Shown one piece after another: positions 1 through 53,954 of a stretch of DNA of 53,954 nucleotides; position 1 is the stretch's first letter, and each line of letters begins with the position of its first letter. Position numbers and translations under genes: made by a program. Under the pieces are notes generated by a model, which was not told the origin of the DNA, did not search any database, and worked only from the letters and a program-made list of their open reading frames with translations. Where the stretch lies: NCBI GenBank assembly GCA_018335035.1, contig JAGXKT010000014.1:1-53954 (forward strand). The letters run 5' to 3'. Source of the DNA: Phycisphaerae bacterium (lineage in GTDB: Bacteria; Planctomycetota; Phycisphaerae; SM23-33).

Positions 1-127
1 CCTTGGGGTGGCTGACCTCGACGATCGGCACGGCGTTGGCGATGCCGCGGTCGGTGATGATCTCCTTGCAGTCGACGTGTCCGCGTGCCCCGGCGGCCGT
101 GGCGGTGAGCTTGTTGTACACGTCGGC
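1..127 (-). pseudogene. internal fragment of sufB at window edge
   Basis: These 127 bases are identical to 2200-2326, an internal part of the intact sufB gene further right, including the codon for its conserved Cys248. Identity stops abruptly at base 128, where a Wzz-like reading frame in a different register begins. Nothing else of sufB is present on this side, so this is not a second functional gene. The exact length suggests a de Bruijn graph overlap at a contig end rather than a biological duplication, although a real tandem rearrangement cannot be excluded from the sequence alone. Confidence 0.75.
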
Positions 128-518
128 TCGGGCGCGTCGGTATCGGCTTTCGGTTTGCCCTTGGCCGTCTGCAACTGCGCCTCGATCGCGGCGATCTTGG
201 CCTCCAGCCCGTCGAGCGCGCGGTGCCGTGCGTTGGCCTCCGCCGCCCGCGCCACGGCGTTGACGACACGCGCCGCCTCGACCGCGTCGGTGCTCGTCAT
301 CGAGATGCGTACCGACCGGCCGCTCGGACCGCCGTGGCCCGATGCTCCGCGCCGCGCGAGGCGGATGCCGCGCCGACGCCCGAGCCGTCGTCCGGGTCCG
401 TTACCCTCAGCACCGCCGTGGCCGTGTGGAACGCGCAACCGCCCGCGCACACCAACACCACGCACGCCAGCGTGCAGAGTGCGGTTGGCCCGGCCGAGTG
501 TGTCCCGTGCGTGCTCAT
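128..518 (-). pseudogene. broken Wzz-like chain-length lipoprotein paralogue
   Basis: From the ATG at 516-518 the frame encodes a lipoprotein-type N-terminus (hydrophobic stretch, then Ala-Gly-Gly-Cys). A short TATAVLRVTDP segment follows, matching YTAEALLHVNHP in the neighbouring full-length gene, but the frame ends at TGA 297-299. The downstream homology (VRISMTSTDAVEAARVV, then an Ala-rich coiled-coil start) matches the IRVSVTGDNPEECAII region of the neighbour but lies in another frame. It is open from the ATG at 298-300 to the junction at 128. A single indel near 310-330 would join the two parts. The 3' end is lost at the sufB-fragment junction. It is either a degraded duplicate or a sequencing or assembly error. 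Confidence 0.6.
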
Positions 519-675
519 GGCGGCTTCGGCGTGTTGGCGACGCTCCGCGCGGCACTCGCGCGGCTCCAGCCCCCCACGACACCTCGCAGCATACCGCCGT
601 GGCGGCGTCGCCGTCAACCGATTTGCCGCGGCGGTTTTGGCAACACGCCGCTGGCGAACGCGCCGGGTCCGATCG

Positions 676-1869
676 CTACGGGCGGGACAGCCGCGTCGCC
701 GGGCGAGCCGGACTGATGACCGTCAAGGGCGGCTCGCCCTTGGACAGCAGTTGCAGCTCCAGCAGGCGGTTTCTCATGCGGTTGATGCGGGCGTGCTTCT
801 TGACGAGAGCGGACTCGTATTCGGCGCGATCCTCCTCAGAGGCCTTGCCCTCGGCGGCGAGCTTATCCTCGATCTGACGAGCGTCAGTTTCCAGTTTCTG
901 GCGCTGTTGGGCAAGCTTCTCCAATTGCTCAGCGTAGCTGTCCGGCGCGGTCAGGCGGTCCTGGCGGAGCATCTGCGCCACCTCGAGCACGCGAGCGCGG
1001 AGCTGCTCGGAAATGCTGTCGCGGCGCGTTTGCAGGTTCTTGACAACGAGGTGTTCGTCGTGGAACTTACGGCGCGCGTTTTCCAGCTCCGCTCGCAATT
1101 GCGACAGTTGCGAGCGCAGACTTCGGACGATCGGGTCGTTCTCGGCGGCGAACTGCGCTTCGGGTAATTCCGCGAACTGCTCGGGCGTGTACTGTTGGAC
1201 AACGAGCTTGGCGGCGTCCGCCGCCTCCTTTTCTCTGCGTGCCTCGGCGATCTGTCGGTTCAGCTCGCGCATGTTGTATTCGACCATGGCCTGCTGACGT
1301 TGCAGGTTGCGCAGACGTGCCGACTCGGCCGTTGGGTTGCCGTCGATTTGGGCGAGTTCGGCCTCCTGGTCGTGCAGAAGCTCGTGGAGGTTTTCGAACT
1401 CCTTCTGGTAGCGCCCGATGGTGCGATCCAAGGCGTCCTTCTCGGCGGCCGCTGCGACGGCGTTGGCGATGATCGCGCATTCCTCCGGGTTGTCGCCGGT
1501 TACGGATACGCGGATCAAGTTTGCGTCTGCGACGGGCGTGATCGACACGTGCCGCTGCAACGCGGCGACGATGTGGTCCTTGTGTCTTTCGAAGAAGCTG
1601 GTTTGCCGGAAATCGCGGGTGTACTGCACGTCCCGGTCGGTGGCGGCCTTTTCCAGGACCTCCGGGCGCCTGGCCAGCACGGCGGCCTCGGCCGTCATGC
1701 GTTCGCACTCCTGCGGCGAGGGCTGCCTGGTGCCGTTCTCGAGGTCGCTGACCTTCGGATGATTGACGTGCAGCAACGCCTCGGCCGTGTAACGCTGACA
1801 GCCGCAGACCAAGCCGCCGACGGCGCAGGCAGCCGTAACGGTAATGACAAGGCGACGTGTGCTGTTCAT
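676..1869 (-). CDS. Wzz-like chain-length determinant lipoprotein with long coiled coil
   Basis: The 397-residue protein is predicted to be a cell-envelope component related to polysaccharide co-polymerase (Wzz) proteins, which set O-antigen or exopolysaccharide chain length. It begins with Arg-Arg, a hydrophobic stretch and a lipobox-like Val-Cys-Gly-Cys. A Wzz-type alpha/beta segment follows (about residues 25-130, with IRVSVTGDNPEECAIIANAV typical of the family). About 200 residues of charged Leu/Gln/Arg-rich heptads then predict a long coiled coil. I chose the ATG at 1867-1869 because GGGGAG precedes it at proper spacing and upstream codons look non-coding. The usual second transmembrane helix is not obvious at the C-terminus, so it may be a lipid-anchored variant. 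The neighbour is a broken shorter paralogue; no polymerase or flippase lies in the window. Confidence 0.6.
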   Translation of the reverse strand: MNSTRRLVITVTAACAVGGLVCGCQRYTAEALLHVNHPKVSDLENGTRQPSPQECERMTAEAAVLARRPEVLEKAATDRDVQYTRDFRQTSFFERHKDHIVAALQRHVSITPVADANLIRVSVTGDNPEECAIIANAVAAAAEKDALDRTIGRYQKEFENLHELLHDQEAELAQIDGNPTAESARLRNLQRQQAMVEYNMRELNRQIAEARREKEAADAAKLVVQQYTPEQFAELPEAQFAAENDPIVRSLRSQLSQLRAELENARRKFHDEHLVVKNLQTRRDSISEQLRARVLEVAQMLRQDRLTAPDSYAEQLEKLAQQRQKLETDARQIEDKLAAEGKASEEDRAEYESALVKKHARINRMRNRLLELQLLSKGEPPLTVISPARPATRLSRP

Positions 1870-1942
1870 GGGCTTTCTCCCCGAATGCCGATTCCGGCGT
1901 CCCTTGCGATCCGGCGCCTCACGCGAGACGCTGATTGCCAGG

Positions 1943-1948
1943 ATTATG
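1943..1948 (-). promoter_or_regulatory. putative -10 element (CATAAT) for Wzz-like gene
   Basis: On the minus strand the sequence reads GCCATAATCC about 75 bases before the ATG at 1869. It resembles the TANNAT boxes ahead of other genes in this window. No convincing -35 hexamer was seen. Confidence 0.3.
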
Positions 1949-2052
1949 GCCCCGTGCCGCGGGGGCGTCAAGTAGGTTGGCGCACTCGGTTGCCCACCAC
2001 GAGGTTGACGAACTCCTGCGGGTCGTCCGCGCGAGCAAGCAAGTTGTCATAA

Positions 2053-2079
2053 GACCCGTATGGGCTCGCCCTACGGGTC
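2053..2079 (-). terminator. hairpin directly after sufB
   Basis: GACCCGTA and TACGGGTC form a perfect 8-bp stem around an 11-base loop that itself contains GGGC/GCCC. The hairpin overlaps the sufB stop codon and is followed on the minus strand by a short T/A-rich stretch but no strong T tract. It is either a weak intrinsic terminator or a member of the palindromic repeat family seen elsewhere in the window. Confidence 0.45.
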
Positions 2080-3010
2080 AGCTCAGCAGGCCGGCGATGA
2101 TCAGGTCGCCGGCGGCGTCCTCGGTCAGCCCGCGGGCCATGAGGGTTTGGAGCTGCTTGGAGTCGACCGAGCCGAGGGCGGCCTCGTGTGTGACGTGGGC
2201 CTTGGGGTGGCTGACCTCGACGATCGGCACGGCGTTGGCGATGCCGCGGTCGGTGATGATCTCCTTGCAGTCGACGTGTCCGCGTGCCCCGGCGGCCGTG
2301 GCGGTGAGCTTGTTGTACACGTCGGCGCGGGCGTCGTCGCGGACGGCGACGCGGCTGGTCAGGGCGCCGCGGGCATCTTCGCCGGTCAGGTGGCCCGTCT
2401 CGCGGATGTCGATCTTGTCGTCGCCGCGGCCGGCGACCTTGGCGGTCATCTCCAAGACGCTTCGCGGCCCGCAGGTGGTCTCGTAGTCGATTTTGAGTGT
2501 GCCGACGCGCCCCTCGACCAGCTCGAAGTCCGTCCGGAAGCGGGCGTCTTCTGCCAGCGTGACCTTGGCCTTGGGCACCACGAGCAGCCCGCCGGCGTCG
2601 GAGTGGATGTGCCGCTCGAAATAGCTGTACCGCGCGCCGGCGCCGATGCGGATGTCGGCGTTCATCAGGTGCTGGATGTCCGTGGCGTTGGGGAACACGC
2701 AGTGGGCGATCACGTCGATCTTTGCGCCGGAACCGACGGCGAAGTCCAGGTCGATCCGCTGGATGCCGGCTTGCTGGAGCAGCCCGAAGCACATGTGCAC
2801 GGGCTTGGCGATCACGGCCCCGTCGGCGACGACGATGCGCAGCCGCACGCCCTCGTCGTGGCTTTCGACGTCCACGTCCAGCCCGGCAACCGCGCGGGAC
2901 GAGACGACCTCGTTCAGACCGATCAGCAGGTGCGCGGTGTCCTCGTCGCCCACGGCCGCGTGGATGCTCGCGATGTCGGCAAGTTGTCTCGCAGGTTGTT
3001 CGTCGGTCAC
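2078..3010 (-). CDS. sufB: SufB/SufD-family Fe-S scaffold (minimal SmsB-like)
   Basis: The 310-residue protein is the scaffold partner of the SufC ATPase and builds Fe-S clusters in the cytoplasm. The SufBD beta-helix core carries the C-terminal signature HEAALGSVDSKQL (His275-Glu276), followed by a Gly-Leu-Thr-Glu-Asp-Ala tail helix. Cys248 aligns with the scaffold cysteine of E. coli SufB (Cys405), and the His-Glu pair aligns with His433-Glu434. The GTG start at 3008-3010 overlaps the sufC stop in a GTGA, so the two genes are translationally coupled. It is much shorter than E. coli SufB (495) or SufD (423). No sufD, sufS, sufU or sufE is nearby, so the pair resembles the minimal SMS-type system. 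An internal piece (2200-2326) recurs at the window start. Confidence 0.85.
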   Translation of the reverse strand: MTDEQPARQLADIASIHAAVGDEDTAHLLIGLNEVVSSRAVAGLDVDVESHDEGVRLRIVVADGAVIAKPVHMCFGLLQQAGIQRIDLDFAVGSGAKIDVIAHCVFPNATDIQHLMNADIRIGAGARYSYFERHIHSDAGGLLVVPKAKVTLAEDARFRTDFELVEGRVGTLKIDYETTCGPRSVLEMTAKVAGRGDDKIDIRETGHLTGEDARGALTSRVAVRDDARADVYNKLTATAAGARGHVDCKEIITDRGIANAVPIVEVSHPKAHVTHEAALGSVDSKQLQTLMARGLTEDAAGDLIIAGLLS

Positions 3011-3741
3011 GGCATCTCCGCCAGCGTGGGGGCGTTCTTGTGGTCGCAGGGGATGCACTTGTTCCGGAAATAGCGGACGATCTCGTCGGACGGGCCCTTG
3101 TCGACGATGTTCCCGCAGCAGATCAGGAAGGCGTGCTGGGCCCAGCCGAGGACTTCCATGCTGTGGGTGATCAGCACGACGGTCGTCCCGGCGTCTCGCA
3201 GCAGGCCGATGGCGTCGTGGATGCGGTGCAAGCTGTCGACGTCGATGCCGCTGTCGGGCTCGTCGAGCAGGACGAGCCGCGGGCGCATCGCCAGGATGCT
3301 CGCCAGCTCGACCTTCTTTCGCTCGCCGCCGCTGAGCGTGGTGTCGACGGCGCGGCCCAGGTAGCGGGCCGGGTCGAGCCCGACCTGCTGCATGGCCTCG
3401 GTGATGGTCTCATCGTCGGCGCCGTCGGCGCCGCAGGCGATGAACCGCCGCAGGGGGAGCCCTTCGAACCGGGCCGGCTCCTGCCAGCCGAGCGTCATGC
3501 CGCGCCGCGCCCGCTCGTCGACGCTCAGCCCGCGGATCGACTCGCCGTCGAGGCGAATGTCGCCGTCGATGTGCCGATAGCCGTCCAGGCCCATCAGCGC
3601 GAACGCCAGCGTGCTTTTGCCCGCGCCGTTGGGCCCCACGATCGCGTGGACGTACCCCTCCCACAGATCGAAGGACAGCCCGTTGAGAATCGCGCTGCCA
3701 TCCAGCGACAACGAGAGATTGTCCACGTCCAGCAAGCTCAT
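3007..3741 (-). CDS. sufC: SufC-type Fe-S assembly ATPase
   Basis: This 244-residue ABC-type ATPase powers the Fe-S scaffold in the cytoplasm. It has Walker A GPNGAGKST (residues 36-44), signature LSGGERKKVE with the SufC-typical Lys-Lys, Walker B LVLLDEPDSGID and switch His in ITHS. The length matches the family (about 250). I preferred the ATG at 3739-3741 over an upstream GTG (3795), because homology starts at MSLLDVDNLSL. A TATGAT box lies 20 bases upstream. It is the first gene of a two-gene operon whose stop overlaps the GTG of the sufB partner. Confidence 0.92.
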   Translation of the reverse strand: MSLLDVDNLSLSLDGSAILNGLSFDLWEGYVHAIVGPNGAGKSTLAFALMGLDGYRHIDGDIRLDGESIRGLSVDERARRGMTLGWQEPARFEGLPLRRFIACGADGADDETITEAMQQVGLDPARYLGRAVDTTLSGGERKKVELASILAMRPRLVLLDEPDSGIDVDSLHRIHDAIGLLRDAGTTVVLITHSMEVLGWAQHAFLICCGNIVDKGPSDEIVRYFRNKCIPCDHKNAPTLAEMP

Positions 3742-3853
3742 GCGTTCCGTCCGGTGAATCATCATAGCATCGCGGCCGGCGTCGCGATACAACACGGGGC
3801 AATTGCCTGCGGCGCACCGGCCGCGGCGCGACGATCAGGATGGAGCCGAACGC
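3742..3853. promoter_or_regulatory. divergent promoter region sufC / dut
   Basis: On the minus strand GCTATGAT (TATGAT at 3761-3766) stands 20 bases before the sufC start. On the plus strand GATACAAC (TACAAC at 3788-3793) stands about 60 bases before the dut GTG. Both fit the TANNAT-like boxes that recur in the window. The -35 elements are not recognisable. Confidence 0.4.
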
Positions 3854-4309
3854 GTGAGCGAGCCGATACACATCAAGATACGTCGCAAACCCGGTTGCCA
3901 GGACGTGCCGCTGCCGCAGTACATGTCCGCCCATGCCGCGGGCATGGATGTTCGGGCGGTCGTGGACGCCGACGTGACCGTCGCGCCGGGCGAGATCGCG
4001 CTGATCCCGTGCGGGTTCTCGATGGCGGTTCCGCCCGGCTACGAGGCGCAGATGCGTCCGCGCAGCGGGCTGGCGCTGCGGCACGGCGTGGTGATGGCCA
4101 ACGCGCCGGGGACGATCGACGCCGACTACCGCGGCGAGGTGTGCGTGGTGCTGGGCAACATCGCGCGGGAGCCGGTGACCATCGAACGCGGGATGCGGAT
4201 CGCCCAGATGGTGATCGCGCCGGTGACGCGCGCGACGATTGACGAGGTTCAGACGTTGGACGAGACGGCCCGCGGCGACGGCGGCTTCGGCTCGACCGGC
4301 GTCGATTGA
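3854..4309 (+). CDS. dut: dUTP diphosphatase (trimeric dUTPase)
   Basis: The 151-residue enzyme hydrolyses dUTP to dUMP and pyrophosphate, keeping uracil out of DNA and supplying dUMP for thymidylate synthesis. All five motifs of the homotrimeric family are visible: AAGMDV (1), PRSGLA (2), GTIDADYRGEV with the catalytic Asp (3), RIAQMVI (4) and the P-loop-like GDGGFGSTG (5). The GTG start at 3854 is chosen because GGAG sits eight bases upstream and the family length (about 150) fits. The stop TGA is close to the ftsK start, so the two genes are probably co-transcribed. Confidence 0.95.
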   Translation: MSEPIHIKIRRKPGCQDVPLPQYMSAHAAGMDVRAVVDADVTVAPGEIALIPCGFSMAVPPGYEAQMRPRSGLALRHGVVMANAPGTIDADYRGEVCVVLGNIAREPVTIERGMRIAQMVIAPVTRATIDEVQTLDETARGDGGFGSTGVD

Positions 4310-4344
4310 TTCACGAAGCCGGCGGTGCGGACGGACGGACACGG

Positions 4345-6774
4345 ATGACCAGGAACACGGACAAGGACGGAAACGACGCCGCGACCGGCGCCGGGCGCTA
4401 TGGGCGCTTCGGCCGGTACGTGGTGATCCTCGTGCTGGTCGGCACGACCGCGCTGGCGTGGGTCAGCTTGCTCAGCTACTCGCCGACCGATCCCCCGGCC
4501 GGGTGGGTCTACCCGCCGACCGACCACGTGGACAACGCCGCGGGTCTGGTCGGCGCGCACGTGGCCTATACGCTGCGGTACTGGCTCGGCGGGGGGGCGT
4601 ACATGGGGTTGCTGTTCGCGACGATCGCGGCGTTCGTGCTGGTCTTCGGCGGACGGATCGACGCGCTGCCGTGGCGCATCGGCGGCGTGGCGCTGATGAT
4701 GGTCGCCACCAGCGCGGCGGTGTACCTGATTGCGCCGTCGATGAGCCAGGACGTCGCCGCCGGATCGGCCGGCGTGGTGGGCATGACCATCGGCGAGTTG
4801 CTGCTGTCGCGCTTCGCAGCAGTGGGCAGTTGGCTGATCGTTCTCGTGACGCTCAGCGCGGGGATGATGCTTGCGGCCGATAACCTGATCCTGCGGCTTC
4901 CCACGGCCGGGCGGAAAGTCTGGGACAAGCGCGGTGATCTGGCCGAGGCGCTGCGGCGCCGGCGGGGGGTGCAGGTGGCCGAGGCGCGCGGCGTGACGGG
5001 CTCGCCGCGTGCGGCCGCGGCGGTGCCGGCCTCGGCGCGCCGCCGAACGCCGCGCCAGGACGGCGCCCCGGCACAAAAGACGCAGGCGAAGCCGGCGCCG
5101 AGCCGTTCGGGCAAGACGGACACGTCCGAGAAGCGGGCCCGGCTGTTGCCGTTCGGTCGGGGCGACAAGGACACGGTCAAACCCGCCGACGGGCGCGGCG
5201 CCAAGGCCGACGCGGGGCGTGCGTCCGCTTCCGCCGCCGGTGCCGGGGCGTCGGAGTATGCCTCGCCGTCGACGGACCTGTTGGCCGAGCCGTCCGGCGG
5301 GTATATCGAGTCGCAGGAGGTCCAGGCCGCCGAGAAACGCGGCGTGCTCCAGCAGACGCTGAACGACTTCAACGTTGAGGCGCGGGTCGTCGGGCACATG
5401 ACCGGTCCGGTCATCACGCTGTTCGAGCTGGACCTGGCGCCGGGGGTGAAGGTCTCGCAGGTCTCGAACCTTTCGACGGACATCGCCCGCGCGCTGGCGG
5501 TGCCGGGCGTCCGCGTGGTCTCGCCGCTGCCCGGACGGGATACCATCGGCATCGAAGTGCCCAACATGGACAAGGAGATCGTCCGCCTCAAGGAGCTGAT
5601 GGCGCTGGCGCCGGAAGCGGTCGACGCGATGGCGCTGCCGCTGTACCTCGGCAAGGACGCCGGGGGCGGGGCGATCATCTCCGACCTGGGCACGATGCCT
5701 CACATGCTTATCGCCGGAACGACCGGCTCGGGCAAGAGCGTCTGCATCAACTCGATCATCGTGGCGCTGTTGATGACGCGCCGTCCGGACGATGTGCGGT
5801 TCATCCTGATCGACCCGAAGATGGTGGAGATGGCGGCGTTCGAGAAGATCCCGCACCTGCTGTGTCCCATCGTCAACGACATGCGCCACGCCGAGGATAT
5901 TCTCGAATGGGCGGCGACCAAGATGGACGAGCGCTACGAGCTGCTCAAGGAGGCCGGCGTGCGCAACCTCGCCGGTTTCAACAAGCTCGACGCCTCGAAA
6001 ATCTACGAGCGTTTCGGCGCCGAAAGTGACGAGGAACGCGCCAAGGTTCCCACGCATCTTGCTCACTACGTCATCATCGTCGACGAGCTGGCCGATTTGA
6101 TCATGACTTCCAGCAAGGAGGTGGAGAACCACATCATCCGGATCGCCCAGAAGGCCCGCGCGGTGGGTATCCACATGATTCTCGCCACGCAGCGACCCAG
6201 CGTGAACGTAGTGACCGGGCTGATCAAGTCGAACATGCCGTGCCGGATCAGCTTCCGCGTGGCCTCGCGACAGGAAAGCCGTATCGTGCTCGATCAGAAC
6301 GGCGCCGACGTGCTGTTGGGCCGCGGCGATATGCTCGTGCTCGAACCGGGCACGAGCAACCTGACCCGCGCCCAGGGCACGTATGTCGACGATTCGGAAA
6401 TTCGCGGCGTGGTCAAGGCCCTTCGCCGCGGCGGCGAGCCGCAGTACAACGCGGAGTTGATGCGCCTCGGACAGGCCGGCAGCGCCCGCGACGGCGCCCA
6501 GAAGCGGGACGAACTCTTCGACGATGCCGTCGAGATCGTCCTTGGCGCCCGGCGCGGCAGCGTCTCGCTGTTGCAGCGCCGGCTGTCGATCGGCTACAGC
6601 CGCGCCAGCCGCATCATCGATCAGATGGCCGACGCCGGCCTGCTCGGAGACTACAAGGGCTCCCAGGCCCGGGAGTGCCTTATGACGCTGGAAGACTGGC
6701 AGAGCTACAAGGCGTCGGTCGAGGCCGACCAGTCCGGCGAGTCCGCCGCCGATGGCGAGCCGACCAGTTCATGA
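4345..6774 (+). CDS. ftsK: DNA translocase FtsK/SpoIIIE
   Basis: The 809-residue septal motor moves chromosome ends through the closing septum. An N-terminal membrane domain with four helices (about residues 28-185) is followed by an Ala/Pro/Arg-rich linker (about 200-310). The RecA-like motor has Walker A GTTGSGKS (from residue 458) and Walker B VIIVDELADL (Asp580). The C-terminal winged-helix gamma domain carries RRGSVSLLQRRLSIGYSRA, which reads polar KOPS-like sites. I chose the ATG at 4345. A TTG at 4306 overlapping the dut stop is possible but would add 13 residues without homology. The linker is short compared with E. coli FtsK (1329 aa) and like SpoIIIE. Confidence 0.94.
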   Translation: MTRNTDKDGNDAATGAGRYGRFGRYVVILVLVGTTALAWVSLLSYSPTDPPAGWVYPPTDHVDNAAGLVGAHVAYTLRYWLGGGAYMGLLFATIAAFVLVFGGRIDALPWRIGGVALMMVATSAAVYLIAPSMSQDVAAGSAGVVGMTIGELLLSRFAAVGSWLIVLVTLSAGMMLAADNLILRLPTAGRKVWDKRGDLAEALRRRRGVQVAEARGVTGSPRAAAAVPASARRRTPRQDGAPAQKTQAKPAPSRSGKTDTSEKRARLLPFGRGDKDTVKPADGRGAKADAGRASASAAGAGASEYASPSTDLLAEPSGGYIESQEVQAAEKRGVLQQTLNDFNVEARVVGHMTGPVITLFELDLAPGVKVSQVSNLSTDIARALAVPGVRVVSPLPGRDTIGIEVPNMDKEIVRLKELMALAPEAVDAMALPLYLGKDAGGGAIISDLGTMPHMLIAGTTGSGKSVCINSIIVALLMTRRPDDVRFILIDPKMVEMAAFEKIPHLLCPIVNDMRHAEDILEWAATKMDERYELLKEAGVRNLAGFNKLDASKIYERFGAESDEERAKVPTHLAHYVIIVDELADLIMTSSKEVENHIIRIAQKARAVGIHMILATQRPSVNVVTGLIKSNMPCRISFRVASRQESRIVLDQNGADVLLGRGDMLVLEPGTSNLTRAQGTYVDDSEIRGVVKALRRGGEPQYNAELMRLGQAGSARDGAQKRDELFDDAVEIVLGARRGSVSLLQRRLSIGYSRASRIIDQMADAGLLGDYKGSQARECLMTLEDWQSYKASVEADQSGESAADGEPTSS

Positions 6775-6805
6775 TCGCCGCGGTTGCTCGCAGGCGCCGC
6801 AGCCG

Positions 6806-6811
6806 TACAAT
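6806..6811 (+). promoter_or_regulatory. putative -10 element (TACAAT)
   Basis: CGTACAATGATC lies between ftsK and the glycosyltransferase gene. Its predicted transcription start falls at about 6818, on the GTG that may start the next gene. That gene is therefore either leaderless or starts at the in-frame ATG 6869. Confidence 0.45.
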
Positions 6812-6817
6812 GATCCC

Positions 6818-7927
6818 GTGAGCGAATCGCCCCCGTCAAGCGCCGCGCCCGACCCCCCGCAGCGTCCGATGCGCGTCGCGTGGGTCGCCGGGCGCGAGAC
6901 GATCTTCCGTCTGGCGGCGGTGCTCAAGCCGCTGGCGATCTCCCTGATGGACCGGGTGGTGCCGCTGGTGGTGCTCTGCCCACGGCGCGCGGATGCCGCC
7001 GCGTTGCCGCAGCCGCCGGTGGACGTGGTGCGCTACGGGGTTCGCGACCGCTGGGCGCGGCGGCGGAGCGGCTCCGGCGGGCTGGTTTCTGAGCTGTCGG
7101 CCCGCCGGGTGGCGTTGCTGCACGCGCTGGACGCCGAGGCGGCGCCGCTGACGCGGCGCCTGGCACAGGCGCTGGATTGCCCCTACGTGCTCAGCAGCTA
7201 CGACGCGGCCGCCGCCGACGGCATCGGCCACCTGGACGATCGCGGCCGCGCCGTGCTGGCCGCCTCCGACCGCATCCAGCAGGGGCTGCTGGAGCGGCGC
7301 GTCGCGCCGGCCGACCGTATCTTCCTGCATCGCCCGGGCGTGGTCCGCGTGCGGCGGGCGACGTGCTTCGTCGAGCCGGACAAGGCCGCCGCCATCGTCG
7401 CGGCTGGACCGCTGAGCCGCGCCCGTCCCTTCGAGACGGTGCTTCGTGCATTTGCCGAACTTCACGCCCGCGGGCACCAGTGCGTCTACTTCGTGATCGG
7501 TTCCGGTCCGGCCGACCGCCGCCTGCGACGCCGCGCATCCGTGTTGGGCTTGTCCGGGGAGTTGACGTTCGTGCCCGAGCAGCCGGCGTGGCAGTTGACG
7601 GGCATCCTCAAGGACGCGGACCTGTTCATCGCACCGGTGGCGGGCGAGCGGGTGAACCTCCCGGCCTTGCAGGCGCTGGCCGCTGGCGTGCCGGTGCTTA
7701 GCGCGGCGGGTCCGGCCTCCGACTTCCTTCGCGACGGGCGGACGGTCATCGGCTATCCGCCCGAGGACGCCGACGCCCTCGCCGAGCGGCTCGAAACGCT
7801 GCTGGACGATCACGCCGCGGCCGAGCGACTGGCGGCTGAGGCGCTGACGTACGTCGGCGAGCATCACGCCCCCGACACCGCGGCCGAGGCCATCGCCGAG
7901 GTGTATCAGTCGGTGCTCGCCGGGTGA
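6818..7927 (+). CDS. glycosyltransferase, family 4-like
   Basis: The 369-residue protein resembles GT-B-fold glycosyltransferases of family 4, which transfer sugars from nucleotide-sugar donors at the cytoplasmic membrane face. The N-terminal half (from MRVAWVAGRE) has the expected alternating hydrophobic strands. The C-terminal half contains the donor-site pattern VFIGSGP-like YFVIGSGPADRRLR, FVPEQPAWQLTGILKDADLFI and LPALQALAAGVPVL, where a canonical EX7E motif would sit. The first Glu of that motif appears to be replaced (GERVNLPALQALA), so activity is uncertain. The start is GTG 6818 or ATG 6869; neither has a clear ribosome binding site. Donor and acceptor cannot be named. Confidence 0.7.
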   Translation: MSESPPSSAAPDPPQRPMRVAWVAGRETIFRLAAVLKPLAISLMDRVVPLVVLCPRRADAAALPQPPVDVVRYGVRDRWARRRSGSGGLVSELSARRVALLHALDAEAAPLTRRLAQALDCPYVLSSYDAAAADGIGHLDDRGRAVLAASDRIQQGLLERRVAPADRIFLHRPGVVRVRRATCFVEPDKAAAIVAAGPLSRARPFETVLRAFAELHARGHQCVYFVIGSGPADRRLRRRASVLGLSGELTFVPEQPAWQLTGILKDADLFIAPVAGERVNLPALQALAAGVPVLSAAGPASDFLRDGRTVIGYPPEDADALAERLETLLDDHAAAERLAAEALTYVGEHHAPDTAAEAIAEVYQSVLAG

Positions 7928-7992
7928 ATCCAGGTCGACGATTGATGCGAACAACGGCGCGCCGTGGCGTTCAGGTCGCTTGTCCGTCGGTC

Positions 7993-8868
7993 TCAGCCCC
8001 CGATGCCGAACGGGCGGAGCATCCCGGCCAGTGTGAGGCGGTTGGCTTCGCTCAGCGGCGTCATCGGCAGGCGCAGCTCGTCGCGGCACAGACCGGCCAT
8101 CGCCATCGCCGCCTTGATCGGAATCGGGTTCGTCTCCAGCGAAAGCATGCCCTTGAACAGCGGGAAGAGGCGCTGGTGCCGCTCGCGCGCCGTCGCGAAG
8201 TCCCCCTCCGCGATCGCGTCGCACATCGCGCGGACCTCGGCGGGAAGCAGGTTGGCGACCACCGAGATCACGCCCGACCCGCCGACCGCGCAGAGCCCGA
8301 GCGTCATCGAGTCGTCCCCGGAGAGAATCGTCATGTCGCACCCGGCCGCGACGGCGCTGGCGGTGTCCAGCTTGCCCGTGGCCTCCTTGACGGCGACGAC
8401 GGCGTCGATCTGCTCGTACATGCGGATCAGCGTCTCCGGCGCCAGCTCGATGCCCGTCCGCCCGGGGATGTTGTACAGTACGATCGGCAGGCCGACTTCG
8501 CCCACGGCCGCGACGTGCTCGAACATGCCTTGCTGCGTCGGCTTGTTGTAGTAGGGGTTGACCTGGAGCGTGGCGTCGGCGCCGGCGTCGCGGGCGTGCT
8601 GCGTGCGATCGATCGCCTCGGTGGTGGAGTTGCTGCCGGTCCCGGCGATGACGGGCACGCGCCCGGCCGAACGCTCCACGACGAACTCGATGACCTTGTC
8701 ATGCTCGTCGTTGCTCAGCGTGGGCGATTCGCCCGTCGTTCCGCAGGGCACCAGCCCCTGCGTGCCCGATTCGAGCTGGAAGTCCACCAGCTTCGCCAGG
8801 GCGTCCCAGTCCACCGCGCCGTCCGCAAACGGTGTGACCAACGCGACCATCGATCCGGTAAGTTCCAT
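7993..8868 (-). CDS. dapA: 4-hydroxy-tetrahydrodipicolinate synthase
   Basis: The 291-residue enzyme condenses pyruvate with aspartate semialdehyde, the first committed step to diaminopimelate and lysine. It is a class I aldolase TIM barrel with the Schiff-base lysine at Lys161 (VVAVKEATG), Thr44-Thr45 in GTTGE, the catalytic Tyr132 in LYNIPGRT and Arg137. These positions nearly coincide with those of the E. coli enzyme. The ATG at 8866-8868 follows GAGGTATAGG. It is the last gene of the minus series and converges on the glycosyltransferase across a 65-base gap that shows no clear terminator. Confidence 0.95.
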   Translation of the reverse strand: MELTGSMVALVTPFADGAVDWDALAKLVDFQLESGTQGLVPCGTTGESPTLSNDEHDKVIEFVVERSAGRVPVIAGTGSNSTTEAIDRTQHARDAGADATLQVNPYYNKPTQQGMFEHVAAVGEVGLPIVLYNIPGRTGIELAPETLIRMYEQIDAVVAVKEATGKLDTASAVAAGCDMTILSGDDSMTLGLCAVGGSGVISVVANLLPAEVRAMCDAIAEGDFATARERHQRLFPLFKGMLSLETNPIPIKAAMAMAGLCRDELRLPMTPLSEANRLTLAGMLRPFGIGG

Positions 8869-8939
8869 CCTATACCTCGATTGCTTGAGTCGTGCGTCCT
8901 ACAGGGCAACGCCAAACGCGCGGCGTCACGACGTAGCGT

Positions 8940-9182
8940 TCAGGCGACTTCAAAAAACTCGCCGACGTGTTTCAGCCCTTGCGTCTCGCGGCGCTGCAGC
9001 TTGCGGCGCAGGTCTTCGAATCTGCGCACCTGCTCCGGCGTGTAGAGACGCTCGCCGCAATGAAGGCATACATCGGCGCGAACATGCACCGCCGCGGTAT
9101 GGGCGCCGCCTCGAACGATTTTCTCCACGTCCTTGGTTGCAATCTCCCCGCCGCAGACGGGGCATTTGTCGAAACCTCTCAT
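8940..9182 (-). CDS. YgiT-type zinc-finger antitoxin
   Basis: The 80-residue protein has the MqsA N-terminal type zinc finger: CPVCGG near residue 6 and CLHCGE near residue 43, followed by the YTPEQVRRFEDLRRKLQ helix. Proteins of this class pair with small DUF4258 toxins and usually neutralise them by binding. The ATG at 9180-9182 overlaps the ancestral stop codon of the DUF4258 gene in an ATGA, the classic coupling of toxin first, antitoxin second. The downstream DNA-binding domain of full MqsA is absent, as is normal for this short subclass. It remains intact although its partner has a premature stop. Confidence 0.85.
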   Translation of the reverse strand: MRGFDKCPVCGGEIATKDVEKIVRGGAHTAAVHVRADVCLHCGERLYTPEQVRRFEDLRRKLQRRETQGLKHVGEFFEVA

Positions 9183-9499
9183 CGCTTTGTCCTCTTGCGG
9201 TGACGAAAGTCCACCCAGCGGTCCGGATCCGGGCGATACACGGTCACCAGCACGGCGTAGTCGGTCGCCTGATTGTACGCTCAAACGCTATGAACCGGCT
9301 GTCCATTTTCGGCTTGCCCAAGGATCAGACAGATCGGGTACGGCTTGTCCGTCGGGTAATGCTCGATCGTCTCACCGTTGTCGACCGATTTCAGGATTTC
9401 ATCGAGTGTCAGACGGTCATTAGCGGCCTCTTCGTCCGCATGATCAGTGATCCGCAAGCGTTTTGCGGCAATCGCGCTGCGAAGATCATCCAGGTCCAT
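9179..9499 (-). pseudogene. DUF4258 toxin interrupted by an in-frame TGA
   Basis: The first 72 codons encode a typical DUF4258 start: RITDHADEEAANDRLTLDEI, ETIEHYPTDKPYP and CLILGQAENGQPVHSV. A TGA then occurs at 9281-9283. Reading continues in the same frame with AYNQATDYAVLVTVYRPDPD and ends at the TGA at 9179-9181, overlapping the antitoxin ATG. Family members commonly have Trp after HSV, so the TGA probably replaces TGG. DUF4258 proteins are RelE/HigB-like putative mRNA interferases, and the C-terminal VTVYRPDP strand is conserved. The 72-residue truncated product is therefore probably inactive. TGA serves as an ordinary stop in neighbouring genes, which argues against recoding. Confidence 0.8.
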
Positions 9500-9503
9500 C
9501 GCG

Positions 9504-10274
9504 TTAACCCCCTCGTATCGTGCCGGCCTGTGCTTTCGAGCTAATCAGCTGCTTCATCTCGCCGACGGCGTCGCGCAGCCCCACGAACACGGCGCGGGCG
9601 ATGATGCCGTGTCCGATGTTGAACTCGCCGAAGCCGTCCATCGCCGCGACCGGCGCGACGTTCTGATACGTCAGCCCGTGCCCGGCGTGGACGGTCAGCC
9701 CCGCATCCACCCCGGCCGCGAGGGCCTCGCGCAGCTCCGCCAGCGCGCTGGCGGCCTGCTCGCCGGGGTTGTGCCGCCGCGTGGCCGCGAGGCAGGCGTT
9801 GGCGTAGCGCCCGGTGTGCAGTTCGACGGCCTGGCAGCCGGCGTCGCGCGCGGCGCGGATCTGCGCCGCGGCCGGGTCCACGAACGCGCTGACCGTCACG
9901 CCGGCGTCGGCGAGTTTGCGGGCGACCTTGCCCGTCCGCTTGGCCGCGGCGCGGACGTCCAGCCCGCCCTCGGTCGTGATCTCCCGGCGGTTCTCGGGCA
10001 CCAGCGTCGCCTGGTCCGGGCCGATCTGCAGCGCGATCGCCACGATCTCCTCGTCCAGCGACATCTCCATGTTCAGCTTGCCGCGGACCGTCTCGCGCAG
10101 CAGCCGCACGTCGCGGTCGGAGATGTGCCGCCGATCGACCCGCAGGTGGACCGTGATGCAGTCCGCCCCGCCGAGTTCCGCTTCCGCGGCCGCCCAGACC
10201 GGGTCCGGCTCCACCGTCTGCCGCGCCTGGCGGATCGTCGCCACGTGATCGATATTCACGCCCAATTGCGCCAT
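9504..10274 (-). CDS. pdxJ: pyridoxine 5'-phosphate synthase
   Basis: The 256-residue TIM-barrel enzyme condenses 1-deoxyxylulose 5-phosphate with 3-amino-2-oxopropyl phosphate to form pyridoxine 5'-phosphate in the DXP-dependent vitamin B6 pathway. Family motifs are present throughout: [14 protein letters not shown] at the N-terminus, [33 protein letters not shown] and the C-terminal phosphate loop [12 protein letters not shown]. The length is slightly above the E. coli enzyme (243). The stop is only four bases before the toxin ATG, so the toxin-antitoxin pair depends on read-through from pdxJ or on an internal promoter. A TACAAT box lies 30 bases upstream. Confidence 0.95.
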
Positions 10275-10303
10275 GCGTGTTGCCTTCAGTTCCCGCCGCG
10301 CGA

Positions 10304-10309
10304 ATTGTA
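10304..10309 (-). promoter_or_regulatory. putative -10 element (TACAAT) for pdxJ
   Basis: The minus strand reads GGCTACAATTCG about 30 bases upstream of the pdxJ ATG. It matches the boxes before gdhA and the phosphatase gene, which share GCTACAAT. Confidence 0.45.
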
Positions 10310-10342
10310 GCCACCGCGGCGCGCCATGAAAACCGGGCGTCG

Positions 10343-11056
10343 CTACCGGTTCGTTTCGCCCTCGTCGGCCTGTCCGTAGTAGGCGTTCGGCCCGTGTTTG
10401 CGGTTGAAGTGCTTGTCCATCAGTTCGTCGGCGGCCGGGCGGGGGTACGGCTCGATCCGCACGGTCTCGGTCGCCAGGCGGGCGACGTATTCGAGGATCG
10501 CGGCGTGTGTGACCGCCTCGTTCGGATCGCGCCCCCAGGCGAAGGGCCCGTGGGAGACGACCAGCGCGGCCGGGCTGGCCAGCGGGTCGGTCTCGCCGAG
10601 GGCCTCGACGAGCACCTTGCCCGTATTGGCCTCGTAATCGGCTTCGATTTCCTGCGGCGTCAGCGGGCGCGTGCAGGGGACGGGCCCGCTGAAGTGGTCC
10701 GCGTGCGTGGTGCCCAGGCGGGGGATCGGCCGGCGTGCCTGGGCCCAGGCGGTGGCGTGGACGCTATGGGTGTGCACCACGCCGCCGATGGCGTCGAACG
10801 CGCGATACAGCTCCAGGTGGGTCGGCGTGTCGCTGCTGGGCCGGGCGTCGCCTTCGACGGTTTCGCCGTCCGCCACCGAGACGACCACCATGGTCTCCGG
10901 GCGGAGGTCGTCGTACGCCACGCCGGAGGGCTTGATGACGACGTGTCCGCCATCGCGGTCGATGCCGCTGACGTTGCCGAACGTCATCATCACCAGCCCC
11001 TCGTCGACGAGGCGCTTGTTGGCGTCGCAGACGCGTTGTTTGAGATCGTCGAGCAT
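10343..11056 (-). CDS. araD: L-ribulose-5-phosphate 4-epimerase
   Basis: The 237-residue zinc enzyme interconverts L-ribulose 5-phosphate and D-xylulose 5-phosphate, the last step of bacterial L-arabinose use. The class II aldolase/adducin fold shows GNVSG, KPSG and SSDTPTH (Asp76), the zinc ligands His95 and His97 in HTHS, Asp120 in HADHF, and His169 in SHGPFAWG. These positions match or nearly match the E. coli enzyme, which separates it from fuculose aldolases. The ATG at 11054-11056 follows a run of five G. It lies directly after the ribulokinase gene. araA is not in the window, so the pathway is incomplete here. Confidence 0.93.
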
Positions 11057-11134
11057 GCCCCCATTGTCCGCACGCCGCACGGCGAATCAAGCCCTCACGC
11101 CAGGCGCCCGCGCGCCCGGCGCGGCGCGAGGGGG

Positions 11135-12820
11135 TCACGCGCGGCGCGCGGCGTCGCGGATGGCGATCAGCTCCTTCATCACGTCGTGGAGGTTTCCGTT
11201 CCACTCCGGCGTTCCGAACGCGTCGTGAAGCCGCCGGTAGAGCGGGTAGAGCCGCTTGTACGTCTTCCGCGCCGACGGGTCCGGCCGGAAGACCTTGCGC
11301 TTGAGCCCGGTCATCGCCTTCTGGGCCTGGCGGACAGTTCCGTGCCCGCCGGCGCGCTTGCCGGCCACGACGGCCGCGGCAATCGCCGCGCCCAGCGCGC
11401 ACGTCTGGGCCGAGCGCGAGATCTTCATCGGCCGACCGGTCACGTCCGCGTAGATTTGCATCACCAGCGGGTTCTTCTCAGCGATGCCGCCGCAGTTGAC
11501 GATCTGGCGGACCTTCACGCCGTATTCCTCGAAGCGGTTGATGATGGTCAGCGCCCCGAAGGCGGTCGCCTCGATCAGCGTTCGGTAGATCTCGGCCGGC
11601 GTGGTGTAGAGCGTCTGCCCGACCAGCAGCCCGGTCAGCCGTTGATCGACCAGGATGGTGCGGTTGCCGTTGTTCCAGTCCAGCGCCAGCAGGCCCGAGG
11701 CGCCGGGGGTGAGTTTGCTCGCGTCGCGCGTCAGCGTCTCGTGCGAGCCGTCCTTGCCGCCGGGGCGGATGTAGTTGACGAACCAGTTGTAGATGTCGCC
11801 GACGGCGGACTGACCGGCCTCCAGCCCGTAACAGCCGGGCAGGACGCTTTCCGGCACGATGCCGCACAGCCCCGGGATGTCCGCCAGGTCGCGCCGCAGC
11901 GGGACGGTCATCATGTCGCAGCAGCTCGTGCCCATGATCTTGACCATCGTGCCCGTCGCGATGCCCGCCCCGACCGCGCCGAGATGCGCGTCGAACGCCG
12001 CGGTGGCCACGGGAATGCCCGCCGGAAGCCCCGTCCGCTTCGCCCAGGCCTCCGTGAGGCGTCCGGCGGGGGTGTTGACGGGATGGGCCTTCGCCGGCAG
12101 GCGGTCACGGAGCGTGCCCAGCGCCGGGTCGATCGCCGCGAGGAACCTGCGATCCGGATAGCCGCCCCAGGCGTCGTTGTACATCGCCTTGTGCCCGGCG
12201 GCGCAGACGCCCGCCGTCAACTCGCCCGGCGCCTCCGTGCCGGTCAGTGCCGCCGGGACCCAGTCGCACAACTCGACCCACGTGTAGGCCGCGTCGAAAA
12301 CCTCTTGCGCCGTCCGCTTGCAGTGGAGCACCTTGGCGAAGAACCACTCGCTGGAGTATGTCCCGCCGCACTTGGCGAGGTACTGCGGGCGCTTTGTCGC
12401 CGCGGCGCGGGTGATGTCTTCGGCCTCGGCGACGGCGGTGTGGTCCTTCCACAGCCACGCCATCGCCGCGAGCTTGCGGGAGAAGCGCTTCTGCAGCGCC
12501 AGCGGGCGGCCGTCGGCGTCCACCGGGATCGGCGTGCTGCCGGTCGTGTCCACGCCGATGCCGATGACCTCGTCGGCCTTGAAGCGTTTGCGCGTCCGGC
12601 GCGCCCGGCGCAGGGCCGCGCGGATTGTGGTCTCGGCGCCGGTCAGGTAGTCGGCCGGGTGCTGCCGCGCCAGATGCGGGTCGTCCGAGAGCATCACGCC
12701 CGCGTCCCCGTGGGCGTAGGTCCACTCGGCGGTGCCGATCTCGCGCCCGGTAGCGACGTCGACGACCAGCGCGCGGACGGAGTTGGTTCCGTAGTCCAGT
12801 CCGATGGTGTATTTGCTCAT
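11135..12820 (-). CDS. araB: ribulokinase (FGGY family)
   Basis: The 561-residue kinase phosphorylates L-ribulose at C5 using ATP and feeds AraD. FGGY features: GLDYGTNSVRALVVD (ATP phosphate loop) at the N-terminus, GVDTTGSTPIPVD, KIMGTSCCDMM and the C-terminal NCGGIAEKNPLVMQIYADV with ALGAAIAAAV. The length fits AraB (566 in E. coli). The ATG at 12818-12820 follows GGGAG. The gene precedes araD by 78 bases of very GC-rich DNA. A TACCAT box at 12860-12865 on the minus strand could be its promoter. No arabinose regulator, isomerase or transporter is adjacent. Confidence 0.92.
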   Translation of the reverse strand: MSKYTIGLDYGTNSVRALVVDVATGREIGTAEWTYAHGDAGVMLSDDPHLARQHPADYLTGAETTIRAALRRARRTRKRFKADEVIGIGVDTTGSTPIPVDADGRPLALQKRFSRKLAAMAWLWKDHTAVAEAEDITRAAATKRPQYLAKCGGTYSSEWFFAKVLHCKRTAQEVFDAAYTWVELCDWVPAALTGTEAPGELTAGVCAAGHKAMYNDAWGGYPDRRFLAAIDPALGTLRDRLPAKAHPVNTPAGRLTEAWAKRTGLPAGIPVATAAFDAHLGAVGAGIATGTMVKIMGTSCCDMMTVPLRRDLADIPGLCGIVPESVLPGCYGLEAGQSAVGDIYNWFVNYIRPGGKDGSHETLTRDASKLTPGASGLLALDWNNGNRTILVDQRLTGLLVGQTLYTTPAEIYRTLIEATAFGALTIINRFEEYGVKVRQIVNCGGIAEKNPLVMQIYADVTGRPMKISRSAQTCALGAAIAAAVVAGKRAGGHGTVRQAQKAMTGLKRKVFRPDPSARKTYKRLYPLYRRLHDAFGTPEWNGNLHDVMKELIAIRDAARRA

Positions 12821-12894
12821 TGCGGGGCTCCCGGCTTGGGCGTTCGTGCGAAAGAAGAAATGGTAGGCGCAGCGACCGGCGCACGCAAGCGGCG

Positions 12895-13473
12895 CTACAC
12901 GGCCGGGGCAATCAGCTCGCAGATGGCGGCGACGATCTGCTCCGGCTCGGCCATGCGCCCGATGCCGCTCGTGCCGCAGGCCAGACGCCCCTCGGCGGGT
13001 CCGACGACGTGCATGCCGCGCCCGCGCAGCGTGGCGACGTTGTCCTGCGTTGCCGGGGCGGCCCACATGCGGTTGTTCATCGCCGGGGCGACGAGCAGTT
13101 CGCAGGCACCGGGCGCCGACAGCGCCAACGCCGAGACCAACTCGTCGGCGATGCCCGCGGCCATTTTGGCCAGCGTGTTTGCCGTCGCCGGCGCGATCAC
13201 CATCACGTCGGCGGCTTCGGTCAGCGCCAGGTGCTGCGAGCGGTAGTCTTCCGCGGCATTCCAGAGGGAGGTGGCCACGCGTCGGCGCGTGAGGGCCTGA
13301 AACGTCAGCGGCGTCACGAATCGCGTGGCGGCGTTCGTCATGGCGACCGTGACGCCCGTGCCGCGCGCGACGAGCCGACTGGCGAGGTCGGCGGCCTTGT
13401 AGCAGGCGATGCCGCCGGTGACGCACAGGAGCACCTCCCGGTCGGTGAGCGGATTGTCGCGATCGGCGGTCAT
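12895..13473 (-). CDS. coaC: phosphopantothenoylcysteine decarboxylase (stand-alone CoaC)
   Basis: The 192-residue flavoprotein decarboxylates 4'-phosphopantothenoylcysteine to 4'-phosphopantetheine in CoA synthesis. It matches only the N-terminal half of bifunctional CoaBC: GGIACYKA (FMN loop), the active-site His in RSQHLALTEAAD, PATANTLAKMAAG, the substrate clamp APAMNNRMW and the catalytic Cys loop GRLACGTSGIGRM. The frame ends right after, so the synthetase half (CoaB) is not fused and is not in this window. It follows rpoZ by 13 bases in the conserved yicC-gmk-rpoZ-coaBC order, where a fused CoaBC normally sits. Confidence 0.9.
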   Translation of the reverse strand: MTADRDNPLTDREVLLCVTGGIACYKAADLASRLVARGTGVTVAMTNAATRFVTPLTFQALTRRRVATSLWNAAEDYRSQHLALTEAADVMVIAPATANTLAKMAAGIADELVSALALSAPGACELLVAPAMNNRMWAAPATQDNVATLRGRGMHVVGPAEGRLACGTSGIGRMAEPEQIVAAICELIAPAV

Positions 13474-13486
13474 GGCGGCCGGGCGG

Positions 13487-13717
13487 CTACTCGAGCTCGT
13501 CGGGCGGGGCGATGTCAGACTTCTCGTAGTCGATGGAGATTTTGTCGTCGAGGATTTCTTGGATGACGACGTCGAGGTCCGTCATGCCCGGTTCGCGCTC
13601 CACCAGCGGGCGGGCACCTTCCATCAACTCGAACAGGCGTTTCTGAATCAGGGCGGTCAACTTGAACTTGCCGCCGACCTTCTCGACGATTTCCTCGCTC
13701 TTCAACGCTTCGATCAT
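13487..13717 (-). CDS. rpoZ: RNA polymerase omega subunit
   Basis: The 76-residue protein is the small omega subunit, which helps fold and hold the beta-prime subunit of RNA polymerase. The central KFKLTALIQKRLFELMEGA helix is the conserved omega signature (normally AAxRARQL.G), and the acidic tail is typical. The assignment rests on this helix and on its place between gmk and coaC, the classic omega position. The ATG at 13715-13717 follows GGAG. Confidence 0.85.
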   Translation of the reverse strand: MIEALKSEEIVEKVGGKFKLTALIQKRLFELMEGARPLVEREPGMTDLDVVIQEILDDKISIDYEKSDIAPPDELE

Positions 13718-13742
13718 CGTAAGCTCCAGGAATCGCGTTGCA

Positions 13743-14315
13743 CTACGCGTTCATCCGTTCGTTCTGTTCGACAATCCGCGCGACTGCGTCAATCGCGCGG
13801 TCCAGATCGTCGTTAATTACGATGTGATTATACACGCCGCTGCCGCGGGCGGCTTTGATTTCCTCGCGCGCCTTGGCCAAACGCCGCCGCGCCGCGTCAT
13901 CGTCTTCGGTGGCTCGAGCGAGCAGCCGCCGAGCCAGCTCTGCGTCGTTCGGCGGGGCGATCAGCACGAACGTCGCGGCCGGCATCTTCTCCGCCACCTG
14001 CAACCCGCCCTGGACGTCGATGTCCAGAAGCACGGTCTGTCCCTCCGTGACGGCGCGTCGGACCGGCTCGGACGGCGTGCCGTACAGTTCGCCGAACACA
14101 TCGGCCCATTCCAGCAGCTCGCCGTTATCGATCATCCGCTGGAACGTCCGGCGATCGACGAAGCGATAATCCCGTCCGTCCACCTCGCCCTCTCGCGGTG
14201 CGCGTGTCGTGGCCGAGACGCTAAACGTCGCGCCCGTCCGCTGCAACACCGCCCGGGCGATGGTGCTCTTGCCCACGCCGGACGGGCCCGTGATGACGAC
14301 AAGCGTCCCTGGCAT
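13743..14315 (-). CDS. gmk: guanylate kinase
   Basis: The 190-residue enzyme phosphorylates GMP to GDP with ATP. It has the P-loop GPSGVGKST (from residue 10), SATTRAPREGEVDGRDYRF with the GMP-binding Arg, Asp and Tyr residues, the GELLEWADVFGELYGT segment and the DIDVQGG strand, followed by the lid. The length is usual for the family. I chose the ATG at 14313-14315 because upstream codons run through palindromic repeat DNA. It lies between yicC and rpoZ. Confidence 0.95.
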   Translation of the reverse strand: MPGTLVVITGPSGVGKSTIARAVLQRTGATFSVSATTRAPREGEVDGRDYRFVDRRTFQRMIDNGELLEWADVFGELYGTPSEPVRRAVTEGQTVLLDIDVQGGLQVAEKMPAATFVLIAPPNDAELARRLLARATEDDDAARRRLAKAREEIKAARGSGVYNHIVINDDLDRAIDAVARIVEQNERMNA

Positions 14316-14333
14316 ATACGGTGCTTGGCGGTC

Positions 14334-14399
14334 GGTAGGGCGGGCATGCCTGTCCGCCGGTAGTCGGCCGTCCGTAGGGCGGGCACGTTTGCCCGCCGG
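14334..14399. repeat. two palindromic intergenic repeats between yicC and gmk
   Basis: Two 27-base copies (14334-14360 and 14373-14399) share GTAGGGCGGGCA...CCGCCGG. The second forms a perfect hairpin GGCGGGCA-CGTT-TGCCCGCC (14378-14397); the first has one mismatch. Similar palindromes occur at 2053, 30644 and 49766. Within the operon they could act as mRNA processing or attenuation sites. Confidence 0.65.
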
Positions 14400-14419
14400 C
14401 AGCGTGACCGCCGCCGCTG

Positions 14420-15301
14420 TTACTCGACGTTCTGCGTTTGTTCCTTGAGCCGGTCGATCGCCGTCTTGATGTCCACGACGGCCTTGGCGATCTCGGCGTC
14501 GTTGGACTTCGAGGCGATGGTATTGGCCTCGCGGAGCATCTCCTGGGCGATGAACTCGCACTTGCGACCGCAGGGCTCGTCGGAGTCCGTCGCCTCGCGG
14601 AACTGCTCGACGTGCCCGGACAGGCGCGACAGCTCCTCAGCGATGTCGCAACGGTCGGCGAACACCGCCACCTCGCGCGCCAACGACTCGGCGTCGACGG
14701 CAACGCCCACCGAGGCCGTCAACTCCGATACGCGACTCTGCAACCGCTGATGGTACTCCGCGACGACGTTCGGCGCTCGCGTGCGGATCGCCTCCAACAG
14801 CTCGATGATGCGATCGCACTGGCCCAGAAGGTCGTCGCGGAGGGCGGTGCCTTCGGCCGCTCGCATCGCCAGCAGCGCCTCGAGCGCCCCGTCGATCAAC
14901 TCCAGTACGCCGTCGCGCGTCCGCTCGGCCAGTTGCTCCAGTTCCGGCGGCTCACAAACGCCCGGAAGCTGAAGCAGTGTCCCCAGGTCGATCCGAAGAG
15001 ACGGATCGGCCTCGACTTCCAGCGGCTTGAGCTGCTCCAGGTAATTCTGGAGTGCGGCCGTGTTGACGCGGTACGCCGCCCACTCGTCGGGCATCTTCAT
15101 CCGCAACGTCACGCTGACGCTTCCGCGAGCGATCCGTTGGCGGAGGCGTCTTTCCACATCGGCCTCCAGCGCGGCGAAGCCCTCCGGCAGGCGCAGCGAC
15201 GGCTTAAAGTACCGGTTGTTGACCGACCGGATCTCCGCCGCGTAGTCCACGCCGTCGACGCACGCACTGGCGGCGCCGAACCCTGTCATCGATCGCAGCA
15301 T
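14420..15301 (-). CDS. yicC: YicC/YloC-family endoribonuclease
   Basis: The 293-residue protein belongs to the YicC family; E. coli YicC is an endoribonuclease linked to small-RNA turnover. The start MLRSMTGFG and SVNNRYFKPSLRLPE are signature segments, and the C-terminal DUF1732 region contains CGRKCEFIAQEMLREANTIA and KSNDAEIAKAVVDIK. The middle is helical. The stop lies just before the repeat cluster preceding gmk, and the start overlaps no neighbour. The conserved order with gmk and rpoZ supports a shared operon. Confidence 0.93.
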   Translation of the reverse strand: MLRSMTGFGAASACVDGVDYAAEIRSVNNRYFKPSLRLPEGFAALEADVERRLRQRIARGSVSVTLRMKMPDEWAAYRVNTAALQNYLEQLKPLEVEADPSLRIDLGTLLQLPGVCEPPELEQLAERTRDGVLELIDGALEALLAMRAAEGTALRDDLLGQCDRIIELLEAIRTRAPNVVAEYHQRLQSRVSELTASVGVAVDAESLAREVAVFADRCDIAEELSRLSGHVEQFREATDSDEPCGRKCEFIAQEMLREANTIASKSNDAEIAKAVVDIKTAIDRLKEQTQNVE

Positions 15302-15313
15302 CTCGGTCCGTTC

Positions 15314-15922
15314 CTATTCGCTGTCGCCCGGGCGCGTCTCGGGTGCTGCACCTGGCTTGGCCGGTTGCGTCTCTGCGGCGGGCCGCGTCTCGGCGGCGGG
15401 TTGCGTCTCGGCGGCGGGTTGCGTCTCGGCCGATTCGCCACTGCCGGTGTAGCTGACGACGGCAATCTCGCTGGGGCGCGTGTTCTCTTTGAACGCGCGG
15501 GCCTTGAGCATTATCGGCGTCTGCTCGAACAGCTTGTCCCCCACGACGTACTTCGTGCTGTCTTCGGTCGGCTTTGAGCCGTCAGTCGTGTAATAGATCT
15601 CGGCATCGGTCGTCTGGCACTCGATGCGGACGGCGCCGGGGGCCGGGTTGGCCTCAGGCGGGGGGACAAACGCCGGCTGGGCGACCTGTTGCCTCGGCGG
15701 CGCGAGCACGTAGACGGTCAGGATCGCCAGCAGCAGGAACAGCGCCGTCAGGACGATGGTGACCCAAGTGAACACGTCGCCGGTTTTGGTGCCGAATGCG
15801 CCGCTGCCGCCCCCGCCGCCGAAAGCGGCGCTAAGCCCGCCCCCGCGGCCGCGCTGAAGCAGAACCACCAGAATCAGCAGAATGCAGGTGACGATGAAAA
15901 GTGTGCCAAGGAAAATATCCAT
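15314..15922 (-). CDS. secG: SecG translocon subunit with C-terminal chitobiase-like domain
   Basis: The 202-residue protein is about twice the usual SecG length. Residues 1-75 form a standard SecG: a first membrane helix, then LVVLLQRGRGGGLSAAFGG, the conserved GAFGTKTGD and a second helix ending near LTVYVLAPP. Residues 95-165 form a beta-rich domain with TDAEIYYTTDGSKPTEDS, the hallmark of the chitobiase/beta-hexosaminidase C-terminal fold (CHB_HEX_C_1). The tail is four six-residue repeats of ETQPAA type. If topology follows SecG, the extra domain lies outside the membrane. SecG assists protein export through SecYE. It is followed by yicC and preceded by tpiA. Confidence 0.88.
   Translation of the reverse strand: MDIFLGTLFIVTCILLILVVLLQRGRGGGLSAAFGGGGGSGAFGTKTGDVFTWVTIVLTALFLLLAILTVYVLAPPRQQVAQPAFVPPPEANPAPGAVRIECQTTDAEIYYTTDGSKPTEDSTKYVVGDKLFEQTPIMLKARAFKENTRPSEIAVVSYTGSGESAETQPAAETQPAAETRPAAETQPAKPGAAPETRPGDSE
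15365..15436 (-). repeat. four 18-bp tandem repeats in secG
   Basis: Four in-frame units of 18 bases (15365, 15383, 15401, 15419) encode the Ala-Glu-Thr-Gln/Arg-Pro-Ala tail of SecG. The last unit has diverged. Copy number could vary by slippage without shifting frame. Confidence 0.8.
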
Positions 15923-15955
15923 GTCGTGTACCTCTTTGCTCGCCCGTCAGGGCGG

Positions 15956-16744
15956 TCAGTCGCTTAACTCGACGCCGGCGCGGACGATGGCGGCGAAGTC
16001 CGGCGCCTTGAGCGATGCCCCGCCGACCAGTGCTCCGTCGATGTCCGGCCGGGCGAGCAGCGCTGCGGCGTTGTCCGGCTTGACCGACCCGCCGTACTGG
16101 ATGCGAAGCTCCGCCGCAAGCGTTTCGTCATACAACTCGCCGATCAGCGTGCGAACCGCCGCGTGGACCTCCTGGGCCTGGTCGGGCGTGGCCGTCCGCC
16201 CCGTGCCGATCGCCCAGACCGGCTCGTAGGCGATCGTCAGGCGGTCGGCCAGCGTCGTGCCGCCGGCGTAGCTCGCTCCGACCCCCTCCAGGTCGCGCGT
16301 CACCTGTTGGCGGATGACCTCCATCGTCTGTCCGCCGTCCCGCTGCTCCAGAAGCTCGCCCACGCAGAGGATCGGGTTGAGCCCCTCGCTCAATGCCTTG
16401 AGGACCTTGCGGTTGATCACCTCGTCGCTCTCGCCGATCACGTGCCGCCGTTCGCTGTGACCGCAGATGACGTACTTGCAGCCGACGTCGACGAGCATGT
16501 CGGCCGAGATCTCCCCCGTGTAGGCGCCTTGATCCTCATACCACATGTTCTGGGCGCCGAGATCGATTCGGCTGACGCCGAGGGCCTGTTGTACGGTCAT
16601 CAGGTAGCAACTCGGCGGGCAGACGGCCGTATCGACCGCCGCCTCTTTCCCGATTTCTTCGACGAGCGCTGCGGCCAGGTCGCTCGACCGCGCGCGGCTT
16701 AGGTTCATCTTCCAGTTTCCGGCGATAAACAGTTTGCGGCTCAT
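15956..16744 (-). CDS. tpiA: triosephosphate isomerase
   Basis: The 262-residue TIM barrel interconverts dihydroxyacetone phosphate and glyceraldehyde 3-phosphate. Catalytic residues are Lys12 in GNWKMN, His96 in ICGHSERR and Glu174 in AYEPVWAIGTG, with the phosphate loops YGGSV and GALVGGASL. The length is slightly above average. It lies between pheA and secG; a tpiA-secG pairing is common in bacteria. Confidence 0.96.
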   Translation of the reverse strand: MSRKLFIAGNWKMNLSRARSSDLAAALVEEIGKEAAVDTAVCPPSCYLMTVQQALGVSRIDLGAQNMWYEDQGAYTGEISADMLVDVGCKYVICGHSERRHVIGESDEVINRKVLKALSEGLNPILCVGELLEQRDGGQTMEVIRQQVTRDLEGVGASYAGGTTLADRLTIAYEPVWAIGTGRTATPDQAQEVHAAVRTLIGELYDETLAAELRIQYGGSVKPDNAAALLARPDIDGALVGGASLKAPDFAAIVRAGVELSD

Positions 16745-16788
16745 CGTTCTCTGGCTCCGTTGCGGACCGTCATGTCGTGTGGCGGCAC

Positions 16789-17886
16789 TCAGACCGGCTC
16801 GCTCGCCCGGGGGAAACTGCCCAGCACGTGCAGTTCCCCGCAGTGCTCGCGGGTCTCGTCCAGCGCCGCCGCGAAATTCTCGTCTTCGCAGTGCCCCTCG
16901 GCGTCCACGAAGAAATAGTACTCCCAGTTCCGCCGCTTCGACGGGCGCGTATCGATATTGGTCAGGTTGATCCCGTAGCGGCTGAAGACGTTCAGCACCT
17001 CGACCAGCGCCCCGGCGCGGTGAGCGGTGGTGAACATCAGCGCCGTCTTGTCGTTGCCGGTGCGACCGGCCGGTGTCGTCGAAATCACGAAGAACCGCGT
17101 CATGTTGCCCGGCGTGTCCTCGATGTTAGCGAAGACGATCTTCAGATCGTACAGCTCGGCGGCCAGGGTCGAACCGATCGCCGCCAGGTTCGGCTCGCCG
17201 ACGGCCATCTCCGCCGCCTTGGCCGAGCTGGCGACCGGCAGAAGTTCCGCCTGCTGGAAGCTCGTGGACAACCAGTTTCGGCACTGCGCGAAGACCTCCG
17301 GGCGGCTGGCGACCGTGCGGATTTCGTCCGGCGGGCAGTTGGCCAGCAGGTTGTGATGCACCTCCACGAGCACCTCGGCGCAGACGCACACCCGCGCCGT
17401 GGCGAACGCGTCCAGCGTGTCGATCACGCCGCCGCCGCTGCTGTTTTCGATCGGGACCAGTCCAAGGTCGCAGTGCCCGCGGGCGACCTCCTCGAACACG
17501 GCGCGGATGTCCGTCAGCGCGTGGTACTCGACCGACGCACCGAACTTCCGCTGGGCGGCGAGGTGGCTGAAGCTGCCGGCCGGGCCGAGATAGCCGATCC
17601 GCAACGGCTTTTCCAGCGCGAACGAGCCGCTCATCAACTCGCGGTAGATCGCCTGGAGCGTCCGCTGGGGCAGCGGGCCGCCGTTGAGCCGCCGAATCCG
17701 CTCCAGCACGGCGTGCTCGCGGTCCGGCGCGTAGATCGGGGTGCCCTCGGCCTGCTTGGCCTGGCCGATGCCCACCACGACATCGGCGCGCTCGTTGAGC
17801 AGCTCGACGATCCGCTGGTCCAGCTCGTCGATCCGCCTGCGCAAGGCGTCCAGCTCGCCGTTTGTGTGGTTTTCGCCCTCGGGCAT
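16789..17886 (-). CDS. pheA: P-protein: chorismate mutase / prephenate dehydratase
   Basis: The 365-residue bifunctional enzyme makes phenylpyruvate for phenylalanine. Residues about 10-95 are an AroQ chorismate mutase (ELDALRRRIDELDQRIVELL). About 98-275 are prephenate dehydratase with YLGPAGSFSH, VPIENSSGGGV and the catalytic GNMTRFFVI. About 285-365 form an ACT regulatory domain with NIDTRPSKRRNWEY, the ESRP-like phenylalanine-binding motif, implying feedback control by phenylalanine. The ATG at 17884-17886 is chosen by homology; it lacks a strong ribosome binding site. It is the first gene of the long minus series. Confidence 0.95.
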   Translation of the reverse strand: MPEGENHTNGELDALRRRIDELDQRIVELLNERADVVVGIGQAKQAEGTPIYAPDREHAVLERIRRLNGGPLPQRTLQAIYRELMSGSFALEKPLRIGYLGPAGSFSHLAAQRKFGASVEYHALTDIRAVFEEVARGHCDLGLVPIENSSGGGVIDTLDAFATARVCVCAEVLVEVHHNLLANCPPDEIRTVASRPEVFAQCRNWLSTSFQQAELLPVASSAKAAEMAVGEPNLAAIGSTLAAELYDLKIVFANIEDTPGNMTRFFVISTTPAGRTGNDKTALMFTTAHRAGALVEVLNVFSRYGINLTNIDTRPSKRRNWEYYFFVDAEGHCEDENFAAALDETREHCGELHVLGSFPRASEPV

Positions 17887-18017
17887 TGCCGTCGCCGCCT
17901 GCTGGGGGGCGCACACCGCACCCGCCGTGTGCGAATCGCCTCTTGTACCGGGCGGGCGCCGACCGGTCAAGGGCTTTTGCGTCCCCGCCGGAGCCGTCCC
18001 GCTCGCTGCCCGGCGCC

Positions 18018-18023
18018 TAAAAT
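18018..18023 (+). promoter_or_regulatory. putative -10 element (TAAAAT) for superoxide dismutase
   Basis: GCCTAAAATGTCC lies about 50 bases before the ATG at 18072, which itself follows a good GGGAGA ribosome binding site. Confidence 0.4.
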
Positions 18024-18071
18024 GTCCACACGGTCCGCACGTGGCGAGACCCCGACCCAAGGGAGAACGAC

Positions 18072-18827
18072 ATGGAACACGCACTGACACGACGCGACGC
18101 GATGAAACTCGCCGGCGGTACGGCAATGGCTTCCCTGGCCGGCGGATGCCTGGCCGAGACGCCCCATGCGCCTCCCGGCGGCGCGATGGCGGCGGCCGCG
18201 ACGGACCTCCACGCCGCCGACGGCGATCGGTACGTCCTGCCCGATCTGCCGTACGCCGCCGACGCCCTCGAACCGCTGTACGAGAAGCGCGCGCTGACGA
18301 TCCACCACGACCGCCACCACGCCGGGTATGTCAAGGGACTCAACCGCGTGCTGGGCAAGCTGGCGGCCGCACGCGAGGCCGGCGCACACGCGCGGGTTAA
18401 GGGGCTGTCGCGTGGGCTGGCGTTCCACGGTAGCGGGCACGTGCTGCATACCTTGTTCTGGCATTCGATGACGCCCGGCGGGGCCGCGCCGCCGGCCGCC
18501 CTGCGCAAAGCCGCCGACAAGAGCTTCGGCTCCGTCGAGGCCTGCACGGCGCAGTTCGCCGCGGCGACCAAGGCCGTCGAGGCCAGCGGCTGGGGCGTGC
18601 TGGCGTACGAGCCGCTGGGCGACCGGCTGATGATCCTCCAGGCCGAGAAGCACCAGAACCTCGCCATCTGGGGCGCCGTGCCGCTGCTGGTCTGCGACGT
18701 GTGGGAACACGCCTATTACCTCCAGTACGCCAACCGCCGCGGGCAGTGGGTGGACAACTTCTTGAAGCTGGCGAATTGGCAGTTTGCGGCCGAGCGTTTG
18801 GCGCTGGCGAAACGACGGTCGGCGTAG
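18072..18827 (+). CDS. sod: exported Mn-type superoxide dismutase
   Basis: The 251-residue enzyme dismutes superoxide. The N-terminus LTRRDAMKLAGG is a twin-arginine motif, and Leu-Ala-Gly-Gly-Cys near residue 26 is a lipobox, so it is probably a folded, lipid-anchored extracytoplasmic enzyme. Metal ligands align as His78 (IHHDRHH), His126 (LHTLFW), Asp209 and His213 (DVWEHAYY), with gateway Tyr86. The Gly before the second ligand (GSGHVLH) and Gln195 suggest the manganese subtype. It differs from the E. coli MnSOD motif NHSLFW by Leu in place of Asn. It is divergent from pheA and preceded by AAGGGAGA. Confidence 0.93.
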   Translation: MEHALTRRDAMKLAGGTAMASLAGGCLAETPHAPPGGAMAAAATDLHAADGDRYVLPDLPYAADALEPLYEKRALTIHHDRHHAGYVKGLNRVLGKLAAAREAGAHARVKGLSRGLAFHGSGHVLHTLFWHSMTPGGAAPPAALRKAADKSFGSVEACTAQFAAATKAVEASGWGVLAYEPLGDRLMILQAEKHQNLAIWGAVPLLVCDVWEHAYYLQYANRRGQWVDNFLKLANWQFAAERLALAKRRSA

Positions 18828-18946
18828 ACCACCCCGGCGGCCCGAGGGTGTGCACGCCGCCCGGCGCACGGCGCAACCACGCCCGCTCCGGCTGGCGGCG
18901 TTCGCCGGCTTTTGGTAGGATCTTCCGACCATTTGGGGAGATTCCC

Positions 18947-20674
18947 ATGAACGCGTTGCGCGAGATCGTTTCCGGCGTTGTGCTGTTCTGGCTTGCTGCC
19001 TGCTGCGCCTCGGCCGCCGAGCCAACCACCCGGCCCGCGGCGGATGCGGACGGCGCGTCGCAGACCCGCCCGGTGCGGACCCAGGCCGGCATCACGCTGT
19101 CGCGCGAGACGACGTACGTCACCGGCCCGCTGAACGACGACGGTACGGTCAATTACGTCGAATATCTCAACCGCAAGCACTCCAAGGGCGTCACGCCGGA
19201 GACCAACGCGGCCGTGGGGCTCCTCAAGGTCCTCGGACCAGAGATGATCGTCGAGGAGACCCGCGCCGAGACGTTCAAGCGGCTGGGCATGGACCCGCTG
19301 CCGGCCGAGGGCGAGTACTTCGTGCACCTCAGCACGTACGTGGAGGCCTTGCCCGCAGATCGCAAGCCGCGGGGCGCTGCCGGCGCCGAGGCCGCCAAAA
19401 AGAAGCGGCAAGAGTTGCAGGAGCGCATTGAGGCGGGGGGTCCGGACGCTGCGGAGGCGTGGGAGGAGCTGTGGGCGCTGCCGGAGTCACCCGAGACGCC
19501 CGCGGATATCGTCGAGCAGCGGCGAGAGCAGGCAATGGAGGGGCCGTGGACGGCCGAGCAGTATCCGATTCTCGCTGACTGGCTGGAGGCCAATGCCGGC
19601 GCGCTGGACGGCATCGTGGCCGCGTCGAAGCGACCGCGATACTACGTGCCGCTTGTCTCGTTGGCGGAGCCGGCCCAGATCATCGACACGCTGTTGCCCG
19701 CGCTGAATTCACTGCGGACGGTCGCCAGGGCGCTGCGGACCCGCGCGATGCTTCGCTGGGGTGGCGGCGACGTCCGCGGGGCGTGGGCGGACCTGCTGGC
19801 CATGCGGCGCCTGGCGCGGCTGCTGTGCCAGGATGCGACGTTGATCGCACATCTCATGGGCATCGCGACCGAGGCGGTCGGCGCCGACGGCATGCAGCGG
19901 CTGGGCACGGCCGGGGCGCTCGAGCCGGCCGATGCGCGGCATCTGCTGGCCGAGGTTCGCACGCTCGAACCGCTGCCGGACATCCGCAATGCCATCGCCA
20001 ACGAGCGGTTCATGATGCTCGATTGCATCATGATGATGGCGCGGGGGTGCCCGCCGCGCCGTTTTCTTCGGAACCTGCAGACGATGCGCGAGTGGCCGCC
20101 GGCGGCGGGGAACGGCTTGTCACTGGACTACAATCTGATGCTGCGGCGTATCAACGAAATGTGGAACTGGTATTTGAATTGCCTTCGCATCGAGGACCGC
20201 GCCGAGCGCGACGCGGCGCTGCAACGGTTTGAGGACTGGCTGATACAGACGAAGCTCACGTTTGCCGGGGATCGCTTGGCTACTGCGGGGGCCGTAATTA
20301 GCTCGGCGCTGTCCGTCAAGAGGCGAACCGAAGTGGTTACGAACTTGCTGGTCAGCGTCCTGATGCCCACTCTGGGCCGCGCGACGGTGCTGTGGCAGCG
20401 GGCCAACGCCGACGGCGCCGTGACGCTCGGCGCGACGGTGCTGGCGGCCTATCACGCGGAGACGGGCGCCTACCCAGACAAACTGGCCGCGCTGACGCCG
20501 ACGTACCTCCAGGCGGTCCCGACCGACCCGTTTACCGGCGAGCCGCTGATCTACAAACGCACCGACGCCGGTTACGTGCTCTATTCCGTCGGCGAGAATT
20601 TGGATGACGACGGCGGCATCGACGCGTATGATACGGGCGATATCGCCGTGACGGTCGACGCTGAGGCGCGGTAG
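18947..20674 (+). CDS. exported planctomycete protein with pseudopilin-like C-terminus
   Basis: I do not recognise a named family for the body of this 575-residue protein. It starts with a signal peptide (residues 1-23 ending ASAAE), then a Thr/Arg/Pro-rich segment (TTRPAADADGASQTRP) typical of Phycisphaerae exports. Mostly helical sequence follows. The C-terminal 65 residues (AYHAETGAYPDKLAALTPTY, PTDPFTGEPL, YSVGENLDDDGG) resemble the C-terminal part of GspG-type pseudopilins, found as a stand-alone tail on many planctomycete exported proteins. GGGGAG precedes the ATG at 18947, and TAGGAT at 18916-18921 could be its -10 box. It is probably periplasmic; its role is unknown. Confidence 0.75.
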   Translation: MNALREIVSGVVLFWLAACCASAAEPTTRPAADADGASQTRPVRTQAGITLSRETTYVTGPLNDDGTVNYVEYLNRKHSKGVTPETNAAVGLLKVLGPEMIVEETRAETFKRLGMDPLPAEGEYFVHLSTYVEALPADRKPRGAAGAEAAKKKRQELQERIEAGGPDAAEAWEELWALPESPETPADIVEQRREQAMEGPWTAEQYPILADWLEANAGALDGIVAASKRPRYYVPLVSLAEPAQIIDTLLPALNSLRTVARALRTRAMLRWGGGDVRGAWADLLAMRRLARLLCQDATLIAHLMGIATEAVGADGMQRLGTAGALEPADARHLLAEVRTLEPLPDIRNAIANERFMMLDCIMMMARGCPPRRFLRNLQTMREWPPAAGNGLSLDYNLMLRRINEMWNWYLNCLRIEDRAERDAALQRFEDWLIQTKLTFAGDRLATAGAVISSALSVKRRTEVVTNLLVSVLMPTLGRATVLWQRANADGAVTLGATVLAAYHAETGAYPDKLAALTPTYLQAVPTDPFTGEPLIYKRTDAGYVLYSVGENLDDDGGIDAYDTGDIAVTVDAEAR

Positions 20675-20781
20675 CCCTGCCCGCGGCCGGGCCGCGGGAA
20701 CGGGGGTGTCCGCCGCATCGCCGGTCCGTCCATGCCCGCAAACGCAACGAAACCCCGCGAACCGCGCACAAGGAGCACGCC

Positions 20782-22476
20782 ATGACCACGCGAACCCTGT
20801 GGATGCTCGTAGCGTTGTCGATCCCGTCCCTCGCCGCCACGGAGGCCCTCTCGCAGACGACGCGCCTCTACGAGATGGTCGAGGTGTCGATGATCAACGA
20901 CACCTCGTTCGACAACCCCTTCACCGACACGGAGCTGCGCCTGGACGTCACGGCGCCGGAGGAGCGCAAGCTCGGCAGCCGCTTCCGCTGGTACGGCTTC
21001 CACGACGGTGACGGGCGCGGCGGGCAGGACGGCAACGTCTGGAAGTTTCGCCTGCTGTTCGACGAACCGGGCACGTGGAACGTGACGGCCGGGTTCTACA
21101 AGCCCGGCACGGACACCGCCAACGGGCCCAAGAAGACCTTCACGTACCGCGTGTCCGACAAGCGGATCTATCCCCACGAGCACGGGCACGTGCGCATCGA
21201 TCCGCGGAATCCGATGCGGTTCGCCTTCGACGACGGCACGCCGTGGGTGCCGGTGTCGGTGCACGCCAGCATGCTGCTGGACCGCGACGATTTCGGCGTG
21301 GTCAAGCAGTGGATCGACGAGCACCTCCGCCGCGGCGTCGATACGTTCGGCGTGCGGTTTCACGCCGAGGGCGATGGCCACCAGAAGCGCTTCGGGGACG
21401 TTCGTCACATCCATTACCTCGGCGCCGACGGCAAGCGCTCGAACAACAACAAGAACCTCGATTTCACTCGTTTCGACGTCGCGACGTGGCAGCATTACGA
21501 GAAGGCCGTCGACTACGCCCAGCGGCGCGGCGTGAAGCTGTTCATCTGGTTCGGCGTCTCGGCCATCAACGACCAGTACCACGCCTACGGACCGCGCGAT
21601 AATACCAATGCGGACATCGGACCCGGGCAGAAGCGGTTGATCCGCTACTTCCTCGCGCGATGGGGCGCCTATACCTGCTGGTGGCACTGGACGGTCTGCA
21701 GCGAGTGGAACGAACGGCGCCACACGAAGGAGGCGCAGATCGTCTTCGCCCGGACGCTGCGCGATCAGAACCCCTGGCGAACGCTGATCAGCAATCACAG
21801 TCTCGGCGACTGGGAACTCAACGGCAAAAGGGACGGCTGGGGCCTGGCGACCCTTCAGAAGCGGATCAAGGACAACGACGGGGCGACGATCCAAGGCAGC
21901 AAGGGCGCCATCGAGCACAACGACGGTCACGGCATTCCCGTATTCAATGAGGAAGGCGTCTGGTGCCTGAACCCCACGCGCACTCGGGTCGCGACCCTCA
22001 GCCACCTCTTCGCCGGCGGCTACAGCCACTTCGCGACCTATGTCAAAGAGGATAAGACCACCTCGTCGAGTTGGCACGCCGACTGGGACACGATCACGAG
22101 CGCCCACAAGCAGGCGATTGGGCCCCTCGGCAAGCTCAACCGCTTCTTCAACCGCGCCGACATCGACATCAACGCGTGCAAGCCCGCCCACGACCTGGTC
22201 CACGCCGACGGCGGGCCGGCGATGTGCCTGGCCGAGCCGGGCAGGCAGTACTACCTGTGGATCAGCAAGGGCGGCGACGTGTCCCTGGACCTCTCGGGCG
22301 CCAAGGGCACGTACGTGGCGACGCGCTGCCGCGGCGACAACCTGCCGGCCAAGGGTGGCGGCACAAAGCTCGGCACGTTCGCCGGCGGCAAGGTCGCCGC
22401 GCTCGGCGCCACGCCCAAGACCGGTTATGGCAACGACTACGTGATCGTGGTCAAGCGCGTGAAGAGCACACCATGA
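20782..22476 (+). CDS. secreted DUF5060 / TIM-barrel glycoside hydrolase-like protein
   Basis: The 564-residue protein has a signal peptide (residues 1-25, ending EALSQ). A beta-sandwich follows (about 28-125; RWYGFHDGDG, FDEPGTWNV) of the DUF5060 type. Next is a TIM-barrel-like domain (about 135-465) opening with MRFAFDDGTPWVPVSVHASM, and a C-terminal beta domain (about 470-560) like the putative collagen-binding domain of such enzymes. Candidate acidic catalytic residues are in CSEWNERR and PVFNEEGVW. Family relatives act on plant or algal polysaccharides; the substrate cannot be named. AAGGAG precedes the ATG. It heads a likely operon with the next two genes. Confidence 0.75.
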   Translation: MTTRTLWMLVALSIPSLAATEALSQTTRLYEMVEVSMINDTSFDNPFTDTELRLDVTAPEERKLGSRFRWYGFHDGDGRGGQDGNVWKFRLLFDEPGTWNVTAGFYKPGTDTANGPKKTFTYRVSDKRIYPHEHGHVRIDPRNPMRFAFDDGTPWVPVSVHASMLLDRDDFGVVKQWIDEHLRRGVDTFGVRFHAEGDGHQKRFGDVRHIHYLGADGKRSNNNKNLDFTRFDVATWQHYEKAVDYAQRRGVKLFIWFGVSAINDQYHAYGPRDNTNADIGPGQKRLIRYFLARWGAYTCWWHWTVCSEWNERRHTKEAQIVFARTLRDQNPWRTLISNHSLGDWELNGKRDGWGLATLQKRIKDNDGATIQGSKGAIEHNDGHGIPVFNEEGVWCLNPTRTRVATLSHLFAGGYSHFATYVKEDKTTSSSWHADWDTITSAHKQAIGPLGKLNRFFNRADIDINACKPAHDLVHADGGPAMCLAEPGRQYYLWISKGGDVSLDLSGAKGTYVATRCRGDNLPAKGGGTKLGTFAGGKVAALGATPKTGYGNDYVIVVKRVKSTP

Positions 22477-22527
22477 ACAGGCCAGCCCGGTGAACCCCGC
22501 CTCTGGCCGTGCAGGAAAGGCCGAACA

Positions 22528-23403
22528 ATGATCGACACAAAAAAGATGACCATGATGACGGGGTTGGTTCTTGTGATCTGCGTTGCGGCACTGGGATACG
22601 ACGACGAGAAGCGGGAGAAGGACAAAGCCCGGATTCAGGAAGCGATCGAGGAGGGCATTATTGACTCCCATCCCTTCCCACCCGTTGCGCCCTGGGGCGA
22701 CTGGGTCAATAACTGCGGCAATCTCCTGTCGTATCGCTCGTTAGCGATCAGCCATTGGCAGGAGGTGGCGGAGGCCACGGACATGACCGCGGAACAGCGG
22801 GCCCAAGCCGAGGCGTTGCACAAGCGGTTCCGCGAGGCGCACGAGGCCTTCGACAAGACCACAACGCCGCCCAAGAACAAACTCAAAGCACGCGCCGAGG
22901 AAGCCAAGAAGGCCGGCAAGGATGATCTGGCCCGCAAACTGAAGAAGCTGGTCTATGTGCAGGCCCACTACAAGCTGGCGATCCAGGGCGGGGCATCCGA
23001 GGACTTGCTGCGCCTGCTCACACCAGAGCAAGTGAAGGTCTGGCACAACTACCGGGTCACGAAGTACGGCGCCACGAAGATGCGCCGGAGCATTTACGAC
23101 CGGAAGATCGGCGGCGAGAAACTGAGCAAGCGGCTCGCTATCACGGACGAGCAGAAGAAGCAGATCGAAGAGATGGCATGGAAGCTCTCAAAGGATGTCT
23201 TCCTGCCGACGATCGAGCACCCGGAGAACATCTCGGCATTCGGCGTCTTCGGCGAGGATCAAAAGAGAGCCAGAGCCCTCGCGGAGGAGACGCTGTTGCC
23301 CGAGGTCATCCGGGAAGTACTCACCGACGAGCAGCGCACGAAGCTGGAGCAGGAGCAGGAGCAGGAAGCGAAGGAAGAGAAAACGGACAAGGAAGAGCAA
23401 TAG
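22528..23403 (+). CDS. exported helical protein with repeated T-x-[ED]-Q motifs
   Basis: I do not recognise a family with certainty. The 291-residue protein has a signal peptide (Lys-rich start, hydrophobic 9-22), then charged helical sequence. Four segments resemble the LTxxQ motif of periplasmic Spy/CpxP-like proteins: MTAEQRAQAEAL, LTPEQVKVWHN, ITDEQKKQIEEM and LTDEQRTKLEQE. The C-terminal 25 residues are almost only Glu, Gln, Lys and Asp. Similar helical proteins with such motifs are frequent planctomycete exports. AGGAAAGG precedes the ATG at 22528, 51 bases after the hydrolase gene, so it is probably co-transcribed with it. Confidence 0.65.
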   Translation: MIDTKKMTMMTGLVLVICVAALGYDDEKREKDKARIQEAIEEGIIDSHPFPPVAPWGDWVNNCGNLLSYRSLAISHWQEVAEATDMTAEQRAQAEALHKRFREAHEAFDKTTTPPKNKLKARAEEAKKAGKDDLARKLKKLVYVQAHYKLAIQGGASEDLLRLLTPEQVKVWHNYRVTKYGATKMRRSIYDRKIGGEKLSKRLAITDEQKKQIEEMAWKLSKDVFLPTIEHPENISAFGVFGEDQKRARALAEETLLPEVIREVLTDEQRTKLEQEQEQEAKEEKTDKEEQ

Positions 23404-23516
23404 GGGCGGCCCTTCCAGCCCCGGGGCTACGCGTTGTGGAAACGCCAGGCGCGATGAAAACGTGAGACCCACGCGCGCCCGTTGAGCCGCACGGAATGTC
23501 GCAGGAAGAGAGAAGG

Positions 23517-24800
23517 ATGTCAGAACTGGCCAAGCATATTCAGCGCATTCGTGAGCACGTCCTGTCCGACTATCATGGGATGTACCGTGAGTCGGGCGAG
23601 GCCCTCGTACATCCCTTTCTGACGCCCGGCAGCGCCCAGTATGCCGACGTGCTGTGGGACTGGGACTCCTGGTGGAGCAACGTGGCGCTGCGCCAGATTC
23701 TCGCCGAGGTCGACGACGCCGACGAGTACGACCGCGCCCGCACCTACGAGCGGGGGTGCATCCTGAACTGGATTCACTTCTCGCACCTGCGGGACCACAC
23801 CGGCTGGATGCCCATCAGTTGCGCCCGGGGCGGGCCCAGGCCCAAGCCGCCGCGCGACCTCTACGTCGACAACATGCACAAGCCCTGCCTGGCCCAGCAT
23901 GCGGCGTTCCTGATTCGCGAAGACGGCGGCGACGCCCAGTGGCTGCGCGAGGGGTTCTACCCCATCCAGTGCTTCGTGAACAACTACCGCAACCACCATC
24001 GCGACCGGTGGAGCGGGCTGTACTACTGGCAGAACGAAAACGCCATCGGCGTGGACGACGACCCGTGCACGTACGGCCGGCCGCCGCGAAGCTCCGCGTC
24101 GATCTACCTCAATTGCTTCATGGTCAAGGAGTTGGAGGCCACGGTCTACCTGTGCGAGCAACTGAACCTCGACGAGGTCGCCACGCAGTACCAGCAAGAC
24201 CGCGACCGGCTCGTAGAAGCCATCAACGAGCATTGCTGGGACGAGTGGCTGGGCTTCTACTACTCGGTGGACCTGTCGCGGCGGGACGTGGGCCTGGGCG
24301 ACACGTGGGTCTCGCACAGCGGCTATCCGCGCGACTGGCCCGGGCTGATCCAGCGGATCGGTGTCTGGAGCGGCTTTCTGGGCTTGTGGGCGGGCGTCGC
24401 CAGCGAGGATCAGGCCCGCCGCGTGGTGGAGGAGCACTACAAGAACGACGCGACGTTCCGCGCGCCGTTCGGCGTGCGCACGCTGTCCAGGATGGAGAAG
24501 ATGTACAACCTCAAGGCCAGCGGCAACCCCAGCACGTGGCGCGGGCCGATCTGGGGCATCAGCAACTACATGGTCTTCAGCGGGCTCGTGCGGTACGGCT
24601 TCGACGACGAGGCCCGCGAGCTGGCCGAGAAGACCGTCACCCTGTTCGGCCGGGACCTCGAGCGCTACGGCGCCCTGCACGAGTACTACCAGCCGGAAAA
24701 CGGCGAGCCGATCCTCAACCCGGGCTTCCAGAACTGGAACTACCTCGTGTTGAACATGATCGCCTGGCTGGAAGGCAAGCAACCCGTCCGGGAGTTCTAA
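23517..24800 (+). CDS. GH63/trehalase-like (alpha/alpha)6-barrel glycoside hydrolase
   Basis: The 427-residue protein matches the (alpha/alpha)6 clan of GH37/GH63 and mannosylglycerate hydrolase-like enzymes. The diagnostic segments are VLWDWDSWWSNVALRQI near the start, YYWQNENAIGVDDDP with a likely catalytic acid, STWRGPIWGISNYMVFSGL and NPGFQNWNYL near the end. No signal peptide is visible, so it is probably cytoplasmic and may process oligosaccharides released by exported hydrolases such as the one two genes upstream. The start is ATG 23517, with AGGAAGAG upstream; ATG 23496 in the same frame is an alternative. Substrate unknown. Confidence 0.75.
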   Translation: MSELAKHIQRIREHVLSDYHGMYRESGEALVHPFLTPGSAQYADVLWDWDSWWSNVALRQILAEVDDADEYDRARTYERGCILNWIHFSHLRDHTGWMPISCARGGPRPKPPRDLYVDNMHKPCLAQHAAFLIREDGGDAQWLREGFYPIQCFVNNYRNHHRDRWSGLYYWQNENAIGVDDDPCTYGRPPRSSASIYLNCFMVKELEATVYLCEQLNLDEVATQYQQDRDRLVEAINEHCWDEWLGFYYSVDLSRRDVGLGDTWVSHSGYPRDWPGLIQRIGVWSGFLGLWAGVASEDQARRVVEEHYKNDATFRAPFGVRTLSRMEKMYNLKASGNPSTWRGPIWGISNYMVFSGLVRYGFDDEARELAEKTVTLFGRDLERYGALHEYYQPENGEPILNPGFQNWNYLVLNMIAWLEGKQPVREF

Positions 24801-25003
24801 GCAAACCCCCGCGTGCATGCCGCGGCGTGGCTGCTGCGTAAACCACGGCATCCGTGTCGTGTGGTTGGGCCGTCCGCGGCGGGTGGCGAGATATCCGGTT
24901 GAATCCGGCGACGCAGGGCGGGGCGAATGCCTCGTTCCGCGCGTCCGTTTGCGCGCGGCGGAAAGCGGCGCACCGCGAAGCGTGCGGCCGGACCGGTAGA
25001 ACC

Positions 25004-28000
25004 ATGGCGCACGAACCGGACGCCCAACGCGAGACGCCGATACGCGATGCGGCCGTGGGCAGCGCGGCGCTGCGCCAAACGGCTGAACGCCTTGAGGGCG
25101 CGCCGCGCGGGCGGGTTGCGCTGGGGCACGTCTGGGGCGCGGCGGTGCCGCTGACGGCCGGGGCACTGGCCGAGCTGACCGGACGGACCGTGTTGCTGGT
25201 GACCGGGCACGTGGAGGCGGCCGACGATGCGGCCGACGACGCCGAGGTGCTCTGCGGCGCCCGGCCGCCCGTTCTGCCGGCATGGACGCACGGACCGTCG
25301 GTGGCCGCGACCGCGTCGGCGACGGAGTCCGCGCCGGACGCCTGGCACGTCAACGACGAGATCGCCGGCGAGCGACTGGCCGTCTGCGACGCACTTGCGT
25401 CGCCCGGCGCCGCGCAGACGCCTGACGTACCGGGCATGGTGGTCACGTCGCTGTTGGCGCTGCTCCAGTCGGTTCCGCGGCTGGAGGAGCTGTCGCGAGG
25501 CCGCCGCGGGTTGTGTCGCGACGCGGAGCTGTCTCCGGAGGACCTGGCCGCGTGGCTCGTCGACGGGGGCTTCGAGCCGGTCGAGCAGGTCGACCAGCCC
25601 GGGCAGTTTGCCCGCCGCGGCGGCATCGTGGACATCTTCGCACCGGGGACGGTCGACCCGGTCCGCGTCGAGTTCTTCGGCGACCGCATCGACTCCCTGC
25701 GTCTGTTCAACCTGGACACACAACGCAGCACGACGACGCTGGACGCGTGCGATATCCGCGCCGTGGCGACCGGGCGCCAGACCGCGCCGGACCGGACCAC
25801 GAGCTTCCTGGACTATCTGCCCGACGACGCGATCGTCTGCCTGCCCGATCCGGACGGGCTGCGGACCCAGGCCGCCGAGATTCACCACCGGCTGACGCAG
25901 CAGGACGAGCGGGCGGGGCTTCTGGATGCCGGCGACCTGCTGACCGGGCTGGAACGCTTCGCTCACGCCGAGATGCACGCCTTCGCCGCGCCGCGGCGCG
26001 CCGACGCGATCGATCTGAATGTCCGCTCCGTGCAGCGGTTCAGCTACAACACGGCCGAGGCCCTCGATGAACTGGGGTGCCTTGGCGAGGGCGTGGACCT
26101 GTGGGTGTTTTGCGAGAACGAGGCCGAGCGGAAACGTTTCAGTGAGCTGCTGGCCGCGCAGGCACCGCAGCTTGGCGAGCGGCTTCGCATGGCGATCGGG
26201 CACATCTCGGCGGGTTTCGCCTGGGACGCCGAGGGGCTGGTGGTGATCGCCCATCACGAGATCTTCCATCGCTACGCGCGCCGCCGACGGGTTCGGCGGG
26301 TTGCCGGCGCGCGCGCCGGGCGGCCCATCGAGGCGCTGACCGACCTCCGCCCCGGCGACTACGTGGTGCACGTCGCCCACGGCATCGCCAAGTTCGAGGG
26401 CCTGCGGACGCTCGAGCGCGACGGGCGCACGCAGGAGTGCTTGAGCTTGCGGTTCGCCGGCGGGGCGCTGCTGCACGTCCCGGCCGGGCGGATCGACCTC
26501 GTCCAGAAATACGTCGCCCCGCGGCGGGCCCGACCGACGCTCAGCACGCTCGGCGGCAGCGCCTGGTCGCACCGGCGCCAGCGCGTCAGCGAGGCGGCCG
26601 AAGATGTCGCCGCCGAGATGCTTCGCATCCAGGCGATGCGCCGCGCGAGCCCGGGTGTTCGCTACCCGCGGACAAGCTCCTGGCAGGCGCAGTTCGCGGC
26701 CGAGTTCCTCTATACCGAAACCGCCGACCAGTTAGCGGCGATGGAGGCGATCGACGCGGACATGGCCGCCGGGCGCCCGACCGACCGCCTGCTGTGCGGC
26801 GACGTGGGCTACGGCAAGACGGAACTGGCGATGCGGGCGGCGTTCAAGGCGGTCGAGGCGGGCAGGCAGGTCGCCGTGCTGGTGCCCACGACGGTTCTGG
26901 CCGCCCAGCATGCTCGCACGTTCGCCGAGCGCTTCGCGGATTACCCCGTCGCGATCGACGTGCTCAGCCGCTTCCGCACCGGCGCCGAGCAGCGCGACGT
27001 GCTGGAGCGACTCGCCGGCGGCACGCTCGATGTGCTCATCGGCACGCACCGCCTGCTCAGCGACGACGTGCGCTTCGCTGAGCTGGGCTTGGTCGTGATC
27101 GACGAGGAGCAGCGTTTCGGCGTCGAGCACAAGGAGAAGCTCAAGGCCATGCGCGCCAGCGTAGAGGTCCTGACGCTCACCGCCACGCCTATCCCGCGCA
27201 CGCTCCACATGGCGCTGCTGGGCTTACGCGACATCAGCTCCCTGGCGACGCCGCCGCTGGATCGCCGCGCGATCCATACCGAGGTCGTCCACTACGACGA
27301 GGGGCTGATCCGCACGGCCGTGCTGCGCGAAATGAGCCGCGACGGGCAGGTGTTCTTCGTGCACAACCGCGTCTTCGACATCCAGTCGTTCGCCGACCGC
27401 GTGCGGCGGACCGTGCCCGAGGCGCGGATCGGCATCGCCCACGGGCAGATGCCGGGCGGCGCGCTGGAGCGGACGATGGTGCGGTTCGTCCGCGGCGAGC
27501 TGGACGTGCTGGTCTGCACGACGATCATCGAATCCGGGCTGGACATCCCGGCCGCCAACACGATGATCATCCACGACGCCGACCGCTACGGGCTGGCCGA
27601 GCTGCACCAACTCCGCGGGCGCGTGGGGCGCTACAAGCATCTGGCGTACTGCTACCTGCTGCTGCCCGAGCGCCGCCCGGTCCGCCCGGTCGCCGCCAAG
27701 CGGCTCAAGGCGATCGAGGAGTTCGCCGACCTCGGCGCCGGGTTCCACATCGCCATGCGCGACCTGGAGATTCGCGGGGCGGGCAACCTGCTCGGCAAGG
27801 CCCAGAGTGGGCACATCGCGGCCGTGGGATACGAAATGTATTGCCGCCTGCTGGGACGCGCCGTCCGGCGGCTCAAGGGCGAGCCGGAACCGCCGCAGCG
27901 CGTCTGCCACGTGGACCTCGGGATCGACGCGTACATCCCGCGGGCATACGTGTCCGCCGACGCCCAGCGGATGGAGATCTACCGGCGGCTGGCCCGCTGC

Positions 28001-28333
28001 GAGGACGCCGCCGCCCTGGAGCAGTTGCGCGCGGACCTGCGCGACGCCTACGGCCCGCCGCCGGACGAGTTCGAGACGCTGCTGGACGTGGGGGAGGTGC
28101 GGCTGCGGGCCTCGGCGGCCGGCATCGAGAGCATTGTGCTGCACGGGCGGGACGTAATCTTTACCGTCGGTGACTTCGACCGAGCCCGCGCCGTGTTCGA
28201 CGGCGCTGCCGGCAGCGTCCGGCTTCCCGACGCCAGGACGGTTCACTGGCGTCCGCCGCCGCGCTACCTGGAAATGCCGACACTGGTAACGATGCTGTTG
28301 CGGCAGGTCCGCCGGGCGGACGAATCCGCCTGA
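25004..28333 (+). CDS. mfd: transcription-repair coupling factor
   Basis: The 1109-residue SF2 translocase removes RNA polymerase stalled at lesions and recruits UvrA. A UvrB-like N-terminal region contains QPGQFARRGGIVDIFAPG. The polymerase-interacting domain carries DYVVHVAHGIAKFEGL. The RecG-like motor has Walker A CGDVGYGKTE (around residue 600), DEEQ at 700-703, TATPIPRTLHMALLG, GLDIPAANTMI and the QLRGRVGR motif, followed by the C-terminal TRCF domain. The length is close to E. coli Mfd (1148). I chose the ATG at 25004 because upstream codons show no homology; it lacks a clear ribosome binding site. The 203 bases before it hold no gene I can support. Confidence 0.96.
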   Translation: MAHEPDAQRETPIRDAAVGSAALRQTAERLEGAPRGRVALGHVWGAAVPLTAGALAELTGRTVLLVTGHVEAADDAADDAEVLCGARPPVLPAWTHGPSVAATASATESAPDAWHVNDEIAGERLAVCDALASPGAAQTPDVPGMVVTSLLALLQSVPRLEELSRGRRGLCRDAELSPEDLAAWLVDGGFEPVEQVDQPGQFARRGGIVDIFAPGTVDPVRVEFFGDRIDSLRLFNLDTQRSTTTLDACDIRAVATGRQTAPDRTTSFLDYLPDDAIVCLPDPDGLRTQAAEIHHRLTQQDERAGLLDAGDLLTGLERFAHAEMHAFAAPRRADAIDLNVRSVQRFSYNTAEALDELGCLGEGVDLWVFCENEAERKRFSELLAAQAPQLGERLRMAIGHISAGFAWDAEGLVVIAHHEIFHRYARRRRVRRVAGARAGRPIEALTDLRPGDYVVHVAHGIAKFEGLRTLERDGRTQECLSLRFAGGALLHVPAGRIDLVQKYVAPRRARPTLSTLGGSAWSHRRQRVSEAAEDVAAEMLRIQAMRRASPGVRYPRTSSWQAQFAAEFLYTETADQLAAMEAIDADMAAGRPTDRLLCGDVGYGKTELAMRAAFKAVEAGRQVAVLVPTTVLAAQHARTFAERFADYPVAIDVLSRFRTGAEQRDVLERLAGGTLDVLIGTHRLLSDDVRFAELGLVVIDEEQRFGVEHKEKLKAMRASVEVLTLTATPIPRTLHMALLGLRDISSLATPPLDRRAIHTEVVHYDEGLIRTAVLREMSRDGQVFFVHNRVFDIQSFADRVRRTVPEARIGIAHGQMPGGALERTMVRFVRGELDVLVCTTIIESGLDIPAANTMIIHDADRYGLAELHQLRGRVGRYKHLAYCYLLLPERRPVRPVAAKRLKAIEEFADLGAGFHIAMRDLEIRGAGNLLGKAQSGHIAAVGYEMYCRLLGRAVRRLKGEPEPPQRVCHVDLGIDAYIPRAYVSADAQRMEIYRRLARCEDAAALEQLRADLRDAYGPPPDEFETLLDVGEVRLRASAAGIESIVLHGRDVIFTVGDFDRARAVFDGAAGSVRLPDARTVHWRPPPRYLEMPTLVTMLLRQVRRADESA

Positions 28334-28373
28334 ACGCCGGGGACAATGCCGCGCATCGCGTCGGTCGTGCCGT

Positions 28374-28379
28374 TATAAT
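28374..28379 (+). promoter_or_regulatory. putative -10 element (TATAAT)
   Basis: CGTTATAATGCGC is a perfect TATAAT just ahead of the lipoprotein gene. Its expected transcription start (about 28386) lies past the first ATG at 28378, which supports a start at 28387 or 28396. Confidence 0.5.
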
Positions 28380-28386
28380 GCGCGCC

Positions 28387-29637
28387 ATGCCAAGGATGCG
28401 TGCCACGTTGCGAAACACGCTTGCTGCGGTGGCGCTGGCGAGTTGCGTCTCAGGTTGTGGCTGGATCGAGCAGCATTGGCCGTGGGCTCGGCGGGAGGTT
28501 CCCGTCACCGAGCCGAAGCAGACGAACCTCGCGGCGCTGCGGGACGGTGCGCTGTCCGAGCCGCTGCCCGATGCGAACGAACGTGCGCGCCCGTCGGCGG
28601 GGAGGGCGACGACGCGCCCGGCGCCGTCCCGTCCTCCGACGCGCCCGGCGCCGCTGGGAACCGGTGAGGTCGTCGCCGCCGTGCTGCTCCGCGTCAACGA
28701 CACGTTCTACACGGTCGCCGACGTGATCGCCCTGGCCGGAGCCGATCTGGCCGCACTGGACGACGACGTGCCGCCCGGTGTGTGGCGCATGCGGGCGCGA
28801 AACGTGCTCGATGCCGCGATGCGCCGTGAGAGCGAGATGACGCTCGTCGCCGCCGAGGCCCGAACGCGCCTGAGCGACCAACAGCGGACGATGCTGGATG
28901 CCGAGGTCGCCGAGTACCGCGACGAGTTGATCGCCGAGGCCGGCGGCAGCGAGGTCGCCCTGCGCCGGAAGATGCAACGGATGGGCACGTCCCTGGAGGC
29001 CCAGTTGGACCAGTACCGGCGGTCACTGACAGTCCAGTCCTACCTTCAGCACAAGTTCCGCCCGCAGATCGACGTGACCCGGCGCGACCTCTGGCTGTAT
29101 TATCGGCGCCACCGGGACGAATTCTCGAGTCACAGGCAGGTACAGATGCAGTTGATCGCCGCGCCCTTCGCCGCGTTTGATGACCCGTCTCGCGAGCAGG
29201 CGCGCCAGACCATCGAGCAGGCCCGCGCCGCCCTGCGGGCCGGGCGAAGCTTCGCCGACGTCGCGCGCGAGTACTCCCGCGGCGTCAAGGCCGGTGACGG
29301 CGGCGTCTGGCCGATGATGTCGGCAGGAAACTTCCGTATCGAGCCCGTTGAGCGGGCGGCGTTCGATCTCGATGAAGGCCGGGTCAGCGACGTGATCGCC
29401 ACTGACGAGGGCTTCTACATCGTCAAGGCGCGACAGGTCCGCCCGGGGCGCGTCGTGCCCTTCGCCGAGGCCCAGAAGGAGATTCGCCGGACGATCCTCG
29501 CCGAACGCCAGCAGGAGCTTACGCGGGAGTACTACGGCCGCCTGGCCGAGAAAGCCGTCGTCGTTCGCAACGGCGAGCTGATGGACGTCGCCGTCCGCCG
29601 GGCCCAAGAGCGATTCTATCAGCCGGCCGCGGAGTGA
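28387..29637 (+). CDS. SurA-like peptidyl-prolyl isomerase lipoprotein
   Basis: The 416-residue exported protein begins with an Arg-rich signal peptide and a lipobox (Val-Ser-Gly-Cys near residue 21), then a Pro/Arg/Thr-rich linker. A SurA-type helical chaperone region follows (about 95-235, DDVPPGVWRMRARNVLDAAM). A parvulin (PpiC) domain lies at about 240-345: RSFADVAREYSRGVKAGDGG, PVERAAFDLDEGRVSDVI and GFYIVKA. Such proteins help fold outer-membrane or exported proteins. The start is uncertain among ATGs 28378, 28387 and 28396. It follows mfd closely but has its own TATAAT box. Confidence 0.85.
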   Translation: MPRMRATLRNTLAAVALASCVSGCGWIEQHWPWARREVPVTEPKQTNLAALRDGALSEPLPDANERARPSAGRATTRPAPSRPPTRPAPLGTGEVVAAVLLRVNDTFYTVADVIALAGADLAALDDDVPPGVWRMRARNVLDAAMRRESEMTLVAAEARTRLSDQQRTMLDAEVAEYRDELIAEAGGSEVALRRKMQRMGTSLEAQLDQYRRSLTVQSYLQHKFRPQIDVTRRDLWLYYRRHRDEFSSHRQVQMQLIAAPFAAFDDPSREQARQTIEQARAALRAGRSFADVAREYSRGVKAGDGGVWPMMSAGNFRIEPVERAAFDLDEGRVSDVIATDEGFYIVKARQVRPGRVVPFAEAQKEIRRTILAERQQELTREYYGRLAEKAVVVRNGELMDVAVRRAQERFYQPAAE

Positions 29638-29657
29638 ACGCGAAGCGCAGACCTTGG

Positions 29658-29673
29658 ACCTGAAATTCCAGGT
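29658..29673 (+). terminator. small hairpin after the PPIase gene
   Basis: ACCTG-AAATTC-CAGGT forms a 5-bp stem 20 bases after the stop. It is too weak and lacks a T tract, so it is only a possible terminator. The rest of the 124-base gap before the ZIP gene is repetitive, T/C-rich intergenic DNA. Confidence 0.25.
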
Positions 29674-29761
29674 GTGAGACGTCGGCTTTGAGCGTTGAGT
29701 GTCCCAAATCCGAGCTTCGATGTCCGAAGTCTCAGAGCGCCGCCTCGTGAAGGAGCCGGCC

Positions 29762-30592
29762 ATGATCGCTGCATCGCATTGGCAGATGAACCCGATTCTG
29801 ATGGCCCTGATCGCCACCTGCGGGACGTGGCTTCTGACCGCTTCCGGGGCAGGGCTCGTCCTACTGACCAAGAGCGTTTCGCAGCGCTACCTTGACGCGT
29901 CGCTGGGCATGGCCGCCGGCGTAATGATCGCCGCGAGCTTCTGGAGTCTGCTGGCCCCGTCGATCGCGATGTCCGAGGCGGGCTGGTATGGCGACTACGG
30001 GTTGGCGTGGCTGCCGGCGCTGATCGGCTTCTTCCTCGGGGCGCTGGTGCTGCTGGGGATCGATCGCATCCTCCCGCACCTCCACCCGCGGCTGAGCACG
30101 CCGGAAGGGCCCTCCACGAGCTGGCGCCGCAGCACGCTGCTGGTACTGGCGATCACGCTGCACAACATTCCCGAGGGCCTCGCCGTCGGCGTCGCCTTCG
30201 GCGCGCTGGGACGGTTGACCGGCGCCGCCTACGAGGCCCAGCTCGGCGCGGCGATTGCTCTGGCCGTCGGCATCGGCCTGCAGAACTTCCCCGAAGGCAC
30301 GGCCGTGGCACTGCCCCTGCGCCGCGAGGGGATGAGCCGGGCCCGCTGCTTGTGGTACGGGCAGCTCTCGGCCGTGGTCGAACCGGCCGCCGGGGTTGCC
30401 GGGGCCGCCCTCGTGCTGGCGATGTCCGCCATTCTGCCTTACGCGTTGGCGTTCGCGGCCGGGGCGATGATCTTCGTCGTCGCCGAGGAACTCATCCCCG
30501 AGTCCCAAAGCGAAGGCAACGTGGACCTGGCGACCATGGCCGTCATCGTCGGCTTCTGCGTCATGATGACGCTGGACGTGGCGCTGGGGTAG
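29762..30592 (+). CDS. ZIP-family metal transporter
   Basis: The 276-residue inner-membrane protein has about eight hydrophobic helices and the metal-binding helices of ZIP transporters: [11 protein letters not shown] in helix IV and [14 protein letters not shown] in helix V, plus [13 protein letters not shown] near the end. ZIP proteins import zinc, iron or manganese; GufA/ZupT are the closest bacterial types. I chose the ATG at 29762 because AAGGAG lies at good spacing. Metal selectivity cannot be read from the sequence. It converges on gdhA across a repeat-rich gap. Confidence 0.9.
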
Positions 30593-30800
30593 CCCTTGCG
30601 CTCAACGCAGAGATCGCTGAGAACCGGCGTGTGACTACAGGCGCGGGCGAGACGCCCGTGCCACGTGGCGCGCATAACAACGCGGCGCGGCAAGTTCATG
30701 GAACCGTCCGCGCCGCGTGTGATCTCAAATCTCAAATCTCAGATCGCTGCACCGCAAATCCGCAACCGGAAATCGCAAATCGGTAATCAGAAATCAAAGA
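30593..30800. repeat. convergent intergenic region with palindromes and A/T-richer repeats
   Basis: The region holds CGGGCG-AGA-CGCCCG (30644-30658), a perfect 11-bp inverted repeat ACGCGGCGCGG/CCGCGCCGCGT with a 17-base loop (30680-30718), and a low-complexity stretch (30721-30798). That stretch is built from variants of CAAATCTC and GAAATC. It lies between two convergent genes, so the hairpins may end transcription from both sides. Confidence 0.6.
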
Positions 30801-32468
<1,668 letters not shown>

Positions 32469-35135
32469 ATGAATCAACTGGACGCCGGCGCCGCGGGGCT
32501 CAGTACCGGGCTGGAGGGGCTGGATCAACTCCTGCGCGGGCTGATGCCCGGCGACAACGTGGTCTGGCACGTCGAGTCTGTGGATGACTACCGCGCATTT
32601 CTTCCGGAATACGCGGCCGCGGCGCGCCGGCTGGGCTATCGGTGCGTTTACCTGCGTTTCGCAAAGCATCCGCCGTTGATGGAGGCGTCGCCGGGCGACG
32701 ACGGCGTGACGGTGCACACGTTGGATGCCTCGGCCGGGTTCGAGGCGTTCCTGGGCGAGATCCACAATGTCGTCGCCTCCAACGGCCCGCGGACGTACTA
32801 CGTGTTCGACTGCCTCAGCGACCTGGCCGCCGACTGGTACAGCGACCAGATGCTGGCCAATTTCTTCATGCTGACGTGCCCGTACGTCTACGACGTCGGC
32901 GCGCTGGCGTACTTCCTGCTGATGCGCCAGACCCATGCGGCCCATACGACGGCGACCATCGCCGAGACGGCGCAAATCCTTCTGGACGTCTATCGCTATG
33001 AGCGGAAGCTCTACGTGCACCCCTGGAAGGTGCAGGGGCGCCACTCGCCGACGATGCACATGCTCCACGAGCGCGACGGCGAGCAGTTGCGAACGGTTAC
33101 ACACAGCGCCGTCATCGCCGAGATTCTCACGCAAAACCCCTGGCTGCGCCAGGATGCGGCGACGTTCCCGACGGGGCTGTGGGACCGCGCTTTCGTCGAA
33201 GGCGAGCAGGTCCTCGAGGAAAGCCGCGCCGGACGGGCCGACGCCGACGAAGCCGACGCGGCGTTGCGTCGGCTGTTGCGGATGGCCGTCTCGCGCGACG
33301 AGCGCGTCCTGGGCCTGGCGCAGCAGTACCTGTCGCTGGAAGACGTCCTGGCGATCGGGCGGCGGATGGTCGGCACGGGACTGATCGGCGGCAAGAGCGT
33401 GGGCATGCTGCTGGCGCGGGCGATTCTCGCCCGATCCGACGAGCGCTGGACGCGCCTGCTGGAGCGGCACGACTCGTTTTACGTCGGCTCGGACGTGTTC
33501 TACACCTACCTCGTGCGCAACGGGCTGTGGTGGACCCGCGCCAAGCAGCGCGACCCGGCGACGTTCCTCGAAAACGCCGAACAGGCCCGCCAGCGCATGC
33601 TCACCGGCGAATTCCCGGACTACGTCCGTCAGCAGTTCGAGGACATGCTCGACTACTTCGGGCAGTCGCCGATCATCGTCCGCTCGTCGAGCTTGCTGGA
33701 GGACAACTTCGGCAACGCCTTCGCCGGCAAGTACGACAGCGTCTTCTGCGTCAACCAGGGCCCGCGGCAGGCCCGGCTGGACAACTTCCTCGCCGCCGTG
33801 CGCGCCATTTACGCCTCCAGCATGTCCGAGCGGGCCCTGCGCTACCGCGCCGAACGCGGGCTCCTGGACCGCGACGAGCAGATGGCGCTGCTCGTCCAGC
33901 GGGTCTCGGGCGCGATGTACGGCGGGCAGTTGCACTATCCGCAGGTGGCGGGGGTGGGGTTCTCGTTCAACCCCTACGTCTGGAGCCGGCAGATCGACCC
34001 GGCCGCGGGGGTCCTGCGGCTGGCGTTCGGGCTGGGAACGCGCGCCGTCGACCGCAGCGACGACGATTATACGCGGCTGGTGGCGCTGAACGCCCCGGAC
34101 CGCCGGCCCGAGGGCGACTTCGACCAGATCCGCCAGTACTCCCAGCGCAAGATGGACGTGCTGGACCTGGAGGCCAACCGGCTTGTCTCGCGTCGGTTCA
34201 CCGACGTCGTGGCCCGTAGCGAGAACCTGCCGATCGACATGTTCGCCACGCGCGATCAGGAGGTCGCCAGGCGCGTCGGTCCGGACGACCCGGCCGCGCT
34301 GGTGCTGACGTTCGACAACCTGTTCGCACGCACGGATTTCGTGGCCGACATGCGCTGGATGCTCGCGACGCTCCAGGCGGCGTACGACTACCCGGTCGAC
34401 ATCGAGTTCACGGCGAATCTCGTCGAGGGCTCGCCCGGCGAGTCGGCCACCGACGGCGAATACAAGATCAACATGCTTCAGTGCCGCCCCCTTCAGGTCC
34501 GCGAGGGCGGGGCGATTGAGGCGCCGCCGGACGATCTGCCGGCTGACAAATGCCTGCTGGAAGCGCGCGGCGCCGTGCTGGGCCGAAGCCGCAGCGGCGC
34601 CATCGACCGGATCATCTACATCGTCCCGTCGGTCTACGACAAATTGCCCATCCCGGACCGCTACGCCGTGGCGCGGCTGATCGGGCGGCTGACGCACACC
34701 GAACCGGGCGGACCCGCTTCGGGCGCCGGCGACGCCGAGCGGACGTACATGCTGATCGGACCGGGCCGGTGGGGCACGACGACGCCGTCACTGGGCGTGC
34801 CCGTGCAGTTCGCGGATATCTCGACGGTCTCGATTATGTGCGAGCTGGTGGCGATGGGCGAGAACGTCACGCCGGACGTGTCGATGGGGACGCACTTCTT
34901 CAGCCAGCTCGTCGAGTTGGACATCCTTTACTTCGCGCTGTTCCCCGACCGCGAGGGCAACCGGCTCAACACGGACCTGCTGGAAGCCGGGGCGAACAAG
35001 CTGACCGACCTCGCCCCGGAGGCCGGCGCCTGGGCCGACGCGGTCCGCGTGCTCGAGCCGGACGATGTCACCGGCCGGCCGCAGATCAACGCCAACGTGC
35101 TGGACCAGCGCGTGCTGTGCTACCTCGATGCGTGA
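32469..35135 (+). CDS. PEP/pyruvate-binding (PPDK_N) protein with degenerate KaiC-like N-terminus
   Basis: The 888-residue protein opens with STGLEGLDQLLRGLMPGDN, the start of a KaiC/RecA-like domain (about 10-245). Where KaiC has its Walker A loop, this protein has HVESVDDY, so nucleotide binding there is probably lost. About 285-680 form the ATP-grasp domain of pyruvate phosphate dikinase/PEP synthase (GTGLIGGKSVGMLLARA, PIIVRSSSLLEDNFGNAFAG, INMLQCRPLQ). The phosphohistidine swivelling domain and PEP barrel are absent. The C-terminal region (MLIGPGRWGTTTPSLGVPV, GTHFFSQLVE) is shared with other stand-alone PPDK_N proteins. A phosphate-transfer or sensory role is possible but unproven. Its 3' end overlaps the convergent phosphatase gene by 16 bases. 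Confidence 0.8.
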   Translation: MNQLDAGAAGLSTGLEGLDQLLRGLMPGDNVVWHVESVDDYRAFLPEYAAAARRLGYRCVYLRFAKHPPLMEASPGDDGVTVHTLDASAGFEAFLGEIHNVVASNGPRTYYVFDCLSDLAADWYSDQMLANFFMLTCPYVYDVGALAYFLLMRQTHAAHTTATIAETAQILLDVYRYERKLYVHPWKVQGRHSPTMHMLHERDGEQLRTVTHSAVIAEILTQNPWLRQDAATFPTGLWDRAFVEGEQVLEESRAGRADADEADAALRRLLRMAVSRDERVLGLAQQYLSLEDVLAIGRRMVGTGLIGGKSVGMLLARAILARSDERWTRLLERHDSFYVGSDVFYTYLVRNGLWWTRAKQRDPATFLENAEQARQRMLTGEFPDYVRQQFEDMLDYFGQSPIIVRSSSLLEDNFGNAFAGKYDSVFCVNQGPRQARLDNFLAAVRAIYASSMSERALRYRAERGLLDRDEQMALLVQRVSGAMYGGQLHYPQVAGVGFSFNPYVWSRQIDPAAGVLRLAFGLGTRAVDRSDDDYTRLVALNAPDRRPEGDFDQIRQYSQRKMDVLDLEANRLVSRRFTDVVARSENLPIDMFATRDQEVARRVGPDDPAALVLTFDNLFARTDFVADMRWMLATLQAAYDYPVDIEFTANLVEGSPGESATDGEYKINMLQCRPLQVREGGAIEAPPDDLPADKCLLEARGAVLGRSRSGAIDRIIYIVPSVYDKLPIPDRYAVARLIGRLTHTEPGGPASGAGDAERTYMLIGPGRWGTTTPSLGVPVQFADISTVSIMCELVAMGENVTPDVSMGTHFFSQLVELDILYFALFPDREGNRLNTDLLEAGANKLTDLAPEAGAWADAVRVLEPDDVTGRPQINANVLDQRVLCYLDA

Positions 35136-35782
35136 GCCGCGCCGTCACGCATGCGGGCGAGTTTGCCCAGGTGGATGTACAAGTCGTTTTCCGACAAGTC
35201 GTTCCAACTGTAGCGCTGCATTTCCTCGCGCGCCCGTTCGGCTGACCATCCCTGTCGCAGCACGCGGTAGGCGCCAACGGCGAAGCCGGTGCGATGCACC
35301 CCGGCCGAGCAGTGCACCAGCGCCGGCGTCTCGTCGTCAAGGACGCTCAGCACGCGGCGCAGTTCGTCGCGCGGCGGGATGATGCTCGACTCCCACGAGA
35401 CGATCGTCACGTCCATGTTCAGGTCGTCCGGCGGCAGGGGGATCACGTCGGTATCCTCCGGGCCGCACAGACGCACCACCTGACGGACGCCGTACGTATC
35501 GGCGACGTAGCGGTAGAGGCGCTCGTCCGGGCGGGCGCTGCGATAGACCTTGCCCGGTACGACCTTCCCGAAATTGTAGGCCTCCTCCTGCCCGCCGATC
35601 AGCCAGCAGATCGCCTTGCCGGTCTCGGGGTAGGGGGGCTTGAACCAGCGGTCCTTGACGCCGATGTAGAAGACGATCGCCGTGACGATCGGCGCGATGA
35701 CGGCCGCGCGGATCACGTGTTTGCGCCAGCGCGGCCGCGGTTGCGGCGTGTCGGCGTGCGTGTCGGTTTTCGTGTCGGTCAT
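35120..35782 (-). CDS. membrane-anchored dual-specificity/tyrosine phosphatase
   Basis: The 220-residue protein has a short basic cytoplasmic N-terminus and one membrane helix (about residues 27-45, IRAAVIAPIVTAIVFYIG). A Cys-dependent phosphatase domain follows with the P-loop VHCSAGVHRTG (HCX5R), a YRSARPDE-type start and a plausible general-acid Asp in PPDDLNMDV. It could dephosphorylate proteins, lipids or inositol phosphates; similar anchored enzymes are found in many bacteria. I chose the ATG at 35780-35782 by composition. A TACAAT box (35792-35797, minus) lies only 10 bases upstream, so the mRNA may be nearly leaderless. It ends 16 bases inside the convergent PPDK_N gene. Confidence 0.8.
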   Translation of the reverse strand: MTDTKTDTHADTPQPRPRWRKHVIRAAVIAPIVTAIVFYIGVKDRWFKPPYPETGKAICWLIGGQEEAYNFGKVVPGKVYRSARPDERLYRYVADTYGVRQVVRLCGPEDTDVIPLPPDDLNMDVTIVSWESSIIPPRDELRRVLSVLDDETPALVHCSAGVHRTGFAVGAYRVLRQGWSAERAREEMQRYSWNDLSENDLYIHLGKLARMRDGAAHASR

Positions 35783-35904
35783 TGCCGCGGCATTGTAGCG
35801 GCTTGCACGCGGCGGACCAAACGATTCGCCTGTCAGCGGTGGCGGTCGCCCGGCGATGTGGTACAGTGTGCGCATATCGGACGCAGGCATGTGGGAGCAG
35901 AGGT
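35783..35904. promoter_or_regulatory. divergent promoter region phosphatase / small protein
   Basis: The minus strand carries CGCTACAATGCC (35792-35797 as TACAAT). The plus strand carries GGTACAGTG (TACAGT at 35862-35867) followed by GCATATCGG, 38 bases before the GTG start of the next gene. Confidence 0.4.
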
Positions 35905-36168
35905 GTGAGAGCAAAACGCGGCAAGCGAACGCTGGTAGGGCTGGGGCTGGACAACCAAGACGGTCACGTCCGCGTCACGCGCGGGCGGGACTTTCACCTT
36001 GTCGGCGGCAGTGAGCAGACGCACGAAGCCATGCAGGAGAAGTGCATCAAGTTCAACGAGAAACTCGACCGGCGCGGCAAGCGGCTGGACGATCTGGCGT
36101 GCGATGAGCTGTTGGATGTCGCGGCCGAGTGTGACATGCCGCTTCTGCGGCGCGATCGACGCGAGTGA
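35905..36168 (+). CDS. small conserved protein of unknown function
   Basis: The 87-residue basic protein reads like a conserved family: KRTLVGLGLDNQDGHVRVT, FHLVGGSEQTHEAMQEKCIK, then FNEKLDRRGKRLDDLACDEL. I recall similar short proteins in planctomycetes and other bacteria but cannot name a function. It has no signal peptide, membrane helix or metal motif. The GTG start at 35905 follows GGGAG with seven-base spacing and a TACAGT box. It is separated from the phosphatase by a divergent promoter. Confidence 0.7.
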   Translation: MRAKRGKRTLVGLGLDNQDGHVRVTRGRDFHLVGGSEQTHEAMQEKCIKFNEKLDRRGKRLDDLACDELLDVAAECDMPLLRRDRRE

Positions 36169-36217
36169 CGGCGATTCGGGCGGCGCAGTGAAGGGCGCAA
36201 AAAAGTGGATTTTGTCC

Positions 36218-36329
36218 TTGTCGCGGGCAGGTTCGGGGAGTGATAATACAGACGCAGCTTATCGGACACGGAGGTCCCTCACGGTACATCTGGTATTGTT
36301 GGCAAAGGCGGACGCTTTACGCATATAGT
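36218..36329 (+). promoter_or_regulatory. two candidate promoters in the 193-base gap before a small gene
   Basis: TTGTCG (36218-36223) and GATAAT (36242-36247) are separated by 18 bases. TTGGCA (36299-36304) and TATAGT (36324-36329) are separated by 19 bases. Both are closer to the sigma-70 consensus than most sites in this GC-rich window, and both point at the small gene starting at 36362. Confidence 0.5.
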
Positions 36330-36361
36330 TTTGTAGTAGCCGTTGGAAGCGAGGTAGGACA

Positions 36362-36544
36362 GTGCGAGGGTTTCGTCCGAGCCGCTACGGCGAATACGAG
36401 GAGTCGGAGGACATCCGGCAAACCAAGGAGAGCCGGCTGCGCACGTATGCCAGACGCGCGCGCAGCGGACTGCCGCTGTTCGATGACGCAAGCTTCGCCG
36501 AGCGAGGAATGAACTACGCACGCCAGGGCCTCCGACAGGCCTGA
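36362..36544 (+). CDS. small basic protein of unknown function
   Basis: The 60-residue frame starts with GTG and encodes FRPSRYGEYEESEDIRQTKE followed by RLRTYARRARSGLPLFD. Codon use (high GC at third positions) and two consensus-like promoters upstream favour a real gene. I do not recognise the family. The RLxxYARRAxxGLPLF segment looks like a short amphipathic helix ending in a hydrophobic patch, possibly a binding peptide. It stops just before the hairpin array upstream of ispE. Confidence 0.5.
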   Translation: MRGFRPSRYGEYEESEDIRQTKESRLRTYARRARSGLPLFDDASFAERGMNYARQGLRQA

Positions 36545-36560
36545 GCCGCTTGGCGGCACC

Positions 36561-36664
36561 GCGGAAGCGGGACGCTTCCGCGAACGGGCTTGTGGGGCCG
36601 GGCGCGTCGCTTCAGGGGTGCGCTGAAGCAGGCACACTTGCTGTGCGCCGCCTTGCGGCGCACA
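36561..36664 (+). repeat. array of three hairpins upstream of ispE
   Basis: GCGGAAGCG-GGA-CGCTTCCGC (36561-36581, 9-bp stem), GCTTCAG-7-CTGAAGC (36609-36629) and TGTGCGCCGC-CTT-GCGGCGCACA (36642-36664, 10-bp stem) follow one another. All stems are perfect. They could terminate transcription from the small gene or structure the ispE leader. Confidence 0.7.
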
Positions 36665-36745
36665 CTGGGCCCCATGGCCGATCCCGACCGCACGCTGAGC
36701 GTTCTGCCCGCCCGCCGCCGCATGGAGACCCCCGCTGACGGCGCG

Positions 36746-37591
36746 ATGCGGCTCCATGCGCCGGCCAAGATCAACCTCGATCTCCACGTCGCCCCGCGCG
36801 GCGCCGATGGCTTTCATCCGATCGATTCGCTGGTGGCGAAGGTCACGCTGTACGACGAGATCGCGCTTACCCCGCGCGACGACGGGCGGATGACGCTCGC
36901 CGTTGACGGCGCTGACTGCGGCCCGGATGAGCGCAATTTGGCCTATCGCGCCGCGGCGCGGTTACAGGCCCGCGCGGACGCCGCGGGTGGCGCGGACATC
37001 CGCCTGACCAAGCGCATTCCGCCCGGAAGCGGGCTGGGCGGCGGGTCGTCCGACGCGGCCGCCGTGCTGGAAGGCCTCAATGCGCTGTGGACGCTGGGCT
37101 TGTCGCGTGCGGCGCTGGCCGAGCTGGGCAGCGCGCTGGGCAGCGACGTGCCGCTGTTTCTGGGCGGTCCGGCCAGCCGCATCACGGGGCGCGGCGAGCG
37201 TGTGGAACCGATTGCTCTGGGCGAGTTTCTGGTCATACTGATCCTGCCGTCGCTGCAGTGTGCGACGGGCGAGGTATACCGCGCATTCGACGACGCCCCC
37301 CGCGCCACGACGCGCGCGGTGGCGCCGGCGACGCTGGCCGAGACCCGGCCATCGCAGTGGCGCGGCACGCTGAGCAATGACCTGGCCCCCGCGGCCGAGG
37401 GGGTCTGTCCGGAGCTGGAGCGGCTCCGGACGGCGCTGTCAGCCCGCGTGGGCCGGCCGGTGCACGTTTCGGGCAGCGGGGCCGCCTTGTTCGTGCTGTG
37501 CGATGATGCAAACGAGGCGCGCACCGTTCTGGACGCATTGCCCGATGATATCGCCGCGCGCAGCCGGCTCGTGCGGCGGAATCCATGGTAG
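36746..37591 (+). CDS. ispE: 4-diphosphocytidyl-2-C-methyl-D-erythritol kinase
   Basis: The 281-residue GHMP kinase phosphorylates the 2-hydroxyl of CDP-methylerythritol in the MEP isoprenoid pathway. It shows APAKINLDLHV at the start (substrate Lys), the phosphate loop PPGSGLGGGSSDAA with the conserved Asp in LGSDVPLFL, and the C-terminal VHVSGSGAALFVL. I set the start at the ATG 36746, where family homology begins; ATGs at 36722 and 36674 are in frame. None has a good ribosome binding site, perhaps because the hairpin array occupies the leader. It converges on the aroDE gene over a 91-base gap without a recognisable terminator. Confidence 0.93.
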   Translation: MRLHAPAKINLDLHVAPRGADGFHPIDSLVAKVTLYDEIALTPRDDGRMTLAVDGADCGPDERNLAYRAAARLQARADAAGGADIRLTKRIPPGSGLGGGSSDAAAVLEGLNALWTLGLSRAALAELGSALGSDVPLFLGGPASRITGRGERVEPIALGEFLVILILPSLQCATGEVYRAFDDAPRATTRAVAPATLAETRPSQWRGTLSNDLAPAAEGVCPELERLRTALSARVGRPVHVSGSGAALFVLCDDANEARTVLDALPDDIAARSRLVRRNPW

Positions 37592-37682
37592 TGGCGCAAT
37601 CAGCGGTCAGCAAAGAACACGAGCAGGCATGGAGGGGATGTCAGCAGATACCCTTTGAACCTCCGTTTTGTCGTACGCGGCT

Positions 37683-39227
37683 TCAGGACGCGGCGAGGCG
37701 GTCGAGAACGACCTGCCGCATCACGTCGCGGGGGGCGGGGGTAGGCAGCCAGCATTCGAACTGTGCGGCGGCCTGGTTGACGAACATCTCCACGCCGGAG
37801 ACGGTTCGGCAACCCGCTGCCCGCGCCTCGCGCAACAGGCGTGTCTCGATGGGGGTGTAGATGGTGTCGAACACGACCTCTGCGCCGGTCGGCAGGCGCG
37901 GCAGGGGGGTGGCGTCCGGCTCGGGATGCATGCCCAGCGGCGTGCAGTTGATGACGATCTCGGCGTGGGCGGTCGCGGCGTCTTCCAGGGCGCCGTGGGC
38001 CAGAGAGAACTCCGCCGCCAGGCGATGGGCCCGCTGCACGGTGCGGTTGTAGATGGTCACGGTCGCGCCGTAGTGGGCCAGCGCCGCGACGATCGCGCGC
38101 GACACGCCGCCGGCGCCGAGGACAGCCACGGATCGTCCCGCCAGGTCGTCGCGCGTGATTGCCATCGCGCCGCAGAGGGCGTCAAGCGCGGCGGCGTAAT
38201 CGGTGTTCGTTCCGTGCAGTTCGCCGTCGTCGTCGAAGGTGATGGTATTGACCGCCCCGATTTGCACGGTCAGTTCGTCGCAGCGCGACGGGCCCACGTA
38301 GGCCAGGGCGTGTTCCTTGTGCGGCAGCGTCACGCTCAGCCCGCGCCAGTCCAGCCACGGACGGGCGCGAATCGCGTCCAGCGTGGCGCTGAAGCACGTC
38401 GCGCCGGCGCGGACCAACAACGGGACGTACACGCCGTTGTGCCCCGTCGCCTCGAAAGCGGCATTGTGAATGTCCGGGCTCATCGAGTGGCTCACGGGGA
38501 AGCCGATCACGCCGTAGACGCTCGTGTCCGCCTGCAGCGCATCCCAGCGGAAGCGATGGCGCAACTCCGCGAGTGTGGGTTGTCCCGGCGCGGACTCGGC
38601 CCCGGCGGCCAGCGACGCAAACGTGCCGAACGCGCCGAATTTGCGCGCCAGGATGCGACTGGCCAGCCCGGCCTCCCCCATCGCCAGGGCGATTGTCGGC
38701 CTGCGCCCGCGCTGCAGCAGGTCCAGGGCGACGAAGGCGTCCGCACAGACGCCGGCGGCGAAGGCGACCTTGCTGACGGCCGCCGGGGAGGCCTCGAGCT
38801 GCGTGAGGATCTCGTCCAGACGCTCCGGGCGGCGCGCGAAGTCGTGATGACTGCGGATGGTTTGCTGCGCCGGCGCCGGCGGGGTGTCGACGTCGTCCTC
38901 GACGTCCACGAACGTTGCGCCGAGGTCGGCGGCCTGGCGGAGGATCGCCAGTCGCTGCTGTTCGTCCCCGGCGAAGCGTCCGCCCTGGCGTGTGGGGCGG
39001 TTCGTGACAACCACCGTCAGCGGCGGCGCGTCCAGCAGTGTGTGCAGCGCCGCCGGGTCCGGCGGGGCGTTGAGGAGGTCCAGCCGGCATTCGACGGCGT
39101 CAGCGCCTTCGCGTGCGGCCGCGTCCATCTGCTGCCGCATCTGCCCGACATCCCCGCCCGTCAGGGCGCAAATCAGGCGCGTCTTGTGATTGCAATCATT
39201 CATAACGACCGAGTCGGCAGGCGCCAT
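37683..39227 (-). CDS. aroDE: bifunctional 3-dehydroquinate dehydratase / shikimate dehydrogenase
   Basis: The 514-residue fusion catalyses steps three and four of the shikimate pathway. Residues about 10-225 are a type I dehydroquinase: CRLDLLN, the catalytic His in RSHHDF and the Schiff-base Lys in VSKVAF. Residues about 240-514 are shikimate dehydrogenase: YGVIGFPVSHSMSPDIHNA, the catalytic Lys in LSVTLPHKE, NTDYAAA and the NADP loop GAGGVSRAI. The same arrangement is known from plants and some bacteria such as Chlamydia. ATG 39227 lies six bases after the upstream stop; ATG 39203 is an alternative. It is probably co-transcribed with the preceding exported-protein gene. Confidence 0.95.
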   Translation of the reverse strand: MAPADSVVMNDCNHKTRLICALTGGDVGQMRQQMDAAAREGADAVECRLDLLNAPPDPAALHTLLDAPPLTVVVTNRPTRQGGRFAGDEQQRLAILRQAADLGATFVDVEDDVDTPPAPAQQTIRSHHDFARRPERLDEILTQLEASPAAVSKVAFAAGVCADAFVALDLLQRGRRPTIALAMGEAGLASRILARKFGAFGTFASLAAGAESAPGQPTLAELRHRFRWDALQADTSVYGVIGFPVSHSMSPDIHNAAFEATGHNGVYVPLLVRAGATCFSATLDAIRARPWLDWRGLSVTLPHKEHALAYVGPSRCDELTVQIGAVNTITFDDDGELHGTNTDYAAALDALCGAMAITRDDLAGRSVAVLGAGGVSRAIVAALAHYGATVTIYNRTVQRAHRLAAEFSLAHGALEDAATAHAEIVINCTPLGMHPEPDATPLPRLPTGAEVVFDTIYTPIETRLLREARAAGCRTVSGVEMFVNQAAAQFECWLPTPAPRDVMRQVVLDRLAAS

Positions 39228-39233
39228 CCGTGT

Positions 39234-40214
39234 CTAGCGCTTGCGGCGCTGCTCCATCTGTTTGAGTACCTTCTTGACCTCTTCTTCGGTCGGCACGTTC
39301 AAGGCCGGCCGGCCCGCCTTGGGCGCCAAGATGTTGAGAGTCTCCAGCAGGCGAATGCCCGGGTGTTCCTGTCTGTGTCCGCGGGTGTACGTGCTGGGTC
39401 CCGTGACGTTCACGTACGGCTCGGTGTAATCCTTGTATTGCATGCGAACGTAGCGGAGTTCCATGGCCAGCGGTTTGATCGCGTCGTAGTACACCTGAGC
39501 CCGCTCCTTGGGCAGTTCGGGGATTTCGGCCTTCAGGGCCTCCAGCAGGGCGAAGAAGCTTTGACGCTCGTGGTGCTGTTGCTGGCGGAGCAGATCGACG
39601 AATTGCCGGTCGTACCGTGTCTCATCGGCGTAGAGCATCAGCTTGCCGATGGTGCGAATGAGTCGGGCCGACGCCGCATTATGCCGCGCGATTTTCCAGT
39701 CGGTATCGAGCTTCTGACGGCGGCGCTGTTCGATGTGCGTGATGCGGGCCATCATCCTTTCGTCCGATGTTTCGCCTTCGTCGGGTAGCTTCAAGCGCTC
39801 GTAGTAGGCCTCGTCGTGCTTCGGGAACGGACGCGTGCGGCACGCCCTCAGCAGCCCCTGCAGGCGCGGCATCACCGCCGCGATGACCTCCGCCTTGGCG
39901 CGCAGCAGTGGTTCGAGGAGTTTATCGGCCACGTACAGGTTGACCGGCGGCATGCGGTTCGCGGTCAGATGACGTTGCAGGGCGGGGACGGAATCCGCGT
40001 CGTACACTACCTGCTCAAGGTCCGTAGCGACCGACGGGTCTTCGCCCTTGCCGGCAAGCCAGCGTTGGGCGTTGGTCTCGATGCGTTCGACGAGCGTGTC
40101 CAGTCGGTTCGCGCCGCTGGGCTTGTCCGTGGTGCTCGCTTCGTCGATCTGCGCCGTCGCCGCTGTCGCCGGCAGCGCCATTGCCGCGATCCAAACCGCA
40201 TATGCCTTGGTCAT
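39234..40214 (-). CDS. exported helical protein of unknown function
   Basis: I do not recognise this 326-residue protein. It has a signal peptide (residues 1-22, ending ATAATAQ) and then mostly charged helical sequence rich in Arg, Glu and Leu. The segment KLDTDWKIARHNAASARLIRT-like is followed by a Gln/His-rich stretch (LRQQQHHERQSF). The C-terminal part contains YVNVTGPSTYTRGHRQEH and a basic end (EEEVKKVLKQMEQRRKR). GAGGAGG precedes the ATG at 40212-40214, and a TATGAT box lies 37 bases upstream. It shares a promoter region with the divergent S55 peptidase gene and is followed six bases later by aroDE. Confidence 0.6.
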   Translation of the reverse strand: MTKAYAVWIAAMALPATAATAQIDEASTTDKPSGANRLDTLVERIETNAQRWLAGKGEDPSVATDLEQVVYDADSVPALQRHLTANRMPPVNLYVADKLLEPLLRAKAEVIAAVMPRLQGLLRACRTRPFPKHDEAYYERLKLPDEGETSDERMMARITHIEQRRRQKLDTDWKIARHNAASARLIRTIGKLMLYADETRYDRQFVDLLRQQQHHERQSFFALLEALKAEIPELPKERAQVYYDAIKPLAMELRYVRMQYKDYTEPYVNVTGPSTYTRGHRQEHPGIRLLETLNILAPKAGRPALNVPTEEEVKKVLKQMEQRRKR

Positions 40215-40250
40215 GGCGGCCTCCTCGACTGTGTCTGCAGGTCCTGCGCC

Positions 40251-40346
40251 ATCATACCAAAGTGCCGAACCGTCCACACGGGCGGTTTTCCGTTGCCCCA
40301 AGGCGTTGGCATTTCGCTTGTTCGCGCGTCGCACGCGGCGTAGCAT
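40251..40346. promoter_or_regulatory. divergent promoter boxes
   Basis: The minus strand has TTTGGTATGATGG (TATGAT at 40251-40256) before the exported-protein gene. The plus strand has CGTAGCATGAC (TAGCAT at 40341-40346), 33 bases before the S55 peptidase ATG. Confidence 0.4.
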
Positions 40347-40378
40347 GACGGTTCCGTGCAGACCTGGTGGAGACGTTC

Positions 40379-42349
40379 ATGCAGCGCTACGGTGCCATTG
40401 TGGGTGTATGCCTTCTGATCGCGACGGCATACGCCGTCGCCGCCGACGCGGCGGAAGGCCATTCCGACGACACGGCGCTGGCGGCCGCACGCCGCTACGT
40501 GCGACAGTCGGACCGGTATCTCGATCACGCCCGGCTCAAGCGGGGCATGACCGGTTACGGCCTGACGGTGATGAGCGGGACTATGCCGGACCGCTTCGAC
40601 GTGGAGATCGTCTCCGTAATGCACGACTGGGGGCCGCACCAGGACGTCATCCTCGCCCGCTTGAGCGGGACGTGCGGGGGCGTGGATCTGGCCGAAAGTG
40701 GTGTGATCTCCGGCATGAGCGGCTCGCCCGTCTACATCCGCGATCCGCGCGACGGGGTCGACAAGATCATCGGTGCCGTTGCCTACGGATGGAACGCTCA
40801 GAACAAGCCGCAATGCGGCATCCAGCCGATCGCGCAGATGCTAGCCGCCGCACGGGGCGCTGACGAGCGCCAGCGACCGGGTGACCGTCTCGCTGCCGCC
40901 GGGGGCCCGGGGCGCGATGGTCAGGCCGAGTGGCTGGACGTGCTGCTGAGCCCGCGCAAGCGGGACTTCGCGGCCTGGCATTGCGCCCGCGCCGGGACGA
41001 ACGATGCCCCGTCGGCGGCCGGACGCCGGCTGGTGCCGTTGCGTACGCCGCTGCTCGTGTCCAATGTGCCGCCGGAGGCGATGGGCGATGTGCGAGGGGT
41101 GCTGGCGCCGCTGGGGCTGGTTCCGCTGGCCAGCGGAGCGATCGGCGAGGCGGATCGCCGCGCCGTCGGCGACGTGGACCTGCGCCCGGGCGGGGCGCTG
41201 GCTGTTACGCTGGTCACCGGCGACGCGGACTGGGTGGCCGTCGGCACGGTTACCGACGTCGTCGACGGGCGGGTGTTGGGGTTCGGGCACGCCTTCCAGG
41301 GGGACGGAGCGGTCGCGCTGCCCATGGGCCCGGGGTACGTGCATACCGTCGTATCGAGCTTGCTGGGCAGCTTCAAGCTTGGCTCGACGATTCGCATCAA
41401 CGGGACGATTGACCGCGATGAGATCACCGGAGTCGCGGGGCGCCTCGGGCCGAGGCCGTCCCTCGTGCCTCTGCGCGTTGCCGTCAATTGGACGGCGACC
41501 GGACGCAAACAGACTTACACATTCAACCTCTGCCGCCACCGGCTTCTGACGGTGGCGATGGCGCGGCTGTTGATCCAGGGCGTTGCCCGCGGCTGGCATG
41601 CCCTGCCGCCGCAGCACACGGTGGACTACACCGCCGAGGTACGCTTCGCCGATCTGCCCGCGTATCGGGTGGACAATATCGCCAGCGGGGAGAACATCAC
41701 CGAGCTGGTCAGCGACGTGTCGCGCCCCCTGGTGGCGATGCTGGACAATCCGCTGGGTCCCCCGGCGACATTGGAGCGAATCGACGTGGAGATGACGATC
41801 CGCCCGACCAGCCGGCTGGCCGTGCTGCGGGAGCTTCGCCTGGACGCGGATACGTACCGTCCCGGCGAGACGGTCACCGGCGAGGTGGTTTTCCGGCCGT
41901 TCCGCGGGCGGCGCAAGGCGATGCCCGTGCGCTTCGAGTTGCCCGCCGAGCTGCCCGAAGGGGCCTACACGTTGACGGCGATGGACTACCTCGAGGCGTT
42001 GGTGACGCAGCAGGCCCAGCGCCCCCATGAGTATGCCCCCGAAACGCCGGCTGAGTTGTTCGCGGCGCTGCAGCGTGTCGTCGGCACGCGGGCCGACAAG
42101 TTGTACCTGCACATGCCCCTTCCCGAGGGCGGGCTGGCGCTGGACAAGCGCGAGTTGCCGTCCCTGCCGGCCAGCAAGGCGCGGGTCATCGTCCGCGCTC
42201 GGCCGCTCCAGACGCACGTGTTCCGCAAAGCGCTGCTGCGGACGGTTCAGACCCGTTACGACATTGACGGGGCGGTCTCGGCGAGCTTCCGCGTGCGCAA
42301 ACGCCCGCACGAGACCCGCCTGCGACGAATGAAGGATCAGACGCGATGA
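40379..42349 (+). CDS. exported SpoIVB-type S55 peptidase domain protein
   Basis: The 656-residue protein has a signal peptide (residues 1-21). An S55 (SpoIVB) peptidase-like domain follows (about 40-320): LKRGMTGYGLTVMSGTMPDRF, the GVISGMSGSPVYI turn and GRVLGFGHAFQGDGAVALPMG. In SpoIVB the serine peptidase domain cleaves a regulator during sporulation; here the domain is probably an envelope protease or scaffold. The C-terminal half holds beta-rich segments (RLDADTYRPGETVTGEVVFRP). ATG 40379 follows GGTGGAG. The stop overlaps the next start in ATGA, so the two products are made together and may interact. Confidence 0.8.
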   Translation: MQRYGAIVGVCLLIATAYAVAADAAEGHSDDTALAAARRYVRQSDRYLDHARLKRGMTGYGLTVMSGTMPDRFDVEIVSVMHDWGPHQDVILARLSGTCGGVDLAESGVISGMSGSPVYIRDPRDGVDKIIGAVAYGWNAQNKPQCGIQPIAQMLAAARGADERQRPGDRLAAAGGPGRDGQAEWLDVLLSPRKRDFAAWHCARAGTNDAPSAAGRRLVPLRTPLLVSNVPPEAMGDVRGVLAPLGLVPLASGAIGEADRRAVGDVDLRPGGALAVTLVTGDADWVAVGTVTDVVDGRVLGFGHAFQGDGAVALPMGPGYVHTVVSSLLGSFKLGSTIRINGTIDRDEITGVAGRLGPRPSLVPLRVAVNWTATGRKQTYTFNLCRHRLLTVAMARLLIQGVARGWHALPPQHTVDYTAEVRFADLPAYRVDNIASGENITELVSDVSRPLVAMLDNPLGPPATLERIDVEMTIRPTSRLAVLRELRLDADTYRPGETVTGEVVFRPFRGRRKAMPVRFELPAELPEGAYTLTAMDYLEALVTQQAQRPHEYAPETPAELFAALQRVVGTRADKLYLHMPLPEGGLALDKRELPSLPASKARVIVRARPLQTHVFRKALLRTVQTRYDIDGAVSASFRVRKRPHETRLRRMKDQTR

Positions 42350-44685
42350 AACGATGGTGCTGGGTGTGGGCAACGTTGGGCATGGTATGCGGGACCGTTC
42401 TGGGCGTCTCGCCGCAGCAGTGGCAGCATACGACGGCAGCCGATTTCGCCGAGGGCGAACTGAACGCCGTTATGGCCACGTCGCGCGGCGAGTTGCGGCT
42501 TGCGCCGCGATTGGAGGTGTTGCTGCCGGCTGAGGACGCGCCGCCTGCGGTCGCGGCCGTTGCCGCCGGACCCGACGCGCTCTACGCCGGCGCGGGCACC
42601 TGTACCAAGGTCTATCGTGTCACCGACGGCGAGGCGGCGCTGCTCGCCGAGCCGCCCGGAACGATGATCGGCACGCTGCTGTGGACGGATGGGGGGGTGC
42701 TGGCGGGCACCTGCGGCGATCAGGCGGGCGTCTACCGCATCGACCGTGAGGGAGACGTCACCGAGCTCTGGCGCGACGAGAGCGTCCTGTACGTCTGGGC
42801 GATTGTGCCGCGTGCCGACGGCGGGCTTTACGCCGCCACGGGCCCGGAGGGCAAGGTCTTCGCCATTAATGCCGCAGGGCGCGGAAGCACGGTGTACGCG
42901 GCCGGCGAATTGGCGGACAACGTGCTGTGCCTTGTTGCCGGCGACAACGGGCTGCTTTACGCCGGGACGGACACGAACGGCTTGGTTGTGGCGATCGATC
43001 CGGCCAAGAAAAGCGGGCGCGTCGTTCTGGATGCCGACGAGGACGAGGTCGCCGCGCTGGTGCCCGCCGGCGCCGGCGGGCTCTACGCCGCGACGTCGGA
43101 CGCGGCCAAGGTGGATGCCGCGCCGCGCCCCGACAGGCCTTACGAGACGTCGCCGGACGGTGATATGCCGCCGGGGCCGCCCGAAGCCCCGCCGGTAGCC
43201 GCCCCGAGCAGCCGCAGCGCGGACGCCGGCGAAGCGCCGCAGCCGCGCGCTCCGTCGCCGGCCGACCCTGAAGACCGGGCCCACACTGCCGACGCCGACG
43301 AGGCGGCGGCGGACTCATCCCCGGACGGTGACGTCGATGACGATGTGTCAGCCGAGTCGCCGCGCCTCGGTCCCCCGACCACGGCGCCGGCCGAGCGATC
43401 CGACGTGCCGTTGCGCCCGCCGGCGCGCGTGATGCGCGGCGGCGCGCCCGGCTCGCAAGGCAACGCCGTCTATTACATTCACGCCGACGGACTGGTCGAG
43501 ACGGTCTTTCGCCGGCCGGTCGTGATTCTGGCGATGATCCGCCTGGACGACCGCCTGCTGTTGGGGACGGGCGACAAGGGACAGATCTTCGCCGTGACGC
43601 CCGCCGGGGACGAAGTGGCGCAACTGGCCGACACCGACGCCGCCCAGGTGACGGCCCTGGCGGCGGGGTCCGACGGACAGGCATACTTCGCGACGGCCAA
43701 CCGCGGGTCGCTGGGGCGCATCGCGCCCGAGATCGCCGAGGCCGGCACGTTCACCTCGCCGGTGCTGGATGCCGAACAGCTCGCACGCTGGGGCACGGTT
43801 CGCGTTCGGCACGCGATCAGCGACGGGAGCACGCTGACGGTCGCGACGCGCAGCGGGAACGTCGCCGAGCCGGACGAGCGAACCTGGAGCGACTGGTCCG
43901 TCCCTCGCCCCGTCAAAGATGAGTTCGTCGCGATCGCCAGCCCGGCTGCGCGGTTTCTGCAGTACCGCCTGTCGCTCAAGGCCGGAAAGGGCGCCGGGCC
44001 GATGGTCCGTGGCGTCGAGTTGCTCTACCAGGTAGGCAACCTGGCGCCGGCGGTGGCCTCCGTGGTCGTGCAGGCCTCGTCGGGCCCCGACGACAACGGA
44101 CCGGGCTCCGACGGCGGCGGCGCCACGGCGCCGCGGGTCTTCCGCGTGGTGCAGATCGAGGCCACCGACGCCAACGGCGATACGCTCGAATACGCCGTTC
44201 ACTTCCGTCGGGCGGGGACTGATCGGTGGATCAAGGCGGCCGACGAGTTGACCCGGGCGCAGTACGTCTGGGACAGTCGCACCGTTCCCGACGGGCAGTA
44301 CGAGATGCGCGTCACGGCGTCGGACGCGCCGGCCAACACGCCGGCGGCGGCGTTGAGTTCGGCACGGATCTCCGAGCGGTTCGAGGTGGACAATACGCGC
44401 CCGGTGATCGGGCAGTTGGCGGCGCGCGTCGCTGACGGCACGGTGACGGTTCGCGGGCGCGTGCAGGATGCGTCCAGCCGGCTGACGGCGCTGCACTACG
44501 CGGTCGACAGCGCGTCCGAGTGGATGCTGCTCGCCCCGGCCGACGGTATCTGCGACGATGCCGACGAGACGTTTACTTTCGAGTTGACGGACCTGGAGCC
44601 CGGCCTGCACCGCATCGCCGTTCGCGGCGCCGACCTTTACGGCAACGTGACCCACGGTACGGTCGCTGTGACCATTGACGAGTAG
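42346..44685 (+). CDS. exported beta-propeller protein with acidic linker
   Basis: The 779-residue protein starts with a signal peptide (residues 1-22). Repeats of GGLYAATGPEGKVFAI type (GLLYAGTDTNGLVVAI, RLLLGTGDKGQIFAVTP) form a beta-propeller at about 40-270 and 365-465. A 100-residue Pro/Ala/Asp-rich linker interrupts it (about 265-365). The C-terminal 250 residues carry beta-sandwich segments (WSDWSVPRP, DANGDTLEYAVHFRRAG, NTRPVIGQL, DLEPGLHRIAVRGADLYGN) like Fn3/Ig modules. Its start codon overlaps the S55 peptidase stop. It is probably extracellular or outer-envelope; ligand unknown. Confidence 0.75.
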   Translation: MKRWCWVWATLGMVCGTVLGVSPQQWQHTTAADFAEGELNAVMATSRGELRLAPRLEVLLPAEDAPPAVAAVAAGPDALYAGAGTCTKVYRVTDGEAALLAEPPGTMIGTLLWTDGGVLAGTCGDQAGVYRIDREGDVTELWRDESVLYVWAIVPRADGGLYAATGPEGKVFAINAAGRGSTVYAAGELADNVLCLVAGDNGLLYAGTDTNGLVVAIDPAKKSGRVVLDADEDEVAALVPAGAGGLYAATSDAAKVDAAPRPDRPYETSPDGDMPPGPPEAPPVAAPSSRSADAGEAPQPRAPSPADPEDRAHTADADEAAADSSPDGDVDDDVSAESPRLGPPTTAPAERSDVPLRPPARVMRGGAPGSQGNAVYYIHADGLVETVFRRPVVILAMIRLDDRLLLGTGDKGQIFAVTPAGDEVAQLADTDAAQVTALAAGSDGQAYFATANRGSLGRIAPEIAEAGTFTSPVLDAEQLARWGTVRVRHAISDGSTLTVATRSGNVAEPDERTWSDWSVPRPVKDEFVAIASPAARFLQYRLSLKAGKGAGPMVRGVELLYQVGNLAPAVASVVVQASSGPDDNGPGSDGGGATAPRVFRVVQIEATDANGDTLEYAVHFRRAGTDRWIKAADELTRAQYVWDSRTVPDGQYEMRVTASDAPANTPAAALSSARISERFEVDNTRPVIGQLAARVADGTVTVRGRVQDASSRLTALHYAVDSASEWMLLAPADGICDDADETFTFELTDLEPGLHRIAVRGADLYGNVTHGTVAVTIDE

Positions 44686-44771
44686 ATGAGGGCGGCAGGG
44701 CTCCGGCGCCGCACAGGCGCCGCCTCGCTGCACCGTCGTGCGCGGGCGTTGCGGTCCCCGGGGGGCTCTGG

Positions 44772-44777
44772 TACCAT
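44772..44777 (+). promoter_or_regulatory. putative -10 element (TACCAT) for isocitrate dehydrogenase
   Basis: TGGTACCATCTG lies 37 bases before the ATG at 44814, in a 128-base gap that otherwise shows no repeats or terminator. Confidence 0.35.
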
Positions 44778-44813
44778 CTGCCGCTCTTGTGCACCCCTGA
44801 TTGAGGACTGTCC

Positions 44814-45923
44814 ATGAGCACCCACACGGCAACGCTGATTACCGGAGACGGCGTCGGGCCTGAGCTGGCCGCCGCCGCGAGAAAATGTATCGACGCCGCC
44901 CTGGCCAAGACCGACGGCGCCGGGACCATCGCGTGGAGCGAACGCCCCGCAGGCGTGGACGTGATGGAATCGGCCGGAACGCCCATGCCCGACGAGACCA
45001 TCGAATCCGTCCGCGCGACCGACGCAACGCTCAAGGCCCCGATTACCACTCCCATCGGCACGGGTTTTCGAAGCGTCAACGTGCTGCTGCGCCAGACGCT
45101 CGACCTCTACGCCTGCCTGCGCCCCTGCAAGAGCTACGCTGGCGTACGCAGCCGCTACGACAACATCGATCTGGTCGTCGTCCGCGAGAACACCGAGGAC
45201 CTGTATGCCGGCGTGGAGTTCGAGAAGGGCCTGCCCGACACGGCCGAGCTTATCGATCACGTCAACCGCATCTCGACGGACAAGACGATCGTCACGTCGC
45301 GCGAGACCACGGGCGTGTCGATCAAGCCCATCAGCGTCGAGAACACCGAGCGGATCGTTCGCTTCGCCTTCGAGTACGCCCGCGCGCACGGGCGGAAGAA
45401 GGTCAGCTACATCCACAAGGCCAATATCATGAAGCATACCGACGGGCTGTTCAAAGAGGTCGCCGAGTCCGTCGCGAGCGAATACACGGACATTGAGGGT
45501 GAGGAGCGGCTGGTCGACAACATGTGCATGCAGCTTGTCCAGAAGCCGGAGTTGTACGACGTGCTGGTGCTGCCGAACCTCTACGGCGACATCGTCTCCG
45601 ATCTCTGCGCCGGTCTTGTCGGCGGGTTGGGCGTCGCGCCGGGCGCCAACATCGGCGACAACGGTGCCGTCTTCGAGGCCACGCACGGCTCAGCGCCCAA
45701 GTACAAGGGGCTCAACAAGGTCAACCCGACGGCGCTGATCCTGTCCGCCAAGCTGATGCTCGAGCACTTGGGGGAGGCCGAGGCGGCCAAGCGGCTGGAG
45801 GACGCCGTCGCCGCCGTCATCGCCGGAGGCAAGGACGTCACGTACGACATGAAGCCCGACCGCGACGACCCCACGGCCGTGGGGACCGACGAGATGGCCC
45901 AGGCGATTGTCGCGGCGATGTAG
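44814..45923 (+). CDS. NAD-type isocitrate dehydrogenase
   Basis: The 369-residue beta-decarboxylating dehydrogenase most resembles the short NAD-dependent isocitrate dehydrogenases: [11 protein letters not shown] at the start, [19 protein letters not shown] (substrate Ser and Arg), [29 protein letters not shown] (catalytic Lys) and [12 protein letters not shown] (metal Asp). The C-terminal [11 protein letters not shown] loop binds the cofactor. It oxidises isocitrate to 2-oxoglutarate, the substrate of the glutamate dehydrogenase in this window. Confusion with isopropylmalate or homoisocitrate dehydrogenase is possible, but the SVNVLLRQ region fits isocitrate. GAGG precedes the ATG. Confidence 0.85.
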
Positions 45924-46031
45924 GGCGGTTTTTGCTTGCATTCGGTGCCCCAGGCGATACGCTCAATATCTAGGGCGCGACGGCGCCCTTCCTTGCTATT
46001 GGCGTCGCCTCGGCGGGTTCGGGAGCGCACC

Positions 46032-47051
46032 ATGGCCGATCTCAATGGCAACAAAGCCAACGGCGCGGACGATGTGGCGGCGATGCCGTTCGAGAAGCCG
46101 ATCCTCCGTCTCCAGCATCAGATCGAGGAAATCGAGCGCTCGCCGCGCCAACCCGGGCGCGACTACTCCGGCGAGATCCGCCAGCTCCGCGAGCAGTACG
46201 TCGCGCTGTTGCGCAAGACGTACGAGCACCTCACGCCGTGGGAGACCGTGCAGGTCGCCCGGCATCCGGAGCGTCCGCTGGCGGGGGACTACATCGAGCG
46301 GATCGTCAAGAACTTCGCCGAACTCCACGGGGATCGCCGCTTCGCCGACGACAAGGCCGTCATCTGCGGGCTCGGCAGCATCGCCACCGAGCGCATCGTG
46401 CTCATCGCCCAGCACAAGGGGCGTCAGACCAAGGACAAGCTCGTCCACAACTTCGGCATGATGCAGCCGGAGGGTTACCGCAAGGCCCTGCGTGCGATGA
46501 AGCTGGCCGAGAAGTTCCACCTGCCGGTCGTGACGCTGATCGACACGGCCGGGGCGTATCCGGGCGTCGGCTCCGAGCAGCGCGGCGTCGCCGAGGCGAT
46601 CGCGCGCAACCTTCAGGAGATGGCCCGGCTGCGCACGCCGATCGTCTGCGTGGTGATCGGCGAGGGCGGCTCCGGCGGGGCGCTGGGCATCGGCGTCGGC
46701 GACCGCATGGCGATCCTCCAGTACGCCTACTACTCCGTCATCTCGCCGGAGGGCTGCGCGAGCATCCTGTGGCACTCGGGCGAGAAGGCCCCCGAGGCCG
46801 CCGAGGCCATGCGCATCACCGCGCGCCACCTCAAGGACCTCGATATCGTTGACGCGATCGTCCCCGAGCCGCTCGGCGGGGCGCATCGCAACCCGGCCGA
46901 GGTGGCCGGCAACCTGGAATACTACGTCGCCCACGCCCTGCGCGAGCTCAAACGCGTGCCCGCCGACGACCTCATCGCCGCCCGCTACGACCGCTGGCGC
47001 CGCATGGGAAAGGTCGTCGAAGCCCAACCTCAGCCACAGACGATGCCTTAG
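46032..47051 (+). CDS. accA: acetyl-CoA carboxylase carboxyltransferase alpha subunit
   Basis: The 339-residue subunit, with AccD, transfers the carboxyl group from biotin to acetyl-CoA, giving malonyl-CoA for fatty acids. Family segments: an N-terminal helical region (LRLQHQIEEIE), TPWETVQVARHPERP, FAELHGDRRFADDKAVICG, QKGRDTK-like QHKGRQTKDKL, DTAGAYPGVGSEQRG, VVIGEGGSGGALGIGVGD and YSVISPEGCASILW. The length is slightly above E. coli AccA (319). GGGAG precedes the ATG at 46032. accD is not in the window. Confidence 0.95.
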   Translation: MADLNGNKANGADDVAAMPFEKPILRLQHQIEEIERSPRQPGRDYSGEIRQLREQYVALLRKTYEHLTPWETVQVARHPERPLAGDYIERIVKNFAELHGDRRFADDKAVICGLGSIATERIVLIAQHKGRQTKDKLVHNFGMMQPEGYRKALRAMKLAEKFHLPVVTLIDTAGAYPGVGSEQRGVAEAIARNLQEMARLRTPIVCVVIGEGGSGGALGIGVGDRMAILQYAYYSVISPEGCASILWHSGEKAPEAAEAMRITARHLKDLDIVDAIVPEPLGGAHRNPAEVAGNLEYYVAHALRELKRVPADDLIAARYDRWRRMGKVVEAQPQPQTMP

Positions 47052-47091
47052 CTGACCGCACGGGGCGTGTGGCGGCAGGTGTTGCGTCCTC

Positions 47092-47958
47092 CTACCGGGT
47101 CGGCTCCAGCAATTCGCCCACGAAATCGCCGACGGTCCGCACGAGCTCGTCGCGCGGCTTGCCGGCGTTGTCGGTGACGCGATGGACGATCGCCGAGCCG
47201 ACGATCGCGCCGTCGGCGACCTCGCAGACCGTGCGGACCGTCTGGGCTCGCGAGATGCCGAAGCCCACGCAGACCGGCGTGTCGGTATGCTCGCGCAGCT
47301 CGCGCACGGCCGCGATGGTCTCATCAGGCAACTTGTCCCGCTCGCCCGTCGTGCCCGCGACCGAGATGAAGTATATGAACCCGCGCGAGTGGCGCGCCAG
47401 CTCGTAACGCCGCTCGGGCGGCGTCGTCGGGGCAATGAGCATCACGTTGCACAGCCCGGCCTCGGCGGCGAGCGGCTCGAAATCCCCGGCCTCCTCCAGC
47501 GGCAGGTCCGGGACGATCAGCCCGTCGAACCCGGCCGCGGCGGCGTCCATGCAGAACCGCTCGCAACCGCGACGGTAGACGATCGAGTAGCTGACCATCG
47601 CCAGTAATGCCAGGTCGCAGGTCGCAGTGCCGAGGTCGGAGCGGAGCGCAGAGCCGTCCGGGGCGGGGTTGGTCGCGTCGCGGAAGCGGCGGACCGTCTT
47701 AAAGATCTGCTCGCACGTGATGCCGGCATCGAGCGCGGCCGTGTAACTGCTCTGAATGACCGGTCCGTCGGCGATCGGGTCGGAGAAGGGCACCCCCAGC
47801 TCGCAGACCCGCACGCCGCGGTCGGCGAACCCCGCCAGCAGCGCGGCCGTGGTGTCCAGGTCCGGGTAGCCCGCCGTGATAAACGGCAGCAGAGCGGATT
47901 TGCCTTTCTGCCGCAGGTCGCTGAAAGTTCTAACCAGTCTGTTATTGTCGATGCTCAT
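47092..47958 (-). CDS. trpA: tryptophan synthase alpha subunit
   Basis: The 288-residue TIM barrel cleaves indole-3-glycerol phosphate to indole and glyceraldehyde 3-phosphate. Catalytic Glu and Asp lie in CELGVPFSDPIADGP, with LIVPDLPLEE, the phosphate site GFGISRAQTV and GAIVGSAIV following. It is about 20 residues longer than E. coli TrpA because of an insertion at about residues 98-115 (NPAPDGSALRSDLGTATCD region). This insertion is encoded by repeat-like DNA in a surface region after the third helix. The frame is kept, so the enzyme is probably functional. trpB lies upstream but is separated from trpA by a GxxExxY gene. Confidence 0.95.
   Translation of the reverse strand: MSIDNNRLVRTFSDLRQKGKSALLPFITAGYPDLDTTAALLAGFADRGVRVCELGVPFSDPIADGPVIQSSYTAALDAGITCEQIFKTVRRFRDATNPAPDGSALRSDLGTATCDLALLAMVSYSIVYRRGCERFCMDAAAAGFDGLIVPDLPLEEAGDFEPLAAEAGLCNVMLIAPTTPPERRYELARHSRGFIYFISVAGTTGERDKLPDETIAAVRELREHTDTPVCVGFGISRAQTVRTVCEVADGAIVGSAIVHRVTDNAGKPRDELVRTVGDFVGELLEPTR
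47614..47667 (-). other. repeat-like in-frame insertion in trpA
   Basis: About 54 bases encode extra residues absent from typical TrpA. The DNA contains the tandem words GGTCGCA GGTCGCA, GAGGTCGGAGCGGAGCGCAGAG, which resemble short-word intergenic repeats rather than ordinary codons of neighbouring genes. Confidence 0.5.
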
Positions 47959-47980
47959 TGGTCTTCCTGGATCATCGAAT

Positions 47981-48450
47981 GCGACACAGAGCGACAGAGA
48001 AACAGAGAACCGATTCAGAAAATGACGCGCCGAAATCCGTCGATCAGTCGCTTCTGGTTGAAGTTCAGCAGCAGGCCCACGCGTTTCCGGGCGGCCTTGA
48101 GTGTGCTGCGTAACTGGGCCGTGTGCGTGTCTACAAGCACCTCCACGGACTTCAATTCCAGTACGACGGCATCGTCCACGAGCAGGTCCAGACGATGCCG
48201 GCCGACCGGTTGACCATGGTAGCTGACGTCGCAGCTGACTTGTTGTTCCACCGTGTGTCCGCGTTGCGACAGCTCTATCTTCAGAGCGTTTTCGTAGATC
48301 TGCTCCAGATCACCCGGGCCCAATTCCTTGTGGACAGCAATTGCAGCGGCGATGACCCGCTCCGTCAAATCCTTGTGCGGGTAGAGCGCTTCGTCGAATT
48401 GCTTAGCCAAGTTCTGTCGTTCTCTTTGTCCCTCTGTCGCTCTGTGTCGC
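47981..48450. mobile_element. inverted-repeat-bracketed GxxExxY unit between trpB and trpA
   Basis: A perfect 19-base sequence (GCGACACAGAGCGACAGAG, 47981-47999) recurs inverted at 48432-48450, with imperfect continuation inward (AAACAGAGAA versus GGACAAAGAGAA). The pair encloses nearly the whole GxxExxY gene. The right copy falls inside its annotated 5' coding part (about codons 7-13). No clear target duplication is seen. It fits a small insertion into a trpBA operon, but mobility is inferred. Confidence 0.5.
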
Positions 48451-48470
48451 GTGTCGTTTGAAACCGCCAT
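48015..48470 (-). CDS. GxxExxY protein (PD-(D/E)XK nuclease-like)
   Basis: The 151-residue protein belongs to the GxxExxY family: AAAIAVHKELGPGDLEQIYENAL contains the G-x-x-E-x-x-Y signature, followed by RLDLLVDDAVVLELKSVE, the D...ExK pattern of PD-(D/E)XK nucleases, and GLLLNFNQKRLIDGFRRVIF at the end. The cellular role of the family is not established. The first 20 residues (RHRATEGQRERQ) are encoded by the inverted repeat, so the real start may lie downstream, for example a TTG near Leu-Ala-Lys-Gln. It sits between trpB (stop four bases away) and trpA (56 bases away). It is unrelated to tryptophan synthesis and probably inserted. Confidence 0.88.
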   Translation of the reverse strand: MAVSNDTRHRATEGQRERQNLAKQFDEALYPHKDLTERVIAAAIAVHKELGPGDLEQIYENALKIELSQRGHTVEQQVSCDVSYHGQPVGRHRLDLLVDDAVVLELKSVEVLVDTHTAQLRSTLKAARKRVGLLLNFNQKRLIDGFRRVIF

Positions 48471-48474
48471 GGGC

Positions 48475-49683
48475 TTACCCCTCAGATTGCTCGCGTCGTT
48501 CGAGTATCTCCGCGATTTCGGTGACGTCCTTGTCTCCGCGCCCGGAGAGGTTCACGAGGATGATCTCGTCGCCGCTCATGTCGGCGGCGCGGCGCATGGC
48601 CTCGGCGACGGCGTGGGCGGATTCCAACGCCGGGATGATCCCCTCGGTTTGCGACAGCGCCAGCGTCGCGCCCAGGGCCTGTGAGTCGGTGACGCTGGTG
48701 TAGGTGACGCGTCCGGAGCGTTTCCACTCGGCGTGTTCCGGGCCGACGCCGGGGTAGTCCAGCCCGGCCGAGATGCTGTGGACCGGCGCGGTCTGCCCGT
48801 CGTCGTCCTGGAGCACGAAGCTCCGCGCCCCGTGCAGCACGCCCTCGGCGCCGAGGCAGAGCGTCGCGGCGTGCTTGCCGAGCGCGGGTCCGCTGCCGCC
48901 GGCCTCGACGCCCACCATCCGCACGTCGTCGTCGATCATCGGCGCGAAGATGCCTGCGGCGTTCGACCCGCCGCCGACGCAGGCGACGATCACGTCCGGC
49001 AGCCGCCCGGGCGCGGCCAGCATCTGCCGCCGCGCCTCGCGCCCGATGCAGCACTGAAACTCGCGCACCATGGTGGGGTAGGGATGCGGCCCGCAGACCG
49101 AGCCGAGGATGTAGTGTGTCTGTTCGCAGCTCGCCATCCAGTCGCGCATCGCCTGGTTGGTGGCGTCCTTGAGCGTCCGCTGGCCGATCTCGACGGGAAT
49201 AACCCGCGCGCCGAGCAGCTCCATGCGGAGCACGTTGAGCCGCTGACGGCGCATGTCCTCGGTGCCCATGTACACGTCGCAGTCGAGCCCGAACACCGCC
49301 GCCGCCGTCGCCGTCGCTACGCCGTGTTGTCCGGCGCCGGTCTCTGCGATGACGCGCTGCTTGCCCATCCGCAGCGTCAGCAACGCCTGTCCGAGCGTGT
49401 TGTTGATCTTGTGCGCGCCGGTGTGGTTCATGTCCTCGCGCTTGAGGTAGAGCTGCGCGCCGCCGCAGCGCTCGGTCAGCCGCCGGGCGAAGTACATCTC
49501 GCTCGGCCGGCCGGCGATCTGGCGCCAGCAGCGGTCCAGCTCGGCGCGGAAGTCCGCGTCGTCCATCGCCGCGGCGAACTCGGTCGCGAGCTGGTCCAGC
49601 GCGTGCATCAGCGTCTCGGGCACGAACTGCCCGCCGTACGGGCCGAAGTAACCCGCGCGCGGTTGGTCGCTTGCGGTGCTCAT
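48475..49683 (-). CDS. trpB: tryptophan synthase beta subunit
   Basis: The 402-residue PLP enzyme joins indole and serine to give tryptophan. It has the start [29 protein letters not shown] with the PLP-binding lysine, [17 protein letters not shown], the PLP phosphate loop [10 protein letters not shown] and the monovalent-cation/serine region near the end ([12 protein letters not shown]). The length is standard for TrpB1. The start is ATG 49681-49683. TATAAC (49691-49696, minus strand) lies only 8 bases upstream, so the message may be leaderless. It heads trpB-GxxExxY-trpA. Confidence 0.96.
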
Positions 49684-49956
49684 GTCCTTGGTTATATCCG
49701 ACGCGGGCCGATTTGAACAGCAATGCCCGCAACCGGCCACGGGCGCACGTGCACGCCATACGGCCCGGGCGGGATGCCCGTGAAACACATCGGCGGGACC
49801 CATACGGGCAGTGCTGCCCCACGCCACGAAGCGGTCGCATCGTCGCGTGCGACACAACCCGCGTGCGAAATCCGGCGAAGTCTCGTGGCATCGGCGGCAC
49901 GTGCCGTATAATCCTATCCCTGAGTTCGTGGACAGTGGCAAGCGGAGCGCCGGACA
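49684..49956. promoter_or_regulatory. divergent promoter region trpB / rpsA with palindromes
   Basis: The minus strand carries GGATATAACC (TATAAC at 49691-49696) for trpB. The plus strand carries CCGTATAATCC (TATAAT at 49907-49912), 45 bases before the S1 ATG. Between them are CGGGC-5-GCCCG (49766-49780) and GGGCAG-TG-CTGCCC (49806-49819), members of the palindromic repeat family. No trp leader peptide or operator was recognised. Confidence 0.5.
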
Positions 49957-51450
49957 ATGACAAACGAGCAGGATGACCGACGACAGGTGCCGGACGACGA
50001 GACGCCCGCGACGGACGCCGGCGACGCGCCGGGCGGGCTGGACGAGCAGCTTCAGCGCGAGATCGACGCGGCACTGGGTGACGGAAGCATCGACGACCTG
50101 ATGCAGGCCGAGCTGTCCGCCGAGACCGGCGGTCCGGATACGGGCGGGGACCCGCTCCGCGGGACCGTCGTGGCGATCCACGGCGACGACGTGTTTGTGG
50201 ACGTGGGCGGCCGGGCCGAGGGTGTCCTCCGCACGGACCAGTTCCGCGACGAGCCGCTGCCCGAGCCGGGCGAGACCGTCGAGGTGACGGTCGTCGGGCG
50301 CGACGGCGACGACGGGCTGCTGCGCCTCTCGCGGAAGGGGGCGGTACAGGCGGCCGCGTGGGAGACGCTCGAGGTCGGCCAGGTCGTCGAGGGCGTCGTC
50401 ACCGGGCACAACAAGGGCGGCCTGGAGCTAAAGATCAACTCGCTGCGGGCGTTCATGCCCGTCAGCCAGATCGAGCGGTTCCGCGTGGAAGACCTCGGCC
50501 CGTACGTCAATCAGAAGCTCCAGTGCATGGTTACGGAGTTCGACCGCCAGGCGCGGAATCTGATCGTCTCGCGACGGGACCTGCTGGAGGCCGAGGCCGA
50601 GGAAAGCCGCCGCGAGCTCTGGCAGACGCTCGCCGAGGGTCAGACCGTTCCCGGCACGGTCCGCTCGCTGATGCCGTACGGGGCGTTCGTGGACCTCGGC
50701 GGCGTCGACGGGCTGCTGCACATCAGCGACATGAGCCACGGGCACGTGGACAAGCCGGGCGACATCGTCGCCGAGGGCCAGCAGGTCGAGGTCCGCGTAC
50801 TCAGCATCGACCGGGACAACGAGCGTATCGCCCTGGGGCTCAAGCAGACGATGGCCGATCCGTGGGACGGCGTGGAGCACAAGTGGCCGGTCGATCAGGT
50901 GGTCACGGGGCGCGTGACGCGGGTGATGGACTTCGGGGCGTTCTGCGAGCTGGAAGAGGGCGTCGAGGGGCTGATCCCGATCAGCGAGTTGACCTTCGAG
51001 CGGCGCGTGGGGCACCCCAGCGAGATCGTCGCCGTCGGCGACATGGTCAAGGTCCGCGTGCTGAAGGTCGAGCCGGACCGGCGGCGGATTTCGCTGTCGA
51101 TCAAACGCGTCGGCGACGACCCGTGGATGGGCGCGTCGGTCCGCTGGGCCAAAGGCGCGATCGTCGACGGCATCGTCACGCGCCTGGCGGAGTTCGGGGC
51201 GTTCGTCGAGCTGGCCCGCGGTGTCGAGGGGCTGGTGCACATTTCCGAGCTGGCTGACGAGCACACGCGCAACGTCGGCGACGTTGTCGCCGAGGGCCAA
51301 CCCGTGCAGGTCAAGGTCCTGGACGTGGACGAGAACCGCCGGCGGATCGGTTTGTCGCTCAAGCAGGCCGGCGCGGCGCCGTCGGCGGCGCCCGTCGAGC
51401 CCCGTCCGGCGACGCCGCGCAAGCGCCCCCTCAAGGGCGGCCTGGACTAA
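49957..51450 (+). CDS. rpsA: 30S ribosomal protein S1
   Basis: The 497-residue protein binds mRNA at the ribosome and promotes initiation. An acidic N-terminal region (1-60) is followed by about five S1 (OB-fold) repeats, near 66-135, 140-210, 228-300, 313-387 and 400-470. The later repeats carry canonical forms such as [40 protein letters not shown] and [20 protein letters not shown]. The basic tail resembles that of other planctomycete S1 proteins. It is shorter than E. coli S1 (six repeats, 557 aa). A TATAAT box lies upstream and a strong terminator follows. Confidence 0.93.
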
Positions 51451-51453
51451 CGC

Positions 51454-51478
51454 CGCGCCCCGTCAGGGCGCGATTTTC
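51454..51478 (+). terminator. rho-independent terminator after rpsA
   Basis: CGCGCCC-CGTCA-GGGCGCG (51454-51472) forms a perfect 7-bp GC stem followed by ATTTTC. It lies three bases after the rpsA stop codon and is the clearest intrinsic terminator in the window. Confidence 0.8.
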
Positions 51479-51580
51479 GGATTTTCGGGAACGAACCTGT
51501 CTTTGAAGCATCACAAGGGGTATGCGGGCCGGCGCGCGCCGGCCGCCGTGTTGATGCGTCTTTGCGGAAAGGGAATAACC

Positions 51581-52840
51581 ATGACGAAGCGAATCGGCCT
51601 TCCATTGCTTGTGCTGACGGCGGTCGCGGTGCTCGCGACGCCCGCGGCCGGGCGGATCAAGCTGGCCGCACTGCCCGTGCGCCAGCGCGTGGAAATCCAG
51701 TTGGACAACGCCGGCGCGACGCTGGTGGAGGAAGAGCGGATCGTTCCGCTGCTGAAATCCACGGCCGAGCGGGGCAACAACCGGATCGACTTCAGTTGGT
51801 CCAATACGCGCGTGGATAAGAACTCGATCCTCTTCCGCCCGCTGGCGATCCGCGCCGGCGGCGAATTCCGCCCGATCCGCGAGGAGGACGGGCAGAAAGA
51901 GGTCGCGGTGATCAACACGGCCTACCCGCCGGGCGAGAACGCCCTGGTCTGGGAGGTATACGCCGCCGAGGCCTGCGCCGTGAAGGTCCGCGTCAGCTAC
52001 CTGATCGACAACCTCACGCGGCTGTTCAGCTACCGCGCCCTGGCCAACGCCGACGAGACCCACCTGACGCTGCGCAAGTACATCGTGCTGCGCAACTACT
52101 CCGGCGAAACGTTCGGCGACGCCGGCGTCTACGCAGGGTTCGGCCCGCGGTTCCTCAAGCCCGTCGGGCAGCAGGAACGCATCAGGATGCTGATGCACAA
52201 GTTCTCCGACGTGCCGGTGACCAAGACGTTCACGTTCAACTGGTACGCCCACGGGGCGCTGAACGACGCCAAGCCGCTGTGCTCCAAGGTGCTGATGCAC
52301 TACGAGCTGACCAACGATACCGAGCATAAGATGGGCACCTTCCCGCTCCAGCCGGGCAAGGTGCGGATATTCATCGACGACGGTGCCGGCGGCGAGGCGT
52401 TCCTCGGCGAGGACCGCGCGTCTCTGACGCCCATCGACGATACGATGAAGCTCTACCTCGGCGAGGCACGCGACATCGTCTGCAAGCGGATCATCGAGAC
52501 CAACGAGCGCCACCACATCCGCGGAAACCTTCACGACCAGGAAATCGTCATCAAGTACGAGATCGAGAACTTCAAGGACGACCCGGCCACGCTGAGGATC
52601 GTCGAGCAGTTGAACAATCTCGGCCGCCAGTACTTCGGCAAGACGCACGGCGACGTGGAGTGGATCCGCGGCTACGAAGGCCGCGACAAAACCAGCGAGG
52701 AGATCACCTTCACCTATCCCGAAGGCGGCACCAACCCCGTGCTGCACGTGGACCTGCCGGCCCGGCCGGAGGACGAGGACGAGAAGGTCGAGAAGGTCGT
52801 CGTCCGTTTCCACGTCACGCTGAAGAACCTGTGGCAGTAA
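51581..52840 (+). CDS. exported DUF4139-like beta-rich protein
   Basis: The 419-residue protein has a signal peptide (residues 1-23, ending ATPAAG). It continues with beta-strand-rich sequence of DUF4139/DUF4140 style: RVEIQLDNAGATLVEEER, a glycine-led strand (RGNNRIDFSWSNTRVDKNSI) and a C-terminal part ending EKVVVRFHVTLKNLWQ. The family has no settled function; members are exported and occur in several phyla. AAAGGGAA precedes the ATG at 51581. It is the first of two tandem paralogues 20 bases apart, so they probably form one transcript. It begins a new unit after the rpsA terminator. Confidence 0.65.
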   Translation: MTKRIGLPLLVLTAVAVLATPAAGRIKLAALPVRQRVEIQLDNAGATLVEEERIVPLLKSTAERGNNRIDFSWSNTRVDKNSILFRPLAIRAGGEFRPIREEDGQKEVAVINTAYPPGENALVWEVYAAEACAVKVRVSYLIDNLTRLFSYRALANADETHLTLRKYIVLRNYSGETFGDAGVYAGFGPRFLKPVGQQERIRMLMHKFSDVPVTKTFTFNWYAHGALNDAKPLCSKVLMHYELTNDTEHKMGTFPLQPGKVRIFIDDGAGGEAFLGEDRASLTPIDDTMKLYLGEARDIVCKRIIETNERHHIRGNLHDQEIVIKYEIENFKDDPATLRIVEQLNNLGRQYFGKTHGDVEWIRGYEGRDKTSEEITFTYPEGGTNPVLHVDLPARPEDEDEKVEKVVVRFHVTLKNLWQ

Positions 52841-52860
52841 CCCGCGCGAAAGGGAATCCC

Positions 52861-53954
52861 ATGCTTACCAGAACGACGCTCATCGCTGTGACGCTGGCCG
52901 CCATTGCGGCCGCAGCGCCGCTCGCGACGGCCGAGAACGTGGACCTGGTCACGCTGCCGAAGCGCGACACGGTTCAACTGACGATCTACAACTCCGAGGA
53001 CCTGACGCTGGTTCGCGAGACGCGGCACGTGACGGTCAAGAAGGGCGCTAACAAGCTCCAGTTCTCCTGGGCCGGGACGATGATCGACCCGACGAGCGTT
53101 CGTTTCCGCCCGCTGGCGCACGACGACGCGATCGAGGTAGCCGATACGGTCTACCCCGGACAGAAGCCCCAGCACCTGTACTGGAACATCGAATCGAACT
53201 TCGAGGGCCAACTGCCCGTGGAGGTCTGCTACTTCACGTCGGGGCTGACGTGGCAGATGGACTACACCGCCATCACGGACGCCGCCGAGGAGCGGATGCT
53301 GTTCCGCGGGTACGTCCGCGTGTTCAACAAGTCCGGCGAGGAGTACGACAACGCGCAGATCCGCCTGATCGTCGGGAAGATCAACCTGGTTGAGAAGATC
53401 GCCGCCATCGCCCGCCGCTACGGGCAGGCGCCGCCCCGCCCGACCGAGGAGAGCGAGCGTTTCGGGCGGCTGCGCAAGGAAGCCACCCGGCAGGTGATGG
53501 ACAGGGCCGACGGTGCGATGGGGGAGGCCGCTGCCGCCCCCAAGCAGATCGTCAAGGAAGGCGTCAGCGAGTACTTCATGTTCTCGATCGACGGGCGCGA
53601 GACCGTCCCCGACGGCTGGTCGAAGCGGATGATCGCGGTGACGGCCGAGGACGTGGCCTTCGACATCGTCTACCGCATGCGGGCGTACCAGTACGGCGCC
53701 CGGCCGGTGCGGTTTTTCATCTGGCCGAACGACGCGGAGCACAACCTGGGCGACTCCCCGCTGCCGGACGGGCAGGTGCGGATCTTCCGGGAGAACGCCA
53801 AGGACGGGCTGGCGTTCGTCAGCCAGCAGAAGATCAACTACGTTCCGATCACGGACAAGATCGAGATCAACTGCGGCCCGGACGACCTGGTGGTCTACGA
53901 GCCGAAGAAGATGTCGACCGCGCGGGACCAGTTCCACTTCCACTGGGTCGGCGG
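52861..53954 (+). CDS. exported DUF4139-like paralogue, truncated by window end
   Basis: At least 364 residues are visible, with no stop before the window edge. It has a signal peptide (residues 1-24, ending PLATAE) and the same opening as its upstream neighbour (TVQLTIYNSEDLTLVRETRHV; KGANKLQFSWAGTMIDPTSV versus RGNNRIDFSWSNTRVDKNSI). The shared later segment is LPDGQVRIFRENAKDGLAFVS versus LQPGKVRIFIDDGAGGEAFLG. A helical insert (about 180-230) distinguishes it. AAAGGGAA precedes the ATG. The two paralogues are diverged duplicates and may form a heteromer. Confidence 0.65.
   Translation, partial: MLTRTTLIAVTLAAIAAAAPLATAENVDLVTLPKRDTVQLTIYNSEDLTLVRETRHVTVKKGANKLQFSWAGTMIDPTSVRFRPLAHDDAIEVADTVYPGQKPQHLYWNIESNFEGQLPVEVCYFTSGLTWQMDYTAITDAAEERMLFRGYVRVFNKSGEEYDNAQIRLIVGKINLVEKIAAIARRYGQAPPRPTEESERFGRLRKEATRQVMDRADGAMGEAAAAPKQIVKEGVSEYFMFSIDGRETVPDGWSKRMIAVTAEDVAFDIVYRMRAYQYGARPVRFFIWPNDAEHNLGDSPLPDGQVRIFRENAKDGLAFVSQQKINYVPITDKIEINCGPDDLVVYEPKKMSTARDQFHFHWVG

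Follow-up and report, generated by a model that had tools for sequence, protein, structure and literature searches.

Why should a gene for a nuclease-like protein of the GxxExxY family lie between trpB and trpA, enclosed by inverted repeats? The question was raised by a contig of a Phycisphaerae bacterium (JAGXKT010000014.1 of assembly GCA_018335035.1), whose positions 1 to 53,954 constitute the stretch analysed here, referred to below as the window. The original prediction, made from the letters of this DNA without database searches, was that the segment represents a mobile unit of very small size, which might be moved in trans. The answer we favour, with a probability of roughly three in four, is that the segment, 470 bp in the order array-gene-array, is an old copy, passed on by inheritance, of a minimal mobile unit that comprises one PD-(D/E)XK nuclease gene and two inverted arrays.

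The predicted 19-bp inverted repeat is exact: GCGACACAGAGCGACAGAG occurs at 47981-47999 on the forward strand and at 48432-48450 on the reverse strand with 0 mismatches between the copies, and no third site within 3 mismatches exists in the window. An inverted pair of this length arose in 0 of 100 dinucleotide shuffles. The inverted match continues to 28 bp at 89%, over the full extent of the arrays listed in Table 1, and none of 1460 random window positions with the same geometry scored as high (21.0 versus a maximum of 17.5). A chance repeat or an assembly artefact, which has only the shortness of the repeat in its favour, can be dismissed for practical purposes on these controls and on the recurrence of such arrays in independent genomes. 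The repeats had been described as terminal-type; they are real, but the 19-mer is not a simple terminal repeat, being instead the outer portion of a pair of arrays that mirror each other, each with three 7-bp units. The units are phased by 8 bp in the trp copy and usually by 9-10 bp at other loci. The claim that one repeat is read as the first codons of the protein stands in part. The 5' array is indeed translated in frame near the N-terminus (DTRHRATEGQR), from an ATG located 4 nt past the trpB stop and preceded by GAGGGG, but with this ATG the first codons fall outside the repeat. The frame RHRxTE(G/E)QR is kept at the trp site in two other genera (L171, L173), and an alternative start, TTG at 48410, would place the entire gene inside the arrays.

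Table 1. Features of the trpB-trpA segment and its neighbours (positions in the window)
Feature	Position	Strand	Details
3' array	47981..48008	+	CACAGAG 47985-47991, GACAGAG 47993-47999, AACAGAG 48001-48007; outer end GCGA
5' array, mirrored	48423..48450	-	CACAGAG 48446-48440, GACAGAG 48438-48432, GACAAAG 48430-48424
GxxExxY / PDDEXK_3 gene, 151 aa	48015..48470	-	catalytic-type residues GxxE, D, ExK, Q present
trpB, upstream neighbour outside unit	48475..49683	-	
trpA, downstream neighbour outside unit	47092..47958	-	

The assignment of the intervening gene to a PD-(D/E)XK-like GxxExxY family, separating trpB from trpA, was confirmed both in position and in identity. The open reading frame matches PF13366 (PDDEXK_3) with an E-value of 1.7e-37 and 128.8 bits against a cut-off of 22, and TIGR04256 (GxxExxY) with 126.1 bits against a curated cut-off of 35; these were the only matches among the Pfam and NCBIfam profiles. 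Residues E24, D64, E74, K76 and Q88 are invariant in 34 sequences, and the AlphaFold model (pLDDT 96.5) displays the PD-(D/E)XK arrangement. Structurally, the nearest proteins are Cas4-like and resolvase-type nucleases, the best match being the Cas4-like SSO0001 (Z 9.6), with others, including Hjc and BglII, at Z 6-8. Foldseek with the same model gave nothing below E 0.001, and because of these weak E-values the fold assignment is based on a VIA second look together with Pfam. Sequence searches found no solved relative (one match at chance level, E 0.06), and a scan of genome contigs with one GxxExxY protein returned no match. A role as an anti-phage defence system was considered and rejected, PADLOC 2.0.0 yielding 0 families.

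The arrangement is not peculiar to the trp site. Scoring the inverted match between the 250 bp upstream and the 250 bp downstream of the domain, with the 99th percentile of shuffles as threshold, we found 61 of 67 GxxExxY loci of relatives above threshold, as against 4 of 56 control genes at the relatives' loci. Inverted arrays were likewise present at 65 of the 79 loci from a GTDB-wide scan that spanned many phyla, among them Methanosarcinales archaea, cyanobacteria, Bacteroidota, Chloroflexota and Proteobacteria, and at 54 of 58 further loci fetched later. The genome from which the window derives contains a second GxxExxY gene (L001), also bracketed by arrays, in surroundings that we take to be an NADH-dehydrogenase/hydrogenase gene cluster. 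The unit type varies from locus to locus (CACAGAG, CGCAGAG, CACAAAG, CATGAAG, CACCAAG, CACAGAT, CGCTGAT, CACGAAT, ACAGGAT and CACGGAA are represented), yet the two arms of any one locus agree. Common outer ends are TTNACC...GGTNAA, replaced by GCGAC in the trp clade and by TGTGCC in genome G074. Units were also observed to recur at one site in different genera (L014, L037, L044, L055, L070), upstream of a presumably purQ-like gene, with types that differ between loci (CATGAAG, CACAGAG, CACAAAG) and match between the arms of each. In genus g11 (L032, L036, L058, L064), CACGGAA units lie amid long CGGCAACGGCAACGGC tracts that are partly mirrored about the gene.

The gene itself is patchily distributed, being found in 64 of 100 relatives. 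Carriage by plasmids or phages was ruled out as nearly none was found: the family occurs in only 8 of 72,556 plasmid records, and there was no match in 50,697 phages. This near absence is unusual for ordinary mobile DNA and counts against a mobile unit. Separately, two viral contigs (IMG/VR; L078, L079) were seen to carry a GxxExxY gene, with inverted arrays too.

Arrays are also widely dispersed without the gene. The pattern CACAGAGN{2,4}CACAGAG has 943 matches, distributed over 45 of the 100 relatives, and the reversed pattern has 1. Of these matches, 888 fall in the 64 genomes with a GxxExxY gene and 55 in the 36 without, and the array count rises with gene number (Spearman 0.47, p=8e-7); against the favoured reading, nine genomes have CACAGAG arrays and no detectable GxxExxY gene. 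In G032 and G074, 39 of 40 neighbouring array pairs are inverted and face each other, mostly 31-194 bp apart. The interiors of the gene-less units are mostly unrelated, so that only the arrays are common to most of them; G032 has a 215-bp non-coding family with terminal inverted repeats, whose copies, 76-90% identical, occupy different places. Nested shells of different unit types were found (L251, L263, L266), those of L263 and L266 reading CAGAT, CAGAG and GCAAAAT from the outside in. The pair is not the sole form of the arrays, since single and back-to-back arrays are common in G066, a genome of another genus. Three back-to-back arrays (L479 ~515-590, L481 ~474-565, L484 ~500-550) have GTTGAAGATCTTGAAC or GTTCAAGATCTTCAAC at their centre, their outer ends meeting around GATC, an appearance that a 4-bp target, or the junction of a circle or tandem, would give. 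The window's own genome was seen to hold gene-less pairs at L003 (1498-1665) and L004 (1384-1522), with GCGACACAGAG-type outer ends as in the trp copy.

Mirrored repeats inside a presumably transcribed operon might instead form an RNA hairpin, serving processing, stability or termination around the gene. Bases common to both arms in G074 (CACTGAG, CACCGAG) had hinted at such a pairing constraint, and the hint did not survive a within-genome permutation test: the arms are complementary, though in the gene-less units of five genomes they were no closer to each other within loci than between loci (p 0.22-0.57). We accordingly regard the hairpin as very improbable.

How the unit came to lie in the trp operon was addressed with 30 trpA loci of relatives and the window's own. 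Gene and arrays together stand between trpB and trpA at four loci (the window's own, L171, L173 and L183), each from a different genus; at L177 the arrays are present without the gene, 28 bp apart; L175 and L185 retain traces of a unit; and ten loci have a trpB-trpA gap of <40 nt and no unit. The four trp-site proteins form one clade (98% SH-aLRT), with dN values of 0.19-0.32 and dS at or beyond saturation. A fresh insertion is ruled out because the four genera carry one monophyletic copy. Judged from the supported clade and the low dN against saturated dS, the trp copy is most likely old, having entered once and been inherited, with the gene lost in some lines, and the nuclease gene is, by the same measure, under purifying selection.

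Mobility elsewhere is indicated by comparisons within and between genomes. The G073 paralogues L021 and L046 are 87% identical, and their similarity ends at the outer ends of the arrays, beyond which the neighbours are unrelated; the same limits hold against L029, L042 and L057. A gene-bearing unit found in G066 and G049 is missing from the congener G078, which has just 45 nt at that place between flanks that are 84-87% identical. Of six gene-less G074 units mapped on the sister species G052, 5 are missing and 1 is common to both. Two gene-less G066 units are absent from G049 and G040 alike and so were most simply gained in G066, and one of these two parts a pair of convergent genes whose spacing in G049 is 3 nt. 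At 79-92% flank identity, no target-site duplication could be read at the empty sites, and no excision product or circle was demonstrated, the genome pairs compared being too diverged. Five further comparisons (L023/L025, L151/L158, L016/L019, L017/L020, L029/L042) had the unit in both members and gave no clean empty site, nor did the L021 site in G103 and G110, where unrelated sequence was found. Many GxxExxY copies are inherited at fixed sites, which also tells against a mobile unit.

Two outcomes would have refuted the original prediction, namely diverged, non-repeat flanks around the same gene at the same trp position in relatives, and a lack of flanking repeats at other GxxExxY loci. Neither occurred: gene-bearing relatives keep matching arrays at the trp site, and the survey of many loci called for as a check found the repeats in all three sets given above. 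Because the units recur as packages at unrelated loci, paralogue homology stops at the outer arrays, and both gene-bearing and gene-less units are polymorphic for presence, a small mobile unit that may be moved in trans is supported at the level of sequence comparison, with excision, integration and target duplication not shown. The purifying selection and the inheritance at the same junction across genera would fit a nuclease that serves the host in repair, recombination or regulation, with the arrays as genomic binding sites kept for host benefit, and so would the near absence from plasmids and phages; the high turnover of units between sister species, their package-like duplication and the patchy presence of the gene make this explanation improbable.

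If the units are mobile, the next question is whether the enclosed nuclease is what recognises them. Placed on a phylogeny of 126 proteins, the unit type requires 27 changes, compared with 52 when shuffled; GAT-type units are almost wholly restricted to one part of the tree, and the Mantel correlation is 0.27 (null maximum 0.15). Several unit types coexist in genomes such as G063, G015, G084 and G046, where every type belongs to a separate lineage of proteins; this excludes host composition as the cause. Among alignment columns predicting GAG versus AAG units, positions 4 and 5, at the start of helix 1, lead by several orders of magnitude. Knowing residue 4 gives the fifth base of the unit correctly at 94 of 110 loci (p=5e-13), Thr going with G in 70 of 85 cases and a non-Thr residue with A in 24 of 25. 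In the later loci the agreement was 43 of 46 (p=1.6e-9; 28/31 for G, 15/15 for A), with the reservation that the extension of the rule to AAT/GAT was first seen in those loci, so that this part had no blind test; the GAG/AAG rule at position 5, fixed beforehand, held in 18 of 21. When disjoint changes are counted over the whole best tree, 12.6 are in line with the code and 0.4 run counter to it (sign test 2e-4); restricted to supported branches, five independent pairs are left, too few to reach significance. For the trp site, residues 4-5 are Thr-Glu, from which the inferred code predicts GAG-type units, as seen. The last base of the unit, G or T, correlates with the C-terminal tail, although most of this reflects a single split of the tree. 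In the orthologous loci L360 and L361 (G066 and G049; L062 is the same G066 locus), a joint switch of all six units, C(G/T)CxGAG becoming C(G/T)CGAAG, has left the site and most spacers unchanged; both proteins have Ala at residue 4, and the inferred code therefore leaves this switch unexplained. That unit type tracks the protein lineage rather than the host, and that one residue predicts one base, argues, from sequence alone, that the nuclease reads its repeats.

The same correlations bear on the chief rival. Here the mobile or repeat elements proper would be the array pairs, which some other enzyme spreads; the GxxExxY gene would be secondary, a guest whose product cuts at arrays and which thereby homes inside pairs already in place. 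Gene-less pairs are far more numerous than gene-bearing ones, the nested shells demonstrate that pairs accept insertions, and at the trp site L177 shows a pair lacking the gene, all of which speaks for such a guest. So close a match to the host array, in lineage, unit type and even a single base, is not what a guest would lead one to expect, and the paralogue homology covers arrays and gene together; we therefore consider the homing guest unlikely, although less so than the other rivals.

Under the preferred reading, of a unit whose own nuclease moves it, the packaging, its generality, the gene-less spread, the presence/absence differences, the lineage tracking and the residue-base correlation are all shown by sequence, and the steps that would connect them are inferred. 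From the covariation, the GxxExxY protein would bind the units directly, residues 4-5 at the start of helix 1 contacting base five. Protomers may occupy successive units of an array, pair across both arms and thereby bring the ends together; with its catalytic residues intact, the nuclease would then cut at or near the unit ends, and host repair would copy or join the unit into an intergenic site by a route of integration that remains open. Gene-less pairs would be served in trans by the same protein. The trp unit would have entered an ancestor of several genera, where it could be tolerated because it was placed between two cistrons, and its nuclease would have been kept by selection. A broader proposition is that GxxExxY units, spread across bacteria and archaea, constitute a class of mobile element in their own right. 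A PD-(D/E)XK nuclease acting alone would move them, recognising the phased short units through a compact residue-to-base code (at residue 4, Thr for G and a small residue for A; in the C-terminal tail, the choice of G or T as last base), and all units of a copy could switch in concert; on this proposition we are evenly divided.

In 5.4 million open papers, preprints not included, searches for the family name and the repeat strings found no association of GxxExxY proteins with arrays, although a remark in the TIGR04256 comment is not excluded, and no paper on CTCTGTG, CTTCGTG or ATCTGTG intergenic repeats. The favoured reading offers a role for a nuclease family that is very common yet uncharacterised, and a source for these intergenic repeats, which occur in environmental genomes. 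Provided that the inferred code is correct, proteins of ~120 residues would rank with the smallest nucleases whose sequence specificity can be predicted.

Several known systems share parts of this organization. Miniature inverted-repeat elements (MITEs) are likewise non-coding, with terminal inverted repeats, interiors that are sometimes common and a coding relative alongside; in contrast to a MITE and its parent insertion sequence, GxxExxY units have no known transposase or resolved target duplication, and most gene-less units are alike in their arrays only. Free-standing PD-(D/E)XK homing endonucleases are also small single-gene nuclease units, whereas in GxxExxY units the seemingly recognised repeats are internal, with an array at each end, and occur throughout the genome as well. 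The Rpn (YhgA-like) recombination-promoting nucleases are PD-(D/E)XK proteins with several copies per genome and a link to DNA mobility (PMC5350276). They belong to a different Pfam family, PF04754. We know of no flanking cognate arrays in their case. The TAACTGA heptamers of Beggiatoaceae and cyanobacteria are repeated intergenic 7-mers of unknown origin (PMC4679880); unlike GxxExxY arrays, they are direct repeats, almost never form inverted pairs and have no nuclease partner described.

By analogy, the closest counterparts are the REPINs and their RAYTs (REPtrons), in which short extragenic repeats form inverted gene-less doublets that are scattered in trans, a dedicated nuclease gene is flanked by the same repeats, and the types are lineage-specific (PMC3116915, PMC3733652). 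GxxExxY units resemble them in having the gene flanked by a dispersed extragenic repeat and inverted gene-less doublets elsewhere. They are set apart because the defining HUH tyrosine transposase is absent, its place being taken by an unrelated PD-(D/E)XK enzyme; in addition, the arms consist of about three phased 7-bp units rather than imperfect palindromes, and no pairing constraint between arms was found. REPIN-like behaviour is thus known, while the combination of this enzyme with this repeat architecture cannot be placed in any known family of mobile elements. Should the inferred code hold, spread of the REPIN kind would have evolved with another enzyme type as well, one unrelated to the RAYTs.
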